NCBI RefSeq assembly: GCF_900101115.1
Contig: NZ_FNFU01000005.1
Span: 124,001-188,000, forward strand
DNA length: 64,000 nt
Direction: 5' to 3'
Source: Cryobacterium psychrotolerans
Lineage (GTDB): Bacteria; Actinomycetota; Actinomycetes; Actinomycetales; Microbacteriaceae
Shown one piece after another: positions 1-64,000 of the stretch. The position numbers and the translations under genes are program-made. Position 1 is the first letter of the stretch; the number at the start of each line of letters is the position of its first letter. The notes below the pieces were generated by a model. It was not told the origin of the DNA. It saw only the letters and a list, made by a program, of their open reading frames with translations, and did no database searches.

Positions 1-573
1 CCGGTAAGCCTCGTCGACAGGTATCACGGAGCCGCCGGGGTGGCTGTCAAGCCAAGGCTTGGCTTCTTCAGGTGACGCGAAGAAGTGGACCTGGTTACAG
101 AACGCCGAACGCACCGAGCTCATGTCTTCCGGATTGACCAGAGAGACCACAGCCGTGGCTGGCTCAACGCTCGTCACCCCGGAGGCGTCAACGCTTACCC
201 GAACTGGAATTCCAGTTGCCCCGTAGGCCGATTCGATTCTCACGGATGATCCGAGGACGGCTGGCAGGATCAGGGTATCCAGAGCACACCACGTGTACAG
301 CTGTTCACCGTTGACCTCGAGGCGGTGCGGAGTGGACCGAAGAGTCAGGCCCTGCCCGATAATCCGCCCGGACCCGTCGTACTCCGTATCGGGCACGGCT
401 GCCAGAGCACGGTGAACGTCTTCGGCGGGCCGGCCGGACGCAGCCGCCAAGTCGGCAATGTCTACTGCGTCTCCCTTGGCCAGCAGCTTCATGAGCGGCA
501 GCCAGAGCCAGGTTTCGAGTCCTGCATCGCCGGAGGTGAGTCGTTCTGTGACCTGATTGGTTTCATTCGTCAT
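1..573 (-). CDS. merB: Alkylmercury lyase MerB (C-terminus beyond window)
   Basis: Organomercurial lyase, which cleaves the carbon-mercury bond and releases Hg(II) for reduction by MerA. The reading frame runs from the ATG at 573 to the window edge without a stop, giving 191 residues of a family that is usually about 210, so roughly 20 residues are missing. The catalytic residues fall at the canonical numbers: Cys96 and Asp99 in YTWCALDT and Cys159 in SAFCNQVHFF. An AGAGAGGAGCTC ribosome-binding region precedes the ATG. It lies 32 bp downstream of merA on the same strand and is presumably cotranscribed with it from the merA promoter. The count of missing residues is from family knowledge; the rest is read directly. 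Confidence 0.95.
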   Translation of the reverse strand, partial: MTNETNQVTERLTSGDAGLETWLWLPLMKLLAKGDAVDIADLAAASGRPAEDVHRALAAVPDTEYDGSGRIIGQGLTLRSTPHRLEVNGEQLYTWCALDTLILPAVLGSSVRIESAYGATGIPVRVSVDASGVTSVEPATAVVSLVNPEDMSSVRSAFCNQVHFFASPEEAKPWLDSHPGGSVIPVDEAYR

Positions 574-605
574 GATGAGCTCCTCTCTTTGTGAGGCTTA
601 GGTGG

Positions 606-2048
606 TTAGGCGGCGCAGCAGGAGAGCTTGGAGACGTCCGTGTTATAGGACTGGCAGGCGATCTTGATGCCTTCGGCCATCGTCAGGTACGGGCTCCACA
701 TGGTGGCGACTTGGTCGACGGTCATCCCGGCTTCCAGGATGTAGCCGCCGGCCGCGGCGAGGTCACCGGCGTCTTTGGCGACGGCAGTGATCCCCACGAT
801 CCGCCGTGTCTCGGCGTCGGCGACGATCTTGATGAAGCCGCGGGTATCCCGGTTGACCAGGGCCCGGGGGACGTATCCCAGCGGCAACACCCGGCACTCA
901 CACCGGATGCCGGCCGCATTGGCTTCCTTGTCGGTCATACCTACCGCGGCCAGCGCGGGGCTGGTGAAGGTGACCCGGGGGAGGTGACGGTAGTCGACCA
1001 CCCTCCCGGCATCGTTGAACGCGTTGTCCACCACAAGGGATCCATGGGAGGCGGCCACATACACGAACTCCGGGTGTCCGGTCACGTCCCCGGCACCCCA
1101 GATTCGCGGGTTCGAGCTGGCCAACATGGTGTTGACCACAATCTCGCCCTTCTCTCCCACGTTGACGCCGACCGCGCCCAGGTTCAGGCCCTCCGTCACG
1201 GGGCGCCGCCCTGTGGCGACCAGCAGTTTGCTGGCACGGAACTCTTCCCGCCCGCCTCCCGTCGTGGCCACAGCGACAACCTCGCCGGTGGACTCGTCAA
1301 GGTGCACGGCGGACACGGTGGCCCGGCGGATGACCCGCATACCCTCGTCCGCGAAGACGCCCATCAGGGTGCGGGACGCTTCCGGCTCCTCCGTCGAAGC
1401 CAGCCGTGAGCGGACCAGCATTGTCACCGTGGAGCCGAGTCGTGAGAAAAGCTGCGCCTGTTCCAACGCGACGTATCCACCGCCCAGGACCAGCAGCGAC
1501 TCGGGCACCTCGTCAAGTTCCATGGCCGTCGTGGACGTCAGGTAGCCCACCTCCTCCAGACCCTCGATCGGAGGCGCCCACGGGGTCGACCCGGTTGCCA
1601 CCAAATAGTGGGCGGCACGCACGGTTTCCACGGACCCATCGAAACCGGTGACTTCCAACACCGGCTCATTGGCAGTCCCGGCGAACACGGCAGTGCCTTG
1701 GCGCAGCTCCCAGCCGTACTCACCGATCAGGTCCACGTACTTGCCGGTCCGCATCGTTTCCACCAGGGAACGTTTGCCACCAATCAGCTCCGACATATTG
1801 ACTGCGTCAGCGGAGGTAGAGATCCCCGGGAACCTTCCGGAATCCAGTGCGACGTGGCGCGCTTCGGCCGCAGCGAGCAAAGCTTTAGACGGAACGCAGC
1901 CAGTGTTCACGCAGGTCCCGCCGACGGTTCCGCGCTCAATCATCACGACCCGCTTACCCAAGTTCGTCGCTCGGATGGCGGCAGCGAACGCGCCCCCGCC
2001 GGAACCGATGACCGCCAAGTCAAAATCAAACACTGTTGCTTCAGACAT
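606..2048 (-). CDS. merA: Mercuric reductase MerA
   Basis: FAD-dependent, NADPH-using cytoplasmic enzyme that reduces Hg(II) to volatile Hg(0). The 480-residue protein starts with a dinucleotide-binding motif (VIGSGGGAFAAA, about residues 13-24). It has the redox-active pair Cys46/Cys51 in GGTCVNTGCVPSK and the C-terminal vicinal cysteines Cys477-Cys478 (KLSCCAA) that deliver Hg(II) to the active site. It lacks the N-terminal heavy-metal-binding domain found in many Gram-negative MerA proteins. The ATG at 2048 is preferred because GGAGGATTC precedes it. Extending the frame to 2132 would run into the operator. merB follows directly. No merT/merP-type transporter is visible in the window. Confidence 0.96.
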   Translation of the reverse strand: MSEATVFDFDLAVIGSGGGAFAAAIRATNLGKRVVMIERGTVGGTCVNTGCVPSKALLAAAEARHVALDSGRFPGISTSADAVNMSELIGGKRSLVETMRTGKYVDLIGEYGWELRQGTAVFAGTANEPVLEVTGFDGSVETVRAAHYLVATGSTPWAPPIEGLEEVGYLTSTTAMELDEVPESLLVLGGGYVALEQAQLFSRLGSTVTMLVRSRLASTEEPEASRTLMGVFADEGMRVIRRATVSAVHLDESTGEVVAVATTGGGREEFRASKLLVATGRRPVTEGLNLGAVGVNVGEKGEIVVNTMLASSNPRIWGAGDVTGHPEFVYVAASHGSLVVDNAFNDAGRVVDYRHLPRVTFTSPALAAVGMTDKEANAAGIRCECRVLPLGYVPRALVNRDTRGFIKIVADAETRRIVGITAVAKDAGDLAAAGGYILEAGMTVDQVATMWSPYLTMAEGIKIACQSYNTDVSKLSCCAA

Positions 2049-2123
2049 GAATCCTCCGGAAATGCTGTGGACACACGAACCTGTCTTGGACAAGAACGTG
2101 CATGATTTTTTGGTGCTGGGCCT

Positions 2124-2155
2124 AGTCTGCACCTTCCCCTACACTGGAAGGTCAA
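2124..2155 (-). promoter_or_regulatory. MerR-type operator/promoter for merAB
   Basis: A 7-8-7 dyad (ACCTTCC at 2131-2137, GGAAGGT at 2146-2152) sits between a leftward -35 box TTGACC (2150-2155, read on the minus strand) and a -10-like CAGACT (2124-2129). The spacer is 20 bp, the overlong spacing typical of promoters that MerR-family activators untwist. The transcript would have a leader of about 70 nt before merA. Confidence 0.8.
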
Positions 2156-2192
2156 GTGTGAAAATTCCCGCCGTTCGGAGGAGAGGTACATA

Positions 2193-2582
2193 GTGCGCAT
2201 TGGTGAAGCGGCCGCGGCCGTTGGCATGACAACCAAAACCCTGAGATTTTACGAGGACCGGGGACTGCTACCCGCCGCTCAGCGGGCGGCCAATGGGTAC
2301 CGATCCTATGGGGACGAAACAGTCACGCGGCTAGATTTCATCCGCCGGAGTCGTGGCGCGGGGCTGACCCTGGCCCAGATCAGTGACATCCTGCGCATCC
2401 GTGACGCCGGCCAGGCTCCCTGTACGCATGTGCGGGACCTTCTGGCCAGGCAACTGACGGATCTGGACTGGCAGATCGCCGAGCTGGTCGCTCTCAGATC
2501 CACCGTCGCCCGATTCCATGACACCGCCGCCGCCGCCGATCCTGCCGCGTGCGACTCCGAACGAATCTGCAGCTACCTCTGA
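2193..2582 (+). CDS. merR: MerR-family mercury-responsive regulator
   Basis: DNA-distorting metal sensor, expected to repress and, with Hg(II), activate the divergent merAB promoter. The 129-residue protein has the N-terminal winged helix (IGEAAAAVGMTTKTLRFYEDRGL), a dimerisation helix, and three cysteines at 77, 120 and 126 that could bind metal. The spacing between the cysteines (43 and 6) differs from Tn501 MerR (35 and 9), so mercury specificity is taken mainly from the gene context. The start is a GTG preceded by GGAGGAGAGG. Confidence 0.85.
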   Translation: MRIGEAAAAVGMTTKTLRFYEDRGLLPAAQRAANGYRSYGDETVTRLDFIRRSRGAGLTLAQISDILRIRDAGQAPCTHVRDLLARQLTDLDWQIAELVALRSTVARFHDTAAAADPAACDSERICSYL

Positions 2583-2594
2583 AACGTTTTCAGC

Positions 2595-2987
2595 TCATCG
2601 GCTAGACATGCCGCGGCGCGGAAACAACCCGTCAGGGTTGTCGGCCTGCGCGATGGTCAGCAGAAAGATCCGCCACGCAGTGTGTCGCTGTTTGCTCGGG
2701 CTGTCGAGGTCCTCGACGATTGGCCGGGTCGCTTCAGCGATAGGCAGGGCGGTGAGCAGCGCTGGAGCGAGTACAGAACACCTGTGCGGCCGTCTTGCCG
2801 GTGCTCATGGTCACGTCCGTGTTGATCTCGATGTGCGGGGCCACGGCGCCGGGACGCCGGAAGCGATCTCTTTCGTGTGCGAGATCGAGGCCGGAGACTT
2901 GCAGCCGGCTGATCTCGCGCGGGCTGTCCTCGTGGTGCGCCGGCACCGACGACTCCGACAGAATCCAGCTGCTCCATCGCTCCCCAT
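2595..2987 (-). pseudogene. Decayed gene remnant downstream of hsdR
   Basis: Two stretches with coding-like codon use (GC-rich third positions) lie in different frames on the minus strand. The upstream piece includes LQVSGLDLAHERDR and INTDVTMSTGKTAAQVF. The downstream piece reads ALLTALPIAEATRPIVEDL and ends at a TGA at 2595-2597. A frameshift at about 2760-2780 would join them. I do not recognise the family. It directly follows the hsdR stop, so it may once have been part of that operon or of a neighbouring accessory gene. Confidence 0.4.
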
Positions 2988-5963
2988 TCAGTAGTGCTTG
3001 AGGATGTACCTCCACGCCGAGTCCATCGGCTCTCCCGTCCGCGGCAGCGAGTACCGCTTGAACAGCGCGTTGAGCTCACGCTTCACGGCCTTCATCGACG
3101 ACTCTTTCGATGTCCACTTTTCGTGCACCGCATGGCGCACGAGGGTGTCGATCTCGGCGACGATCTGGCCGACCATGACCGTCATGCCCTCCGGCGTGTT
3201 CTCCTCGAAGATGCGGGTAAGCATGCCGATGTTCGGGTCCGGCAGGTCGGCGAGAACTCCGTCCCCGTCGGCTTCCTCGGCGGTCTTTAGGTCGTTGGCG
3301 ACTTCGAACAGTCTCGTCAGCCACACGACCGAGTCTTCCGCGGTAGCGATGACCCGCTGGCGCAGTTGGTCGAGACGTTCCGCTATTGACCCGTAGACGA
3401 CTGCGTGGTGACCGCCACCCTCCAGCTTCCTGCGGATGCGGGCAGTGAGGCTGTCGACGATCTCCTGCGCTGACTTTCCCACATAGTCCTTCGGGACCGG
3501 TGGCAGCTGCCCGGCCTCCGTCATCTTCCGGATCGTCTCCGCGTCCGCAATCACCACGGCGATGTTCCGGTCATCCACGCGCACGTTCCGCATGTGTTGG
3601 TGGACCAGCTCACGGGTCTTCGGGCCCAGCCGCTCCCACAGGATGTCGTCCTCGTCCCCGCCGGTTGGGATCGCAGCGTACACCTGCGCGTACCAGGTGT
3701 AGTCGTCCTCCCAGCCAGATAGGCGTTCATCGGGGGCGAGCGTCTCCCACAGGCCCTGCGCGTACAGGAACTCGGCCCGGTACTCGGCACGGTCCTCGCT
3801 GTTCGCCGGCAGCCGTTCAAGGGCCGCCTGCAGCGAGCCCATCGTGCCGTCCCGGGTGATGCCGACAAATCGGCGCCGCATCTCTTTCAGTGCCGCGTCC
3901 AAGCCGGCCAGTAGTCCGTCCGTGTCGATCTGCCGTTGCGCGTGTTCCGGGTCGCTGGGGGCAATTGCTCGGGCGAACGCTCCGCCGAGACCGACATAGT
4001 CGACGATGGTGCCGTAGCGCTTCGTGAAGCCGGTCTGCGGGTTCCGCCAGGGACGGTTCGTACGGGTGATCGTCTGGAAGAGGGTGTGAAGCTTCAACGG
4101 CTTATCAAGGTACAGCACCCCCTCGATGGGGGCGTTGAACCCGGTGCCGAGCTTCGCGGTGACAATGAGGAACTTCAGCGGGTCGGTCGCGTCACGGAAC
4201 CGGTCCAGCAGCACCTCCTCCTCGCCCTCGCTCATCTTGAACGCATCGAGCTCCGCCTTACCGGTCGCGGAGATCACCACCGCCGATTGATCGTCTCGTC
4301 CCGCGGCGGTCAGCGCGCCCCGCAGAGCCTCGTCGTAGAGGACGCAGAGTTCCTGATCGGCAACAACCACTTGAGCCTTCATGCCGTGCGGTTCGATCGC
4401 CTTATAGAAGTGGTCAACGACGTCGAAGGCGACGGCCGTGATCCGCTCCGGGTTGTGGAAGATCGCGCGTGCGTTTGCAACGCGGCGCGAGAAAGACTCT
4501 TTCTGTGCGTCGGTGAGTTCCTCCTCCTCGGCGAGAGTGTCGAACGCGGCGTCCAGTTCGGCCTTGGCGACATCGAACCGCACCGGACGCGGAATCACCC
4601 GCATGGGGACCGTGGTGCCGTCCGCGATGGACCGGTCTGAGTCGTACGTGTCGAGCGCCCATCCGGAGTCGCGCTCGTCACCGAACAGCTGGTACGTGTT
4701 CCGGTCGAGGTCCGCCACTGGCGTGCCGGTGAACCCGAAGCGGTGCGCGTTCGGGAGCGCCGAGCGCATGTCGGCGCCGAGCGCGCCCTCCTGGGTGCGG
4801 TGCGCCTCGTCGACGAGCACGACGATGTTCTCCCGCGCAGACAGGAGCCCGGCGTCCTTGAACTTGTGCACAGTCGTTGCAATGATCCCCCGCTCATCAC
4901 CACGCAGCGCGGACTGAAGCGCGGCGGTGCTCGCCGCTTTCACGGGGGCTGGGACGCCGGCGGATGCGAATTGACTGAAGGTCTGCGTGACCAGCTGGGT
5001 GCGGTCGGCGACGGCGACGATCGTCGGGTTGTGCATTCGCGGGTCAAAGTAGAGGCGCGTGGCCACCCACGACATTGTGAGTGTCTTCCCGGACCCCTGC
5101 GTGTGGTAGATCAGTCCACGGCTGCGCGGCTCACTGGTCGCGCGGGCGACGATCTTCTCCACCGACTCGTACTGGAAGTACCGCGGCAGCAGCTTGATCG
5201 TCCGGACGGCACCATCATCCGACTGCAGGTCGTACATCGCGTAGTGCTCGATGAGGTTCAGCACCACCGTAGGAGACAGGAGCCCTGTGACCGACATCTT
5301 CACCCGGTCCCAGCCTTCGATGGTGGCAGGAACGGCACTGCTACCCCACCGTTCCCAGTGGTCGAGCGGGGTACGGACACCGGCGTACCGGAAGTCCTTG
5401 CCCTCGGTGGCAAACGACAGCAGGTTCGGGGTGAAGAACGCAGGCTGATGCTCCTCGTACGCCGTGTAGATATCCTTCGCCCCGTCCTTCCACGACTTCA
5501 CGACGGACACGGGCGTTTTCGTCTCGCCGACGATGACGGGGATGCCGTTCACCCACAGGACTACGTCAAACCGGGCACCCAGGTAGGACACCTCGTCGGA
5601 GACGAGCAGCGCATTCCGCTCGGGGTGTTCAAAGTCCAGCAGCTGGAACGGCTCGTCATGGTTGGTGTCCGGCATGAGGACAGTCCCGCCACCGCGGAGC
5701 AGTTTAGTGAACTGTTCGTTGGCGCCCATGAGCCCCTCGGACGCCGCCGACAACGCCACCTGCCGGACCTTCGCGAGCACCGCATCCGTGCGACCCACCA
5801 GCGCAGGGTTCAGCCGCTCAATCGTATCCCGCAGGTCGGCCTCGATGAACACCTGCTGAGTTGTCCGCGGCAGGTCTTTCCCTGCTACGTACGTCCAGCC
5901 GGCACCCACCAGCAGTTGCACGAGCGCGGCTTGCACCGTGCCCTTCTCCGTATATCCGCTCAT
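2988..5963 (-). CDS. hsdR: Type I restriction endonuclease subunit HsdR
   Basis: Motor and nuclease subunit of a type I restriction-modification enzyme: it translocates and cuts DNA lacking the HsdM/HsdS modification. The 991-residue length is normal for the family. The N-terminal nuclease core shows Asp133, Glu147 and Lys149 (ARFDVVLW, GETKTP). The SF2 motor shows Walker A TQGSGKT (288-294) and a DEAH box at 385-388 (VLVDEAHRT). The start ATG overlaps the hsdS stop as ATGA, so translation is coupled. The protein looks complete and, with hsdM and hsdS, the system should be functional. Confidence 0.95.
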   Translation of the reverse strand: MSGYTEKGTVQAALVQLLVGAGWTYVAGKDLPRTTQQVFIEADLRDTIERLNPALVGRTDAVLAKVRQVALSAASEGLMGANEQFTKLLRGGGTVLMPDTNHDEPFQLLDFEHPERNALLVSDEVSYLGARFDVVLWVNGIPVIVGETKTPVSVVKSWKDGAKDIYTAYEEHQPAFFTPNLLSFATEGKDFRYAGVRTPLDHWERWGSSAVPATIEGWDRVKMSVTGLLSPTVVLNLIEHYAMYDLQSDDGAVRTIKLLPRYFQYESVEKIVARATSEPRSRGLIYHTQGSGKTLTMSWVATRLYFDPRMHNPTIVAVADRTQLVTQTFSQFASAGVPAPVKAASTAALQSALRGDERGIIATTVHKFKDAGLLSARENIVVLVDEAHRTQEGALGADMRSALPNAHRFGFTGTPVADLDRNTYQLFGDERDSGWALDTYDSDRSIADGTTVPMRVIPRPVRFDVAKAELDAAFDTLAEEEELTDAQKESFSRRVANARAIFHNPERITAVAFDVVDHFYKAIEPHGMKAQVVVADQELCVLYDEALRGALTAAGRDDQSAVVISATGKAELDAFKMSEGEEEVLLDRFRDATDPLKFLIVTAKLGTGFNAPIEGVLYLDKPLKLHTLFQTITRTNRPWRNPQTGFTKRYGTIVDYVGLGGAFARAIAPSDPEHAQRQIDTDGLLAGLDAALKEMRRRFVGITRDGTMGSLQAALERLPANSEDRAEYRAEFLYAQGLWETLAPDERLSGWEDDYTWYAQVYAAIPTGGDEDDILWERLGPKTRELVHQHMRNVRVDDRNIAVVIADAETIRKMTEAGQLPPVPKDYVGKSAQEIVDSLTARIRRKLEGGGHHAVVYGSIAERLDQLRQRVIATAEDSVVWLTRLFEVANDLKTAEEADGDGVLADLPDPNIGMLTRIFEENTPEGMTVMVGQIVAEIDTLVRHAVHEKWTSKESSMKAVKRELNALFKRYSLPRTGEPMDSAWRYILKHY

Positions 5964-7159
5964 ACCGCCTCCAAAAGGTAGTCATACGATGCCGGTATTT
6001 CATGCCCCCCCGACAGAAGCACGGTCAGCAGATTCGAGCGCAGGTTGCGGAGTGCAACAACAGTGGACCGCGCGGCGTCAGCGCTCTCCTGAGTTGAACG
6101 CAGCGGAGCAACGTACGCCCCTTGGGCTTCAAGTCTAGGTACGGGAATCATGATGCTCGAGATGCGTGCCTTGCTGATCTTCTGCATCGAGGCGCTCGTT
6201 CCCGAGGCGCGGGCCCTGATCTCCTCTCGGCCGTAATCAGAAGAGAGCACCTCGACGAGGAATGCTGAATCGATCTCGGCGGCATCGGGGACAAGGCGCC
6301 AGACCAGATCGGGCATGTAATAGTCGTCGTCCACGCCGCCAGCGATTGCGACGAAACCCACCCGGTCAGGGGTGTTCGACCGCGTCATCAAGATATCTCC
6401 ATTGTGAACTCGCGCGCGTTCCGGGAGTGACACGTTGCCAGCCCGTTTGTGCTCACTGACGTCGAATCGCCCGTGACGGACAGCAGAGATGCGAAGCAGT
6501 CGCGGCCCACTGTCCTCGTTGCCAGCCGTTGCGACAGACACGCCTGACTCAATCGCCGTCAGCAAGTTGCCCAGAGGTTTCTTCTGACCGTCCAGTCGCG
6601 CCATTCGCAGGCGGTCCAGCAGCGATGCATCGGCCAATGCCTCCGCCTCAGCCGCATCGACCGCGTCGTCAATGGCCGTAGCGAGGTCCACGATGCGCTT
6701 CTGCTCCTCGAGTGGAGGGAGAACAATGGTGATTGTACTGAAGGCTTTCCACGACAGGCTCCGCCGGCGGTTGATAGAGCCTTGGGCACTGTCGGCGTAT
6801 ACCGTGAGCATCTCTTTGGAACGTAAAAGATGCTCGAGGTATCGCGGATCATCTTGCCGAGATGACCAGTTCATGACCGTGTACATCGGACTCACGACGC
6901 CATCGACGCCCGTGTTGTTGCGGGCAATTGAGCCTTCGTCGATGTGGATGGTCGAGTACACCCACGCACCAGCGGAAAGCGTCTTGTAGTTGGCGAGGTT
7001 GGCTGACGCGACCCTTTTGCCGAAGAACTCCTCTGCAGGCATCACGCCGTTGTGCTTGGAGATCGAGAACACTGGAGGCTCAGTAGCATGCTCGCCTAGG
7101 CGAGTTTTGCTGGGTTCGAACAACTCTCCCAACGTCACCTGCCGCCAGCCCTCACGCAT
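5960..7159 (-). CDS. hsdS: Type I restriction-modification specificity subunit HsdS
   Basis: DNA-recognition subunit that sets the target of both methylation and restriction. The protein has 399 residues from the ATG at 7159 and two target-recognition domains, each followed by a conserved helical spacer. The first spacer reads LPPLEEQKRIVDLATAIDDA. The ATG overlaps the hsdM stop by 8 bp (ATGCGTGA), which is why this start is preferred to the longer open frame running back into hsdM. The recognition sequence cannot be predicted by eye. Confidence 0.93.
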   Translation of the reverse strand: MREGWRQVTLGELFEPSKTRLGEHATEPPVFSISKHNGVMPAEEFFGKRVASANLANYKTLSAGAWVYSTIHIDEGSIARNNTGVDGVVSPMYTVMNWSSRQDDPRYLEHLLRSKEMLTVYADSAQGSINRRRSLSWKAFSTITIVLPPLEEQKRIVDLATAIDDAVDAAEAEALADASLLDRLRMARLDGQKKPLGNLLTAIESGVSVATAGNEDSGPRLLRISAVRHGRFDVSEHKRAGNVSLPERARVHNGDILMTRSNTPDRVGFVAIAGGVDDDYYMPDLVWRLVPDAAEIDSAFLVEVLSSDYGREEIRARASGTSASMQKISKARISSIMIPVPRLEAQGAYVAPLRSTQESADAARSTVVALRNLRSNLLTVLLSGGHEIPASYDYLLEAV

Positions 7160-8684
7160 CGAAACCCGCTTCCTTGAGACGAAGGTCGAGGGCGGCTCGC
7201 GCGACGTCCATCGCTTCTTGCGCTTCGCGGAGTGCCGCGAGTGCCGCGTCGACATCAGCCTCGGCCCTCGTCTCGGTTTGGATGTACCGGCCGATGTTGA
7301 GGTCGTACCCGTTCTCTTGGATCTCGGCGTGGTCGACAAGGCGGAGGTTGAGTCCTCCCTCACCGTCGATGTCCACGCCGCGCTTGTATGCGGCGTCGAT
7401 CGCTTTGACGTCCTTGTCGCTGAGAGTGTTCTGATTCTTGCCAGGAATGAACTTGGCGCGGGCGTCGATGAACAGCACCTTGCCGTCCCGCTCTTCAGGC
7501 TTGCTGGCCCGGAAGATGAGGAGACAGACGGGGATGCTGGTGGAGTAGAAAAGGTTGTTGGGGAGCCCGATGACGGCTTCGAGCTTATTCTTCTCCACGA
7601 CCCACTGACGCATCTCTGCTTCGCGGCCGCCGCGGAATAGGACGCCGTGGGGCATGATGACCCCAACGCGTCCCGTGCCGTCCTTCATGACGGAGAGCAT
7701 GTGCTGAATCCAGGCCCAGTCGCCATTCTTCGCTGGCGGGACGATACCGCCGAGCGCACGCTTGTACGGGTCCTTCGCCCACTTGTCTGACGGCCAACTG
7801 TCGAGACTGAAAGGCGGGTTGGCGATGACAACGTCAAACTTGCGCAGCTTGCCAGCCTGGTCGAGGAGCTTGGGCTCACGAAAAGTGTCGCCGCGCTTAA
7901 TCTCGAAGTCTTCCAGCCCATGCAAGTACAGGTTCATGCGTGCGATCCCCGCAGTAGTGAGGTTCTGCTCTTGCCCATACAGGAAAAGGGACCGCGGGTT
8001 GCCACCAGCCTCCTTCACTGCCTCGACGGTTTCCACGAGCATTCCTGCCGACCCGCACGCGGGGTCACAGACTGAGTGGCCGGGCTGCGGGTCAAGAATC
8101 TTGACTAACAGGTGAACGACGTGACGGGGTGTGAAGAACTCACCAGCCTTCTTGCCGGAGGCCTCAGCGAACTCCCGCAGGAGGTACTCGTACGCGGACC
8201 CGAGCATGTCACCCGAGACGTGGGCGGGGTCGAGGGTGATCTTCGGGTTATGGAACACCTTCAGAAGGGATCGGAGGGCATTCTCGGGGATGCGTTCGGT
8301 GTTCGCCCAGTTCACGTCACCGAAGACCCCTGCGAGTTTGCCGGGGTTGGCCTCCTGGATCGCGACCAGCGCCTTGTTGAGCGCCGCGCCAGTGTTCTTC
8401 GTGATCTCGTAGGTGTCATCCCAGTGGGAGCCGTCCGGGATAGTGAACGTCTGGTAATCCTCGTCCTCGAGCTCCTGGGACCAGTCGTCGCCGAGGTCAT
8501 CCAGGGCCTGCTCGTGGTGGTAGTCGTAGACGTCGCTGATCCACTTGTAGAAAAGCACCGGAAACACGTACGCCTTGAAATCACCAGGGTCGACAGGCCC
8601 ACGTAACGCGTTCGCGGCGGCCCACAGCGCCTGTTCGAGTTCACGCTGAGTGAGGTGGTCAAGGTGGGTAGGCGCAATTGTCAT
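7152..8684 (-). CDS. hsdM: Type I restriction-modification methyltransferase HsdM
   Basis: N6-adenine DNA methyltransferase of the type I system. It protects host DNA and forms the M2S core that recruits HsdR. It has 510 residues from the ATG at 8684, preceded by AAGGAGACCCG. An N-terminal helical domain (LEQALWAAANALRG, about 17-30) is followed by the SAM-binding motif DPACGSAGM (207-215) and catalytic NPPF (289-292). Motif I reads GSAG rather than the commoner GSGG. It is the first gene of the hsdM-hsdS-hsdR operon on the minus strand; no promoter was identified. Confidence 0.95.
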   Translation of the reverse strand: MTIAPTHLDHLTQRELEQALWAAANALRGPVDPGDFKAYVFPVLFYKWISDVYDYHHEQALDDLGDDWSQELEDEDYQTFTIPDGSHWDDTYEITKNTGAALNKALVAIQEANPGKLAGVFGDVNWANTERIPENALRSLLKVFHNPKITLDPAHVSGDMLGSAYEYLLREFAEASGKKAGEFFTPRHVVHLLVKILDPQPGHSVCDPACGSAGMLVETVEAVKEAGGNPRSLFLYGQEQNLTTAGIARMNLYLHGLEDFEIKRGDTFREPKLLDQAGKLRKFDVVIANPPFSLDSWPSDKWAKDPYKRALGGIVPPAKNGDWAWIQHMLSVMKDGTGRVGVIMPHGVLFRGGREAEMRQWVVEKNKLEAVIGLPNNLFYSTSIPVCLLIFRASKPEERDGKVLFIDARAKFIPGKNQNTLSDKDVKAIDAAYKRGVDIDGEGGLNLRLVDHAEIQENGYDLNIGRYIQTETRAEADVDAALAALREAQEAMDVARAALDLRLKEAGFDA

Positions 8685-8884
8685 CGGGTCTCCTTGTTGC
8701 GTGCATGCAGGCGAGCGGGTCAACTCACACGCACGGTCCTACCGTATCGGGCGTCGAACAGTGCCGCTCGATGCCGCCCCTACCACGCCACACACGACAG
8801 GGAGAGGTTTCGCGCCGGCATCGATTGACTCCTCGACGAGCGAACTCAGACCTGAGTGCCATGCACGGCTTGCTCCACGCTGTA

Positions 8885-9793
8885 CTACCAAACCGTGATC
8901 TCGCTTTGCAGAGAGGTCCATTTTGTACCCCACGGCGGGCGGTTGGCGGGATCGGCAAGCTCGGCGGCTACCTGCTGGCAGACGAACTGCGTCACACCCG
9001 CGACCGTCGGGCGGATCGCCTGATGATCGGACGCCTGCTTGGAAGCATCAGCGAAGGAGACACCCCCCGTGGAACGGACGTGCGTCAGCGCGTTTCGCCG
9101 AGCAACAAAGTCCTCCCGTGTCCAGTGGCGCGAAATATCCTCGAACCGCCGCTGTGTGAGGTGGGGGCGTGCCTGGTGCACCAACGTGCCGATGGATGTG
9201 GCCAGATTGGGTGGCTCGAACGGCCGTAACGACTCAGCAATGCCCGCGCCGCGCCAATGCGTCGCAGACCCGAGCATCTCCGGCCAAGGGGTCGGTCTCG
9301 GTAGCGCCGCGATATGCTCGACGAGGCCAATGTATGCCTTGGCGATATCGACATCGGCTGGCAACACCGCCGGAACAACTGGAAGCTCGATGTCGTAATC
9401 CCCGACGACCTTACCGAGTGTCCAGGCAACGACGGTAACGGCCAGCGGCTCAGGGAGAACCCCGATCTCCACACCCCGATCAGACCAATAACGGGCTCGA
9501 ATGCGCTCACGTAGCTCATTGCTGAAGTCGCTGCTCGGCTCTTTCCGCATTAATGCCGCGAGAATCCAACTCGCAAGGTGTGCGTGCTCGTCTGTGATGC
9601 ACATCATCGGTTGATACTCAGAAACGGATAGCCAGTGCATCCGATAGAGATCGGACGCCTCATCAAGCCACAGCAAGTCCAAGCCGCCCTCGACCAAACG
9701 GTCCTCTATGGTGTCCGCCCATGGCTTCTTGTCCTGTAGGAGGGAGTAAAGCTCGGCATAGACGAGCGGCGACAGCGAGCAGGTCAGGTCCAC
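8885..9793 (-). CDS. Putative HEPN-domain protein of a BcgI-like operon
   Basis: Protein of 302 residues that I do not recognise as a named family. Near the C-terminus it has RRNALTHVR: Arg233-Asn234-x3-His238 (bases 9080-9097) fits the R-N-x3-H signature of HEPN ribonucleases such as those in Abi, PrrC/RloC and Cas proteins. The rest is mostly alpha-helix-compatible, with no membrane segment or signal peptide. The GTG start at 9793 overlaps the stop of the HsdS-like gene by 10 bp, so the two are translationally coupled. By position it would act with the two upstream proteins, perhaps as the toxic effector. The motif is visible; the RNase function is inferred. Confidence 0.6.
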   Translation of the reverse strand: MDLTCSLSPLVYAELYSLLQDKKPWADTIEDRLVEGGLDLLWLDEASDLYRMHWLSVSEYQPMMCITDEHAHLASWILAALMRKEPSSDFSNELRERIRARYWSDRGVEIGVLPEPLAVTVVAWTLGKVVGDYDIELPVVPAVLPADVDIAKAYIGLVEHIAALPRPTPWPEMLGSATHWRGAGIAESLRPFEPPNLATSIGTLVHQARPHLTQRRFEDISRHWTREDFVARRNALTHVRSTGGVSFADASKQASDHQAIRPTVAGVTQFVCQQVAAELADPANRPPWGTKWTSLQSEITVW

Positions 9794-10962
9794 AGCACTC
9801 GCTCCAACCGATCCTCCAGCGGTGGTCGAATGGCGTGGACGGCGTCAACGTCGACCGGGTCGTAGACACGCTCGGTGACGCTCAGCTCACGGACGTCACG
9901 AAGACTGAGCCGCTGCATGGTGGTGCCCGTCAGACGAAGCGCACGCATCCCTCGGCCCGTCCGGCTATTCAGGTAGCGAGCAAGACCTGGGGCGAGTCGT
10001 CTTTCAAAGAGAGACAAGGCGTAGACACTGGAATCGACAACGAATCCTGGCGGCGCGACGACCGCGTGTGCCGAGCTCCCGTAGGCGGCCATCACGACGT
10101 CCGACTCCTCTGTAAGGAGCGCAGCACGGCTACTTTCGGGCGGACACCAGCGGCGAATCTTGCCGCTCCGAAGCCACCCAGCATCTGCGACCGGAAGATC
10201 GCCTGGGCTTGGCTCCGAACTCAAGGCATGAGCGGTGTCGGATCGTCCGCGCCGGTATTCCGCGACTAGGTCGGCGAGGGGGAACCCGTTGTCGAGGAGC
10301 ACTGGACGCGAGGTTGCTAAGGCGAAACGCCATTCGGAGTTACGAAGATCAGTGACCCGCCACCACGATGTCGGCGACTCTTCTTCATCACCGATGATCT
10401 GCGCGATGATGTCTTGGAGTACTTGCTCAATTACTCGCTTCTTCTCGGGCGGGGCCCATGGGATCTGGAGCTCGAGAAGCGACACCCGCTTACCACGGAG
10501 CCCGGCTTGCGCGGTGGTTCCCATTGCCCGTAGCCGTTTGCCGTCTGGGGAGTTGAGAACACCCCACACCCAGGCCATGTCGGCGCCCAAGCGTAGTGCG
10601 GTGAACGAGCCCGAAACGAGCGAACCCTGCATGGCCTCGGTGACGAAGACAACTGGCAGGGACGGCGATGGCGGGACGAGCAAGTCCCCCGATCGGAGGC
10701 CGTGCTCGGCGAGCCCAACCTGAAAAACATTGCCAAGGTACCTGTCCGTACGACGCCGCACGCCACCCGTTCGCGGGTCCAACCCTCCGGGGATTACGAC
10801 GAGTGCACCTTCGGTCGGCGTCGTCTTCGGGTAGATCACCGACGCCACCTCGCCAAGCGACACCAACGGATAGTCAACGGGCCACACGAATGCCTCGGCC
10901 GTCAGCCGGGAGATTGCCCAGTCGGGCTCGCCTTGAAGATCAACGATGGTCGGGCTGAACAC
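9784..10962 (-). CDS. HsdS-like specificity protein of a BcgI-like operon
   Basis: Predicted DNA-recognition subunit of 392 residues with two target-recognition-like halves. Each half ends in a type I/IIB TRD pattern: GVLNSPDGKRLRAM with a following LLELQIPWAPP, and YLNSRTGRGMRALRLTGTT with LSLRDVRELSV. A helical linker (EKKRVIEQVLQDIIAQIIG) joins them. The GTG start lies 2 bp after the stop of the nuclease-methyltransferase gene, and the end overlaps the HEPN-like gene. The nearest architecture is the B subunit of BcgI-type enzymes. It is not a duplicate of the nearby hsdS. Confidence 0.7.
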   Translation of the reverse strand: MFSPTIVDLQGEPDWAISRLTAEAFVWPVDYPLVSLGEVASVIYPKTTPTEGALVVIPGGLDPRTGGVRRRTDRYLGNVFQVGLAEHGLRSGDLLVPPSPSLPVVFVTEAMQGSLVSGSFTALRLGADMAWVWGVLNSPDGKRLRAMGTTAQAGLRGKRVSLLELQIPWAPPEKKRVIEQVLQDIIAQIIGDEEESPTSWWRVTDLRNSEWRFALATSRPVLLDNGFPLADLVAEYRRGRSDTAHALSSEPSPGDLPVADAGWLRSGKIRRWCPPESSRAALLTEESDVVMAAYGSSAHAVVAPPGFVVDSSVYALSLFERRLAPGLARYLNSRTGRGMRALRLTGTTMQRLSLRDVRELSVTERVYDPVDVDAVHAIRPPLEDRLERVLWT

Positions 10963-10964
10963 CG

Positions 10965-12233
10965 TCAGCTCCCTGCCGAGGGCGCTTCAATGTGCGCCAA
11001 GGCTGCTTCCAGGGCGGCGCCGCCAGGAGCGAGCTGGGCTTCCCAGTCTGCTGCTAGTTGGGCGACAAACGTGCCGCTCGCCGGAGCATGATCGATGACC
11101 ATGAGTACGGTAGAGATGCTTGTGTATGGCTGCAGGGCGCCCTCTAGTCCAATGAGTGCAGCGACCCGATAGTTCTCCGCGAGGAAGCGCCGGTAGGCCT
11201 CTCCCCTGGCACGGAAGGTGAAGCTACTCGGTACGAGCACGACCGCCCGGCCGCCCGGGTTGAGGCCGCGAAGAATGGCGTCGACAATGGCGACGTCGCC
11301 ATCTCTCGCGCGCTCTCCATTCAGGAGCTCGGCTGGGCCTCCTTCGGACTGGAGTCGCATCCCCAAGGGCGGCAGGCTCACGATTACGTCCGCCGCCGCC
11401 GGCGCTAACAGATTTCCGCCCATTTCGAATCTAACGGGCACGGGACTCGAGAGGGCGATAGCCTCAGCAGCCTTGAGCAAGCTCGGGACACACTCTCGGC
11501 CGCGAAGCATGACGTGAGCGCCTTGCTGCACGGCCTCCTCGGCGACCGCCCAGAGAAGCGTGCCGAGGCCGGCAAACGGATCCACGACGGTGCCCGCAAG
11601 CTTCTGCCGAGCGAAGGCGGCCATTGCACTTACGAGCACAGGGTTGGGCGTGTAGATCGGTTCCCAGCGGCTCCGTTCAATCGCTGCGGCGACAAGGCGG
11701 CGCCCGGCGTGGAACATTGCCTGAGGCGCGACTTGGGCGTACTCACCCGGCGCGAGCTCGACACCGTGCTCGGTCGCCGAACGGACTAGTTCGGCCGCCT
11801 TGTCGATGATGGAACCGTCGGAACCCCGGCGAGGGTCCACCCCGTTCCACAGCGCGGACGTGAGTACGGACGTCACGAGTCCGGCATCCGCCAACAGACC
11901 TGCGGCACCGAAGCGCGGAGATTGTGGCGCATCAACGCGCATTACCGAACGAAACCCGTCGTCCGCACGGAACCATTCATCGTCGATGACCACGTAGTGA
12001 TCGACCGTCCCGAGGAGGTCACGATATCGAGCCAGTTGAGGGAGGGCGAGCTGGGGCGGCTTGTTTGAACCCTGCTTGACCTCGACAATCACCCAAGGGA
12101 CGAGCTCACCATCCGCGTTCGCAGCCCAGCCCAGAAGGTCGGGGCGGTGGTTGCGTAGCTCAGGGAGCCACGGCTCCACCTGGACAAACGCGTATCCCGC
12201 ATCCTCGAGCATTCGCTGTGCTTGCATTTCCAT
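10965..12233 (-). CDS. Nuclease-N6-methyltransferase fusion with degenerate catalytic motif
   Basis: Fusion of 422 residues. The N-terminus has a PD-(D/E)xK-type nuclease core: Asp32 in NHRPDLLGW, then Glu51 and Lys53 in VIVEVKQG. The rest is an N6-adenine methyltransferase fold with YTPNPVLVSAM, SAM-binding DPFAGLG (218-224) and a motif IV region reading VSLPPLG (about 285-291) in place of the usual NPPF/Y. The missing Asn makes methylation doubtful. GGAGGTG precedes the ATG at 12233, which is preferred over an upstream TTG. The organisation (nuclease and methylase in one chain, then a separate specificity chain) matches BcgI-type type IIB enzymes, but this chain is shorter. Confidence 0.7.
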   Translation of the reverse strand: MEMQAQRMLEDAGYAFVQVEPWLPELRNHRPDLLGWAANADGELVPWVIVEVKQGSNKPPQLALPQLARYRDLLGTVDHYVVIDDEWFRADDGFRSVMRVDAPQSPRFGAAGLLADAGLVTSVLTSALWNGVDPRRGSDGSIIDKAAELVRSATEHGVELAPGEYAQVAPQAMFHAGRRLVAAAIERSRWEPIYTPNPVLVSAMAAFARQKLAGTVVDPFAGLGTLLWAVAEEAVQQGAHVMLRGRECVPSLLKAAEAIALSSPVPVRFEMGGNLLAPAAADVIVSLPPLGMRLQSEGGPAELLNGERARDGDVAIVDAILRGLNPGGRAVVLVPSSFTFRARGEAYRRFLAENYRVAALIGLEGALQPYTSISTVLMVIDHAPASGTFVAQLAADWEAQLAPGGAALEAALAHIEAPSAGS

Positions 12234-12540
12234 CTGATTCACCTCCACGGTTCTGGGCAACTGAGCAACCTATCATGCTTCAGTCGCTTTGAGGAACATT
12301 GCCACCGAAGGCACCTCCTGGGGGCCGCCGCTTCGGCATCAGTGTTGCGCCCGACACGCCCCTTGAGACTCGCGCCTGCAAGACGGTTGCCGATCGAGAC
12401 GCTGCGGCAGCGTTACGTGTCCGCGGCTGGCAGGCGTCCAGCAGGGTGTACCCGGGCGTACATAGAGACAGACAGCTCAAACCTTGTCCATCAGGGTGCC
12501 GCCGCGATAGAATTAGACACAGTTGACGGAAGGTCTAGGC
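12234..12540. other. Divergent intergenic region
   Basis: The region separates the leftward BcgI-like operon from the rightward recombinase gene. Apart from the ribosome-binding site of the leftward gene and the predicted recombinase promoter at 12484-12513, I see no gene. A recombination (res) site could lie here, but no clear paired subsites were found. Confidence 0.5.
12484..12513 (+). promoter_or_regulatory. Predicted promoter of the serine recombinase
   Basis: TTGTCC (12484-12489) and TAGAAT (12508-12513) are separated by 18 bp, about 27 bp upstream of the recombinase ATG. The prediction rests on consensus similarity only. Confidence 0.4.
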
Positions 12541-13122
12541 ATGAGCGAACACAAGGGTCAGGTTGTCGGCTACGTGCGGGTCAGTGCCGCCGACCAGAAC
12601 GAAGCGCGGCAGCTCAAAGCGCTCGGCGCCGTCGATCGACTCTTCTCGGAGAAGGTCTCGGGCAAGAGCGCCGACGACCGCGCTCAGCTCCAGGAGATGC
12701 TCGCCTACGTCCGCGAGGGCGACAAGGTGCTCGTGCAGTCCCCCGACCGGCTCGCCCGCTCGACGACAGATCTGCTCGCCTTGGTCGAGAAGCTCAAGTC
12801 GAAGGGCGTCGCCCTGGAGTTCGTCGACAACCCGGCGCTGAACACCGACACCCCCCAGGGCGAGTTCATGTTAACAGTGCTCGCCGCGATCGCGCAGCTC
12901 GAACGCAAGACGATCCGCGAGCGCCAAGCAGAGGGAATCGCCATCGCGAAGCGGAAGGGTGTCTACGACCGGGCACCGAAGCTCACTGCGGAGCAGATCG
13001 AGGAGGCACGCCAGCGAGTCTCTGCCGACGTGCCTAAGACGAAGGTGGCCCGAGACCTCGGGGTGTCGCGGCAAACGCTCTATGCGGCGCTGACTGGCTC
13101 TGGGAAATACGCCGGTGTTTGA
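12541..13122 (+). CDS. Small serine recombinase (resolvase/invertase family)
   Basis: Site-specific recombinase of 193 residues. The N-terminal catalytic domain has the nucleophile Ser in GYVRVSAADQ and the conserved Arg-rich segment SPDRLARSTTDLL. The long E-helix (EFMLTVLAAIAQLERKTIRERQ) follows, then a C-terminal helix-turn-helix (TKVARDLGVSRQTLYAAL). The ATG at 12541 has GGAAGG about 8 bp upstream and is preferred over a TTG at 12523. Such proteins resolve transposon cointegrates or invert DNA. No transposase or terminal repeats for it are visible nearby, so it is probably a relic of the element that brought in the island. Confidence 0.9.
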   Translation: MSEHKGQVVGYVRVSAADQNEARQLKALGAVDRLFSEKVSGKSADDRAQLQEMLAYVREGDKVLVQSPDRLARSTTDLLALVEKLKSKGVALEFVDNPALNTDTPQGEFMLTVLAAIAQLERKTIRERQAEGIAIAKRKGVYDRAPKLTAEQIEEARQRVSADVPKTKVARDLGVSRQTLYAALTGSGKYAGV

Positions 13123-13272
13123 GCCCGCCGACGCGCAGTACAGAACTTGTCCTGCTTGCGGCGCCGATTGCCCTCCGAGTCGCTCGAGTCGGAGCAGGGC
13201 AGCAGGATTGCGTTCGCTTGCCCCGAACACGGAGCGCACACCATCGTGAACCCGTTCGAGGATGACCGATAG
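13115..13272 (+). pseudogene. Small zinc-ribbon ORF with apparent frameshift
   Basis: A GTG overlapping the recombinase stop opens a frame reading FEPADAQYRTCPACGAD. A second frame then gives LPSESLESEQGSRIAFACPEHG and ends at the TAG at 13270-13272. Joined by a single frameshift at about 13160, the two make a short CxxC...CxxH zinc-ribbon protein of about 50 residues. The pieces look coding, but the break means it is either a pseudogene or a sequencing error. No function can be assigned. Confidence 0.35.
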
Positions 13273-13519
13273 TGCTGCGCACTGTGACCAGAACAGAATG
13301 CACGGCAAGTCGAGGGGTCCAGTCGCGCGTGATCCTCGCTGGGCCGTTCGGGCCATATCCAGGATCGGCCGACAACCTCGACGCCGCCCTCACACGAGAC
13401 CCGGGGCTGTTCACCGCGAGGTAGCGACTGTGCTGGACAGCGACGCCGAAGTGTTCTAGTCTTGATCCATCACGACTGGTCGTCATTCCCGATAAGGGGA
13501 GGCGGCCAGTTCTCTTTGT
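13123..13519. other. Intergenic region before the Abi gene
   Basis: The first 150 bases hold the broken zinc-ribbon frame. In the remaining stretch (13273-13519) I see no gene, no RNA and no convincing promoter for the downstream Abi gene. Confidence 0.4.
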
Positions 13520-14989
13520 ATGCTGATGTATATGGCGAGCACCTACGATAAGCCGTTCCTCACGTTGGAGGAGCAACTGGATCGCTTGCTGGAGCGCGGC
13601 ATGAGTGTGTCCGACAACGAGGCAGGCATTCGGAAGCTTCAGGCCATTGGCTACTACCGGCTCTCCGGGTACTGGTACCCATTCAGGTTGATGCCCGAAG
13701 CTCATGAGGGTCCAAGGCCCTCTGCGTTTGCACCTGGAACTACGCTCGATGACGTTCTTGAGATCTACCACTTTGACGAGCGGCTACGCGTCGAGATGCT
13801 CCAGGCGATTGCGCGTATCGAGGTGTCCCTGCGGTTTTGGGTGGGTCACAGGCTCGGAAAGCGTGGCCCCTTTGCGCATACCGAGGCGAGTGAACTCGAC
13901 CCGATTTGGCGTGAAGAGAAAAGTCGCAACTGCACGAACCCCAACTGTTCGGAATCGTGCTCTTGGCGCACCAGCGATCACGACGGATGGGTGGCAAAGC
14001 AACTACGAGTTGAGTCAATTTCGAATGAGGCATTCGTTGCCCACATCTACTCCAATTATGGCCAACCTCTTCCTGTGTGGGCTGCGACTGAGACGATGAC
14101 GTTTGAAACGCTGAACCGCCTCTTCGGCGGCATGGTCCCACAGGATCGCGAGCAGATCTCCGTGGAGTTTGACCTGTTTAGGGACGATGGGAACGGGGAT
14201 TCGGCAAGCTTCTCCAACTGGATCGAGCATTTGCGGCAAACGCGAAATTACTGTGCGCACCACGCAAGATTGTGGAACCGGAACCACACCGCGCCACTAG
14301 CGGTGCCTGACTCCGTGGAGGAATTGAAGCATCTTCTGGCCTCCGAGCCAAAGCCAACGGAGGCTCTTCCGGTTTCGAGAGCTGCAAGTCGCCTTTATGG
14401 AACGCTAACTCTGATCGCGTACCTCTCGGCACGTATTGATTTCTCAAATGAGTTACGGGACAGGCTACTGAAGCTTGTTCTAGAGTTCGCTGCCGGTAGA
14501 CCAGAGCGTCTTCGCATGATGGGTTTCCCTCAAGGATGGGAAAATCAACAGATATGGGCGGAGGAGTATGCACGAGATTCTGATCGGGGCCATCAGGCCC
14601 GGCTACTTCGCAACGTCGAGCTTCTCTACACCGGTGATGCTTCAGCGCGACTTTTCGATAAGCCAACCGGAGGCGAACGACGGTCTCAACTGAACTTCTA
14701 CCGGAAGAATGGTGCGGCGCTGTCTGTCCCAGGCACAGCGGCGCACCGATATCCTTCTTTTCAGTTCAACGAGGAAACTGGTGACCTACATGAAATTGTC
14801 GTTCTCGCAAACCGTAGGCTTCTGACTGGCGGTGACGCCACTGAAGAAAACAGATGGATTGCTCTCAGCTGGTGGATCTCGCCCATCCAGATTCAGGACG
14901 AAACGACTAGCCCCCATGGAGCGCTGCAAGCCGGGATTCTGACGAGACAAATTCTAGACACGCTCCTCACGCCTCGAGCTGACGAATAG
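13520..14989 (+). CDS. Abi_2-family abortive-infection protein with extra C-terminal domain
   Basis: Phage-exclusion type protein of the AbiD/AbiF (Abi_2) family, in which the HEPN fold is thought to act as a ribonuclease. Family marks are IRKLQAIGYYRLSGYWYPFR (37-56), LRVEMLQAIARIEVSLR (89-105) and the HEPN motif Arg242-N-Y-C-A-His247. A small cysteine cluster (CTNPNCSESC, about 138-147) is inserted. At 489 residues it is longer than typical Abi_2 proteins. The last 120 or so residues (HRYPSFQFNEETGDL, WIALSWWISP) resemble the toxin-binding domain of Xre/MbcA/ParS antitoxins. The start is uncertain (ATG at 13520, 13526 or 13532); no clear ribosome-binding site was seen. Confidence 0.82.
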   Translation: MLMYMASTYDKPFLTLEEQLDRLLERGMSVSDNEAGIRKLQAIGYYRLSGYWYPFRLMPEAHEGPRPSAFAPGTTLDDVLEIYHFDERLRVEMLQAIARIEVSLRFWVGHRLGKRGPFAHTEASELDPIWREEKSRNCTNPNCSESCSWRTSDHDGWVAKQLRVESISNEAFVAHIYSNYGQPLPVWAATETMTFETLNRLFGGMVPQDREQISVEFDLFRDDGNGDSASFSNWIEHLRQTRNYCAHHARLWNRNHTAPLAVPDSVEELKHLLASEPKPTEALPVSRAASRLYGTLTLIAYLSARIDFSNELRDRLLKLVLEFAAGRPERLRMMGFPQGWENQQIWAEEYARDSDRGHQARLLRNVELLYTGDASARLFDKPTGGERRSQLNFYRKNGAALSVPGTAAHRYPSFQFNEETGDLHEIVVLANRRLLTGGDATEENRWIALSWWISPIQIQDETTSPHGALQAGILTRQILDTLLTPRADE

Positions 14990-15081
14990 TTCTCGATGGT
15001 GCTCGCCAAACCCCGCATCCATTCCGCAAATTTGGCGACAGCCTACGAGAGCAGATAACACCTGCGCGCTGCAGTCCCGCG

Positions 15082-15230
15082 CTACCCCTTCGCGGCCGCA
15101 GGATCGTCGCGGTTCAGCGTGCGGAGATTGTTGACCATTCGGGACACGGGATACGCCGTCACCGTTTTGGCGACAGCGACGGAGCTGCGGTCAAGCATCG
15201 ACTGGGCTTCCTCCTTGTCGATGATTAGTG
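15082..15230 (-). pseudogene. C-terminal fragment of an unrecognised gene
   Basis: A minus-strand frame with GC-rich third positions encodes LIIDKEEAQSMLDRSSVAV and AYPVSRMVNNLRTLNRDD, ending at a TAG at 15082-15084. Upstream of about 15230 the same frame is only the antisense of a methyltransferase fragment, so this looks like the tail of a gene truncated at a recombination junction. The family is not recognised. Confidence 0.35.
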
Positions 15231-15426
15231 TTTGCCGAGTTCGCACGCGTGCTTGCCCCGAGGCGGACACCTGCTGCTTGCCTTCCAGGCCGGTGACGAG
15301 CCTCGGCACATGACCCACGCCTACGGCCACGACATCGCTCTCGACGCTTTCCGGTTGCCGCCCGATGGCATAGTCGTCATGTTGAACAACGCCGGACTGG
15401 CCCTGCAGAACCAGCTCCTCTGTCGA

Positions 15427-15471
15427 CGCTCGTTGAAAAGTAGGCCGTTGGCGCTCTTCGAAAAGTAGGCC
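15427..15471. repeat. Left multiple terminal repeats of the IS21 element
   Basis: Two 20-bp copies, CGCTCGTTGAAAAGTAGGCC (15427-15446) and CGCTCTTCGAAAAGTAGGCC (15452-15471), are IstA binding sites by analogy with other IS21 elements. Confidence 0.85.
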
Positions 15472-15483
15472 ACCGTGGTTCAT

Positions 15484-16266
15484 TTATTCTGCGGTGTTCT
15501 CGGGTCTGGCGGAAGGCAAAGTGGTGATTCCGCTGTCCTTGAGTCGGTAGCTGGCGCCCTTGAGCGAGATGACGTCAGCGTGGTGAACGATGCGGTCGAT
15601 CATGGCCGCGGCCACGACCTGGTCGCCGAAGACGTCTCCCCAGCGGGCGAACGGCAGGTTGCTGGTCAGGATTAGCGAGGCGTGTTCGTAGCGGGATGAG
15701 ACGAGTTGGAAGAACAGGTTCGCGGCGTCTTGCTCGAACGGGATGTAGCCGACCTCGTCGACGATGATCAGCCCGTAACGGCGCAGGCGCACGATCTCTT
15801 CTGCCAGCCGGCCGCGGTGGTGGGCGTCCTGGAGCCGGGCGACCCATTCGACTGCGGTGCCGAACAGGACCCGGTGGCCGGCGTGGGCGGCTTTGATGCC
15901 CAGGCCGATCGCGAGGTGTGTTTTCCCGGTTCCGGGAGGTCCGAGCAGGACGATGTTGCGGGCCTGCTCGAGGAAGAGGCCGCCGCCGAGGTGGATGATC
16001 TGGTCCCGTTTCAACGCGGGTTGGTGGTCGAAAATGAAGTCATCGAGGGTTTTGCGGGAGGGGAACCCGGCGGCGCGGATGCGCAGCTGGGCACCGGAAG
16101 CATCGCGGGCGGCGACTTCGCGGTCGAGGACCGCGGCGAGGTATTCCTCGTGGGACCAGCCCGCGTCTCGGGCTTGGTCCGCGAGGCGGGAAGCGGCGTC
16201 GCGGATGCGGGGTGCTTTCAGGGCGCGGGAGAGGAACTCGATCTGCTTGATCGTGTCGGCGCTCAT
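15484..16266 (-). CDS. istB: IS21 helper ATPase IstB
   Basis: AAA+ ATPase that assists IstA in target selection and integration. The 260-residue protein has an N-terminal helical region, Walker A GPPGTGKTHLAIGLG, Walker B LIIVDEVGYIPF and the IstB hallmark NLFFQLVSSRYEHASLILTSN. Its ATG shares one base with the istA stop (TGATG), so the two are translationally coupled. Length and motifs are normal and the gene appears intact. Confidence 0.95.
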   Translation of the reverse strand: MSADTIKQIEFLSRALKAPRIRDAASRLADQARDAGWSHEEYLAAVLDREVAARDASGAQLRIRAAGFPSRKTLDDFIFDHQPALKRDQIIHLGGGLFLEQARNIVLLGPPGTGKTHLAIGLGIKAAHAGHRVLFGTAVEWVARLQDAHHRGRLAEEIVRLRRYGLIIVDEVGYIPFEQDAANLFFQLVSSRYEHASLILTSNLPFARWGDVFGDQVVAAAMIDRIVHHADVISLKGASYRLKDSGITTLPSARPENTAE

Positions 16267-17489
16267 CAGGCGACCTCCTCGCCCTGCTCAAAGCTGACGC
16301 CGAACGCCGCGTCGTAATCGGCCAGGTCCCGTTCCAACGACTCGGCAGCTTTCTCCGGGGTCGGCGTTTGGAAGCGGACCCGCAGTGATTTCGCCGCGCT
16401 CACGTGCTCCGGGTCGGTGATCGTTACTGCCGAACCCATCGCCCGTTCGTGGACGGCGATGACCTGTCCGTTGATCCGGACGGTGACCTGGGTCAGGTTC
16501 GCGTGAACGTCGACCATCCGGCCAATCGCCGAGGGGTCGACCGAGTAGTCGTTGCCGAAGACACGAACGTAGTAGTCCCGCGGCAGCCGGATCCGGGTGG
16601 TGAACCCGACCGGTGGTGGCGGTGGGACGGCCAGCATTCCGGCCCGGTCCTCGGCGACCCGGTCGATCGGCCGGGCGCGCAGCGAGCGAACCGTCCGGCT
16701 GTTGGCCGTCGGCAGCCACTGCGCCAGTTGCTCATTGAAGTCCGCGACGGAGGTGAACGTGCGGCCGGGCAGGAACGAGGTTTCCAGGAACTGGTTGGCC
16801 CGCTCGACGATCCCTTTCGATTCCGGGTCGAAGGGTTTCAACTGCACGATCTTCGTCGCTAACGCCCCGCAGAAAGCAGGCACTCCCTCCGCCAGCTTGT
16901 TGCGCCGGCCGATGCCGGCTTCGTTGTCCCAGATCAGCCGGTGCGGGACCGCCTCGAGCTGGCCCGAGAGCAGCGACCACATGCCGGCCAGCAGATCCGG
17001 TGTGGTCCGGGACGGCAGCATCACCCCGCTGATCAACCGGGAGAACGACGCCACGATCACCAGGACCGGCGGGGAGCCGACGCGGCCATCGCCGAGGGGA
17101 ATATCCACCGGCGGGAACCACAAGTCGCATTGCGCCTGATCGCCGGCCCGGTAGGTGATCCGGTCCGCGGGGTCTTTCGGCGCGAACTCCGGCTTCAGTT
17201 GCGCGACCTTCTTCCGGAACCAGGACGACGAACCGGTCCAGCCCACGCGTTCGGCGACCACAGACGCGGGCATCGACGGTGTCGCTTTCAGCAGCCGGCG
17301 CACGTCGTCTTCGAATTCGTCGAAAACCGACGGACTCGGATCTCGGCGATACTGCGGCGGCCCTGCCGCCTGAACCGCGCGGGTCACGGTCACCCGCGAC
17401 AGCCCCAGCTGCTTCGCAATCGCCCTCACCGACATGCCCTCACTGACGTGAAGGTGCCGAATCTCTGCCCAATCCTGCACTGTGATCAC
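16266..17489 (-). CDS. istA: IS21 transposase IstA
   Basis: DDE-type transposase of 407 residues. The N-terminal helix-turn-helix (HVSEGMSVRAIAKQLGLSRV) binds the terminal repeats. The catalytic integrase core shows Asp in AGDQAQCDLWFP, Asp in LIWDNEAGIGR and Glu in KGIVERANQFLE. A beta-barrel-like C-terminus follows. Translation starts at a GTG at 17489. The gene is intact and forms an operon with istB. Confidence 0.95.
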   Translation of the reverse strand: MITVQDWAEIRHLHVSEGMSVRAIAKQLGLSRVTVTRAVQAAGPPQYRRDPSPSVFDEFEDDVRRLLKATPSMPASVVAERVGWTGSSSWFRKKVAQLKPEFAPKDPADRITYRAGDQAQCDLWFPPVDIPLGDGRVGSPPVLVIVASFSRLISGVMLPSRTTPDLLAGMWSLLSGQLEAVPHRLIWDNEAGIGRRNKLAEGVPAFCGALATKIVQLKPFDPESKGIVERANQFLETSFLPGRTFTSVADFNEQLAQWLPTANSRTVRSLRARPIDRVAEDRAGMLAVPPPPPVGFTTRIRLPRDYYVRVFGNDYSVDPSAIGRMVDVHANLTQVTVRINGQVIAVHERAMGSAVTITDPEHVSAAKSLRVRFQTPTPEKAAESLERDLADYDAAFGVSFEQGEEVA

Positions 17490-17509
17490 CCATCCAATCG
17501 TGGTGGGGT

Positions 17510-17554
17510 GGTCTACTTTTCAAAGAGCGTTACTGGTCTACTTTTCGAAGAGCG
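17510..17554. repeat. Right multiple terminal repeats of the IS21 element
   Basis: Two 20-bp copies, GGTCTACTTTTCAAAGAGCG (17510-17529) and GGTCTACTTTTCGAAGAGCG (17535-17554), are inverted relative to the left-end copies and have the same 25-bp offset. Confidence 0.85.
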
Positions 17555-17696
17555 CTGACATCCTCCGCGCGCCGGACGAATCAGAGAGGACGCCTCAGGC
17601 CTTCCTTCTCGCGCGCAAGCACTAGCTCGCCGTGGAACGACCAGCGGGCTCCTCCGCATCGTTCCTGTGCGCCCAGAGGGCGCGAGAAGACTGCAG

Positions 17697-18803
17697 CTAG
17701 CTCAACCACTCGAAGTAGAACGTGCCTACCCCAACCGCAATGAGCACACCGGCAATAATCCAGAACCGCACGACGATGGTTACCTCGCCCCATCCCATCA
17801 ACTCGAAGCTGTGGTGGATCGGGGTCATGGGAAAGATGCGCTTGCCGTGCGTGGCTTTGAAGTACGCGCGCTGGATGATGACCGAGCCGGCTTCGATGAC
17901 GAACAGGCCCCCGATCAGAATGAGGAGCAGTTCGGTGTGGGTCTCAATGGCAAGGGCGCACAGTGCCCCGCCGAGACCCAGCGAGCCGGTGTCGCCCATG
18001 ATGATCTTGGCTGGACTGGTGTTCCACCACAGGAACCCGATGAGAGCACCGCAGATCGCCGCAGCGACGATCGCAAGCGATAACGGATCGTTCGTTGTAT
18101 AGCACTTGTCCAAATCGTCCGGGTTGATGGTGGGGCTGAAGCAGGACTGGTTGAACTGCCAGAAACCGATGAGCATATACGAGCCGACCGCGAGGATGGA
18201 TGCCCCGGTCGCGAGCCCATCGAGGCCGTCCGCAAGGTTCACCCCGTTGGTTGTGGCCGTTGCAAGGAAGTTGATCCAGATCAGGTAGGCGATGACCCCG
18301 ACCGCGGGTACGGCGGTCGCGATTCGAGCGAGGTCGAGCGCGGGAATGTCGCGGAAGGCCGAGATGGCCATCGATGCCGGAGCGTGACCACCCGTGGTCG
18401 GGACTTGAAGGGCGAGCAGACCGAAGGCGGACGCGACCACCGTCTGTCCTGCGATCTTGGCCCACCCGCCGAGCCCGAGGCTGCGTTGGTGATGCACTTT
18501 GAGGAAGTCGTCGACGAAACCAACGCCAGCCATGCCTATGAACATGAAAAGTACGAGCAGTGAGGATGCCGAGATGCCCTCGCCGCCGTTGACGATCGCC
18601 GAGACGAAGAATCCGAACAGCGTCGCAAGGAGGATGACAATGCCGCCCATTGAGGGCGTTCCACGCTTGGTGTGATGCAACTTGGGACCGTCATCGCGGA
18701 CGAACTGGCCGAGTTCGAGCCGCTTGAACAAACGGACAAACAGCGGTGTCAGAAAAAGCGAGAAGGCAAGGGCAAGACCGCCGGCCGTTAGTAAAGTCCC
18801 CAC
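17697..18803 (-). CDS. mraY: Phospho-N-acetylmuramoyl-pentapeptide transferase MraY
   Basis: Integral-membrane enzyme that joins phospho-MurNAc-pentapeptide to undecaprenyl phosphate to make lipid I. It has 368 residues from the GTG at 18803, where MraY proteins normally begin (GTLLTAGG). About ten membrane segments are visible. Catalytic motifs are [19 protein letters not shown] and [11 protein letters not shown]. The usual C-terminal HHH signature reads [13 protein letters not shown], with Ser for the third His. The gene stands alone, far from any mur/fts cluster in the window, and is followed by the IS-disturbed region. It could be a second copy. Confidence 0.92.
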
Positions 18804-19026
18804 CGCGCCAGTCTGGCAGGGGGCCGCCCACATGCCGGTCAGGCGGGGCCGAAGCGGCTTGCGTGATCCACGGTTAGGGGGCGGACGGCGCCTGGCCGTT
18901 GCGAGGGTGCCCGAAAGCGGAACCGCTACCGGGACGGTTCATGGCGATCGGTGCGTCCGGTAGCGACGTCGGTGGAGACACTTCGTCGGTCGACTGCCAT
19001 ACTGGGCTCGGCGGGGAGGGGACCTG

Positions 19027-19875
19027 ATGCCACGACTGGCGACATCCGTTCTGGGGAGCATCGCTCTGGTGCTGGGACTGGTGGCCTGCTCGCCCCCGAC
19101 AACCGAGACTCCACCGGTCGACACCGATGCCCACAGTGCTGCGCCCGTCCCGCCAGCCCCGTCCGACCGCGCGGCCAACGTCGTCATCCCCGACGGTGTC
19201 ATCGGCACGGCCGAGCTCACGTCGGTCTCAAGGGACAACACCGTCTCCGGAACCGTCGTGGTCACGGCGGGAGGCGGCGGGTTCGACGTCGCACTGAAGG
19301 ACTTCCGCTCGGACGTTCCCGGAGACGTGCAACTGTTCTTCAGTCCCTGGTCGGAGACCACGACCTGCCTGGCCGACATGTACAGCTTCTCGTTCGGCAA
19401 CCTCTCCACGGACGCCGATCAGCCCGGGCTGAGCCTGGGCAACAGGGACTCCTCCCGGGGCGACCCCAGTTATTTTCTGACCGCCGTCATCACCGCGAAC
19501 GCCCTGAGCACGACCGATCCTGACGGCTGCGTGCTCACTCCCCGGGCGGTCGGCACGATAACCTGGGACGTGCCGGACACCCGGCCCGGGCTGCTCGCCG
19601 TCGATACCGGCGCCCGCTTCGGCGCCGGAGGCGCCACCGCCACCGCCACCGCCACCGCCACCGCCACCGCCACCGCCACCGCCGATGGTGCCCCGCTCTC
19701 CTACCGCGCGGTCGCCGGCGACACGCTCAACGACATCGCCGACCGCTTCGGCATCACGTTCGACGACCTCGGGTTCCTCAACCCGCTCACGAGCCGCCAG
19801 CTCCAGGCCGGCGACGATCTGAACCTCCGGGTGGCGCTGCGCGGCGGCGGCTCGGTCCCGCCGCCCTGGGCCTGA
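19027..19875 (+). CDS. Secreted lipoprotein with LysM domain
   Basis: Predicted cell-envelope lipoprotein of 282 residues. The signal peptide ends in the lipobox LVAC (Cys22 region of GLVACSPP). A central domain of unknown function spans about residues 55-190. An Ala-Thr linker is coded by a (GCCACC)8 repeat, and a C-terminal LysM domain (YRAVAGDTLNDIADRFGIT...LQAGDDLNLR) probably binds peptidoglycan. GGGGAGGGGA precedes the ATG. It stands alone on the plus strand. Confidence 0.8.
   Translation: MPRLATSVLGSIALVLGLVACSPPTTETPPVDTDAHSAAPVPPAPSDRAANVVIPDGVIGTAELTSVSRDNTVSGTVVVTAGGGGFDVALKDFRSDVPGDVQLFFSPWSETTTCLADMYSFSFGNLSTDADQPGLSLGNRDSSRGDPSYFLTAVITANALSTTDPDGCVLTPRAVGTITWDVPDTRPGLLAVDTGARFGAGGATATATATATATATATADGAPLSYRAVAGDTLNDIADRFGITFDDLGFLNPLTSRQLQAGDDLNLRVALRGGGSVPPPWA
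19633..19680. repeat. Hexanucleotide tandem repeat (GCCACC)8 in a lipoprotein gene
   Basis: Eight perfect 6-bp units code for eight Ala-Thr pairs between the central domain and the LysM domain. Gain or loss of units keeps the frame and would change only the linker length. Confidence 0.9.
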
Positions 19876-19902
19876 CCGCCGCTCCAGGGCATGAACCGCC
19901 GC

Positions 19903-20409
19903 TCAGGGGACAGTGGCGATTAGGGGCCTTCCGCGAACCATTCTGATTTCCCGAACATTGCCGAAGTGCTCGTCAATTTTGTCGGTTCCGTCTGGCGAGA
20001 ACCCATTCCGGGCATAGAAAGCGTGTGCTCGAGGATTGTCGTCCAAGACCCAGAGTGAGGCCCCTCGACCGCCAAGGGCGACATCGAGGAGCTCCTGGCC
20101 AAGCCCTGACCCGTGGTGCGCGGCGAGCAGGTAAAGGCTGCCAAGCTCAAGATCCCTAACCGGCAGGCCTTCGCGCGGAGGACCCGTCGAGGCGAAACCG
20201 ACGATATGCCCTTCAAGCTCCGCTACCCACAATTCGCCGAAGTTCGCTGTCAGGAACCGGGTCCACATCTTGGCCCGCTCGCTGGCGGGGAAGCTCTCGA
20301 TAACACCTTCGGGAAATACGCCTGAATAGGTTTGGACATGCGCCTCGTAATGGACATGACCGATCTCGTCCACGTCCCCCAGTGATGCTTTCCTCACAGC
20401 GCCAGCCAT
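19903..20409 (-). CDS. GNAT-family N-acetyltransferase
   Basis: Predicted acetyl-CoA-dependent N-acetyltransferase of 168 residues, substrate unknown. The first strand and helix read VRKASLGDVDEIGHVHYEAH. Motif A is LGSLYLLAAHHGSGLGQELL, matching the acetyl-CoA pyrophosphate loop (Q/RxxGxG/A). Motif B is SLWVLDDNPRAHAFYARNGF. It is the first of four GNAT genes or remnants within 3.3 kb. Confidence 0.88.
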   Translation of the reverse strand: MAGAVRKASLGDVDEIGHVHYEAHVQTYSGVFPEGVIESFPASERAKMWTRFLTANFGELWVAELEGHIVGFASTGPPREGLPVRDLELGSLYLLAAHHGSGLGQELLDVALGGRGASLWVLDDNPRAHAFYARNGFSPDGTDKIDEHFGNVREIRMVRGRPLIATVP

Positions 20410-20765
20410 AGGGACAGGCTAACCACCGATCAACGTTGGAAATCTCCCAACACGCGCGATGGACGCCGACCTGCTGAGCTCCCGATGCTGCCCGCATGCG
20501 GGACCCTCACGGATACAGATTCGCTCCCAGGTCATCAGGTCGCAGAAGAGCCGCTGGGGTCTCGCTTGGGAACACCTAACGGGATCGTCCCAGGCGCACG
20601 TGAATGCTGTGTTGAGGCATCGGCCATCGAGACGATGCCACAGAGTCATCAACGGCACTGCTGGCGTGATCAGTGAGTCGCTGCTCTCGCCGCGTCCGGT
20701 GCCCCCATCCTCTGCCGGCGCCGTTATTGCCTTGTCCTGCAGGGCTTGGCTGTAATACTGAGCGA
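20410..20765. other. Gene-free stretch
   Basis: No supported coding region, RNA or repeat was found between the two divergent acetyltransferase genes. Confidence 0.4.
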
Positions 20766-21365
20766 GTGACTGATGAGGCGCTTGCGGCGAAGGCCGAGAC
20801 GGACGGCTTGACCCCGACCACCAGAACTCCTCGTTTGGCGTTGCTCAGGCCGACTGTCAACGACCTCGATGAGTTGTTCCAGATGTATTCGGACCCGCGG
20901 CTTGCGGAAGCTGATCCGCTGATTGCTCACCCCTCGATCGCATATACCGAGAGCGCCCTGGAGCGCTAGATTGCGAATTGGGCGCGTGACGGGCACGGAC
21001 TGTGGGTATTGCGAACCCTGCATGACCTGGGTCCGGGTGAATTCATCGGTGTTGGAGGGTGCAACTTGCTCTCTGAAACTGCGTGGAACTTATCGTTCAG
21101 CTTGCGACCCTCAGCCTGGGGGCACGGCTACGCCCAGGAGGCCGCTGCGTCGGGAATCGCTCAGGCGCTAGCGGTGCGTCCCCACCTGCCCATCACTGCT
21201 GTCGTGGCGCGAGGAAACATCCGTTCTCACCGCGCGGTTGAGCGAGCCGGGTTGCAGAGAATGTGGCAGGGGCCGGATAGCCACGATCCCAACCCAGCGG
21301 CAATAATGACGCTGTACTCGGATCGGGCGCTAGCCGATGAACAGATCAGTTGGCTTACTAGCTGA
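20766..21365 (+). pseudogene. GNAT acetyltransferase interrupted by an in-frame amber codon
   Basis: A single frame from the GTG at 20766 to the stop at 21365 encodes a complete RimJ/RimL-type acetyltransferase of about 199 residues, except for a TAG at 20967-20969 (ALER-stop-IANWARDG). Before the stop is TPRLALLRPTVNDLDELFQM. After it are the family features GEFIGVGGCNLL, LRPSAWGHGYAQEAA and NIRSHRAVERAGLQRMW. A CAG-to-TAG change explains it. Without readthrough the product would be a 67-residue fragment. Confidence 0.8.
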
Positions 21366-21492
21366 CGTCATGGTTATTTGACACGTCAGGTCAGCGAGAC
21401 ACTGTGAGCGGCCATCTACGCGCTACAGCTCAGAAGGGATCGCAGAGGAACCCTCAACGGGAACGGGCATCGCTCTCTGTGGCGTCGCGCTT

Positions 21493-22152
21493 CTACCCCA
21501 GCAGTTGGCTTCGCACTGGTTCGAATCCGTTGACGGCCAATTCCCATTCCGGCCTGACTAACGATTCGCTCGTGAGCCGGAAGTGAATCTCGTCATTGAC
21601 CTGCCCCGCGCGCCGAGAGGCGCGGTGGACTCCGTTTGGAACGTACCCAACTGCCTTCGAAACCCCAATGGAAGCAGCGTTCCACGCAGCCGCGCTTGTC
21701 TCGGCAAAGTCGGCACCCAAGTAGTCGAATGCGAACATAAGCATCGCTGCCCGCATCTCCTTTCCGAGACCGTTCCCCTGTGACTCCCTCGTGAGCCAGG
21801 AACCGGTCTCGACCGTCTTACGGGTCGAGAAAGCGACAGCCGACAGGTCCTGTGACCCGATTACTCGTCCGTCTAGAAGAACCGCAAAGGCTACATGCCA
21901 ATTGTCTTGCGCAACCTTGGTGCGCAGCATCCACTGGTACTGGGCAAGGTTGCGAACCAGATCGCCCTTCGGTGCGTCAGTCCACGGAACCCCGAACGGC
22001 ATCACCGCAGGGTCATGGATCCCTGCCACTGCGGCGTCAGCCAGACCTGCAAGATCTTCATCTCTCATTGGCCGCAGCGTAAGGCGCGGGGTCCGAAGGG
22101 TCAGATCGAACAACGGCCAGATTTCGCTGAGGTTGGGCATGGGGCTCACCAT
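21493..22152 (-). CDS. GNAT-family N-acetyltransferase (RimJ/RimL type)
   Basis: Predicted N-acetyltransferase of 219 residues; a second Met at 22140 is also possible. The typical RimJ/RimL start reads LRTPRLTLRPMRDEDLAGLA. The motif A loop is LTRESQGNGLGKEMRAAM, and NAASIGVSKAVGY follows. Substrate unknown. It is adjacent to, and on the same strand as, the VOC-family gene. Confidence 0.88.
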   Translation of the reverse strand: MVSPMPNLSEIWPLFDLTLRTPRLTLRPMRDEDLAGLADAAVAGIHDPAVMPFGVPWTDAPKGDLVRNLAQYQWMLRTKVAQDNWHVAFAVLLDGRVIGSQDLSAVAFSTRKTVETGSWLTRESQGNGLGKEMRAAMLMFAFDYLGADFAETSAAAWNAASIGVSKAVGYVPNGVHRASRRAGQVNDEIHFRLTSESLVRPEWELAVNGFEPVRSQLLG

Positions 22153-22169
22153 AGCGAACCCTTACTGGG

Positions 22170-22562
22170 TCAGGATGCGCCCACTACCTCGACTTTGAAG
22201 CCAGCTTCGTTCTCGAGGTAAACGGCGTAGTGGTCGGGGCCTCCTGCGTGGGGGTAACGATCCGCGTACAGGGAGCTCCAGCCGTGGCCTGGTGCTTCTC
22301 CAGCCAAGTGGTCGATGTCAGCCGGGGCGCCTCCGTGAAGCGCGACGTGGTTCAATCCGGGGAGCCTCCGGTCATGTGTGTCACCCGAGAGGGCCGGCGG
22401 TCGCGTGGTCACGAGGTAGACGTCGCCGCATCGCCAAGAGGTGCCGTTGTCCCACTCCTGATCGACCGACCATCCGAGCTGCGCGAGAAGCCAGCCCCAA
22501 GATTTTCGAGCGCTGTCGAGGTCACCGACCCAAATCTCAATGTGATGCAACCCAAATGCCAT
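22170..22562 (-). CDS. VOC-family (glyoxalase/bleomycin-resistance fold) protein
   Basis: Small metal-binding or ligand-binding protein of 130 residues. It starts FGLHHIEIWVGDLDSARKSW, has LNHVALHGG in the middle and ends DHYAVYLENEAGFKVEVV, the paired beta-alpha-beta-beta-beta pattern of the vicinal-oxygen-chelate fold. The ATG at 22562 starts exactly at the first strand and is preferred to 22631. Members include lyases, dioxygenases and antibiotic-binding proteins; which one this is cannot be told. Confidence 0.82.
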   Translation of the reverse strand: MAFGLHHIEIWVGDLDSARKSWGWLLAQLGWSVDQEWDNGTSWRCGDVYLVTTRPPALSGDTHDRRLPGLNHVALHGGAPADIDHLAGEAPGHGWSSLYADRYPHAGGPDHYAVYLENEAGFKVEVVGAS

Positions 22563-22696
22563 GTGGCCATCGTTCCACGGGCGGTGCGGATCTTCGCCCC
22601 AACACGGGAACCGCTTGCGGGCGTCTCCCATACTTTGCCCCGGCCAAGCTTGGATGTCGCAGAGCTCGCCAGATTAGGATCGGGCAGACTAACAAG

Positions 22697-23164
22697 ATGA
22701 CCGAAATCGTGGTGCGCGAGGCCGAACCGTTCGAGACGGAAGCTGTCGCGGGATTGCGCTGGCGCTGGGTTGTTGAGCGGGGTGGAATCCCGGTCACAAC
22801 TCGGGAGGAGTTCGTAGACTCCTTGCTGGCTTTCGCCGCCGAGCACGAGCGCACCCACCACCGTGTCGTGGCTGTGCGCAATGGAATCGTCGTCGGCATG
22901 GCCTGGCTGGCTGTCCTGCCTCGAGTGCCAAGTCCTCGCGCCACCAATCGCGCTTCCGGAGATGTGCAGTGCGTGTACGTCGTCCCCGAAGAACGCAACT
23001 CTAACGTCGGCAGCAAAATGATGGACGCCATTCTGGACAAGGCTCGACAGCTCAACCTCGAGCACGTCACTGTGCATTCAAGCCCAGAGGCCATCCGCCT
23101 GTACGAACGCAATGGGTTCACGGCTACTTCGCGACTCTTGTTCGCTGATTTCGCGGGTCGCTGA
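22697..23164 (+). CDS. GNAT-family N-acetyltransferase
   Basis: Predicted acetyltransferase of 155 residues. It reads EIVVREAEPFETEAVAGLRW, RVVAVRNGIVVGMAWL, the motif A region VQCVYVVPEERNSNVGSKMM and the motif B region VHSSPEAIRLYERNGFTA. The glycines of the CoA loop are reduced (ERNSNVGSK). The ATG at 22697 is chosen because it starts the first beta strand; the open frame further upstream is antisense to the VOC gene. Confidence 0.85.
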   Translation: MTEIVVREAEPFETEAVAGLRWRWVVERGGIPVTTREEFVDSLLAFAAEHERTHHRVVAVRNGIVVGMAWLAVLPRVPSPRATNRASGDVQCVYVVPEERNSNVGSKMMDAILDKARQLNLEHVTVHSSPEAIRLYERNGFTATSRLLFADFAGR

Positions 23165-23246
23165 GCCCTTTGCGCTTCACAGGGGCCGTGGCGCCCCAGT
23201 GAGACTGCCCTTATCCGGTCGCGGCGCCTGCGACGGTCGGGGGCAC

Positions 23247-23729
23247 CTACCTGGCTAGTTCGAACCCGTTCAAGCTGGACTCTGTGTCGTCAATGACTCG
23301 ATCTATCCATTCGAATCGATGTAGTTCTTTGATTTCGACTGGCCAGAACCAGCCGACATCGGACAATTCCCCTGCTTCGATAACGGGCGGCCCCTCGGCT
23401 AGGCGGCAGATGTATGCGGTCGTCACATAGCTCACCACGTCCCCGTTCGGATACTCGTTGGTCAAGTCGGCGCCACCGTAGCTATCGACGACGGCGAGAA
23501 TGTCGATCGTGAGACCGAGCTCCTCCGTTACTTCCCTGAGGAGGGCAGCGCGGGGATCCTCAAGCGGTTCGATGCCACCGCCGACGAAACCCCACCTATC
23601 TCCCGCCACGTGCCGAGCAAGGAGATAACGGCCGGCACCGTCGATGATCACCGCGGTCACTCCGGGCAGGATCAGAAGTTGGGACCCGATGAGACTGCGA
23701 ATCGCACTGACGTACTCGGAGAGTGGCAT
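23247..23729 (-). CDS. NUDIX hydrolase
   Basis: Predicted nucleoside-diphosphate-linked-moiety hydrolase of 160 residues. The complete Nudix box is GGIEPLEDPRAALLREVTEE followed by LGL. The strand before it (TAVIIDGAGRYLLARHVAGDRWGFVGG) is typical of the fold. The substrate could be an oxidised nucleotide, a sugar nucleotide or a coenzyme; the sequence does not decide. It stands alone on the minus strand. Confidence 0.92.
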   Translation of the reverse strand: MPLSEYVSAIRSLIGSQLLILPGVTAVIIDGAGRYLLARHVAGDRWGFVGGGIEPLEDPRAALLREVTEELGLTIDILAVVDSYGGADLTNEYPNGDVVSYVTTAYICRLAEGPPVIEAGELSDVGWFWPVEIKELHRFEWIDRVIDDTESSLNGFELAR

Positions 23730-23964
23730 AGGACTCAGGCTAGGACACCGCTCCTGAATGTGGTCTCAAGTCCGTCGGCACTTCGTGCGAACCTCGGGAC
23801 GGCTCCGCACACTGCTCGGATGTCAGCCCGTGACGTCGACCGAGCCAGGTTTCAGCGCGGAACCCAAGGGCGTTGACCGGCGACTGCACTTCCGCAAGTG
23901 AGCCTTTGTGAAGCGGAGCATGAATTTCGAAGATCGAGGACGTACCCGCCAGTATGGTGTGACG

Positions 23965-24528
23965 ATGTCGACTTTCGTTCGTGCACGGTCCAATTCAGAC
24001 AGTGCGCCTGTCGCGGTCATTCTTCCCGGCGCTGGCTACACAGCAATGGGCCCCCTCCTCTACTGGTGCGGAGAGATGCTGGCACAAGAGGGATGGCACG
24101 TGCAAGGCGTCGAATGGACAGTTGACGCCAGAGCGCTCAGCGATCCGCAGGCGTTCGTTGAGCAGGCCGTCGCTGAAGCTTTCGACGCTGCACCTCAGTC
24201 GTCGCGGCGGCTCATCGTCGCCAAGTCGCTCGGCTGCTTTGCCCTTCCGTGGGCGCGCCGCAACGGCATACCTGGCGTCTGGCTGACACCCGTGGTGACT
24301 AATGAGGACGTGCGACTGGCGCTAATCGAGGCCTCCGCCGCCGATATGGCAGTGGGCGGTGATGCTGACGCCGCATGGCTCCCCGAGGCGATCGCGAACA
24401 CACGGGCGAACGTGATCTCGGTGCCGAAGGCAGACCATTCATTGGCTATTCCCGGAGATTGGCGCGGCTCGCTCACCGCCCAGACAGCAATATTCGAGAC
24501 CATCGCGAATCACCTCACGACGACCTAG
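23965..24528 (+). CDS. Small alpha/beta-hydrolase-fold protein
   Basis: Predicted hydrolase of 187 residues from the ATG at 23965; an upstream ATG at 23908 is possible. The oxyanion region reads VILPGAGYTAMGP, the nucleophile elbow VAKSLGCFALP (Ser in KSLG), and a likely catalytic His lies in PKADHSLAIPGDW. It is shorter than classical hydrolases and lacks a cap domain. Substrate unknown. Confidence 0.75.
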   Translation: MSTFVRARSNSDSAPVAVILPGAGYTAMGPLLYWCGEMLAQEGWHVQGVEWTVDARALSDPQAFVEQAVAEAFDAAPQSSRRLIVAKSLGCFALPWARRNGIPGVWLTPVVTNEDVRLALIEASAADMAVGGDADAAWLPEAIANTRANVISVPKADHSLAIPGDWRGSLTAQTAIFETIANHLTTT

Positions 24529-24756
24529 GAGCGACATCTCAGAGCGTGATCCCACCGCAAGGGACCCCAGCTTGAGTTCAATCACTGCCCGAAAGCAGGA
24601 CTCTCAGCGGGCGCAAGCCGGACGGCTACTGCGACATTTCAACGCAAAGATGCGACCTGCCACGACCATGCCTGCGGTGTCCCAGAGGAAGGATCACCGA
24701 CCAGATCAGACGAAACTCCCGTAAGCCGGACTCGGAACTCGAAAAGCTCTGCCAGC

Positions 24757-27171
24757 TCACCTCGAAGCTTGTCCGACTGTGCGCGATCGTACCCGCGCTA
24801 TGTCGGCGTGGAGAATTCCAGATGGCCCGGCCCAATCCCAACCAGCACTTGAAGGCACTTGCTTCCATTGATCATCGAGATAGTCAGCGATGAGTTGGGC
24901 TCTCTCGACACGTTCGACGAGCGTGTGGGTATCCCGGACACGCGCACGTACTTCATCATCCAAGATCGGCAAGTCAACAGAGACCGCGTCTATATAAGTG
25001 AACTTGTCAGCCAGCGCCTTGTAACAGTAGGCGCCGACGGTCGTAATTCGGAACACTTCGTCATCGGTCTTACGACCATATTTTCTAGTCGAGTCAAGCA
25101 GCCGAAACCGCAGCGAGTACTCCAGCGCGTCTGAGACCTGCGCGGGCTCAAAGCCCATTGCCTGCAGGTACGAATACACATCGTGACCCGACACGTATCC
25201 ATGTTCTGTTTCTAGCTCTCCGGCCTTCTGAATGTAAGCGAGGCAGAGCGGAATGAGGAAGTGCTCTTTTGCATCGCGACGCGTCAACCGAAAGAGGTTG
25301 GGAATCGGAGATGAGTCCGGATCATAATATCGATAGTCGCCAAACATCATCGAACGAAGAAATTCGTGGATAGGGATGGTGTAACTCCCAGACCGTCTCT
25401 GAACGTCGATGATTTTCTCGGTGTCTATGTGTCCGCTACCCACGAAGTCGGTGACAAATTGCAGCGCCATGCGCATGTTGCCTCCAGCGAGATTGTCGAC
25501 GAGCCTCATTAGCTGGTCGTTGGTTCGAAAGTTCTCCGCCAGCGTTGTAAGGAAGACCTCAAGGCTGTCGCTGTTCACTTTGATGCCGTTGGGGAACGAG
25601 CCAAGGCGACCGCTGCTCTGCAACTGCCGAAGAGCAAACTCCACGCGTAACCGCAACATCACGTCCGTGCGAGGCGGTGAGATAGTGAACACCCGCGGGT
25701 GATAACCAGAAATTGCTCCTTCGCGCTCGGAGAGATAGAAGGTTTCTGGGCGCAACGTGACGAACACAGTAGCCGGCCATGACTGGGCCAATTCGTTTGC
25801 AATCAGGAAGACTTGGTTCTGATCTTCACCGCTTCGCTGGTCCACGTTGTCGAGGAAGATCACAATCTGGCGGCGCCATGACTTTCTGATCCACGCGAGG
25901 CTCTTCTCGATGTAGCTTGCGCGGTCCAAAATCGCGTTCTGTATGAACTGAATTCGTGCGCTGGCGTAGGCGGTCGCGTCCACATCCTTGAGAGAGCCCA
26001 AAGGGGATTCGTCGAATAACTTCGTATCCGCGCGCAGAGCGTCTTCTGCAAAGGCCAGGCCCAGGATGTTTGTGTCGTACTTGTCTCGCAATTGTTCAAT
26101 GCAAGCGTCCAAGACATGGTCCGACAAAGCCTTGAGCGTCGATGAAGCTCCGAAGTCGACGTAGATACTTATGCTCTCCCCAAGCACTTCCTTAGCGTCG
26201 ACGTGTATGAGGCGTTCGATGAATGTGCTCTTTCCTGAGCCCACATCGCCCAACAAAATCACAGGTCTGTTGGAGAGGGCTGCTTGCATCACATCGCTCG
26301 TGAAGCCCTTGGTCACTCCTTTTCGATCGCTGGCTTTCTGAACAGAAGCGCCGCCCAATTCCGAAAGCAGCTCATAACGCGCCGCCAGTATCTGCTTACT
26401 CACGTCGGCATATTGGGACAGAGCGCCACTCGAGGCATAGCACTCGCGCAGGAAATCCTCTTGGATGTCTTCTAAATCCTCCAGATCGCCGAGAAATAGG
26501 TCACTCAGTATCTGAAGCCCCGTTTGGATGTCGTTACGACGTTGACTGCCGGGGTAGTTGGGAAGCCGAAACGATAGTGGGTCAGGCGGGAGCGGCACTG
26601 CCGATTGCAGCGTTTGGTAAAGGGTGCGATCTGACATTCCCTGAGGCGAAAGATTGTTCCATAGGACCACGAATTCGTCCTGCATTGATTGCGGGGTTGC
26701 GAAGACAAGAGCACGGCCTTCCAACGGAGCAAGTCCATCCGTTCGGGACGCCAAAAAGATCACCAACTGGTGTCCGTTAAACGCCGAGGCGATTGGAATT
26801 CCCCGCTCCTGGGCGTACCTAGCCGCCTGTTGCAGAGCCTCCTTAAGCGGTTTGCCCGCAGCACCTGAAGCAATGCTCGGAATTGATACGACGCTGGAGG
26901 TCAATCCGACGGGAAGGCTGAACGCTCGTCCGGCTCTCTTAGCTTCCAGGACGAACTGAGCGCCCGACATTCCCACGCAGTAGTTCATGTAACCACTGTC
27001 AGTGTGAAGCTCGTTCTGGACAGCCGCAATCGGCCAGTGAAGGACGTCAGTGAGAAGTTTGTTGATGACACGGAAACGTGTGTCCGCTTCGTTCACGTCG
27101 TCAAGCGCGGCCTCCTCCATGACGGTCACCAGATCCCGCATGGCGGCGTGGCCGCGTTCAAACTTGTCCAT
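24757..27171 (-). CDS. Nuclease-like domain fused to P-loop NTPase (candidate defence protein)
   Basis: Large cytoplasmic protein of 804 residues. The N-terminus (about 20-160) resembles a restriction-endonuclease fold of the HsdR-N type: Glu54, then Asn63 where an Asp is expected (MNYCV), then Glu76 and Lys78 in FVLEAKRAG. Next comes a P-loop NTPase with Walker A GDVGSGKST (308-316) and Walker B IVIFLDNVD (436-444), of the KAP/STAND class, with a sensor-like TVFVTLRPETF. The C-terminal 250 residues look like winged-helix repeats. It is a single-gene unit with AT-richer sequence than its neighbours, suggesting transfer. A role in phage defence is inferred from this architecture. Confidence 0.65.
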   Translation of the reverse strand: MDKFERGHAAMRDLVTVMEEAALDDVNEADTRFRVINKLLTDVLHWPIAAVQNELHTDSGYMNYCVGMSGAQFVLEAKRAGRAFSLPVGLTSSVVSIPSIASGAAGKPLKEALQQAARYAQERGIPIASAFNGHQLVIFLASRTDGLAPLEGRALVFATPQSMQDEFVVLWNNLSPQGMSDRTLYQTLQSAVPLPPDPLSFRLPNYPGSQRRNDIQTGLQILSDLFLGDLEDLEDIQEDFLRECYASSGALSQYADVSKQILAARYELLSELGGASVQKASDRKGVTKGFTSDVMQAALSNRPVILLGDVGSGKSTFIERLIHVDAKEVLGESISIYVDFGASSTLKALSDHVLDACIEQLRDKYDTNILGLAFAEDALRADTKLFDESPLGSLKDVDATAYASARIQFIQNAILDRASYIEKSLAWIRKSWRRQIVIFLDNVDQRSGEDQNQVFLIANELAQSWPATVFVTLRPETFYLSEREGAISGYHPRVFTISPPRTDVMLRLRVEFALRQLQSSGRLGSFPNGIKVNSDSLEVFLTTLAENFRTNDQLMRLVDNLAGGNMRMALQFVTDFVGSGHIDTEKIIDVQRRSGSYTIPIHEFLRSMMFGDYRYYDPDSSPIPNLFRLTRRDAKEHFLIPLCLAYIQKAGELETEHGYVSGHDVYSYLQAMGFEPAQVSDALEYSLRFRLLDSTRKYGRKTDDEVFRITTVGAYCYKALADKFTYIDAVSVDLPILDDEVRARVRDTHTLVERVERAQLIADYLDDQWKQVPSSAGWDWAGPSGILHADIARVRSRTVGQASR

Positions 27172-27265
27172 AGGTGAAATCTATCGTTCGGTTGCACGAC
27201 GAGTCGGAGGCTGAGCGGAGGCCGACCAAATGATCCACGATCGCCCGCAAGCCGGACCCTCAGCG

Positions 27266-27520
27266 CTACGTGAGTCGAGTCGGATCCGTAGCGGAGGTCA
27301 GCTGCCGCACCCTGACGGGCTGCCGGTCGAGCCACGGTTCGGTGAATTCGGGGGCGAAGTCGCGGGCCTCGGGCTGGAAGCAGAGGTAGCGCAGGATCTG
27401 GTGGTATCTCGAAACCCCGATGCCGAAGCGATGCCGGATCGCGTCGCGCTTCGATTCGCCGGCGCCGGGCGTCCACTTCATCTCGAACTCGAGAATCGCT
27501 CTGTGTCGTTCCGTGAACAT
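27266..27520 (-). CDS. DUF3263 family protein
   Basis: Actinobacterial protein of 84 residues with the family pattern FTERHRAILEFEMKW, a basic helix (SKRDAIRHRFGI) and SRYHQILRYLCFQPEA. The fold looks like a helix-turn-helix (sigma-70 region-like). DUF3263 proteins are small, widespread in Actinobacteria and of unknown function. It stands alone. Confidence 0.8.
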   Translation of the reverse strand: MFTERHRAILEFEMKWTPGAGESKRDAIRHRFGIGVSRYHQILRYLCFQPEARDFAPEFTEPWLDRQPVRVRQLTSATDPTRLT

Positions 27521-27699
27521 GCACTCATGCTGGCATCGGTGACTGGTTTGGGCATGCGTGTCGCATACTGACTGGAAGGGGGCCCGTCAAAGCGGTCGCG
27601 AGACGGAATGTCGAGAGTTCGCCGACTCGTAAGTCGTCGTTGAGCCAGTCCGTTACTAGAGCTCGCACGGATGACTCACGGCCAGGAGTCGACCGGCGC

Positions 27700-28407
27700 C
27701 TATTCGTAGATTTCGACCAGACTGGCGGACTTCAGCTCGATCTGTGCGACGCCTTCGTACAGTGTGATTTCACCCGTCGTGCACAAAGTCGTTCCATGCG
27801 GGATGGGCTCCACGCCGCCGATGTCCCAAAGCACGATTTGGAATCGCCCGGTATCCGGGTAGTCGCGCCCAAGATTCAGGAAGACATCGTCGTTCGAGTT
27901 GCCGCTACCGGCTAGCGGTCCGCACACGTGCTGAGTCGTGCCGGCGTAGTTGACAGCCTCGTTCCACGCGATCTCGCCCCCTGGCTGATTCTCCACGGTG
28001 GAGGCGTCGACCGGCGACCCGGCAGTGCCGTCCGAGCAGAGGCCGTCCTCGCTCAGAAGAGCGATGGCCTCCCGTCCGATGTACTGGGTCAAGGAGTCGC
28101 AGGTGTCAGGGCCGAACTGCTCCGCACTCCCCTTCGTCGACGCATAGTCAGCGAAGACGTCGTATTCGGTCGTGCAGTTGTGGCTCAACCAGTCGATCTC
28201 TGAATTTATGGCCCCGGCGGTGTCATCTGCCCTTATTCGTTCCACCACCGTCGCCAGCGCATCGTCACAGGTGACCGACGGCTCGGACCGATTGTTGCTT
28301 CCTCCATAGCTGCTGCAGCTCGTGAGCAGCAGGACGGTCAACGGCGCCGCGAGCAGAATCGATAAGGCCCTGTCACGCATTCGCGTAGCGTGATCGAACG
28401 TTGTCAT
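27700..28407 (-). CDS. Secreted lipoprotein
   Basis: Predicted membrane-anchored lipoprotein of 235 residues with a signal peptide ending in LLLTSC (lipobox), followed by a Ser/Asn-rich linker. The C-terminal half (TTQHVCGPLAGSG, DVFLNLGRDYPD, LWDIGGVEPIP, GTTLCTTGEITLYEGVAQIEL) looks like an OB-type beta barrel with paired cysteines. Function unknown. The fold suggestion is inference from the strand pattern. Confidence 0.75.
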   Translation of the reverse strand: MTTFDHATRMRDRALSILLAAPLTVLLLTSCSSYGGSNNRSEPSVTCDDALATVVERIRADDTAGAINSEIDWLSHNCTTEYDVFADYASTKGSAEQFGPDTCDSLTQYIGREAIALLSEDGLCSDGTAGSPVDASTVENQPGGEIAWNEAVNYAGTTQHVCGPLAGSGNSNDDVFLNLGRDYPDTGRFQIVLWDIGGVEPIPHGTTLCTTGEITLYEGVAQIELKSASLVEIYE

Positions 28408-28676
28408 CGGGAATGCACCTCACGTTCGGGGCGGTGGAGTTGAGACCCTTCACCCTTGGCAAAGGGACAGCAATGAGCTCAGGTTAGCGACCAGGCAAGG
28501 CGCGCCGACCCACCGACTTCCCCCCAATTTAGGGATGACAGCAGTGCGCATTCGAATGCTGACGACCAATCGCACCTGCCCCCAGGCCGCACATGAAGTT
28601 GAACCTAGCTCTCCCCCGGCCTCGTCAGCAATGAAATCATCCTGTTCCCTTCTGAGCGCCATCAGGGAGAGGGTCG

Positions 28677-28796
28677 TCATGCGAGCCGAACGATGCGGCA
28701 CCCCGGGCAGCACCAGTAGGGGCCTTCAACGGTGCCCTCGATCACCAAGGGCACCAAGCATCGTTCGCAGTTCGGCACACCCAGGTCGTCTTCCAT
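28677..28796 (-). CDS. Very small zinc-ribbon protein
   Basis: A 39-residue frame from the ATG at 28796 (42 residues from a GTG at 28805) with two metal-binding pairs: NCERCLVPL and YWCCPGCRIVRLA. The CxxC...CCxxC arrangement and intact frame suggest a zinc-binding peptide. No family name is recognised. It is alone between a lipoprotein gene and a coiled-coil gene. Confidence 0.5.
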   Translation of the reverse strand: MEDDLGVPNCERCLVPLVIEGTVEGPYWCCPGCRIVRLA

Positions 28797-28911
28797 GTCG
28801 GACACACTACGCGTGCACCCGTGCTTGGCCTCGAGATCCGCCAACAGGGCGTGGCACTCGACCGTCCCCGCTTCCGCGCCCAGCGTGACGGGATTACAGT
28901 TTTGTTATTTA

Positions 28912-28935
28912 GTTTACGTATTGCGTTTACGTATT
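28912..28935 (+). promoter_or_regulatory. Direct-repeat operator upstream of the coiled-coil gene
   Basis: Two copies of GTTTACGTATT (28912-28922 and 28925-28935), 13 bp apart, each containing the palindrome TACGTA, lie in an AT-rich patch 25 bp before the start codon. Placement suggests autoregulation by the adjacent KfrA-like protein. Confidence 0.5.
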
Positions 28936-28960
28936 ACGTCGTCACCGATACGATATTGAT

Positions 28961-29968
28961 ATGAGCACCCTCGAAGTCACCGATGTGCGCACCTGTCGTT
29001 TCCCCGGCTGCGACGAGCCCGTTGATGCCACGCCTGGCGTTGGGCGACCCTCCGTCTATTGCACCGACCCCGCTCACAACAAGTCCGCCGCGTGGCGGGC
29101 ACGCAATGCCGAGGCCGGCCAGGGCCAGCGCGCGGCCGAAGACGAGAAGTTCCCCGTCGATGCAGCCCTCCAGCGCGGCAGCATGCTGAAGGCCCAGGTC
29201 ACCGGCATGGCCGAGCACTTTCAGCAGCAGCTCGCACTCCTCGTCAGCGAGCTGCACACGATCGCGGACCCCGACGCGGTCGCAGCGCAGATCGAGGCAG
29301 TGAAAGCTGGCGCTGCCGAGCAGGTCGCGTCTGCGGCCGCCCGCGCCAACCGGGCCGAGACCGCCATGCGTGAGGCCGAAGCCGAGCGCGCCGAGGCCGA
29401 CGCAGCAGCTGAGGAATCCGCTGCCCAGGTCGACGACCTCCGCGCCGCCCTCGAGGCACTCGAGCAACGCGCTGCCACCCTGGAGAAGAATCTGGTCATC
29501 GCGAGCGAGGACACAGTGCGGGCCGCCACAGAGATCGCCACCCTGACAGAACAGGTAGCCGCACTGAGCGCCGAGAACACAGCCATGACAGCACAGCTCT
29601 TCGAGGCCCGGGAGGTCGTCACAACGACCGCAGCGGCCAAGGACGAGGCCCTGGCGACCGCGCGGGACGCGGCCGTGCGTGCGGACGCCGCCACTGCGCG
29701 CGCCGACCGTGCCGAGGCAGAGGCCGCGAGCACCCGCGGCCACCTTGACCAGGTCCGTACCGAGCGCGAGAACGCCCGGGCGGAAGCGCTCGTGCTCACC
29801 GGGAGCCTGGCAACGGTCATAAGCGAACGCGACAGTGCCACGGCCGCGGCGGCGAGGGAGCGTTCCAACGCCGAGCAGCGCGTCACCGACGTGCGGGACG
29901 CCCTGGAGCAGCAACTCGCACTGCTGCGTGCGGAGCCGGAGCAGTTGCGCACAGGTGAACGCGAATAA
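28961..29968 (+). CDS. KfrA-like coiled-coil DNA-binding protein
   Basis: Protein of 335 residues with an N-terminal zinc-finger-like segment (CRFPGCDEPV...YCTDPAHNKSAAWRARN). More than 200 residues of Ala/Glu/Arg-rich coiled coil follow, from about residue 80 to the end. This is the architecture of KfrA-type plasmid proteins, which bind their own promoter through the N-terminus and oligomerise through the coil. Here a tandem operator sits just upstream. On a chromosome near the origin it may be a plasmid-derived relic or a nucleoid-associated protein; family membership is by architecture, not by a diagnostic motif. Confidence 0.6.
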   Translation: MSTLEVTDVRTCRFPGCDEPVDATPGVGRPSVYCTDPAHNKSAAWRARNAEAGQGQRAAEDEKFPVDAALQRGSMLKAQVTGMAEHFQQQLALLVSELHTIADPDAVAAQIEAVKAGAAEQVASAAARANRAETAMREAEAERAEADAAAEESAAQVDDLRAALEALEQRAATLEKNLVIASEDTVRAATEIATLTEQVAALSAENTAMTAQLFEAREVVTTTAAAKDEALATARDAAVRADAATARADRAEAEAASTRGHLDQVRTERENARAEALVLTGSLATVISERDSATAAAARERSNAEQRVTDVRDALEQQLALLRAEPEQLRTGERE

Positions 29969-30548
29969 GGCGCAGCGCGGAGTGGCCGACTAGCTCGCCG
30001 CGGGGCCGTGCGGCATATGTACGTTTCTGAAACGCCGCCTAAGACCGGGTGCCGAACCTCACGGCAGCGCGGCGTCAGGGAGGAGCCTCAGGCGGCCCCT
30101 GCTACCCCCCGCCAAGGCCAAAGCTGGACCCGTGAACTCCGGGCGTCCCCCGCACGCCCTACGCGGCGCTGGGCGGCTCCGGAAGCTACGCCAAACTGGC
30201 AGCGGTCGGGACACGCCCCACGACGACAGTCCCTGGCGACGAAGGCGGCATCGCAATCCCCCAGGACGTCGAGATAACGTTCTGCAGCAGGGCTAGTTCC
30301 GGGGCGCACTCGGGGCGCACCGTCAGAAATGGGCGATTCAGTCCCCCGCGATTCCGGGGCACACAAGGCGCACCCAAGTACACACGTATTACTACCTAAG
30401 ATCACCCAAGTGCTACCAACTCACGCACTCGTCGAGAAGCACTCGAGGAAAGCAAAAGGCCATCTCCTGTGTGGGAAATGGCCCTTGACCTAGGTAAATA
30501 TCTAAATATCGGTTGTAGTCCGCGACCTGTTATGCGGATATTCATGTG
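29969..30548. other. Gene-free stretch with a recombinase remnant
   Basis: No intact gene. A short plus-strand piece at 30151-30210 (TPYAALGGSGSYAKLAAVG) resembles the C-terminus of the serine recombinase at 12541 (TLYAALTGSGKYAGV) and is probably a relic of a related element. The rest up to the tRNA genes holds nothing I can support. Confidence 0.4.
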
Positions 30549-30621
30549 TGGAGCCACGGGGAATCGAACCCCGGACCTCCTGCTTGCAAAGCAGGCGCTC
30601 TACCAATTGAGCTATGGCCCC
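30549..30621 (-). tRNA. tRNA-Ala (TGC)
   Basis: A 73-nt cloverleaf read on the minus strand. The acceptor GGGGCCA pairs with TGGCTCC, the D-arm is AGCTCAATTGGTAGAGC, the anticodon loop CTTTGCAAG gives TGC, and the T-arm is GGGGTTCGATTCCCC. CCA is not encoded. Confidence 0.96.
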
Positions 30622-30658
30622 GCGAATCACAGGTGACAAGTCACCTTGAGGTCGCACG

Positions 30659-30732
30659 TGGGGATACCGGGATTTGAACCTGGGACCTCTTCATTATCAG
30701 TGAAGCGCTCTAACCAACTGAGCTATATCCCC
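30659..30732 (-). tRNA. tRNA-Ile (GAT)
   Basis: A 74-nt cloverleaf on the minus strand. The acceptor GGGGATA pairs with TATCCCC, the anticodon loop CTGATAA gives GAT, and the T-arm contains GGTTCAAATCC. It lies 37 bp upstream of tRNA-Ala, the usual Ile-Ala pair after gyrA, here without an rRNA operon. Confidence 0.96.
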
Positions 30733-30756
30733 CTATTGGGCAGATTTGAGACTACC

Positions 30757-30808
30757 GGAACCAGCCGGTTTCTCCCAATCGAGACGAGAGAAAACCGCGG
30801 CTGGTTCC
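30757..30808. repeat. Hairpin between tRNA-Ile and DUF3566
   Basis: The left arm GGAACCAGCCGGTTTCTC is the near-complement of the right arm GAGAAAACCGCGGCTGGTTCC. The stem is strong but has no clear U tract, so it may act as a processing signal or weak terminator for the leftward gyrB-gyrA-DUF3566 operon. Confidence 0.5.
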
Positions 30809-30818
30809 ACGTGAAACG
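30803..30818. promoter_or_regulatory. parS-like site near DUF3566
   Basis: GGTTCCACGTGAAACG matches the parS consensus (TGTTNCACGTGAAACA) at all core positions, with changes only at both ends. It lies 14 kb from parAB on the other side of the origin. Confidence 0.6.
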
Positions 30819-30829
30819 TGTATTTCTGC

Positions 30830-31234
30830 CTAGTTGTTGGTGAAACCGACGAGCAGTCCGCCGGTCATCTTCACACTGAGGTTGTACAGCAGGGCGAAAA
30901 TGGCCCCCAACGCGGTGATGACGACCGTGTTGAGCACGGCCACCACGGTGGCGAAGCCCATGACGTTCCCGAGCGAGAGAATGCTCGCGAGGTCTGACGA
31001 GTCGCCGGCGATCGAGGTGTACAGGTCGTCGACCGTGTCGAAAATCATCGTCTGGTTGAGCACCGTGAAGATCAGGAACGTGGCCACGATCGTGACGACG
31101 GCCAGGCAGACGGCGACCAGGAACGAGAGCTTCACGCTCGACCAGAAGTCGATGTACACCAGCTTGAGGCGCACCTGCTTGGTGGACGGTCGGCGGGTCG
31201 ACTTCTTGGCAAGCTTTTCTGCGACGCTACTCAT
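30830..31234 (-). CDS. DUF3566 membrane protein
   Basis: Actinobacterial membrane protein of 134 residues that commonly follows gyrA. It has a basic cytoplasmic N-terminus ([16 protein letters not shown]), a first membrane segment ([19 protein letters not shown]) and a second near residues 95-120 ([20 protein letters not shown]). Its start overlaps the gyrA stop by 8 bp (ATGAGTAG). Function unknown; the position suggests co-expression with gyrase. Confidence 0.9.
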
Positions 31235-33815
31235 CTACTGATTCTTCTTTCTCCGCGTCGCTCTCCGGTGCGGCCTCAACGAGTTCGGCCACCAGATTGC
31301 GTTCGGTGTTCTTCGCTATGGCAATGATCCTGTCCTGCAACGCGAATTTCGCGAAGACCACGCCCATCGTGTCGCGTCCCTTGGCCGGGACTTCCGCGAC
31401 GTCAGAGCGTACCACCTTGCCGCTGGCCAGGACCACGAGCACCTCGTCGCCTTCATCGACGATCAGGGCGCCCACCAGGTCGCCCCGGTCCTCGTTGAGT
31501 TTGGCGACCTTGATGCCGAGGCCCCCGCGGTTCTGCAGGCGGTATTGGTCGGCCGCTGTGCGCTTGGCGTAGCCGCCTTCCGTGACCACGAAGACGAATC
31601 CGTCATTGGAGACAACGGATGCGTCGAGCAGTTTGTCTTCGCCCCGGAAGTGCATGCCGATGACGCCGGAGGTGCTGCGTCCCATCGGCCGCAGGGCCTC
31701 ATCCGTCGCGGTGAACCGGATGGACATGCCCTTGCGGGAGACGAGCAGCAGGTCGGAATCGTCATTGACGAGCAGCGCGGAGACGAGTTCGTCGCCTTCT
31801 CTGAGCTTGATCGCGATGATCCCGCCGGTGCGGTTGGTGTCGTATTCGCGCAGCGCGGTCTTCTTGATCAGGCCGTCGCGGGTGGCGAGGGTGAGGTACT
31901 GGGCCACCCCGTAATCGCGGATGTCGAGGATCTGCGCGATTTCCTCACCCGGCTGCAGCGCGAGCAGGTTGGCGACGTGCTGGCCCTTCGCGTCGCGGCC
32001 GGATTCGACTGCTTCGTACGCCTTGGCGCGGTAGACCCGGCCGGTGTTCGTGAAGAACAGGAGCCAGTGGTGCGTGGTGGTGACGAAGAAGTGCTCCACG
32101 ACGTCATCCGCCCGGAGCTGGGCTCCCTTGACGCCCTTGCCGCCACGGTGCTGGTTGCGGTAGTTGTCGCTCCTGGTGCGCTTGATGTAGCCGCCGCGGG
32201 TGACGGTGACGACCATCTCCTCTTCGGGGATGAGGTCCTCGATCGACATGTCGCCGTCGAAGCCGAACATGATCTCGGTGCGCCGGTCGTCGCCGAACTT
32301 GGCGGTGATCTCGCCGAGTTCTTCGCTGATGATCGTGCGCTGGCGCTCGGGGCTGGCCAGGATCGACTTGAACTCGGCGATCTGCAGCTCGAGTTCGGCG
32401 GCCTGGTCGATGATCTTCTGTCGTTCGAGGGCGGCCAGGCGACGCAGCTGCATGGTCAGGATCGCGTCGGCCTGGAGCTTGTCGACGTCGAGCAGGGCCA
32501 TCAGGCCTTCGCGGGCGTCGTCGACGGTGTTCGACCGGCGGATGAGGGCGATTACCTCATCGAGCGCGTCGAGGGCCTTGAGGTAGCCGCGCAGGATGTG
32601 CGCGTCGGCCTCGGCCTTGTTCAGCCGGAACTGCGTGCGCCGGACGATGACCTCGATCTGGTGCGCGACCCACGCGGTGATGAAGCCGTCCAGGGCGAGC
32701 GTGCGCGGGATGCCGTCGACGATGGCGAGCATGTTCGCGCCGAAGTTGTCCTGCAGCTGGGTGTGCTTGTACAGGTTGTTCAGCACGACCTTGGCGACCG
32801 CATCGCGCTTGAGCACGATGACGAGGCGCTGGCCGGTGCGACCGGATGTCTCGTCGCGGATGTCGGCGATGCCGCTGATCTTGGCGTCCTTGACCAGGTC
32901 GGCGATCTTGATCGCGAGGTTGTCCGGGTTGACCTGGTAGGGCAGCTCGGTGATGACGAGGCAGGTGCGACCCTGGAGCTCCTCGATGTTGACCACGGCG
33001 CGCATCGTGATGGAGCCGCGGCCGGTGCGGTAGGCATCCTGGATGCCCTTGGTGCCGAGGATCTGGGCGCCGGTGGGGAAGTCGGGGCCCTTGATCCGCT
33101 GCATCAGGGCCTCGAGCAGCTCCTCACGGGTGGCCTCGGGGTTCTCGAGGTACCACAGCGCGCCGGCGGCCACCTCGCGCAGGTTGTGCGGCGGGATGTT
33201 CGTGGCCATGCCGACGGCGATGCCCACGGAGCCGTTGACCAGCAGGTTCGGGAACCGGGCGGGCAGCACGGTCGGCTCGAGCGTGCGGCCGTCGTAGTTG
33301 TCCTGGAAGTCGACGGTGTCTTCGTCGATGTCCCGCACCATCTCGAGCGCGAGCGGAGCCATCTTGGTTTCGGTGTACCGGGGGGCGGCGGCACCGTCGT
33401 TGCCGGGGGAGCCGAAGTTGCCCTGGCCGAGGGCCAGCGGGTACCGCAGGCTCCACGGCTGGACGAGCCGCACGAGGGCGTCGTAGATCGAAGAGTCACC
33501 GTGCGGGTGGAACTGCCCCATCACGTCGCCGACGACGCGGGCGCACTTCGAGAAGGCCTTGTCGGGGCGGTAGCCGCCGTCGAACATGGCGTAGATCACG
33601 CGGCGGTGCACGGGCTTCATACCGTCGCGCACGTCGGGCAGCGCGCGCCCGACGATGACGCTCATCGCGTAGTCGAGGTAGGACCGCTGCATTTCCAGCT
33701 GCAGGTCGACCTGGTCGATCTTGCCGTGCTGGATCAGGTGCTTCGCCGCGGCCGCGGCCTCGGCGGCCTCCACGGTGTTCTCGCCCGGGGTGTCGGGGGT
33801 GTCTTTAGATGTCAA
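31227..33815 (-). CDS. gyrA: DNA gyrase subunit A
   Basis: Breakage-reunion subunit of DNA gyrase, 862 residues. Catalytic Tyr143 lies in [10 protein letters not shown]. The quinolone-resistance region [16 protein letters not shown] carries Ser108 and Asp112 at the positions of E. coli Ser83 and Asp87, so no classical resistance change is seen. The six-bladed C-terminal pinwheel includes KQQ-like GRDAKGQHV. The most upstream start is a TTG at 33815 overlapping the gyrB stop; a GTG at 33773 is the alternative. An acidic tail ([11 protein letters not shown]) ends the protein. Confidence 0.97.
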
Positions 33816-35781
33816 GGAAACGCACGTCCTTCGCGTTCTTTTGGATGAAGTTACGGCGGGACTCGACGTCCTCGCCCATCAGGGTGGAGAAGATTTCGTC
33901 GGCAGCCGCCGCGTCATCGAGGGTGACCTGCAGCAGCGTGCGGGATTCCGGAGCCATGGTCGTTTCCCACAGTTCCTTGTAGTCCATCTCGCCAAGACCC
34001 TTGTAGCGCTGGATGCCGTTGTCCTTGGGAATCCGCTTGCCGGCCGCGGCGCCATCCGCCAGCAGGGCGTCGCGCTCTCGGTCCGAGTACACGTATTCGT
34101 GCGCCGAGTTGGCCCACTTCAGTCGGTACAGCGGCGGCTGGGCGAGGTAGACGTAGCCCAGGTCGATCAGCGGGCGCATATACCGGAACAGCAATGTAAG
34201 CAGCAGGGTGGTGATGTGCTGGCCGTCGACGTCGGCATCGGCCATCAGCACGATCTTGTGGTAACGCACCTTGTCCGGGTTGAATTCCTCGCCGATGCCG
34301 GCGCCGAACGCCGTGATCATGGCCTGCACCTCGTTATTGCCGAGCGCGCGGTCGAGGCGAGCCTTCTCGACGTTGAGGATCTTGCCTCGGAGGGGGAGGA
34401 TCGCCTGGGTCTCGGGGTTGCGTCCCTGCACGGCGGAACCGCCGGCCGAGTCACCCTCGACGATGAAGATCTCGGAGAGGGAGGGGTCCTTGCTCTGGCA
34501 GTCCTTGAGCTTGCCGGGCATGCCGCCGCCCTCGAGCAGGCCCTTGCGGCGGGCCGTTTCCCGGGCCTTGCGCGCGGCCATCCGGGCGTTCGAGGCCTGG
34601 AGGGCCTTGCGGATGATCTCGCGGGCCGGGTTCGGGTTGCGGTTGAACCAGTCCGAGAGCTGGTCGCCCGCGACGCGCTGCACGAATGCCTTGGCCTCGG
34701 TGTTGCCCAGCTTGGTCTTCGTCTGTCCTTCGAACTGCGGTTCGGCGAGTTTGATCGACACGACGGCGGTCAGACCCTCGCGCACGTCGTCGCCGGTGAG
34801 GTTGTCATCCTTTTCCTTCAGGATGCCCTTCTCGCGGGCGTACTTGTTGACGAGCGTGGTGAGCGCGGCCCGGAAACCCTCTTCGTGGGTTCCACCCTCG
34901 TGGGTGTTGATCGTGTTCGCGTAGGTGTGCACGCTCTCCGTGTACGCGGTGGTCCACTGCATGGCCACTTCGAGCGCGATCTTGCGCTCCTTGTCTTCGA
35001 ACTCGAAGGAGATGATTTCGTCGTTGACCAGGTCGGCCTTCTTGGCACGGTTCAGGTAGGCGACGTAGTCGACCAGGCCCTGCTCGTACATGAAGGTATT
35101 GGTGACGGGGTTGCCCTCGTCGTCAGCGTGTTCGGGCCGCTCGTCGGCGAGCGTGAGGCGCAGGCCCTTATTGAGGAAGGCCATCTGCTGGAACCGGGCG
35201 CGGAGCGTTTCGTAGTCGAACTCGACGGTCTCGAACGTTTCGGTGCTCGGCCAGAAGGTGATGGTCGTGCCGGTCTCGCTGGATTCTTCGCCCTTTTCCA
35301 GCGGAGCGTTGGGCACGCCGTCGGCGAAGCTCTGGCGCCAGACATGTCCCTGGCGGCGTACCTCGACCTCGAGGCGGGACGACAGCGCGTTGACGACCGA
35401 GCTTCCGACTCCGTGCAGTCCGCCGGAGACGGAGTAGCCGCCGCCGCCGAACTTTCCGCCGGCGTGCAGGACCGTCAGCACGACCTCAACTGTCGAGCGG
35501 CCCTCGGCCTTGTGGATGTCGACCGGGATGCCGCGGCCGTTGTCCTCGACCCGAACCGCGCCGTCGGCGAGGATACGAATTCCGATGGTGTCGCAGTATC
35601 CGGCCAGCGCCTCATCGACGGAGTTGTCGACGATCTCGTAGACGAGGTGGTGCAGCCCGCGGGGACCCGTCGAACCGATGTACATTCCGGGTCGTTTGCG
35701 TACGGCTTCAAGTCCTTCGAGAACCTGGATATCGTCTGCGCCGTATTCGTGCGCCGGCTCTGTCTTTGGTTCAACTGACAT
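33805..35781 (-). CDS. gyrB: DNA gyrase subunit B
   Basis: ATPase subunit of gyrase, 658 residues from the ATG at 35781 (AGGAG upstream). GHKL ATP-binding motifs [12 protein letters not shown] and [14 protein letters not shown] are present, as are the [15 protein letters not shown] and the metal site DADVDG. The C-terminus reads [15 protein letters not shown], as in other gyrB genes. It overlaps gyrA by 11 bp and is cotranscribed with it. Confidence 0.97.
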
Positions 35782-35903
35782 CTGAAATTGGGCTCCTGAC
35801 CGTCGCACGGGCGACCATTCAGTCTACCAAACGGGCCGAGCGCTCCCGGCCACATACGCGCGTCTGGCGCGTTTTATTTGCGAGGGTGACCGAATTTGCC
35901 CGG

Positions 35904-36392
35904 TTACCCGTAGGTATCGCGTGGACCCCGCCCTGGAATTGATCTGGGGCCCTTTTTCCAGGAGGGGGCGTTGGGTCCCTGAAATCGGATTGACTCGATT
36001 CCGGCATCCGGATACTTCACGGCGATGTGATTCATGATCTCGACGCGCATCATCCTCAGCTGCGTGGCCCACGCGGTCGACTCGCAGCTCACGGTCAGCA
36101 CACCGTCCTCGATTCCGGCGGGGGTGGAGTGTTTCGCGGTCTCCTCTCCGGCCAGCTCGACCCACGATGCGAGGAGTTCGGACTGGGCGAGGGGAGAGTT
36201 CCAGCCGAGTTGCCTGGTGAGCGAACTGATCGCATCGCCGAGCCCCCGCGGGTCGCGGCCGGCCCCGAACGGAACGCTGGAGCCGGTTTCGTCACGGGTG
36301 CGGCGCTTGCCCCTGGATCGTTTGGCATTCGGGTCGCCGAAGACGTCTTTGAAGCGCAGGTATACGCGGCCCGCTTCGCTCTGCTCAGCCAT
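35904..36392 (-). CDS. DciA-like helicase-loading protein (DUF721)
   Basis: Protein of 162 residues in the DUF721 family, whose DciA members load the replicative helicase DnaB in bacteria lacking DnaC/DnaI. The conserved domain covers about residues 55-145 (LGWNSPLAQSELLASWVELA, GVLTVSCESTAWATQLRMM). A basic disordered N-terminus (AKRSRGKRRTRDE) precedes it. The ATG at 36392 overlaps the recF stop by 8 bp. Placement between recF and gyrB is the usual actinobacterial order. Confidence 0.85.
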   Translation of the reverse strand: MAEQSEAGRVYLRFKDVFGDPNAKRSRGKRRTRDETGSSVPFGAGRDPRGLGDAISSLTRQLGWNSPLAQSELLASWVELAGEETAKHSTPAGIEDGVLTVSCESTAWATQLRMMRVEIMNHIAVKYPDAGIESIRFQGPNAPSWKKGPRSIPGRGPRDTYG

Positions 36393-37560
36393 CGACAACA
36401 GCCCCCGCCCGGATGTGGACGGTGTGCGCCGCGAGGGCCTCTGGCACGTCCTCGAGAACGGCGGCCGTGATAATCACCTGTTCGAAACCCGCGACGGCAT
36501 CGGCCAGGCGCCGGCGCCGGGATTGGTCGAGCTCGGCGAACACGTCGTCGAGGATCACAACCGGATCTCCGCTCGTGGAGTCGCGGCGCAAGAGCTCGGC
36601 CGAGGCGAGCTTCAGGGCCAGGGCGAACGACCACGATTCCCCGTGGCTCGCATAGCCCTTGGCAGGCAGGGCATTGAGCATGAAAACGAGGTCGTCCCGG
36701 TGCGGACCGGCCAGGGTCAACCCGCGCTCGAGTTCCTTCGGCCGCAGACTCGCCAGCGCCGCCCGGAAAAACTCCCGAGTCCCGGTGGTCGAGCCTGTCG
36801 CGGTGGTCGAGCCTGTCGAGACCCGGATTGCGCCCGCGTCGACCCCGGAATCTTCATCCGCCCCGAGGATGCTGAGCGAGGCGATCAGCGCCGGTCCATG
36901 GTCTTCGCCCGCCACGGACTGATAGGCCACGCGCAACGGTTCGCCGAGCTGGCGTACGAGTTCGGCGCGCTCGTCGATGATCTCGGAGCCCAGTTCGACG
37001 AGTCTCTCGTCCCAGATATCGAGTGTGCCCAGCGCATTCGGGCGCACGCCCGCCGCCCGGGCGGACTTCAAAAGAGTGTTCCGCTGTTTGAGCACCCGAT
37101 CGTAGTCGGCCAGCACGGCGGAAATGCGCGGGGTGCGCAGCACGAGGAGCTGGTCGAGGAATCGTCGCCGACCGGATGGGTCGCCCCGGACCAGGGCGAG
37201 GTCCTCCGGTGCGAACAGCACGCTCGAGAAGTACCGCGGAAGTTCGCGGGTCTTGATCACGGATCGGTTGACCTGCGCCCGGTTCAGCCCCGATCGGTTG
37301 ATCTGGACTTCGGTGAGAAGGTCCCGGCCGTTGTATTCGAGCCGCGCTCGAATGATCGCGGCGTCCTGGCCGGCCCGGATCATGGCACCGGTTGTCGACA
37401 CCCGGTGCGAACCGAGGGTGCTGAGAAAGCCGAGGGCCTCGATCAAGTTCGTTTTTCCCTGACCGTTGCGTCCCACGACCAGGTTGGGTCCTGGCAGGAA
37501 CGGAACGTCGACCTGCGCGTAATTGCGGAAGTCGGTGAGTGACAAGTGTGTGACCCTCAC
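36385..37560 (-). CDS. recF: DNA replication and repair protein RecF
   Basis: SMC-like ATPase that loads RecA at gaps through RecFOR. The 391-residue protein has Walker A GRNGQGKTNLIEAL near the N-terminus, the signature LAGPHRDDL, and Walker B VVILDDVFAELD. It contains an unusual in-frame insert (about 257-268, STGSTTATGSTTGT) coded by two copies of a 18-bp palindromic-repeat-like sequence at 36784-36823, in a surface region between conserved motifs. It starts directly after gnd and overlaps the DUF721 gene. Confidence 0.95.
   Translation of the reverse strand: MRVTHLSLTDFRNYAQVDVPFLPGPNLVVGRNGQGKTNLIEALGFLSTLGSHRVSTTGAMIRAGQDAAIIRARLEYNGRDLLTEVQINRSGLNRAQVNRSVIKTRELPRYFSSVLFAPEDLALVRGDPSGRRRFLDQLLVLRTPRISAVLADYDRVLKQRNTLLKSARAAGVRPNALGTLDIWDERLVELGSEIIDERAELVRQLGEPLRVAYQSVAGEDHGPALIASLSILGADEDSGVDAGAIRVSTGSTTATGSTTGTREFFRAALASLRPKELERGLTLAGPHRDDLVFMLNALPAKGYASHGESWSFALALKLASAELLRRDSTSGDPVVILDDVFAELDQSRRRRLADAVAGFEQVIITAAVLEDVPEALAAHTVHIRAGAVVDG
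36784..36823. repeat. Dispersed-repeat-like insert inside recF
   Basis: GGTGGTCGAGCCTGTCGC (36784-36801) is followed by GGTGGTCGAGCCTGTCGAGACC (36802-36823), an 18-bp tandem. From general knowledge, GGTCGAGCCTGTCGAGACC-like palindromes are common intergenic repeats in Microbacteriaceae; here the frame is kept. Confidence 0.7.
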
Positions 37561-37566
37561 GCCGGG

Positions 37567-38454
37567 TCAGTCCGCCTTCTTCACGGCGTGGCCGCCGAAC
37601 TGATGACGCAGGGCGGCGACGGCCTTCATGGCGGGTGAGTCATCCTGTCGAGACACAAACCGCGCGAAAATCGACGCGCTGATCGTCGGCACAGGGACAC
37701 CGTTGGCAATCGCTTCCTCGATCGTCCACCGGCCTTCACCCGAATCCTCGACGTAGCCCTCGATGTCGGACAGGTCGGGATCTTCCTTGAGGGCGCTGAC
37801 GAGAAGCTCCAGCATCCAGGAACGCACGACGGTTCCCCGCTGCCAGGCGGTGAAAACGGCCGGGACATCCGTCATCAGGTCGTCGCGTTTTTCCAGGAGT
37901 TCATACCCCTCGGCGTATGCTTGCATGAGCGCATATTCGATACCGTTGTGCACCATCTTCGCGTAGTGGCCGGCGCCGACGGCTCCCGCGTGAACGAAAC
38001 CCTCTTCACGCGCGCCCTCCGGGCGCAGTGCGTCGAAGACAGGCATCGCCCGCTCGACCTGGTCCGCCGCGCCGCCGACCATCAGGCCGTATCCGTTCTT
38101 CAGTCCCCAGATTCCGCCCGACACGCCGGCATCGATGTAGTACACACCGGTCTTCTCCAGGAGTGCGGCATGGCGGAAGTCGTCGGTGAACCGTGAGTTA
38201 CCTCCCTCGATGACAAGATCGCCGGCGGCCAGCAGCCCCGAGAGTTCCCCGACCACCGAGTCTGTGACCTCGCCCGCTGGGACCATTATCCAGACGATCC
38301 GGGGTGCCGGAAGGGCCTGGATGAGCTCGGCGACGGATGCGACGTCGGTCAGGTCCGGATTGCGGTCGTACCCCGTGACCTCAATGCCGCCCGCGCGCAT
38401 CCGGGTGCGCATGTTCGCACCCATCCTGCCCAGGCCGATGATGCCAATGTGCAT
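37567..38454 (-). CDS. gnd: 6-phosphogluconate dehydrogenase (decarboxylating), short type
   Basis: Oxidative decarboxylation of 6-phosphogluconate to ribulose 5-phosphate in the pentose phosphate pathway. The 295-residue protein is of the short GndA-like class. It has the Rossmann start HIGIIGLGRMGANM, substrate motifs VIEGGNSRFTDD and DAGVSGGIWG, and catalytic Lys/Asn region GHYAKMVHNGIEYA. It sits between dnaN and recF, as in many actinobacteria. Cofactor preference was not determined. Confidence 0.93.
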   Translation of the reverse strand: MHIGIIGLGRMGANMRTRMRAGGIEVTGYDRNPDLTDVASVAELIQALPAPRIVWIMVPAGEVTDSVVGELSGLLAAGDLVIEGGNSRFTDDFRHAALLEKTGVYYIDAGVSGGIWGLKNGYGLMVGGAADQVERAMPVFDALRPEGAREEGFVHAGAVGAGHYAKMVHNGIEYALMQAYAEGYELLEKRDDLMTDVPAVFTAWQRGTVVRSWMLELLVSALKEDPDLSDIEGYVEDSGEGRWTIEEAIANGVPVPTISASIFARFVSRQDDSPAMKAVAALRHQFGGHAVKKAD

Positions 38455-38482
38455 TTCGTGTCCTTTGACGGGAACTCGAGCC

Positions 38483-39631
38483 TCAGCGCAGGAGGAGGTT
38501 CGGCTGCAACAGGTACTTGTAGCTGTCGGCTCCCGGCTGGTCGCGTGAGTTCTGACTGGTGATGAGAACCGGGCCCGGCTTGTTCGGGTTCTCGGTTCTG
38601 GTGAACGAAATGCGCACGAACTCCGAGTGCACCGCTCCCAGTCCGTCCAGCAGGAACTGCGGCTTCAGGGAGACGACGGTCTCGGTGCCGGAGAGGATGG
38701 CGTCGATCTTCTCCGAAGCCTGGGCCTGTTCGGAGCCGATGGCCTCCAGGGTCAATCCGTCGGCGGCGAAGGTGAAACGCAGGGCTGCCTCCCGCTCGAG
38801 GACGAGCTGCACCCGGCGGGTCGCTTCGATGAGCTCCGCGGTGTTGATCACGGCGTAGTTGTCGACGGTCTCGGGGAACAAACGCCGGACGGGCGGGAAA
38901 TTACCCTTGATCAGCAACGACGTCACGGTCTTCTTCTCCGCCGTGAAGGCGATGAGCTCACGGTCGTCGGTGCTCGTGATCGCCACCGAGATGGTTCCGC
39001 TGTGCCCGAATGTCTTGCCGACCTCCTGCAGGGTGCGGGCGGGAACCAGGGCGGTGATTGTGCCCTGGGCCTCGTTTGAGCCGCGATCCCAGTCGATTTC
39101 GCGAACGGCAACCCGATAGCGGTCAGTGGCAACCATGCTCAGGCTGTTCTCGCTGATTTCGAGTTGTACGCCCGTGATCACGGGGGTCACGTCGTCACGG
39201 GATGCCGCGACGGCGACCTGCGCGACGGCCATGGAGAATTCTTCGGCCGGCACGAGCCCGGACTGGGCTCCCACCTGCGGAATGCTCGGATATTCCTCGA
39301 CCGGCATGGACAAGAGTGTGAAGTTCGCGGAGCCGCAGCTGACCGAGATGCGGGACTCGTTGGTCGAGAACCGAACGGGGGCATTCGGCATCCGGCTGGC
39401 AATCTCGGCGAGGAGCCGGCCGGAGACGAGGACCTTGCCGGTTTCTTCGACATCGGCGGCGATTTCGGTCTGGGCGGAAACCTCGTAGTCGAACGAGGAC
39501 AGGATCAGCCCGGTCTCCGTCGCTTCGATCAGAACTCCACTGAGGATCGGCAGGGTGGTGCGCTGGGGGAGAAGCTTGACCGCGAACGATACAGCTTCGC
39601 TGAAAACGTCCCGGTTGGCGTGGAATCTCAC
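38483..39631 (-). CDS. dnaN: DNA polymerase III beta subunit (sliding clamp)
   Basis: Ring-shaped processivity clamp, 382 residues, three repeated clamp domains. The start is the GTG at 39631 (RFHANRDVFSEAVSFAVKLL), because this matches the family N-terminus and AGGAG lies 8 bp upstream. The open frame further upstream runs into the DnaA boxes and is rejected. The C-terminal end TRENPNKPGPVLITSQ is family-like. Confidence 0.96.
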   Translation of the reverse strand: MRFHANRDVFSEAVSFAVKLLPQRTTLPILSGVLIEATETGLILSSFDYEVSAQTEIAADVEETGKVLVSGRLLAEIASRMPNAPVRFSTNESRISVSCGSANFTLLSMPVEEYPSIPQVGAQSGLVPAEEFSMAVAQVAVAASRDDVTPVITGVQLEISENSLSMVATDRYRVAVREIDWDRGSNEAQGTITALVPARTLQEVGKTFGHSGTISVAITSTDDRELIAFTAEKKTVTSLLIKGNFPPVRRLFPETVDNYAVINTAELIEATRRVQLVLEREAALRFTFAADGLTLEAIGSEQAQASEKIDAILSGTETVVSLKPQFLLDGLGAVHSEFVRISFTRTENPNKPGPVLITSQNSRDQPGADSYKYLLQPNLLLR

Positions 39632-39990
39632 GAAGTTACTCCTGTCGAAGGCGGTGGGTGGCTCAATGCTAGTCGTCTTCCGGAGCGGGCCGGTGACCAG
39701 TAGCGCTGGGCAGTAAAGGTTGTCGGATGGAGAGATATAAGAATTCTTGTTAATGGTCTTAACCGCTGTGGAAACTGTGGATAACTCTGTGGACACAGCG
39801 TGATCACTGGGAACTACACGTTTGTAAGTTGTTAGCGGCCTGTGGGATTAAATGACAAGGAGTTGCGAGGTCCGGATCGGCCCGAGACGAGTTTTCACAG
39901 GCGACCGTCGAGTTTCAACAGATTGCGACCTGTTGTTGTCAGAGTTTCCACAGGGTTTTCCACAGGTGGAAAACTCTGGGTTTTTGTCAG
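39632..39990. other. Candidate origin of replication oriC (dnaA-dnaN intergenic)
   Basis: No gene. The region contains DnaA-box sequences: TGTGGAAAC (39767-39775), the perfect TGTGGATAA (39776-39784), TGTGGACAC (39788-39796), TTTCCACAG (39945-39953 and 39957-39965). An AT-rich stretch at 39731-39763 (ATATAAGAATTCTTGTTAAT) is a candidate unwinding element. Position between dnaA and dnaN is where actinobacterial origins lie. Confidence 0.8.
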
Positions 39991-41421
39991 TTACTTGTAC
40001 CGGTGGTTCTGTTTGATGCGGTTCGTGAGCTCAGTGACCTGGTTGTAGATGGAACGGCGCTCCTTCATCAGCTCGCTGATCTTCTTGTTCGCGTACATCA
40101 CCGTCGTGTGGTCGCGGTTGCCGAACAGCTGGCCAATCTTGGGCAGCGAGAGATTCGTGAGCTCCCGGCACAGGTACATGGCTATCTGCCGGGCAGTGGC
40201 GACGGCCTGGGACCGGGAAGAGCCGTAGAGGTCATCGACGGTGAGTTTGAAGTAGTCGGCCGTGTTGGTGATGATGTCGACCGGTGCGATGACGTTGTCC
40301 TCATCGAGGGTGATCAGGTCCTTGAGTACCGTCTGAACCAGGTCCATATCAACCGGTGTGCGGTTCAGGCTGGCGAACGCCGTGACGCGAATGAGTGTTC
40401 CTTCGAGTTCCCGGATGTTGGAGGACACCTTTGAGGCCATGAACTCGAGGATGTCGTCGGGAACCTGGAGCTTCTCGCTCTGGGCCTTCTTGCGGAGGAT
40501 GGCGATGCGGGTCTCGAGGTCGGGAGCCTGGACATCCGTGATCAGACCCCACTCGAAGCGCGACCGCATCCGGTCTTCGAAACCGGTCAGGTGCTTGGGC
40601 GGCAGGTCGCTGGTGATGACCACCTGCTTGTTGTGGTCGTGCAGGGTGTTGAAGGTGTGGAAGAAGGCTTCCTGTGTCTCCGCCTTGCCCTGCAGGAACT
40701 GGATGTCGTCAATCATCAGGATGTCGATGTTGCGATAGCGCGACTGGAAGGCGGACCCGCGGTTGTTGGCAATCGAGTTGATGAAGTCGTTCGTGAATTC
40801 CTCGGAACTGACATACCGAACGCGGATGCCCGGATACAGACTCATGGCGTAGTGGCCGATGGCGTGCAGGAGATGGGTCTTGCCGAGGCCACTCGAGCCG
40901 TAGATGAAGAGCGGGTTGTACGCCTTCGCGGGAGCCTCGGCCACAGCGACGGCTGCCGCATGGGCGAATCGATTGGACTGGCCGATCACGAAGTTGTCGA
41001 AGCTGTACTTGTTGTTGAGACGTGTGTCGTGGGGGCGCTCGGGCGAGGTGGTCTCAAAGACCGACAGCGGCGCGGCCGGTGTTTCGGCGATCGGGCGAGT
41101 GGGGGAGTCGAGCTGCGGCGGTTGCTGGGGACGCAACGATTCCTGTTCGAGTTCGGGATTGACCACCACGTAGAAACTGGATACCGCGCTGGCTTCGTCG
41201 AGCTGGCCCATCGCCATCAGCAGCGGAACGCGCATGCGCTGGTTCAGCATGCTCGCCGTGAATTCGTTGGGCACCTCCAGGTAGAAGGTTCCGGCCGCAA
41301 TTCCCTTGGGTTCGACCAGGGTAAGAAAGCCGTAGAGCATCGGTGTGATGCTGTCGTCGGACTCCAGAGTGGTCAGCACCGACCGCCAGGTGTCCGTTAT
41401 GGGCTGTTCTCCGTCTGCCAT
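39991..41421 (-). CDS. dnaA: Chromosomal replication initiator DnaA
   Basis: AAA+ initiator that binds DnaA boxes and opens the origin. The 476-residue protein has an N-terminal domain I, a Pro/Gln-rich linker (about 90-130), Walker A GSSGLGKTHLL, Walker B ILMIDDIQFLQGK, and the C-terminal helix-turn-helix with the signature FGNRDHTTVMYANKKI. It has candidate DnaA boxes on both sides, allowing autoregulation. It is transcribed away from rpmH. Confidence 0.97.
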   Translation of the reverse strand: MADGEQPITDTWRSVLTTLESDDSITPMLYGFLTLVEPKGIAAGTFYLEVPNEFTASMLNQRMRVPLLMAMGQLDEASAVSSFYVVVNPELEQESLRPQQPPQLDSPTRPIAETPAAPLSVFETTSPERPHDTRLNNKYSFDNFVIGQSNRFAHAAAVAVAEAPAKAYNPLFIYGSSGLGKTHLLHAIGHYAMSLYPGIRVRYVSSEEFTNDFINSIANNRGSAFQSRYRNIDILMIDDIQFLQGKAETQEAFFHTFNTLHDHNKQVVITSDLPPKHLTGFEDRMRSRFEWGLITDVQAPDLETRIAILRKKAQSEKLQVPDDILEFMASKVSSNIRELEGTLIRVTAFASLNRTPVDMDLVQTVLKDLITLDEDNVIAPVDIITNTADYFKLTVDDLYGSSRSQAVATARQIAMYLCRELTNLSLPKIGQLFGNRDHTTVMYANKKISELMKERRSIYNQVTELTNRIKQNHRYK

Positions 41422-41819
41422 GATTGCCTAATCTCTGAAATTCCGACTGGGCCGGAAGCCGCTGGGTTGGTGCCGCGCTCTGGACATCGATTTAATCGCC
41501 GAACAAAGCATCCACAAAGTTATCCACCGCCTGTGTGTAAATCCGGTCTAATTCACAGGTTTCCTGCCCAAACCTGTGGATAACTTGTCCTCACGGTAGT
41601 CACTCGCCGATAGTCAGTCCAAATTAGCCACGATCCCGCCGCGTGTCACTCCGACGATTAGCGGAATTCTTGTGCAGAATCGGTCGTTTGGGCTTGCTGG
41701 GTTTGACCAGAACAGGGTGAGGCCGTAGTTTTAGTAGGTTGACCCCAGCCCGAGGGCTAGCTACTTCTTTCCCGGCCATTGTCCTGGCCTGCGGATATCC
41801 AACACGTGGAGATTGAGCA
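41422..41819. promoter_or_regulatory. dnaA-rpmH intergenic region with DnaA boxes
   Basis: A divergent promoter region without genes. DnaA-box-like CATCCACAA (41509-41517), TTATCCACC (41520-41528) and the perfect TGTGGATAA (41575-41583) probably control dnaA and may be part of the origin. The rpmH promoter lies at its right end. Confidence 0.75.
41703..41731 (+). promoter_or_regulatory. Promoter of rpmH-rnpA-yidD-yidC operon
   Basis: TTGACC (41703-41708) and TAGTTT (41726-41731) are 17 bp apart, about 90 bp upstream of rpmH. Confidence 0.6.
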
Positions 41820-41957
41820 ATGAGCAAGAGAACGTTCCAGCCGAACAACCGTCGTCGCGCGAAGGTGCATGGCTTCCGTTTGCGTATGCGCACCCGCGCC
41901 GGCCGCGCAATTCTCGGTGCCCGCCGTCGCAAGGGTCGCACCGAACTCTCCGCTTAG
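41820..41957 (+). CDS. rpmH: Ribosomal protein L34
   Basis: Small basic large-subunit protein of 45 residues with the full L34 pattern ([19 protein letters not shown] then [17 protein letters not shown]). GGAGATTGAGCA precedes the ATG. It is first in the operon with rnpA, 6 bp upstream of it. Confidence 0.97.
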
Positions 41958-41963
41958 GCTCCG

Positions 41964-42302
41964 ATGCTCGCCGGGGCCAATCGCATCACGAGCGGGAGCG
42001 ACTACAAAGCCGTTGTTCGACGGGGTTTGCGCTACGTCGCACCCCATACGGTTACGTATGTTCGCAAGAGCCGTGAAGATTCCCCGGCGCGTTTTGGTTT
42101 CATCGTCGCAAAGAGTGTGGGTGGCGCAGTGAGCCGCAATCGCGTTCGTCGGCGGCTGAAGGCCGCGAGCTACGAGATCCTGACGTCGGTCCGACCGGGA
42201 ACGGATGTCGTGGTGCGTGCTCTGCCCTCGGCGTTGGACACGAGCTGGCCCGCGCTCAAGGCCGAACTCTCCGATGCGCTCGTCAAGGGCGGCGCCCGGT
42301 AG
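41964..42302 (+). CDS. rnpA: Ribonuclease P protein component
   Basis: Protein cofactor of RNase P, which matures tRNA 5' ends. It has 112 residues with the RNR signature VSRNRVRRRLKAAS and the N-terminal MLAGANRITSGSDYKAVVRR. The last codon abuts the yidD start codon. Confidence 0.95.
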   Translation: MLAGANRITSGSDYKAVVRRGLRYVAPHTVTYVRKSREDSPARFGFIVAKSVGGAVSRNRVRRRLKAASYEILTSVRPGTDVVVRALPSALDTSWPALKAELSDALVKGGAR

Positions 42303-42620
42303 ATGGCCGTGAACAGGGTGATTGCGACGATTGTGCTGTTCCCCCGCAACATGGGGGTTCTCCTCCTGCGTGCGTACCGCGCTGTGATTTCCCCGCTCTA
42401 TGGGGACGTCTGCCGGTACTACCCCTCGTGCTCGGCGTACACCCTGGGCGCGGTCCAGGAACACGGCCTCGTGATCGGATCTGCCCTCGGCGCGAGGCGT
42501 CTCGCCCGGTGTCATCCGTGGGCCGAAGGCGGAGTGGATGATGTCCCGCTCAAGCGCACACGCCGTTACCGAGTGACATCCTTTGGATTTGTTGTCGCAC
42601 CAAGCCACGGAAAGGGCTGA
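42303..42620 (+). CDS. yidD: Membrane protein insertion efficiency factor YidD
   Basis: Small membrane-associated helper of YidC, 105 residues. The family core RAYRAVISPLYGDVCRYYPSCSAYTLGAVQEHG carries the conserved cysteines; CHPWAEGGVDDVP follows. A hydrophobic N-terminus (VIATIVLFPRNMGVLLL) contacts the membrane. It starts immediately after the rnpA stop. Confidence 0.94.
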   Translation: MAVNRVIATIVLFPRNMGVLLLRAYRAVISPLYGDVCRYYPSCSAYTLGAVQEHGLVIGSALGARRLARCHPWAEGGVDDVPLKRTRRYRVTSFGFVVAPSHGKG

Positions 42621-42628
42621 CCCGAAGT

Positions 42629-43603
42629 ATGGACCTCCTAGGAATCATCCTCTGGCCACTGAAGTGGGCGGTGGAGCTGCTTCTTGTCGCTTTCCACTGG
42701 CTGTTCTCCAACATGGGCCTCGGCTACAACGACGGAATCACCTGGGTGCTGTCCATCGTCGGCCTCGTCATCGTCGTCCGAGCCGCCCTCATCCCGATCT
42801 TCGTCAGGCAGATCAAGAGCCAGCGCAAGATGCTCGAGGTTGCGCCGCAGCTCAAGAAGATCCAGGACAAGTACAAGGGAAAGAAGGACCAGTTCTCCCG
42901 CGAGTCCATGTCCCGCGAGACCATGGAGCTGTACAAGCGCACCGGAACGAATCCGCTGAGCTCCTGCCTTCCCCTGCTGCTGCAGATGCCCATCTTCTTC
43001 GCCCTGTTCTCCGTGCTCAACGATGCCCAGCACCTCAAGGCCGGTGTCGGACCGCTCGACGTCGATCGGGCGCAGAGCTTCGGCAACGCATCCCTGTTCG
43101 GACAGGCCCCGCTGAGTGAGTCGTTCGCCAGCCAGTGGACACTCATGATGGCCGGTAACCCGTACAGCGTCGCCGTCATGGTCATCGCGGCCGTCATGGT
43201 CGTGCTGATGACCGCCTCGCAGTTCATCACCCAGCTGCAGATCGTCTCGAAGAACATGTCGCCGGAGACCAAGGCGAGCCCGATGTTCAAGCAGCAGCGC
43301 ATCATGCTGTACCTGCTCCCCCTCGTCTTCGCCTTCTCGGGCGTCGCGTTCCCCCTCGGCGTCATGTTCTACTGGCTCACCTCCAACATTTGGACGATGG
43401 TTCAGCAGTTCATCGTGATCCGCAACATGCCCACCCCCGGAAGCGAGGCGGCCAAGGCCCGCGAGGAACGCCTGGCCCGCAAGGGAAAGCTTGTGGCGAA
43501 AGACGGCGACATCATCATCGTCGAGGAACCGAAGAAGCCCGCGCAGCGCCAGCAGCCGGTCGGCAAGAACCGTTCAAAAAAGCAACCCGGCCCGAAGAAG
43601 TAG
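42629..43603 (+). CDS. yidC: Membrane protein insertase YidC
   Basis: Inserts membrane proteins with or without SecYEG. The 324-residue protein is of the Gram-positive type without a large periplasmic domain. It has five hydrophobic segments, the conserved hydrophilic-groove Arg region ALIPIFVRQIKSQRKM, a coiled hairpin (LKKIQDKYKGKKDQFSR), and MFYWLTSNIWTMVQQF. A Lys-rich cytoplasmic tail ends it (NRSKKQPGPKK). Confidence 0.95.
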   Translation: MDLLGIILWPLKWAVELLLVAFHWLFSNMGLGYNDGITWVLSIVGLVIVVRAALIPIFVRQIKSQRKMLEVAPQLKKIQDKYKGKKDQFSRESMSRETMELYKRTGTNPLSSCLPLLLQMPIFFALFSVLNDAQHLKAGVGPLDVDRAQSFGNASLFGQAPLSESFASQWTLMMAGNPYSVAVMVIAAVMVVLMTASQFITQLQIVSKNMSPETKASPMFKQQRIMLYLLPLVFAFSGVAFPLGVMFYWLTSNIWTMVQQFIVIRNMPTPGSEAAKAREERLARKGKLVAKDGDIIIVEEPKKPAQRQQPVGKNRSKKQPGPKK

Positions 43604-43616
43604 ACGAGAGACCGAC

Positions 43617-44192
43617 GTGACTGACGTGACTGAAACCGACGCAACCGTGCCCGACACCGCAGCAGATTCCACCGTGCCCGAGACGCCCGTGAGCCCCGAG
43701 GGCGGCGCAGCCCACGGCGACGACTCCCCCACTGTCGACCAGCTCGAGCAGGAGGGCGACATCGCCGCGGATTACATTGAGGAGTTCCTCGACATCTGCG
43801 ACCTGGACGGCGATATCGACATCGATGCCCGCAACGGCCGCGCCTATGTGTCGGTCAACGCCGCCGACGGAGACACGCTGCGCGTGCTGTCGAAGCCGGA
43901 CACGGTCAACGCGCTCCAGGAGCTCACGCGCCTGGCCGTGCAGAACAAGACCGGCTCCTTCTCGCGCCTGATCCTGGACATCGGCGGGTCCCGTGAGGCA
44001 CGCCAGGCCGAGCTGTCTGCGCTGGTCGGTCGCGCGATCGAACGCATCGAGGCCGGCGCCGCCGACGCGGCCCTGCCCCCCATGTCGTCGTATGAGCGCA
44101 AGCTCGTGCACGACCTGGTCTCGGAACGCGGTTTTGTATCCGAGTCCAATGGCGAGGGCCGCGACCGCCACACGGTCATCTCCCGCGCCTGA
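43617..44192 (+). CDS. jag: KhpB/Jag-type RNA-binding protein
   Basis: Cytoplasmic RNA-binding protein, 191 residues from the GTG at 43617 (a second GTG at 43626 is possible). An acidic Asp/Glu/Pro-rich N-terminus precedes a KH domain (about 50-120) and a C-terminal R3H domain with SSYERKLVHDLVSERGFVSE. The classical N-terminal Jag domain is absent, as usual in actinobacteria. It follows yidC in the operon. Confidence 0.88.
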   Translation: MTDVTETDATVPDTAADSTVPETPVSPEGGAAHGDDSPTVDQLEQEGDIAADYIEEFLDICDLDGDIDIDARNGRAYVSVNAADGDTLRVLSKPDTVNALQELTRLAVQNKTGSFSRLILDIGGSREARQAELSALVGRAIERIEAGAADAALPPMSSYERKLVHDLVSERGFVSESNGEGRDRHTVISRA

Positions 44193-44206
44193 TCAAACGC
44201 GACACG

Positions 44207-44836
44207 ATGACGGAACAACTCGAGCACGAACCTGCCGCCGCAGCGGGACTCTTCGGGGAGAGAGTTGGGATCGCACGTGCGTTCGCGCACAATTTGGCTG
44301 ATCAGGGCGAGATTCGTGGATTGATCGGGCCGCTGGAACTTCCTCGTCTGTGGAGCCGGCACATCCTGAATTGTGCGATCGTGGCCCCCCTGCTGCGGCC
44401 GGGCGTTGTCGGCGATGTCGGGTCGGGTGCGGGGTTGCCTGGCCTGGTGCTGGCGATTGCACGTCCCGATGTCTCGTTCGTGCTGATCGAACCGATGGAG
44501 CGCCGGGTTGCCTGGCTGAACGACCAGGTGGACGCACTTGGCCTCGAGAACACGACCGTGCTGCGGGCGAGGGCCGAGGATGTGCGCCTCGAGCAGCCGC
44601 TGGATCAGGTGACCGCTCGGGCCGTGAGCGCATTCCGGACCCTCATCCCCCTCACCGCTCCCCTGCTTCGGCCCGGCGGTGAGATGGTGCTCATGAAGGG
44701 CGCCGGCGCACAAGCGGAGGTCGACTCGGCGGCCAAGGCGATTCGCAAGTACCGGCTGAGCAATGTTGAGGTGATTACGCTCGGTGAGGGCGTGCTGGAC
44801 GAGGTCACGAGGGTCATACGGGCTACAGTGGATTAG
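44207..44836 (+). CDS. rsmG: 16S rRNA (guanine527-N7)-methyltransferase RsmG
   Basis: SAM-dependent methyltransferase of 16S rRNA G527, 209 residues. The family features are LPRLWSRHILNCAIV and SAM motif GDVGSGAGLPGLVLAI. ARAVSAFRTLIPLTAPLL and the substrate-side MVLMKGAGA are also present. Loss of this enzyme is known to give low-level streptomycin resistance; this copy looks intact. Confidence 0.95.
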   Translation: MTEQLEHEPAAAAGLFGERVGIARAFAHNLADQGEIRGLIGPLELPRLWSRHILNCAIVAPLLRPGVVGDVGSGAGLPGLVLAIARPDVSFVLIEPMERRVAWLNDQVDALGLENTTVLRARAEDVRLEQPLDQVTARAVSAFRTLIPLTAPLLRPGGEMVLMKGAGAQAEVDSAAKAIRKYRLSNVEVITLGEGVLDEVTRVIRATVD

Positions 44837-44916
44837 TCCCAGGTACCGCCACTCGCCGTCGGTGAGAGTCGGACCGAGGTTCCCTTTCGGGTGGCTCATC
44901 AACCGTCGAACGTAAA

Positions 44917-44932
44917 GGTTTCACGTGAAACA
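44917..44932. promoter_or_regulatory. parS site overlapping the parA start
   Basis: GGTTTCACGTGAAACA differs from TGTTTCACGTGAAACA only at the first base. The GTG start of parA (44925) is inside the site, so ParB binding could repress parAB. Confidence 0.9.
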
Positions 44933-45854
44933 TCCTGGTGAAGACCAGCAAGTCAGCAGCCCAGCGGGATTCGACACGCCGCTCGCTCGTGAGATTTCGG
45001 ACCTGACCCGCCGACGCCAGGCGCTCGCCTCCGAACGCCTCCCCCAGCCCGAGAAAACTCGGGTTCTGACGGTGTCGAACCAGAAGGGCGGGGTGGGTAA
45101 GACGACCACCGCGGTCAATCTCGCCGCCGCGCTGGCGAGGCAGGGCGCCCGGGTGCTCGTGATCGACCTGGACCCGCAGGGCAACGCCTCAACGGCGCTC
45201 GGAGTCGAGCATCGGGCCGAAACCCGCAGCGTGTACGACGTCATCATCAACGACATGCCGCTCGCCGATGTCGTTCAGAAGAGCCCGGAATTCGGTGCGC
45301 TGTTCTGCGTTCCGGCGACGATTCACCTGGCTGGAGCGGAAATCGAACTGGTTTCGCTGGTTGCGCGCGAACAGCGGCTTCGACGCGCACTGGATCTGCA
45401 TGTGCGCGAAATGACGGATCCGTATCACTATGTGTTCATCGACTGTCCCCCGTCGCTGGGCCTGCTGACAATCAATGCCTTCGTCGCTGCCCGGGAAGTT
45501 CTGATCCCGATCCAGTGTGAGTACTACGCGCTCGAGGGCCTGAGCCAGCTTCTCAAGAACATCGAACTCATCGAGAAGCACCTCAATCCCGACCTCGCGG
45601 TCTCAACGATCCTGCTCACGATGTACGACAGCCGAACGAACCTGGCCAACCAGGTGGCCCAGGATGTGCGCGACCACTTCCCGGATCAGGTGCTGGATAC
45701 CCTGATTCCGCGTTCCGTGCGGGTGTCCGAGGCTCCGAGCTACGGGCAGAGTGTGATCAGTTACGATTTGAACTCCGCAGGATCGCTTTCCTACCTCGAA
45801 GCAGCGGCAGAAATCGCCCGGCGGGGCGCCCCAGAAACAGGAGCACAGCAATAA
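44925..45854 (+). CDS. parA: Chromosome-partitioning ATPase ParA (Soj)
   Basis: Walker-type ATPase of 309 residues that binds the nucleoid and pulls ParB-parS complexes. The deviant Walker A reads SNQKGGVGKTTTAVNLA, Walker B HYVFIDCPPSLGLL, and RSVRVSEAPSYGQSV is near the C-terminus. The start is a GTG within a parS site. Its stop TAA shares one base with the parB ATG. Confidence 0.96.
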   Translation: MKHPGEDQQVSSPAGFDTPLAREISDLTRRRQALASERLPQPEKTRVLTVSNQKGGVGKTTTAVNLAAALARQGARVLVIDLDPQGNASTALGVEHRAETRSVYDVIINDMPLADVVQKSPEFGALFCVPATIHLAGAEIELVSLVAREQRLRRALDLHVREMTDPYHYVFIDCPPSLGLLTINAFVAAREVLIPIQCEYYALEGLSQLLKNIELIEKHLNPDLAVSTILLTMYDSRTNLANQVAQDVRDHFPDQVLDTLIPRSVRVSEAPSYGQSVISYDLNSAGSLSYLEAAAEIARRGAPETGAQQ

Positions 45855-46831
45855 TGGCGAAACGGACTGGCCTCGGCCGCGGCATTGGCGCATTGATTCC
45901 CGTTCAGGACCCGGCTCGGCTCTCCCGCCCGGTGGACGTCTTCTTCCCCTACGCGGAAGGGCAGGACCCCGACAAGGCGCCGGCCGCGGACGTGGCGGAT
46001 GAACCGGAGGATCTCCTCCCCGTGCCCGGGGCCCGGCTCGCGCACCTCGACCCGGCCGATATCGTTCCGAACGCGGTTCAGCCCCGCACCGTCTTCGACG
46101 AGAGCGACCTGTCGGAACTGATCCACAGCATCCGCGAAGTCGGCGTCTTGCAGCCGATCGTGGTGCGACCGCTCCTGGAACAGCCGGGCAAGTACGAATT
46201 GGTCATGGGCGAACGTCGCCTGCGGGCGAGCAAGGCGATCGGGCTGCCGAGCATTCCCGCCGTTGTTCGTGAGACCGCGGATGTCGACATGCTCCGCGAC
46301 GCCCTGCTCGAGAACCTGCACCGCGCACAGCTCAACCCGCTCGAAGAGGCGTCGGCGTACCAGCAACTGCTGGCCGACTTCGGCATCACGCAGGAGGAGC
46401 TCGCGACGCGGATTGGTCGGTCTCGGCCGCAAATCACGAATACCCTGCGTCTGCTGAAACTTCCGGAACCGGTGCAGCTTCGGGTGGCCGCGGGTGTGCT
46501 CAGTGCCGGCCACGCGCGGGCGATCCTGTCCGTGGGAGACCACCAGGGGATGTTGCGCCTCGCCGACAAGATCGTCAACGAAGACCTCTCGGTTCGCGCG
46601 GCCGAGGCGGCCGCGACCGCGGTGCCCAAAGCGGCGTCGACGCGCCCCGCGCCGGGGAAGCGGCAGGGTCACCTAGACGAGATCGCGGAACGCCTCGGCG
46701 ACCGCCTCGACACGCGTGTGAAGATCAACTTGGGAGCAAGAAAAGGCCAGATCACAGTGGATTTCGCTACGATCGGTGACCTCAACCGCATCCTCGTCGT
46801 CCTGGGCGAGCCCGGCTTCGGAGCGAACTAG
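45854..46831 (+). CDS. parB: Chromosome-partitioning protein ParB (Spo0J)
   Basis: CTP-dependent DNA clamp that loads at parS, 325 residues. The CTP-binding arginine motif is GERRLRASKAIG. The HTH core (ITQEELATRIGRSRPQITN) recognises parS, and the C-terminal dimerisation domain ends LNRILVVLGEPG. The seven parS sites immediately downstream are its expected targets. Confidence 0.96.
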   Translation: MAKRTGLGRGIGALIPVQDPARLSRPVDVFFPYAEGQDPDKAPAADVADEPEDLLPVPGARLAHLDPADIVPNAVQPRTVFDESDLSELIHSIREVGVLQPIVVRPLLEQPGKYELVMGERRLRASKAIGLPSIPAVVRETADVDMLRDALLENLHRAQLNPLEEASAYQQLLADFGITQEELATRIGRSRPQITNTLRLLKLPEPVQLRVAAGVLSAGHARAILSVGDHQGMLRLADKIVNEDLSVRAAEAAATAVPKAASTRPAPGKRQGHLDEIAERLGDRLDTRVKINLGARKGQITVDFATIGDLNRILVVLGEPGFGAN

Positions 46832-46973
46832 CTTTCGACCCGCAGGATCGTTCCTGACGAGGTGAAAACCGCCAAATTAACCTCAGTTCTGCGCCGGATC
46901 TGCAAACAGAAGCTGGCGTTGGGGCCGCCGATGATCGCCCCGGGCCGAGTCCGGCACGCAGGCTGAGGCCGCA

Positions 46974-46989
46974 TGTTTCACGTGAAACA
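46974..46989. promoter_or_regulatory. parS site
   Basis: Perfect TGTTTCACGTGAAACA palindrome, first of the array downstream of parB. Confidence 0.93.
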
Positions 46990-47196
46990 TCTTCGCTGCC
47001 GACCGTTTCAGCGGTGCTGCTTGCGGGCTGCTTGCTGTGTTTCTCGTGGCGCAGCCAGCCGGAGTTCCGCGTTCCCCTATCTGCCGTATGGGGACGCGCG
47101 GGATGATTCGCCCACGGCGGGCGAAGGGACTTCACGAGCACGCCAGCGTGTCGGTAGTTTTGATCCTTTGGGCGGTCCCCGTTATGGGGGAGTGTA

Positions 47197-47212
47197 CGTT
47201 TCACGTGAAACA
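47197..47212. promoter_or_regulatory. parS site
   Basis: CGTTTCACGTGAAACA, one outer mismatch to consensus. Confidence 0.9.
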
Positions 47213-47439
47213 TCAGCACCCCCGACGACATCTGTGGTCTTCGGCGGGTCCAAGCGGCCCAGGCGGACCCAAATCGGTGAGACTTCGGCGCAGGGACGGA
47301 ACCCCATGAACTCTCCCCTGCTGGTGCGATCATGACCACCTTGTGTAGGTTCGCGCTTCCGTCGGAGAGTGTTTCCCACGGCAGTAATCCGCGCACGAGT
47401 TCCATCAGGCCCGGGTCTCTTACGCGCACCGTGCCGCAC

Positions 47440-47455
47440 GTTTCACGTGAAACAT
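47440..47455. promoter_or_regulatory. parS site
   Basis: CGTTTCACGTGAAACA, one outer mismatch to consensus. Confidence 0.9.
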
Positions 47456-47632
47456 GCCCGATAGCGAGTGGTTCCGGGGCGGAGCGTGCCCTTGCAAGCC
47501 TGAATCTTTCCCCAACGCCGCCCGGGCGTGCCCCGATGTGACGCCGATTTCCCGCAGTGGAGGCCATCCTGAGGGCCGACTTTCCCTGTGTGTGCCGTAT
47601 TGACGGGGATGGGGTCCATGAGTGCCCAGCAA

Positions 47633-47648
47633 TGTTTCACGTGAAACA
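47633..47648. promoter_or_regulatory. parS site
   Basis: Perfect TGTTTCACGTGAAACA palindrome. Confidence 0.93.
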
Positions 47649-47880
47649 TGCCCTCTGCGCGGCCGAGAGTTGCGGCCATTCCGCTGCACCCAGTAAGTCT
47701 TACAGAAAACATGCGAGTCGGTTCGCGCGTGCCAACTTAGGCTCCAGGCGTGCACGCACCGCTGTCGTGGTGAGGCTCCTTTCCGGAGAGAGAGCCGAAC
47801 TTTGCAGATCGGCCCCGAAAATGCCCCGCCTGAAGGCGTTGTGGGGCAACGTTCCAAGAATGCAGCCCCAAAGACCATGG

Positions 47881-47896
47881 GGTTTCACGTGAAACA
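47881..47896. promoter_or_regulatory. parS site
   Basis: GGTTTCACGTGAAACA, one outer mismatch to consensus. Confidence 0.9.
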
Positions 47897-48098
47897 TTGC
47901 CCCTGCTTGTCTCGGGACAGGTCTCGCGGGAACAGGTGGGTGACCCCGGGTGGCGATATCAGGACATTCGTGGGAGCTTGGTCATCCAGGGGCGCAGCCC
48001 CGGCCGACCAGGCCACTATCCCCAGAAATCGACCCGTCTCGCGTCGAACGTTTACGCTGGGTTGATCCAGCTAAGGGCCGTTTGCGGTGAACCAGCAG

Positions 48099-48114
48099 TG
48101 TTTCACGTGAAACA
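48099..48114. promoter_or_regulatory. parS site
   Basis: Perfect TGTTTCACGTGAAACA palindrome. Confidence 0.93.
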
Positions 48115-48160
48115 TGACGAATCCGGACGCCACGAGTGGTCCCTGGCGCCCGGAACGTGT

Positions 48161-48242
48161 GGCCAACTCAGGAGATCCGTAGATTTTCGAGGGTCCGACC
48201 GGACTGCTCCGGCTGTCGCCGGCGGAATTTCCTGAGTTAGCC
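48161..48242. repeat. Inverted-repeat element, copy 1
   Basis: Left arm GGCCAACTCAGGAGAT (48161-48176) and right arm AATTTCCTGAGTTAGCC (48226-48242) are near-perfect complements around a GC-rich centre. Copy 2 lies at 48472-48553. Confidence 0.65.
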
Positions 48243-48280
48243 CCACGCTGGTGCTCTGCGCGGGACTGACAGCGGAACAG

Positions 48281-48340
48281 GTGGGCAGAACGGGGCGCGG
48301 GTGGGCGGAACGGGGCGCGGGTGGGCTGAACGGGTGGCGG
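48281..48340. repeat. Three 20-bp tandem repeats
   Basis: GTGGGCAGAACGGGGCGCGG, GTGGGCGGAACGGGGCGCGG and GTGGGCTGAACGGGTGGCGG follow each other without a gap. Confidence 0.85.
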
Positions 48341-48471
48341 ATGGATCTTGGTCTGGTGTGACAAGGCGATGTGCCGTGGGCAAGCAGAGAAACACGTTGC
48401 GTTCGGCGTCCTGGGCGCCGGGAAAGAGTGACACTGAGGCACGCGATATCCCCGTACGGGAACCGGGGAGA

Positions 48472-48553
48472 GGTCAACTCAGGAGGTCCGGGGCCCGCAG
48501 GTGGTTTTCGCGCACTGGTTCGGCCCGCGTGGCCGGAATCTGCTGAGCTGGCT
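48472..48553. repeat. Inverted-repeat element, copy 2
   Basis: The left arm GGTCAACTCAGGAGGTCCG and a right arm reading GGAATCTGCTGAGCTGGCTC are imperfect complements. The left arm repeats the left arm of copy 1 at 48161. The spacing between arms is the same. Confidence 0.5.
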
Positions 48554-48826
48554 CCGGATGAACTCGGCCGTCGCCGGAGGCCGCGTGCGACGATCGGAGA
48601 TTCGTGCACCGCATTCCGGTTTCCCGGGATGCCGGCCCGATAGCACTCGTCCTGCTGCGCTGCTGCAGCTGTTGCTAAGGAAGAAGCTGCTGCTGTCGCA
48701 AAGCAAGTAAATGACCGGATATGCAATTTGATCAGCAATTTTCTATAGACGACCTAGTGTGTCAGCGCGCGTCGATTACGCGGCTTGCATGAGCTGACAC
48801 ACCGGTCAGTCGGGCGACGCCGGGAG

Positions 48827-48842
48827 TGTTTCACGTGAAACA
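48827..48842. promoter_or_regulatory. parS site
   Basis: Perfect TGTTTCACGTGAAACA palindrome, the last of the array, 728 bp from the previous site. Confidence 0.93.
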
Positions 48843-48846
48843 TCGG

Positions 48847-48876
48847 CCGCACCCGCACCCGCACCCGCACCCGCAC
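48847..48876. repeat. Hexanucleotide tandem repeat (CCGCAC)5
   Basis: Five perfect 6-bp units begin 4 bp after a parS site, outside any gene. Confidence 0.85.
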
Positions 48877-48977
48877 CCGGAGCACCACCGGGGCCCAGGT
48901 CGCACAAACAGTTCCCGGGCCTGCGGCGCCCCGGGGGAGGGGTTCTCCCTCGACGGATCCGGGACGGAAGAAAAAAA

Positions 48978-49934
48978 TCAGGCTTCGGCGACAGCCGCCC
49001 GGGCGAGCGCCGCGTAGACCGCGCCGAGCGACTCGCCCGATGCCTCGATCGCCTGCGGGACCAGCGACGTCTCGGTCAGCCCGGGCAGAACATTGGCCTC
49101 CAGGAACCACGGCGTCCCCGCCGCGTCGACGATGAGGTCGATCCGGGACAGGTGGCGGAGGCCCAGGAGCGAATGGATCGCAACCGCAGTCGACTCGACA
49201 GCCGCAAGGACGGTCGGGTCCATGCGAGCGGGAGCGTAGAACAGGGTCTCGCCGGCGTTGTAGCGCGCCTCGAAGCTGTACACCCCGCTCAGGGGAACAA
49301 TCTCGACCGCGGGGAGGGCGATGGGGCCCTCGCCCTTGTCGATAACCGTCACCGAAACCTCCGTGCCGGAGATGCGGGACTCGACCAGGGCGACATCGGC
49401 GTAGGCATAGGCGTCCACCATCGCGCGCGGCAGTCCGGCCGCGGCGGTGACGATAGTCACCCCCTGCGCGGACCCGCCCTGAGCCGGCTTGACCACGAGG
49501 GGCGCGGGCAGGGCGGCGAGCAGCCGTTCGAGAACACTCGTCGCGCCGAGGTCGCGGAAGGTCTCCTTCGAGAGGGCGACGGATGCCGGCGTCGCGTAAC
49601 CGGCCCGGCGCACGAGTACCTTCGCCGTGGGCTTGGACCAGGCCAGGGCGGCCGCTTCGCCGCGCGCGCCGACGTGGGGGATACCCGTGGTCTCGATCAA
49701 CGCGAGGAGCGCACCGTCTTCACCGGTCGCCCCGTGCAGCGTTGGCCAGATGACATCCGGGTTGCGATCGACGAGTTCGGAGAGCAGCCCGGCGTGCGGG
49801 TCGATCACCGTGACGTCGTGGCCCGCTCCGGTCAGGGCATCGGCCAGGCGGCGTCCCGAGCGAAGGGACACCTCACGTTCGTGCGAGATCCCGCCCGCCA
49901 GCACAACGATGTCGAGGGGTACGAATTCGGTCAT
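48978..49934 (-). CDS. ddl: D-alanine--D-alanine ligase
   Basis: ATP-grasp enzyme that makes D-Ala-D-Ala for peptidoglycan. The 318-residue length is near the shorter DdlB-type size. The features are VLAGGISHEREVSLRSGR, PTLHGATGEDG, the ATP-grasp loop VVKPAQGGSAQGVT, and the metal-binding end WFLEANVLPGLTETSLVPQA. It faces the centromere region and is followed on the opposite side by the aminotransferase gene 39 bp upstream. Confidence 0.93.
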   Translation of the reverse strand: MTEFVPLDIVVLAGGISHEREVSLRSGRRLADALTGAGHDVTVIDPHAGLLSELVDRNPDVIWPTLHGATGEDGALLALIETTGIPHVGARGEAAALAWSKPTAKVLVRRAGYATPASVALSKETFRDLGATSVLERLLAALPAPLVVKPAQGGSAQGVTIVTAAAGLPRAMVDAYAYADVALVESRISGTEVSVTVIDKGEGPIALPAVEIVPLSGVYSFEARYNAGETLFYAPARMDPTVLAAVESTAVAIHSLLGLRHLSRIDLIVDAAGTPWFLEANVLPGLTETSLVPQAIEASGESLGAVYAALARAAVAEA

Positions 49935-49973
49935 GATCAGGGAGTTTCCTTGCTCTAACTGAGGCGGACGAGA

Positions 49974-51293
49974 TCAGGAGGCGTCGGGCGGCGGGGAGCC
50001 GAAGCGCGAATCGGCGCTGGGGGCATGCAGTGAGCCGGTTCCGGCGAAGGTGTCGAGCAGGTCCAGTTCGTCCCGGATGACCGTGGCCAGCCTGCGCACA
50101 CCGAGCCGGATCTGATCCGGGGTCGGGTAACAGAACGACAGGCGCATGTTCCGGCGCCCATCGCCGTTCGCGAAGAAGGCGGTCCCCGGCGTATAGGCCA
50201 CGAGCTCGGTGACCGCTCGGGGAAGCATTGCCTTCGAGTCGAGCTCATCGGGCAGCGTGACCCAGACATAGAAGCCGCCGTTGGGGTTCGTCCAGGTCAG
50301 CTCCGGGAGGTATTCCTCCAGGGCGCCGACCAGGGCGTTCTTGCGCTCACGGTACACGTCGCGGAACGTGTTGATCTGACCCTTCCAATCGGCGGTGGAC
50401 AGATACTCGGAGATCACGGACTGGGTAAACGAACTGGGCGACAACACGGCGGCCTCGTTCGCGAGCACGAGCTTCTCCCGGATGGCGTGCGGAGCGAGCG
50501 CCCAGCCGACGCGAAAGCCCGGTGCCAGGGTCTTGGAGAAGGTGCCCAGGTACACGACGCCGTCCTCTTCGACCGAGCGCATGGCATCCGGCGCGGGGCG
50601 GTCGAAGTACAACAATCCGTAGGGGTTGTCTTCCAGCACGAGGATGTCATTCTGCCTGGCGATCTCGAGCACCTCGAGGCGCCGCTCCCAGCTCAGAGTC
50701 ACGCCGGCCGGGTTATGGAAACTCGGGATCGTGTACAGGAACTTGATCCTCTTCCCGGCGGACTTCAGCCGGGCAATGTGCTCGCGCAGCGCTTCCGGGA
50801 TGAGACCGTTCTCGTCCATCGGGACGTGCTCGACCTCGGCCTGGTAGGACTTGAAGATGACGAGGGCCGTGACGTAGCTTGGCCCCTCGGAGAGGACAAC
50901 GTCCCCCGGGTCGAGAAAGAGCTTGCTGACGAGTTCCAGCGCGTGCTGCGATCCGGTCGTCACAACGACATCGTCGGCGTTGGCCCGGATGCCTTCGAGC
51001 GCCATCACGTCGAGGATCTGCTCGCGCAGCAGGGGAATGCCCTGCCCCGAGCCGTACTGCAACGCCGCGGCGCCGCGCTCGCGCATGACACGTTCCATGG
51101 CGTCGATCACGAGGTTCTGCGGCAGGGCGGCCACGTACGGCATGCCGCCGGCCAGCGAGACGACCTCGGGGCGGGATGCCACGGCGAACAGGGCGCGCAC
51201 CTCCGAGGCGCGCAATCCAGCGGCCCGGTCCGCGTAGTGGTGATACCACGGGTCGAGGTTGTTGCCGGCCTGGGAGGAGCCCTGTTCTGTCAC
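49974..51293 (-). CDS. PLP-dependent aminotransferase (class I/II)
   Basis: Fold-type I aminotransferase of 439 residues. The cofactor lysine is in GTFSKTLAPGFRVGW. Other motifs are SLAGGMPYVAALP, YGSGQGIPLLREQIL, TIPSFHNPAGVTLS and LEDNPYGLLYF, which place it in the 2-aminoadipate/MocR-like aminotransferase group. It lacks the GntR DNA-binding domain of MocR regulators. The natural substrate cannot be named. It lies just upstream of ddl on the same strand. Confidence 0.88.
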   Translation of the reverse strand: MTEQGSSQAGNNLDPWYHHYADRAAGLRASEVRALFAVASRPEVVSLAGGMPYVAALPQNLVIDAMERVMRERGAAALQYGSGQGIPLLREQILDVMALEGIRANADDVVVTTGSQHALELVSKLFLDPGDVVLSEGPSYVTALVIFKSYQAEVEHVPMDENGLIPEALREHIARLKSAGKRIKFLYTIPSFHNPAGVTLSWERRLEVLEIARQNDILVLEDNPYGLLYFDRPAPDAMRSVEEDGVVYLGTFSKTLAPGFRVGWALAPHAIREKLVLANEAAVLSPSSFTQSVISEYLSTADWKGQINTFRDVYRERKNALVGALEEYLPELTWTNPNGGFYVWVTLPDELDSKAMLPRAVTELVAYTPGTAFFANGDGRRNMRLSFCYPTPDQIRLGVRRLATVIRDELDLLDTFAGTGSLHAPSADSRFGSPPPDAS

Positions 51294-51376
51294 GTCACGT
51301 CCGATCTGGTGTGCTCTTCATCGTATGGGGTCTTCTGCGGCGCCCTCGAAGTGTGTCCCGGCCGGGAGCACAAGAA

Positions 51377-51408
51377 AAGACCCGCCCGGCGTGAGCCGGA
51401 CGGGTCTT
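51377..51408 (-). terminator. Intrinsic terminator after trxA
   Basis: A stem AAGACCCGTCCGGC with loop TCAC and near-complement GCCGGGCGGGTCTT is followed on the minus strand by TTTCTT. It lies 25 bp after the trxA stop. Confidence 0.85.
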
Positions 51409-51433
51409 CGTTCCTCAGGAACCAGCCGGTCGG

Positions 51434-51757
51434 CTACGCGAGGTAGGCGGCCAGGTCGGCTTCGAGGGCAGGCTTCGGCTTGGCGCCGATGACGGTCTTG
51501 ACGACCTCGCCCTTCTGGAACACCTTCATCGCGGGGATGGAGGTGATCTGGTACTTCGCGGCCAGGCCCGGGTTGTCATCGACGTTCAGCTTGACGATGT
51601 CGAGCTTGTCGGCGTGCTCATGCGCGATCTGGTCCAGGATCGGGCTGACGGCGCGACAGGGGCCACACCACTCCGCCCAGAAGTCCACCAGAACGGTCTT
51701 CTCGTTTTTGATGACTTCCTGGTCGAAGGTTGCCTCTGTAACGGCACGTGCAGTCAT
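51434..51757 (-). CDS. trxA: Thioredoxin
   Basis: Cytosolic thiol-disulfide reductant of 107 residues with the active site FWAEWCGPCRAVSP and the cis-Pro loop ITSIPAMKVF. The ATG at 51757 has AAGGAGAATGAC in front. It is 10 bp downstream of trxB, so the pair is cotranscribed and ends at the terminator at 51377. Confidence 0.97.
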   Translation of the reverse strand: MTARAVTEATFDQEVIKNEKTVLVDFWAEWCGPCRAVSPILDQIAHEHADKLDIVKLNVDDNPGLAAKYQITSIPAMKVFQKGEVVKTVIGAKPKPALEADLAAYLA

Positions 51758-51767
51758 GTCATTCTCC

Positions 51768-52742
51768 TTAGTTGGTAACGCTTGCAAGTTCGGTTTCGCC
51801 GGCCTTCGCCAGCAGATCCTCGGGAAGAGTGGAGAGGTAGTGCTCGGCGTCGAGCGCGGAGACACAACCGGATGCCGCGGCCGTCACGGCCTGGCGATAG
51901 GTGGGGTCGACCACGTCGCCGGCGGCGAAGACACCGGCCTGGCTGGTCTTGGACGAGCGGCCGCCGACGGAGATGGTGCCCTCGGGGGTGAGGTCCAGCT
52001 GGCCGTGCACGAGGTGCGTGCGCGGGTCGTTGCCAATGGCCACGAACAGCCCATCCAGTTCGAGGGTGCTCTCCGTGCCTGAGACGGTGTCGCGCAACTG
52101 GACGCCTTCAACGGCATCCGCGCCCAGGATGCCGACGACCTCGGAGTTCCAGATGAACTCGATCTTGTCGTTGGAGAAAGCGCGATCCTGCATGATCTTG
52201 GAAGCGCGCAGGGTGTCTTTTCGGTGAATGACATAGACCTTGCTGGCGAACCGAGTGAGGAAGGTCGCTTCTTCCATCGCCGAGTCCCCGCCGCCGACAA
52301 CGGCGATGGTCTTGGCCTTGAAGAAGAAACCGTCGCACGTGGCGCACCAGGAGACTCCGTGGCCCGACAGTCGCTCTTCGTCGTCCAGGCCCAGCTTTCG
52401 GTACGCCGAGCCGGTGGCGACGATGACGGCCAGAGCCTCGTGCGTCTCGCCCGAGCCGAGGGTGACGGTCTTGATCGGGCCGGTGAGGTCAACGGCGGTG
52501 ACGTCGTCGTAGACAACTTCGGTGCCGAACCGCTCGGCCTGCTCCTGCATCTTCGTCATGAGTTCCGGGCCCTGCACGCCATCGGTGAATCCGGGGAAGT
52601 TCTCGACGTCCGTCGTGTTCATCAGCTCGCCGCCGGCCTCGACCGAGCTGGCAATCAGCAGGGGCTTGAGGTTGGCCCGTGCGGCGTAAATGGCGGCCGT
52701 GTAGCCGGCGGGGCCGGAACCGATGATGATGATCTGGCGCAC
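51768..52742 (-). CDS. trxB: Thioredoxin reductase
   Basis: NADPH- and FAD-dependent reductase of TrxA, 324 residues from the GTG at 52742 (AAGGAG upstream). The FAD site is IIIIGSGPAGYTAAIYAAR, the redox site SWCATCDGFFF, the NADPH site VVGGGDSAMEEA, and the C-terminal FAD motif GVFAAGDVVDPTYRQA. The longer open frame upstream has no coding support. Confidence 0.97.
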   Translation of the reverse strand: MRQIIIIGSGPAGYTAAIYAARANLKPLLIASSVEAGGELMNTTDVENFPGFTDGVQGPELMTKMQEQAERFGTEVVYDDVTAVDLTGPIKTVTLGSGETHEALAVIVATGSAYRKLGLDDEERLSGHGVSWCATCDGFFFKAKTIAVVGGGDSAMEEATFLTRFASKVYVIHRKDTLRASKIMQDRAFSNDKIEFIWNSEVVGILGADAVEGVQLRDTVSGTESTLELDGLFVAIGNDPRTHLVHGQLDLTPEGTISVGGRSSKTSQAGVFAAGDVVDPTYRQAVTAAASGCVSALDAEHYLSTLPEDLLAKAGETELASVTN

Positions 52743-52901
52743 GCGTGCACACTCCTTGAATTCTGGGGGAAAGCCGGTAGAAGGCGATCGGGAACGTCGC
52801 TCACTGCCCGGTACAACACATCCTAATCGGATGCTATTCCGCGCCTTCCCCTCGGCGGGCGGGCGCACAGGAGGTTCGGAGGGGGCTCCCGCCGATTTGG
52901 T

Positions 52902-54563
52902 CTAGCGCCGGAGGCGGGCACGCAGCGGGACGATGACGGAGCGGAGTTCGGCACTGCGCATCAGCAGCAGCATCCCGAAGTAGGCCGCCGACATGACCAC
53001 TCCGATGAGGAGCATCGACAGGATCGCCGGGATCCGGCCGGAGACGGCGAAGCCGCCCTCCCGGGCGCCGCCGAGTATCCAGAGCAGGGCCAGGCCGAGC
53101 GCGAGCGGCAGCAGCACGGCGACGAGGTATTTGGCCAGGCTGCCCAGGATGCGGCGTCCATCGATCCCCCCGAGGCGGCGATGCAGGAGCAGGGCAGCCA
53201 GCCCGGTCTGTGCGATGCCCGAGACCGTCACGACGAGTGCGATGCCGACCGCGATCCACTCCTTCGGCAGCAGCGTGCACCCCAGCACCCCGGCCACGAT
53301 GAGCACGACCTGGAACAGCGTGAAGAAGAACGGCGTGCGCGTGTCACCCAGGGCGTAGAACGTGCGCTGGAGCACGAACAGGATGCAGAAGGCCACGAGG
53401 CCGAGAATGAAGGCGACAATCACGTTGCCGATGCCCTGCACCTGCTCGAACGGACGGACGAAGACGGCTGCGAACGGATAGGCGCAGACCGCGATCACGG
53501 CCGACGCGAGCACGATCAAGAGCGTCGTTCCGCGGATGGCGGACGAGGCATCCGTGCGCACCAGGTCGTACATGCCCCGCGAGGCATGTTCACTCATCCG
53601 GGTGAAGTACGCGGTGGCAACCGAGACGGTGATCACCGAATGCGGGAGCATGAAAATGAGCCAGGCCGTGGCGAGCACGAAGACGGATGCCTTGCCGGTG
53701 GCCACGAGGGCGACCTGCGTTTCGACGATCCCGGCGGCCGTACTCAGGATCAGCATTCCGAAGGTCCAGCCGGCCATCTTGCCTGCCGTGCCGAGACCGA
53801 CTCCGCGGAAGTGGAAGTCCGGACGGTAGCGCAGCCCTGCTCGCCGCCAGAAGTAGAACAGTACGACCGCCTGCGCCACGACGCCGAGGGTGGCGCTGCC
53901 CGCGAGGAGGGCGATCATCTCTGGGCTGAAGGCGCCGGCGGGTCGCTGGCCGTTCGGGTCTGCGCCGAAGAGGAGACCGAAGATGACCAGGCCCGCGATG
54001 GCGACGATGTTGTTGAGCACCGGGACCCAGGTGGATGGACCGAACGACTTGCGAGCATTCAGCACCTCGCCCAGCAGCGTATACAGCCCGTAGAAGAAGA
54101 TCTGGGGGAGGCACCAGTAAGCGAACGCGATTGCGAGGCCGAGCTGGTCGCCCTTCAGGGGGAGCCCGATGAACCCCGTGATGGCCGGGGCCAGCAGGGT
54201 GGCCAGGATCGTCGTCGCGCCGAGAATGAGCAGGGCCACGGTCAGGAGCTTGTTGATGTAGGCGGCGCCGCCGTCGGCGTTCAGGCTCGCTCGGACGATC
54301 TGCGGCACGAGTACCGCGGTGAGGATGCCGCCCGCGACGATGACGTAGACGGTGTTGGGCAGCTGGTTCGCGAGGGCGAAGGCGTCGGCGCCGTTGCCGA
54401 TCGCACCGATCATCCCGGCGAGAACGATCAGTTTCACGAAGCCCAGAACCCGGGAAACGATCGTGCCCGAGGCGAGGAGGGCACTCGCCCGGCCGATTCC
54501 GCCGGTATCGGCGGTGTCGGCGGCGCTAACCACGCGGCTCCGCGGCGGGTGTGGTGACGTCAT
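52902..54563 (-). CDS. murJ: Lipid II flippase MurJ
   Basis: Multi-membrane-spanning protein of the MviN/MurJ family that flips lipid II, 553 residues with about 14 membrane segments. Family features are GRASALLASGTIVSRVLGF near the start, QLPNTVYVIVAGG, and QIFFYGLYTLLGEVLNARKSF. The ATG at 54563 overlaps the upstream DUF6049 gene by 38 bp. A GTG at 54533 that overlaps its stop by 8 bp is an alternative start. Confidence 0.92.
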   Translation of the reverse strand: MTSPHPPRSRVVSAADTADTGGIGRASALLASGTIVSRVLGFVKLIVLAGMIGAIGNGADAFALANQLPNTVYVIVAGGILTAVLVPQIVRASLNADGGAAYINKLLTVALLILGATTILATLLAPAITGFIGLPLKGDQLGLAIAFAYWCLPQIFFYGLYTLLGEVLNARKSFGPSTWVPVLNNIVAIAGLVIFGLLFGADPNGQRPAGAFSPEMIALLAGSATLGVVAQAVVLFYFWRRAGLRYRPDFHFRGVGLGTAGKMAGWTFGMLILSTAAGIVETQVALVATGKASVFVLATAWLIFMLPHSVITVSVATAYFTRMSEHASRGMYDLVRTDASSAIRGTTLLIVLASAVIAVCAYPFAAVFVRPFEQVQGIGNVIVAFILGLVAFCILFVLQRTFYALGDTRTPFFFTLFQVVLIVAGVLGCTLLPKEWIAVGIALVVTVSGIAQTGLAALLLHRRLGGIDGRRILGSLAKYLVAVLLPLALGLALLWILGGAREGGFAVSGRIPAILSMLLIGVVMSAAYFGMLLLMRSAELRSVIVPLRARLRR

Positions 54564-56793
54564 CGGTCGCCGCCCCCGTCCCTGTTCCGGTCCCGGCGAC
54601 AGGCTCGGTCCCGGCGCCCGCGGAGGCCGCGCCTTCACGGCGGCGGCGCAGGATGTTGCGCCAGACGCCGAAACCGAAGAACAGCACGACGATGGCGGCG
54701 AAGATCAGGGCGCCCAGGCCCTCCCAGTCGGCGTGCACGCTCACCGCGATCTCCGCCGGACGGTCGATCCGCGTGCCGGCCGGTGTGTAGAGCGAGACGC
54801 GAAGCGTCACGTCTCCGTTGCCGACCGCGGCCGTCACCGGCACCTTCACGGTGCGCGCCGACTCGGCGTCAATGGTCGCCTCGACGTCATTCCCGACGAC
54901 GAGACGGCCGTTGGAGGGCACGACCTGCACCCTGACGCTCACGGCCTGGCCGAGGGCGTTGCTCAAGGTGACCGGAATGTCCACCTTGCTGCCCACGACG
55001 TTGATCGGGCCCTTGGTGGTCACGGTGACGGACCTCAGCAGGGCGCCGGACGCGGCGGAACTCGCCGCGGTCGCCTGCTGCCAGGCTGCGGGATCGTCGG
55101 CCCACGACGCGGACAGCAGCGCCAGGAGTTCGAGCCGGTGTGCGCCCGTGACGCGCACGGGGTCCTCGAGGGCGGTGGCGAAGGCGCCGACCTCGGCCTC
55201 ACGTCGAAGGAGCTGACGGCCCTGGTCCACCCGGGCTGCCGATTCCGCCTGGGCCTGGAAGGCCACGGTGGCGGCCTGCGGGGCGGAACGCGCTTCCCTC
55301 AGCGTGGCGGGGGTCTGCCACGGGAGGGCAGCGAGGGCGTCGAGGGTCTCGCCGAGCCGGTTGGGACTCGCCGGCCAGCCCCGGTCAAAGGTGGCGAGGA
55401 GGATGCGCGCGGTGCCCGGACGTTCCGCCGACACCACCGCCAATTGCGACGACGCCTCCGCCACCGCCTCGTGCCACTCGTCGTCGGTGGTTGCGCGCGC
55501 GGCCGTCCGCAACGCCCGGGAGATGGCGTCGTCGGTGGCGAGGCCCCGCCCGCTGCCGAGGGAGAGCACGGTGTTGGGCGTGGGGTCGTCCGCCGACTGG
55601 GTGACATTGCTGCCGCTGAGGATCGTCGTGGTGAGGCCGCTGGCGGCGAAGACGTCGAGATCGTTCTTCGCCACGACGCCGGCCGCCGGCCAGCCGATAT
55701 CCGTCATCGTGTAGTCCCAGTCGAGCAGCCCCGCGCTCGTGGGTGGCGTCACCTCGCCCGGGGTCGGGGACGGCGAAGGAGTGGTCGCTTGACCGGGAGT
55801 CGGCGCGATGGTGCCGGGCGTCGGCTGGGGCGTGGCCGGGGCCTCGGTGAAGAGTTCGGGGTCGATGAGCCACTCGAACGAAATCGGGGAGAGCACCGTT
55901 TTCGAGCCGGCCTGGGCCTGCAGGGCGATGTCGGCGTCTGCATAGCTGAGAGGGAATATATCGTTCGTGGCCGCGGAGAGGCGGGAAAGCCACTCGGTTG
56001 CGCTCGGCGGCGCGGAGCTGCCCAGGATGCGGATCGACGCGATGATCATCGGATCGATCGCGATGGCAACGGGGCGGTCGATCACGCCGTCGAGCTGGCG
56101 TGAGAGCAGACCGGACTCCTGCGTGTACGTCTCCAGCTCCTCGGCCGGGATCAGGCCCGCCGATGACTGCGGGGCCGTGATCGGCATCGCAACGGCCAGC
56201 TTCACCGGGGTGACCGGGTCGCCGGAGTACCAGACGAAGGTGCCGCGTCCCTGCGCCAGCACCTCCCCGTCTGCCGTCAGGGTTGCCGCGATCCCGCGGG
56301 CTCCCCACGCATTCGCGGCACCGAGGCCGATGGCGTCGGCGGGCACGCTCAGCTTGACGCTCGCCGTGCTGCCGGGCTGGATGGTCGTCGTCGGGTGGCT
56401 CAGCATCCGGTCGCCCGGATCGCCGATGTCCTTGGGCTTCAGCCAGGAGTCCAGCGCGGACCGCGAAGTCAGCGCGCGCTTGGCCAGGTAGAGCTTGATG
56501 GTGCCGGCCGGAATTGAGTCTGCTGTGCTGTTTGTGATGCGCACCGTGACCGGAAGCGGCTGGCCGGGGCGCAGGATCGGCGACCCGGTGGGAAACACGT
56601 CGATGCTCACCGTGTCGGGCGGGGTCGCGGCCGCGTGGGCCGCGGAGGAGCCGGGGAACGTGCCGGCGAACCCGGTGAGGGCGAGGAGGAGGGTGACGAG
56701 CAGCACCGAAAGCGGCATCCGCAGTCGCGAGGTCAGGCTGCGCACGACCCCCGGGTGCACAGGCCGACGCGCGCGCTTAGTCCCGGCCTCCAT
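54526..56793 (-). CDS. DUF6049 family secreted/membrane protein
   Basis: Large surface protein of 755 residues typically found beside murJ in Actinobacteria. It has an N-terminal signal segment (LSVLLVTLLLALTGFAGTFPG), a Pro/Thr-rich linker (TPTPQPTPGTIAPTPG-like region near 330-380) and a C-terminal membrane helix (ALIFAAIVVLFFGFGVW) with a basic cytoplasmic end (RNILRRRREG). The open frame extends further upstream, but that part is antisense to the CCA-enzyme gene and is rejected. Function unknown; the location suggests an envelope role. Confidence 0.82.
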   Translation of the reverse strand: MEAGTKRARRPVHPGVVRSLTSRLRMPLSVLLVTLLLALTGFAGTFPGSSAAHAAATPPDTVSIDVFPTGSPILRPGQPLPVTVRITNSTADSIPAGTIKLYLAKRALTSRSALDSWLKPKDIGDPGDRMLSHPTTTIQPGSTASVKLSVPADAIGLGAANAWGARGIAATLTADGEVLAQGRGTFVWYSGDPVTPVKLAVAMPITAPQSSAGLIPAEELETYTQESGLLSRQLDGVIDRPVAIAIDPMIIASIRILGSSAPPSATEWLSRLSAATNDIFPLSYADADIALQAQAGSKTVLSPISFEWLIDPELFTEAPATPQPTPGTIAPTPGQATTPSPSPTPGEVTPPTSAGLLDWDYTMTDIGWPAAGVVAKNDLDVFAASGLTTTILSGSNVTQSADDPTPNTVLSLGSGRGLATDDAISRALRTAARATTDDEWHEAVAEASSQLAVVSAERPGTARILLATFDRGWPASPNRLGETLDALAALPWQTPATLREARSAPQAATVAFQAQAESAARVDQGRQLLRREAEVGAFATALEDPVRVTGAHRLELLALLSASWADDPAAWQQATAASSAASGALLRSVTVTTKGPINVVGSKVDIPVTLSNALGQAVSVRVQVVPSNGRLVVGNDVEATIDAESARTVKVPVTAAVGNGDVTLRVSLYTPAGTRIDRPAEIAVSVHADWEGLGALIFAAIVVLFFGFGVWRNILRRRREGAASAGAGTEPVAGTGTGTGAATDDVTTPAAEPRG

Positions 56794-56874
56794 AGAGGCG
56801 ATTCTACGGCGTGCTTGCCGGGAGAAGCCTCCGCCGGGCAGCCAGTCGCTCCCCCCAGCAACTAACATGGGGAG

Positions 56875-58305
56875 ATGCAGAGCGTCGCGGCAGCCCTCGC
56901 GCGGCTGGGCGACCTGGCTGCCTCCCCCACGGTGTCCCGACTGGCGAACGCATTCGCCGCCGCGGGGCACGAGCTTGCCCTCGTCGGCGGACCGGTGCGC
57001 GACGCCTTCCTCGATCGAGTCACCAACGACCTCGACTTCACGACGGATGCCTCTCCGGACCAGATCCTGAAGATCGTGAAGCCCCTCGCCGACGCGCATT
57101 GGGACATCGGTCGTGCGTTCGGCACCATCGGGGCAAAGGTCGGCGACGACACGGTCGAGATCACGACCTATCGCGCCGACAGCTACAACGGGCAGACGCG
57201 GCGGCCGGACGTGGTCTTCGGCGCGAGCCTCGAAGACGACCTCGTGCGGCGCGACTTCACCGTGAACGCGCTCGCCCTGCGGCTGCCCGAGGTGAAACTC
57301 GTCGACCCCTCCGGCGGCATCGACGACATGCTCGCCGGGATCCTGCGCACCCCCGCCGCGCCGGAGGTGTCTTTCGGTGACGACCCGCTGCGAATGATGC
57401 GGGCCGCCCGGTTCAGCGCTCAGCTCGGGTTCACCCTCGACCCGGACACCAGGGCCGCGATGACGGCCATGGCGGACAGCATCCGGATCATTTCGGCCGA
57501 GCGCGTGGGCGAGGAGCTGTCGAAGCTGCTGAAAGCGGACCGTCCGCGGTCCGGGATCGAAATCCTGGTGGAATCCGGGCTGGCCGAGATCGTGCTGCCC
57601 GAGATTCCGGCCCTCCGGCTCGAGGTCGACGAACACCACCACCACAAGGATGTCTACCAGCACACGTTGACCGTGCTGGAGCAGGCCATCGATTACGAAC
57701 GGGAGCGCGGCAACCTGCCCGCGCCCGACCTGGTCGTGCGCCTGGCCGCCCTGCTTCATGACATCGGCAAGCCGGCCACGCGGCGGCTCGAGCCGGGCGG
57801 GGTGGTCAGTTTCTACCACCACGACGTGGTCGGTTCGAAGCTGGCGAAGAAGCGCCTGCGTGCCCTGCGTTTCGACAATGAGACGATCAACGCCGTGGGG
57901 CGGCTGGTCGAACTCCACCTGCGTTTCTTCGGCTACACCGAGGGCGCCTGGACCGACTCGGCCGTGCGCCGCTACGTGCGCGACGCCGGCGACCAGCTCG
58001 AGCGCCTGCACATCCTGACCCGGGCGGACGTGACCACGCGCAACCGCCGCAAGGCCGACCGGCTCGGCTTCGCCTACGACGACCTCGAGCAGCGGGTGGC
58101 CGAGCTGGCCGAGCAGGAGGAGATGGCGGCGGTTCGCCCCGATCTCGACGGCGAGCAGATCATGGCCATCCTCGGCGTGAAGCCCGGACGCGAGGTGGGC
58201 GAGGCCTACCGGTACCTGCTCGAGCAGCGTCTCGACGACGGGCCGCTGGGCGAGGAAGAGGCAACCCGGCGGTTGCAGGCCTGGTGGGCGGGGCGTGGCC
58301 GGTAG
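56875..58305 (+). CDS. CCA tRNA nucleotidyltransferase
   Basis: Adds or repairs the tRNA 3' CCA; 476 residues. The nucleotidyltransferase head has LVGGPVRDAFLD and the metal site DLDFTT. RRDFTVNALALRL and the RNA-binding region follow. A C-terminal HD domain carries HHKDVYQHTLTVLEQ and LLHDIGKP. It is divergent from DUF6049/murJ, the usual actinobacterial neighbourhood. The encoded tRNAs in this window lack CCA, so the enzyme is needed. Confidence 0.95.
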   Translation: MQSVAAALARLGDLAASPTVSRLANAFAAAGHELALVGGPVRDAFLDRVTNDLDFTTDASPDQILKIVKPLADAHWDIGRAFGTIGAKVGDDTVEITTYRADSYNGQTRRPDVVFGASLEDDLVRRDFTVNALALRLPEVKLVDPSGGIDDMLAGILRTPAAPEVSFGDDPLRMMRAARFSAQLGFTLDPDTRAAMTAMADSIRIISAERVGEELSKLLKADRPRSGIEILVESGLAEIVLPEIPALRLEVDEHHHHKDVYQHTLTVLEQAIDYERERGNLPAPDLVVRLAALLHDIGKPATRRLEPGGVVSFYHHDVVGSKLAKKRLRALRFDNETINAVGRLVELHLRFFGYTEGAWTDSAVRRYVRDAGDQLERLHILTRADVTTRNRRKADRLGFAYDDLEQRVAELAEQEEMAAVRPDLDGEQIMAILGVKPGREVGEAYRYLLEQRLDDGPLGEEEATRRLQAWWAGRGR

Positions 58306-59191
58306 CGGTGTCGCCCGTCGTGGCGCGATCCGACGGCGCAACGCCCTCACCGGGTACTCGTTGCTGGCGCCGAGCCTCTTCGGTGTCGTCTGCTTCCTGC
58401 TGCTGCCGGTGCTCGTCGTCGTCTGGCTCAGCTTCCAGAGCTGGGACCTGATCGGGCCGATCTCCTACGTCGGCCTCGACAACTACCGGTCGGTGCTCAC
58501 CGACGGCGTGTTCGGCAATTCGCTCCTGGTCACGCTGGTCTTCGTGGCGCTGGTGGTGCCGATCCAGACCGCCATCGGCCTGTGGGCGGCAACCCTCCTG
58601 ACCCGCGGGCTGCCGGGCTCCGCCTGGTTCCGCACCATCTACGTGCTTCCGTGGATCGCCGCCCCGCTCGCCCTGGGCGTCGTCTGGAAATGGATCCTCG
58701 CGCCGACCGACGGGGCGCTGAACACGCTGATCGGCCAGCGGATCGAATGGCTGAGCGACCCCTCGCTCGCGCTGCCGTCGGTGGCCGCCGTCGTGATCTG
58801 GACCAACGTCGGCTACGTGACGCTCTTCTTCATGGCCGGGCTGCTGAACATCCCGGACCAGGTCCTCGAGGCGGCCAGGATCGACGGGGCCGGCGGCATG
58901 TCGCTGTTCTGGCAGATCAAACTGCCGCTGCTCCGGCCGACGATGTTCTTTGTGCTGGTGACGACCGTCATCTCGGCGTTCCAGGTCTTCGACCAGGTGT
59001 ACGCGCTGACCCAGGGCGGTCCCGCCCGCACGACCGACGTCGTCGCGGCGCGCATCTACTATGAGGCCTTCAGCGCGTTCGACCTGGGCCGCGCGGCGGT
59101 GATGGCGGTCGTTCTCCTCGTCATCCTGGTCACGATCACGCTCGCCCAGCAGCTCTACTTCCGGCGGAGGGTCACCTATGAGATGGAGTGA
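58295..59191 (+). CDS. Sugar ABC transporter permease (MalF type)
   Basis: Inner-membrane permease of 298 residues with six membrane segments. The EAA loop EAARIDGAGGMSLFWQIKLP contacts the ATPase. It starts at a GTG overlapping the CCA-enzyme stop by 11 bp. With the next two genes it forms an importer of the carbohydrate-uptake (CUT1) type, which characteristically relies on an ATPase encoded elsewhere; none is in the window. Confidence 0.9.
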   Translation: MAGSGVARRGAIRRRNALTGYSLLAPSLFGVVCFLLLPVLVVVWLSFQSWDLIGPISYVGLDNYRSVLTDGVFGNSLLVTLVFVALVVPIQTAIGLWAATLLTRGLPGSAWFRTIYVLPWIAAPLALGVVWKWILAPTDGALNTLIGQRIEWLSDPSLALPSVAAVVIWTNVGYVTLFFMAGLLNIPDQVLEAARIDGAGGMSLFWQIKLPLLRPTMFFVLVTTVISAFQVFDQVYALTQGGPARTTDVVAARIYYEAFSAFDLGRAAVMAVVLLVILVTITLAQQLYFRRRVTYEME

Positions 59192-59197
59192 GTCCTG

Positions 59198-60019
59198 ATG
59201 CGCTGGACCCGGCCGGCCGCCGTCTACCTCGTGCTCGTGGCCGGGGCCGTTTTCACCCTGGCACCGTTCCTGCTGAGCGTCCTGACCGCGTTCAAGCCGA
59301 GGCAACAGTTCGCCCGGGAGTCGGCGCTCGCCTGGCCGGACCCGTTCACGCTCGATAACATCGTGGCGCTCATCACCGGTCCCGCGCAGTTCGGCCGCGC
59401 CATCCTGGTCACCCTGCTCGCGGCCACGCTCATCCTGGTCGGACAGCTGATCTCGTCGATCCTGGCCGCCTACGCGTTCGCGCGCGTCGACTTCCCCGGC
59501 CGCAACGCGCTGTTCTGGGTCTACCTGTCGACGCTGATGATTCCGCCGGTGGTGCTCGTGGTGCCGCTCTACCTGATGATGACCGAGGCCGGGCTGCGCA
59601 ACAGCTTCTGGAGCCTCGTGCTGCCGTTCGCGTTCGCGTCGCCGTACGCGATCTTCCTGCTCCGCGAGTATTTCCGCGGCATCCCCCAGGAACTGATTGA
59701 CGCGGCCCGGCTCGACGGCGCCAGCACCCTCGACGTGCTGGTCGAAATCGTCGTGCCGCTGTCCCGGCCGATCATCGCCACCCTGACACTCATCACGATC
59801 GTGAGCCACTGGAACAGTTTCATGTGGCCGCTCGTGGTCACCAGCGGCAGCGAATGGCGCGTTGTCACGGTGGCGACGGCATCCCTGCAAAGCCAGTTCA
59901 ACGGCAATTGGACCCTCGTGATGGCGGCGACGACGCTCGCCCTGGTGCCGCTGCTCGTGCTCTTCCTCGTCTTCCAGCGGCAGTTCGTGCGTTCCATTAC
60001 CTTCTCCGGGTTGAAGTAA
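59198..60019 (+). CDS. Sugar ABC transporter permease (MalG type)
   Basis: Partner permease of 273 residues, six membrane segments, with the EAA loop DAARLDGASTLDVLVEIVVP. It is 6 bp downstream of the MalF-type permease. The sequence ends FQRQFVRSITFSGLK, typical of MalG/LacG proteins. Confidence 0.92.
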   Translation: MRWTRPAAVYLVLVAGAVFTLAPFLLSVLTAFKPRQQFARESALAWPDPFTLDNIVALITGPAQFGRAILVTLLAATLILVGQLISSILAAYAFARVDFPGRNALFWVYLSTLMIPPVVLVVPLYLMMTEAGLRNSFWSLVLPFAFASPYAIFLLREYFRGIPQELIDAARLDGASTLDVLVEIVVPLSRPIIATLTLITIVSHWNSFMWPLVVTSGSEWRVVTVATASLQSQFNGNWTLVMAATTLALVPLLVLFLVFQRQFVRSITFSGLK

Positions 60020-60064
60020 TCTGAGAGGAATTCCCGGCCGTTCGCCGGAGCAGCAGAGGAAACC

Positions 60065-61399
60065 ATGCCCAAGCGTTCAACAGTTCTCGCCGCGGGTGCC
60101 GCGGCCGTCGTTCTCGTCATCGCCGGGGTCGTCACCGCGCTGACCGTGTCGGGCCAGGGCCCGGCCGACCAGACCACCGTCACCGTGCGGCTCTGGGACG
60201 ACCAGGTCGCCAAGGCCTATGAAGCATCTTTCGCCGAATTCGAGAAGGACAACCCCGACGTCAACGTCGAGTTGAGCGTCATCCCCTGGGCGGACTACTG
60301 GGAGAAACTGCGCACGGATGTCGCGGGCCAGAGTGTCGACGACATCTTCTGGGTCGACGGCGGCAACTACCCCGTCTACGCCGACGCGGGCGCGCTGCTC
60401 GACATCGACAAGACGCTGGGGCCGGATGCCTCGTCCGCGTGGGCGCCGGCCGTGGTCGACCAGTACACGCGCGACGGGGTGCTCTGGGGAGTGCCGCAGC
60501 TGGCCGACCCCGGCATCGCTGTCTATTACAACGCCGAACTGCTCGCCGATGCCGGCCTCACCGCGGCGGACCTCGACGGCCTGCGCTGGGACCCGACCGG
60601 CGCCGATGACACACTCCTGCCCCTGCTGGAGAGGCTGACCCGGGACACCGCCGGGCAGACGGCCGACAGCGCCGGCTTCGACGGAAGCAGCCTGGCCCAG
60701 TTCGGCTACAACTCGGCCTACGACGTGCAGGCGATCCTGCTGAACTACCTGGCCTCGAACGGCGCGGAGTTCCAGGACGGCGAGGAGTACGCGTTCGCGT
60801 CGCCGAAGGGCGTTGAGGCCTTCCAGTACATGGTCGACCTGATCAATAAGCACCACGTGTCGCCGTCCGCCGCGGATACCAACACGAACGGTGACTTCAG
60901 CCGAGACCAGTTCCTGCAGGGCAAGATGGCGTTGTTCCAGAGCGGGGTGTACAACCTGGCCAACGTCAACGAGGGCGCCGACTTCGAATGGGGGGTCGCC
61001 CGGCTTCCGGCCGGACCGGCCGGCGCCATCAGCGGCGTCGACGGCATCGTCGCCGCGGGCAGCACGGCGTCCGAGCATCCCGCCGAGGTGAAGCGCGTGC
61101 TGGCCTGGCTGGGCAGCGCGAAGGGGTCGGGCTTCATCGGCGCCGGCGGTTCGGCCTCGCCGGCAGTGCTCGCCGCGCAGCAGGACTACTCGGACTACTG
61201 GGCGTCGCTGGACGTCGACATCAGCCCGTTCTACGACGTGCTCGAGAACGGCACGGCCCCGGCGCCGAAGGGATCCGGCTGGCCCGCCGCCGACAACGCG
61301 ATGCGGCCGCTCCTGCAGGAGGTCTTCCTCGGGCGCACCCCCGTGGCCGAGGGCGTGCGCGCCGCCCAGGACGCGGCGAACGCCGCCACCGCAAAGTAG
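60065..61399 (+). CDS. Sugar ABC transporter substrate-binding protein
   Basis: Extracellular solute receptor of 444 residues. The N-terminal hydrophobic segment AAAVVLVIAGVVTALTVSG has no lipobox cysteine, so it is probably held by an uncleaved signal anchor rather than a lipid. Family 1 features are TVTVRLWDDQVAKAYEASF, VIPWADYWEKLRTDVAGQ, and GVYNLANVNEGADFEWGVA. The gene order permease-permease-receptor is reversed from the usual. The sugar is unknown. Confidence 0.88.
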   Translation: MPKRSTVLAAGAAAVVLVIAGVVTALTVSGQGPADQTTVTVRLWDDQVAKAYEASFAEFEKDNPDVNVELSVIPWADYWEKLRTDVAGQSVDDIFWVDGGNYPVYADAGALLDIDKTLGPDASSAWAPAVVDQYTRDGVLWGVPQLADPGIAVYYNAELLADAGLTAADLDGLRWDPTGADDTLLPLLERLTRDTAGQTADSAGFDGSSLAQFGYNSAYDVQAILLNYLASNGAEFQDGEEYAFASPKGVEAFQYMVDLINKHHVSPSAADTNTNGDFSRDQFLQGKMALFQSGVYNLANVNEGADFEWGVARLPAGPAGAISGVDGIVAAGSTASEHPAEVKRVLAWLGSAKGSGFIGAGGSASPAVLAAQQDYSDYWASLDVDISPFYDVLENGTAPAPKGSGWPAADNAMRPLLQEVFLGRTPVAEGVRAAQDAANAATAK

Positions 61400-61430
61400 C
61401 CGCCCCCGCCCCCGCCCGCCCCGCCCCTTT

Positions 61431-61505
61431 CGCCGAGATTGACGGTTCCGGTCGAGTTTGCCCGGCACACCAGTCAAACTCGACCGCAACAGGCAACCTC
61501 GGCGG
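61431..61505. repeat. Palindromic dispersed repeat, copy 1
   Basis: Nested inverted repeats: outer CGCCGAG (61431) with CTCGGCG (61498-61504), and inner GGTCGAGTTTG with CAAACTCGACC. A related copy lies at 62601-62672, on the other side of the AbiEi-like gene. Confidence 0.7.
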
Positions 61506-61603
61506 CACTAGCAGCCTCCTCCCGAGGATGCCGCGCCTGATCTTTGTGCACAGCTCGGCACCGCCACGCCGCCGCGACCAGGGCGCCTTGCATGATCGTC
61601 GGC

Positions 61604-62590
61604 ATGGACAGCCGCGATCTCCCAACGCAGGCGGAGCTTGAGCTCACGCGCGACCAGGCCCTGGTCGGGCTGGACGGCCGGGCACTGCGCCGGGCACATC
61701 AGAACGGCGAGAAGAACCGCCTCTCGCGTGGCGTGTACCTTTCAGCTCGAGTGTGGGACGCAGCGGATGACGACGCCCGGTACCTCTTGCGGGTGAAGTC
61801 CGTCGTGCTGACCAGGCAGGCGCGCCCAGTGCTCTCACATTTCTCGGCCGCGCGGGTCTGGGGCATTCCCATCCTCGGGTCCTGGCCCCGCGAGGTTCAC
61901 CTGATGGCCCGCGGCGGAGGGACTCGAGGGTCGAAGTACGGCATCGTCTGGCATCACGATTCGCTGCCGGACGATGAGGTCACGGACATCGACGGCTTCC
62001 TCGTGACCAGCAGGCTGCGCACGCTCGTCGACCTGGCTCGGAGCACCCGGTTCCTCTCGGCCGTGGTGAGCCTGGACGCCGGGCTCAGCGCCGCATACCG
62101 GCTGCCTGATGGGCAGCGCGACCGCGACATCGCCAAAGGAGAGCTCGTCGAAGCCGTCGCGCGCCTCGGCTCAGTTCGCGGATGTCGCGGCGCTCGGCTG
62201 GCCGCCGGCTTCGCGGACGGGCTGTCGGGCTCTCCGGGCGAATCCGCGAGCCGCGCGAACATCTTCCTGTCCGGCTTCCCGGCCCCGCTTCTGCAGGTGT
62301 CCTACCCACGAATCGAAGGTGGGGAGGACATCGTCGATTTCACCTGGGAGGCGCGGCACCATGTTCGCAGGGTCCCGGTCCTCGGAGAGTTCGACGGCAA
62401 GGTCAAGTACACCCGCAACGAATACACACACGGACTCCCGATCGAAGAAATCGTCTGGCGGGAGAAGGTTCGCGAAGACCGGCTCCGCGCCCCCGGACGC
62501 GGAATGGTCCGCTGGCTGTGGGATGTCGCGTTGAATCCCGTCGCTCTCCGGGCACGATTAATCAATGCCGGACTGAGGCCGGAGCGATGA
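61604..62590 (+). CDS. AbiEi-like protein with possible nuclease domain
   Basis: Actinobacterial protein of 328 residues (ATG at 61604, no clear ribosome-binding site; an upstream ATG at 61592 is possible). The N-terminal winged-helix-like part (LRRAHQNGEKNRLSRGVYLS) matches AbiEi-type type IV antitoxins. The C-terminal part (GEDIVDFTWE then VLGEFDGKVKY) resembles an Asp-Glu-Lys nuclease core of the DUF559/Vsr group. It has no partner toxin beside it, so it may be a solitary member. Palindromic repeats flank it on both sides. Confidence 0.6.
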   Translation: MDSRDLPTQAELELTRDQALVGLDGRALRRAHQNGEKNRLSRGVYLSARVWDAADDDARYLLRVKSVVLTRQARPVLSHFSAARVWGIPILGSWPREVHLMARGGGTRGSKYGIVWHHDSLPDDEVTDIDGFLVTSRLRTLVDLARSTRFLSAVVSLDAGLSAAYRLPDGQRDRDIAKGELVEAVARLGSVRGCRGARLAAGFADGLSGSPGESASRANIFLSGFPAPLLQVSYPRIEGGEDIVDFTWEARHHVRRVPVLGEFDGKVKYTRNEYTHGLPIEEIVWREKVREDRLRAPGRGMVRWLWDVALNPVALRARLINAGLRPER

Positions 62591-62600
62591 GCCGGGGCGC

Positions 62601-62672
62601 CCACTTTGAGGCTTCCGGTCGAGTTTGCCCCGCGTACCGGGCAACCTCGACCGGAACGGTCAAACTCGGCGG
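62601..62672. repeat. Palindromic dispersed repeat, copy 2
   Basis: Shares TTCCGGTCGAGTTTGCCC with copy 1 and has internal complements CCGGTCGAG and CTCGACCGG. It lies between the AbiEi-like gene and the rpsF promoter region. Confidence 0.7.
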
Positions 62673-62832
62673 GCGGGACGAAGGACGGGCGTGGTGGCGG
62701 AGGGCCGCCGCATCCGGTAGTCTGGGCAGGTTGTCTGTGCGCCGGATTCCCGGCCTCCGCGTTCAACACATGTCACAACCCTCCTGTTGCAGAGATTCTG
62801 CAGCCGTTTAGTCCGAAGGAGGTGGGTTAGTC

Positions 62833-63426
62833 ATGCACCAGTACGAATTGATGGTTATCCTCGATCCCGAGATCGATGAGCGCACCGTAGCTCCCAGCCT
62901 TGACAAGTTCCTCAACGTTGTTCGCAACGATGGTGGAACCATTGACAAGGTTGATGTCTGGGGTCGTCGTCGTCTCGCGTACGAGATCAACAAGAAGTCC
63001 GAAGGCATCTACGCCGTCGTCGATTTCACCGCGAACGCATCCGCAACGGCCGAGCTCGACCGTCAGCTGAAGCTTTCCGAAGCAGTCATGCGCACCAAGG
63101 TTCTCCGCGCCGAAGAGGGCATTGCCCAGGTCGTCGTTGCGACCAAGCTCGCCGCAGAGAAGGCCGCCCGCAAGGCTGCCAACCCCAAGGTGATTGCCGC
63201 CAAGGCTGAAGCCGCGGCTGCCGCCCCGGCCGCCAAGGTTGCCGCAGCGGTCAAGCCTGCTGCAGCCAAGGCCGACGCTACCGAGGCTCCGGCCAAGGCA
63301 GAGGTCAAGGCCGAGGCCAAGACCGAAGCGAAGGCCGACGCCAAGGTTGCCGCTCCGGCCGCCAAGGTTGCCGCAGCAAAGCCCGCAGCCGCCAAGGCTG
63401 ACGCCGACAAGGCAAGCGACAAGTAG
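62833..63426 (+). CDS. rpsF: Ribosomal protein S6 with long C-terminal extension
   Basis: Small-subunit protein that binds S18. The normal S6 core ([44 protein letters not shown]) takes about the first 98 residues. It is followed by an Ala/Lys-rich repetitive tail of nearly 100 residues, making 197 in total against the usual 95-135. GAAGGAGG precedes the ATG. It is first in the rpsF-ssb-rpsR operon. Confidence 0.95.
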
Positions 63427-63429
63427 CCC

Positions 63430-63933
63430 GTGGCCGGCGAGACCGTAATCACCGTGGTGGGCAACCTCACCAGCGATCCGGAACTGCGTTACACGCAGAA
63501 CGGGCTGGCGGTTGCCAACTTCACCATCGCATCCACTCCGCGCAATTTCGATCGCGCAGCAAACGAGTGGAAAGATGGCGACGCATTGTTCCTGCGCGCG
63601 AGCGTTTGGCGTGAATTCGCTGAGCACGTCGCCGGATCATTGACCAAGGGTTCCCGTGTCATCGCTACCGGGCGTCTCAAACAGCGTTCGTATGAGACGA
63701 AGGAAGGTGAGAAGCGCACGAGCATGGAGCTCGAGATCGACGAAATTGGTCCTTCGCTGCGCTACGCAACCGCTTCGCTCACCCGCGCGCAGTCTTCATC
63801 TCGCGGCGGCGCACCCGCCTCGAGTGGCGGCGACGAGCCCTGGGCAGCCAGCGCTCCCGCCGCACCGGCAGCAGCTTCAGGCGGAGACGTCTGGAACAGC
63901 CCGGGAAACTTCAGCGACGAGACTCCCTTCTAA
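63430..63933 (+). CDS. ssb: Single-stranded DNA-binding protein
   Basis: OB-fold ssDNA-binding protein of 167 residues; the N-terminal 115 residues carry the fold ([32 protein letters not shown]). A Ser/Ala/Gly-rich linker leads to the acidic tip SDETPF, which differs from the usual DDEPPF but keeps the terminal Pro-Phe that recruits partners. The start is a GTG 3 bp after the rpsF stop. Confidence 0.95.
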
Positions 63934-63986
63934 GCCCAACCTCACGGTTGTTGGCTGAATCACACTTTTTAGAAAGTTAGGAAATC

Positions 63987-64000
63987 ATGGCTGGAAAGTC
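63987..64000 (+). CDS. rpsR: Start of ribosomal protein S18 (continues beyond window)
   Basis: An ATG at 63987 with TTAGGAAATC upstream begins MAGKS at the window edge. Only four codons are visible; the identity rests on the invariant order rpsF-ssb-rpsR. Confidence 0.65.

Follow-up and report, generated by a model that had tools for sequence, protein, structure and literature searches.

A compact parS array in the parB–ddl gap of Cryobacterium, predicted to be the chromosomal centromere, keeps its address while site number and spacing vary

The stretch analysed here, referred to as the window, comprises 64,000 nucleotides of the Cryobacterium psychrotolerans genome (contig NZ_FNFU01000005.1, forward strand, positions 124,001 to 188,000). 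It covers a Cryobacterium origin region, and the nearest named match of its ParB protein belongs to C. tagatosivorans, at 96% identity. The gene order reads gyrA, gyrB, recF, gnd, dnaN, dnaA, rpmH, rnpA, yidC, jag, rsmG, parA, parB, a parS array and, in the opposite direction, ddl—all names except parA, parB, ddl and rsmG being our interpretation of the open reading frames (ORFs). The parA gene (44925..45854, plus strand) encodes a ParA-type ATPase of 309 aa; the 25 NCBIfam matches listed of 31 were to ParA/MinD-type or related ATPases, all under the curated cut-offs. The 325-aa product of parB (45854..46831, plus strand) carries ParB_N, HTH_ParB and ParB_C domains, and it aligns to solved Spo0J/ParB structures through a GERRxRA stretch, which has a role in CTP binding. 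No second ParB homologue was found in the genome, and this protein is the only one there with a ParB_N domain. It passes the cut-off of the general ParB model (195.5 against 58.45); the Noc model scored best, yet its 208.9 bits fall short of the cut-off of 315, which argues against placing the protein in the Noc/NBS group. The right border of the array is formed by ddl, a D-alanine--D-alanine ligase gene (48978..49934, minus strand) convergent with parB; the stops of the two genes, at 46831 for parB and at 48978 for ddl, bound a gap of 2,146 bp (46832..48977).

Seven parS sites occupy this gap, at 46974..46989, 47197..47212, 47439..47454, 47633..47648, 47881..47896, 48099..48114 and, proximal to ddl, 48827..48842. 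The 14-mer core GTTTCACGTGAAAC is exact in all seven of them, and the 16-mer is exact in four (those starting at 46974, 47633, 48099 and 48827). An eighth exact core overlaps the parA start (44917..44932), and a more distant site at 30803 differs from the 16-mer at three positions, one of them in the core. Across the whole window, nine parS-like 16-mers were found at up to three mismatches against 0.11 expected, and none of 100 shuffles reached nine. The inventory given in the preliminary description—nine parS-like sites, seven of them in a gene-free block directly after parB, one at the parA start and one at 30803—was thus recovered in full. The intervals within the array are 223, 242, 194, 248, 218 and 728 bp; of the spacings reported earlier for the first six sites, 223, 248 and 218 bp agree, and the values of 243 and 193 bp are each off by one. 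All eight exact sites in the window read GTTTCACGTGAAACAT in one direction. Site polarity was rejected as a feature of the genus: among the 150 exact gap sites of 30 Cryobacterium loci, AT lies on the right in 53 and on the left in 54, and flank similarity between species is equal in direct and inverted orientation (7.19 versus 7.18 of 24, without the locus L018 of Cryobacterium sp. Y11).

The eight exact cores—seven in the gap and one at the parA start—are the only ones in the entire 3.25-Mb draft genome (45 contigs, 99.99% complete), and all lie within 3.9 kb. Allowing up to two mismatches adds three further places, all on the same contig; as a reversed control pattern also gives two matches per strand at this threshold, these weaker sites may be partly due to chance. 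The outlying variant (30803..30818, plus strand), with the core GTTCCACGTGAAAC, lies between a tRNA-Ile gene and a DUF3566 gene, about 11 kb from the dnaA–rpmH region and across dnaA from parAB. The closest species carries the identical variant in the matching stretch (G054:C68:50428), and 31 of the 57 genomes of the genus contain GTTCCACGTGAAAC, 29 with a single copy and two with a pair. Of the 21 genomes with full cluster positions, 11 have the variant; its distance from the cluster is 14.1 kb for the window's genome, 7.9–10.5 kb for seven others (G004, G005, G006, G011, G031, G038 and G041) and 0.7 kb for three (G002, G008 and G051).

Other content of the gap proved sparse. None of the 14 listed ORFs of at least 80 aa matched any Pfam family at E ≤ 0.001, no Rfam family reached its gathering score, and the search for promoter signals, hidden genes and RNA in the gap yielded nothing convincing. 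A CCGCAC hexamer run of 5.5 copies (48847–48879) adjoins the last parS, and similar runs occur in many genus genomes; when the spacer DNA of the window was searched in 57 of these genomes, most of the matches listed corresponded to this run and a few to other short pieces. In most arrays the outermost sites adjoin the flanking genes: of 30 Cryobacterium loci, 25 have their last site no more than 25 bp from the ddl stop, and 20 have their first no more than 35 bp from the parB stop. Such proximity would suit gap sites that act mainly as an insulator or terminator between the convergent parB and ddl. We consider this role very improbable, since the window itself is an exception at both gap ends (144 and 137 bp), terminator-like sites in its gap occur at the level of chance (two found against 2.0 expected, no excess), and all 20 Agromyces loci are devoid of gap sites, with parS located upstream instead.

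The array, as predicted by sequence, is very probably the centromere of an ordinary chromosomal ParABS system. Its sites follow the conserved chromosomal parS consensus, the parAB operon lies near dnaA (as judged by ORF order and rpmH), ParB has the N-terminal, HTH and dimerisation domains of the family, and the SMC–ScpAB partner is represented by SMC and ScpA, both found in the same genome. Known components for CTP-dependent loading, for movement by ParA and for the loading of SMC are accordingly present. The preliminary description had left a choice between a plasmid-style and a specialised chromosomal centromere; a compact, non-coding chromosomal array, present in all 30 Cryobacterium loci, is the form borne out. 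Capture by the chromosome of a plasmid-type partition locus would account for the compactness of the array and its position next to parAB, both known from plasmids, but as far as can be judged from sequence it is refuted and we give it next to no credence: the parS consensus and the dnaA–rpmH–rsmG–parA–parB context are chromosomal, the genome has a single ParB_N protein, and the array stands at one place throughout the genus.

To place the array in a comparative setting, we analysed the window together with 80 loci retained of 548 relatives, a sample skewed to close relatives. All 30 Cryobacterium loci (the window included) have 3–12 sites at up to one mismatch in the parB–ddl gap, with a median of five. 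Among the 51 other loci, 17 have at least one gap site (six of these at least three) and 32 have none; ddl was not found in the other two. On the strength of these counts, the address of the array is a genus trait that some neighbours share. At the genome level, 56 of 57 genus genomes carry 3–10 exact cores, and the one without cores is an 800-contig assembly; in all 21 Cryobacterium genomes with full position lists (G000, G001–G011 and nine further genomes from a set of 11 examined), every exact core falls into a single cluster of at most 5.5 kb. Agromyces, a member of the same bacterial family, resembles Cryobacterium in having parS near the parA start; it differs in that all sites of its 20 loci (two of them from one contig) precede parB, being located around parA and ahead of it. 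The two loci in question, L069 and L072 of Agromyces sp. Marseille-P2726, are parAB loci on contig NZ_CADDWM010000009.1 whose parS sites are arranged alike, perhaps an assembly duplication.

The constancy of the address does not extend to the layout. The preliminary description had pointed to the near-regular spacing and looked to the parB–ddl interval of related genomes for its conservation; that comparison finds the array in every Cryobacterium locus compared, with spacing and site number varying, an outcome which by the description's own standard counts against conserved spacing and site number but not against the existence of the array. Gap length ranges from 194 to 2,960 bp, spacing differs among Cryobacterium species, and of the 27 arrays that have four or more sites only three are more regular than random placement in the same gap at p ≤ 0.05, one of them being L018 with its exact tandem repetition of a 130-bp unit. 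A centromere with special phasing, for which a spacing of about 220 bp would matter, for example for bridging or looping, could draw on the first five intervals of the window, which are unusually even (P = 1.7e-4, a post hoc choice), and on a weak 10.5-bp phasing signal across 119 intervals without L018 (p = 0.012, uncorrected, with three periods tried). The six intervals of the window taken together are not regular (p = 0.30), the closest relative is spaced at 192, 197, 342, 341, 695 and 120 bp, and nothing convincing emerged for helical phasing of the sites; the comparison largely refutes a phased centromere, which we regard as most unlikely. As regularity is absent from most of the relatives' arrays, the near-regular spacing in the window probably arose by chance or is a weak vestige of duplication.

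In strong relief to this variable layout stands the site sequence itself. The 30 gaps contain 165 cores, of which 150 are exact, 10 have one mismatch, one has two and four have three; shuffled spacers average 0, 0, 0 and 0.75 cores at zero, one, two and three mismatches, respectively. Copies of parS either stay exact or are lost, and the scarcity of decaying copies among the 165 cores favours selection on the sites—although very recent duplication could also explain it. The same figures bear on a simpler scenario of redundancy, in which one or two parS do the work and the rest are near-neutral copies accumulating where insertion breaks no gene. One parS is reported to be enough in Corynebacterium glutamicum (PMC7083940), the number of 3–12 sites and their spacing are patternless, the number of sites shows no significant correlation with gap length (Spearman 0.26, p = 0.16), and very recent duplication, as in L018, could likewise keep redundant copies exact. 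Neutral copies should nonetheless decay, yet the exact cores outnumber those with one to three mismatches by 150 to 15, and not one of the 30 loci has fewer than three sites; we therefore judge this scenario unlikely, if far from negligible.

The DNA between the sites does change. When the window was compared with a fetched 75-kb stretch of C. tagatosivorans, positions 30547–61416 aligned at about 89–92%, and the array gap (46878–48974) was the sole unaligned stretch of at least 60 bp within that range. Stretches 61417–61825 and 62078–62679 also remained unaligned and overlap a 348-aa ORF at 61544–62590; window positions 1–30546 gave no alignment to the fetched 75 kb. The alignment ends at 30547, at a tRNA-Ala gene (30548–30621), as if an island or rearrangement started there and extended leftward.

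In 14 of the 16 closest Cryobacterium pairs, 0–38% of the spacer bases align, as counted on the shorter gap, compared with 94% in the closest pair (L031/L033) and 74% in L009/L011. These are unmasked values, used because masking of parS split alignable stretches, most severely in short gaps; on removal of the mask, the aligned fraction of the gap rose from 0.34 to 0.95 in the closest pair and from 0.61 to 0.77 in L009/L011. The alignment retained by these two pairs argues against a wholesale replacement of spacers between very close relatives. The non-coding dnaA–rpmH region (about 400 bp) aligns over 77–100% in the 16 pairs, a figure that offers no neutral yardstick for spacer change because the region is itself constrained. 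Fourfold sites of the same pairs are merely 0.56–0.78 identical, and plain drift with insertions and deletions may therefore explain a large part of how far the spacers have diverged; their turnover may possibly outpace neutral change.

Part of the variation in site number can be traced to duplication. Direct spacer repeats (E ≤ 1e-3) occur in 12 of 30 arrays, and in six of these parS stands in register with the repeat; when sites were placed at random in 300 trials, as many in-register pairs as observed arose in no more than 2.3% of trials for five of the six arrays and in 13.7% for the sixth (L029, C. frigoriphilum). The clearest case is L018 (7350–8286), where a 130-bp unit is repeated 7.2 times at 94% matching, with one parS per copy, one of these parS being mismatched—a tandem expansion within a chromosomal centromere. 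Arrays thus grow, on the evidence of these repeats and the register of their sites, partly through tandem duplication, which is documented for relatives of the window. Flank comparisons within arrays point the same way: without L018, direct-orientation similarity is 8.26 of 24 against 7.23 for shuffled arrays, a value that none of 500 shuffles reached, and inverted orientation shows no excess (7.25 of 24). Most of this excess comes from arrays with detected repeats. In the 18 arrays lacking them, flank similarity is reached by three of 1,000 species shuffles, and the direct-versus-inverted part is weak (88 of 1,000 random flips reach it), for which reason flank similarity is only suggestive of an origin of the window array by duplication. 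In the window gap, no duplicated spacer was found and tandem-repeat finding returned only short units unrelated to parS; with no spacer repeat to support it, duplication was set aside as the origin of this particular array. A repeat of another kind follows parB in L029, where an 81-bp, near-perfect and parS-free tandem repeat of about eight copies occupies positions 1234–1870 of the gap.

A further feature, not mentioned in the preliminary description, is that the start of parA is embedded in a parS site: the GTG at the centre of the site, at 44925, is the likely start codon, and the next possible start lies 49 codons downstream. An AAAGG or a near variant, resembling a ribosome-binding site, immediately precedes this site, with the left arm of parS forming its spacer. 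No ATG, GTG or TTG codon of the parA frame could serve as a start ahead of the parS GTG in 27 of 30 Cryobacterium loci; the remaining three also have this GTG in frame, but downstream of another possible start. Of all 81 loci, 52 have the GTG in frame with parA and inside its ORF, 22 have it in a different frame and three have it in frame but ahead of a stop; four have no site within 250 bp. The combination of AAAGG followed by parS was found in four of 297 genomes sampled across the order, i.e., all three genus genomes sampled and one other. ParB bound at this site would be expected to hinder transcription or initiation of parA and so dampen parAB expression; the embedded start codon hints at an intrinsic feedback by which occupancy of the centromere would adjust the supply of ParAB.

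How does the array compare with known centromeres? The preliminary description had set it against chromosomal parS sites scattered over genes, a contrast that does not stand: according to PMC8357415, parS sites lie within 5–40 kb in most bacteria, and nine of ten sites are intergenic in C. glutamicum (PMC7083940). Measured against that range, 3.9 kb is tight for clustered parS, and the authors of PMC8357415 link tight clustering to fewer SMC collisions. Likewise an actinobacterium, C. glutamicum has ten clustered sites of the same kind, which are bound by ParB and from which chromosome folding begins (PMC7083940). Its sites extend over 35 kb and lie 73 kb from oriC (PMC7083940), as opposed to eight exact cores in 3.9 kb, 3–7 kb from dnaA–rpmH and with seven in one gap. 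Myxococcus xanthus also has a multi-site array (24 sites) adjoining parAB, but upstream of these genes, with another consensus and about 30 kb from ori; duplication or turnover is not reported for it in the passages of PMC3778016 consulted. The parS1–4 sites of Pseudomonas aeruginosa form a few-site cluster near oriC in which one site is enough; they differ in being four, with two upstream of genes they repress, and in not constituting a single non-coding array after parB (PMC4368675, PMC7022226). The Cryobacterium array is a known kind of centromere, very compact and confined to one convergent gap. Among the titles and opening lines of abstracts listed, we found no account of bacterial parS-array turnover or of a parA start embedded in parS; the only papers retrieved for parS in Cryobacterium and for parS and ParB in Microbacteriaceae dealt with Acinetobacter plasmids and with a herbicide degrader, respectively. 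In the passages and listings consulted, there was no description of this manner of change, with fixed address and site sequence and shifting spacers and number.

Taken as the centromere of a chromosomal ParABS system, the locus would operate as follows, in line with known ParABS biology. ParB dimers would load as CTP clamps at the eight exact parS within 3.9 kb and slide into the DNA between and around the sites, and the resulting ParB–parS assembly would form one partition complex 3–7 kb from the dnaA–rpmH region, the presumed oriC. ParA would segregate this complex, and SMC–ScpAB would presumably load onto it. Between the converging parB and ddl, the array would be free of coding constraint and exposed to little through-transcription, leaving sites free to be gained and lost; the genus retains the address and the site sequence as number, spacing and spacers drift, partly via tandem duplication of parS units. 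A single parS is sufficient in C. glutamicum, for which a multiplicity of sites is regarded as a source of robustness (PMC7083940); this sufficiency leaves the need for eight sites unexplained.

A more ambitious reading, which we offer tentatively and lean somewhat against, is that of a bacterial regional centromere whose position is conserved but whose DNA is not. Several exact parS would be selected in a convergent, gene-free gap, and both the replacement of spacers and the expansion of arrays by tandem duplication would outpace change in the remainder of the origin region—a likeness, by analogy, to satellite turnover at eukaryotic centromeres. A separate parS, fixed in position, would also serve as the start codon of parA, tying parAB expression to the size of the partition complex. 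The closest pair, which still aligns in the unmasked control, makes this reading less likely.

A review of ParABS asks why the number of parS varies and what drives parS clustering over evolution (PMC7333895). Cryobacterium offers a natural series in this respect—one address at which 3–12 sites stand at widely differing intervals, with tandem duplication plain to see in certain species—that makes the origin of parS clusters directly testable. As a minor observation, ATGTTTCACGTGAAACAT translates as MFHVKH on either strand, giving rise to spurious small ORFs with MFHVKH/R, for example at window positions 46973–47335.
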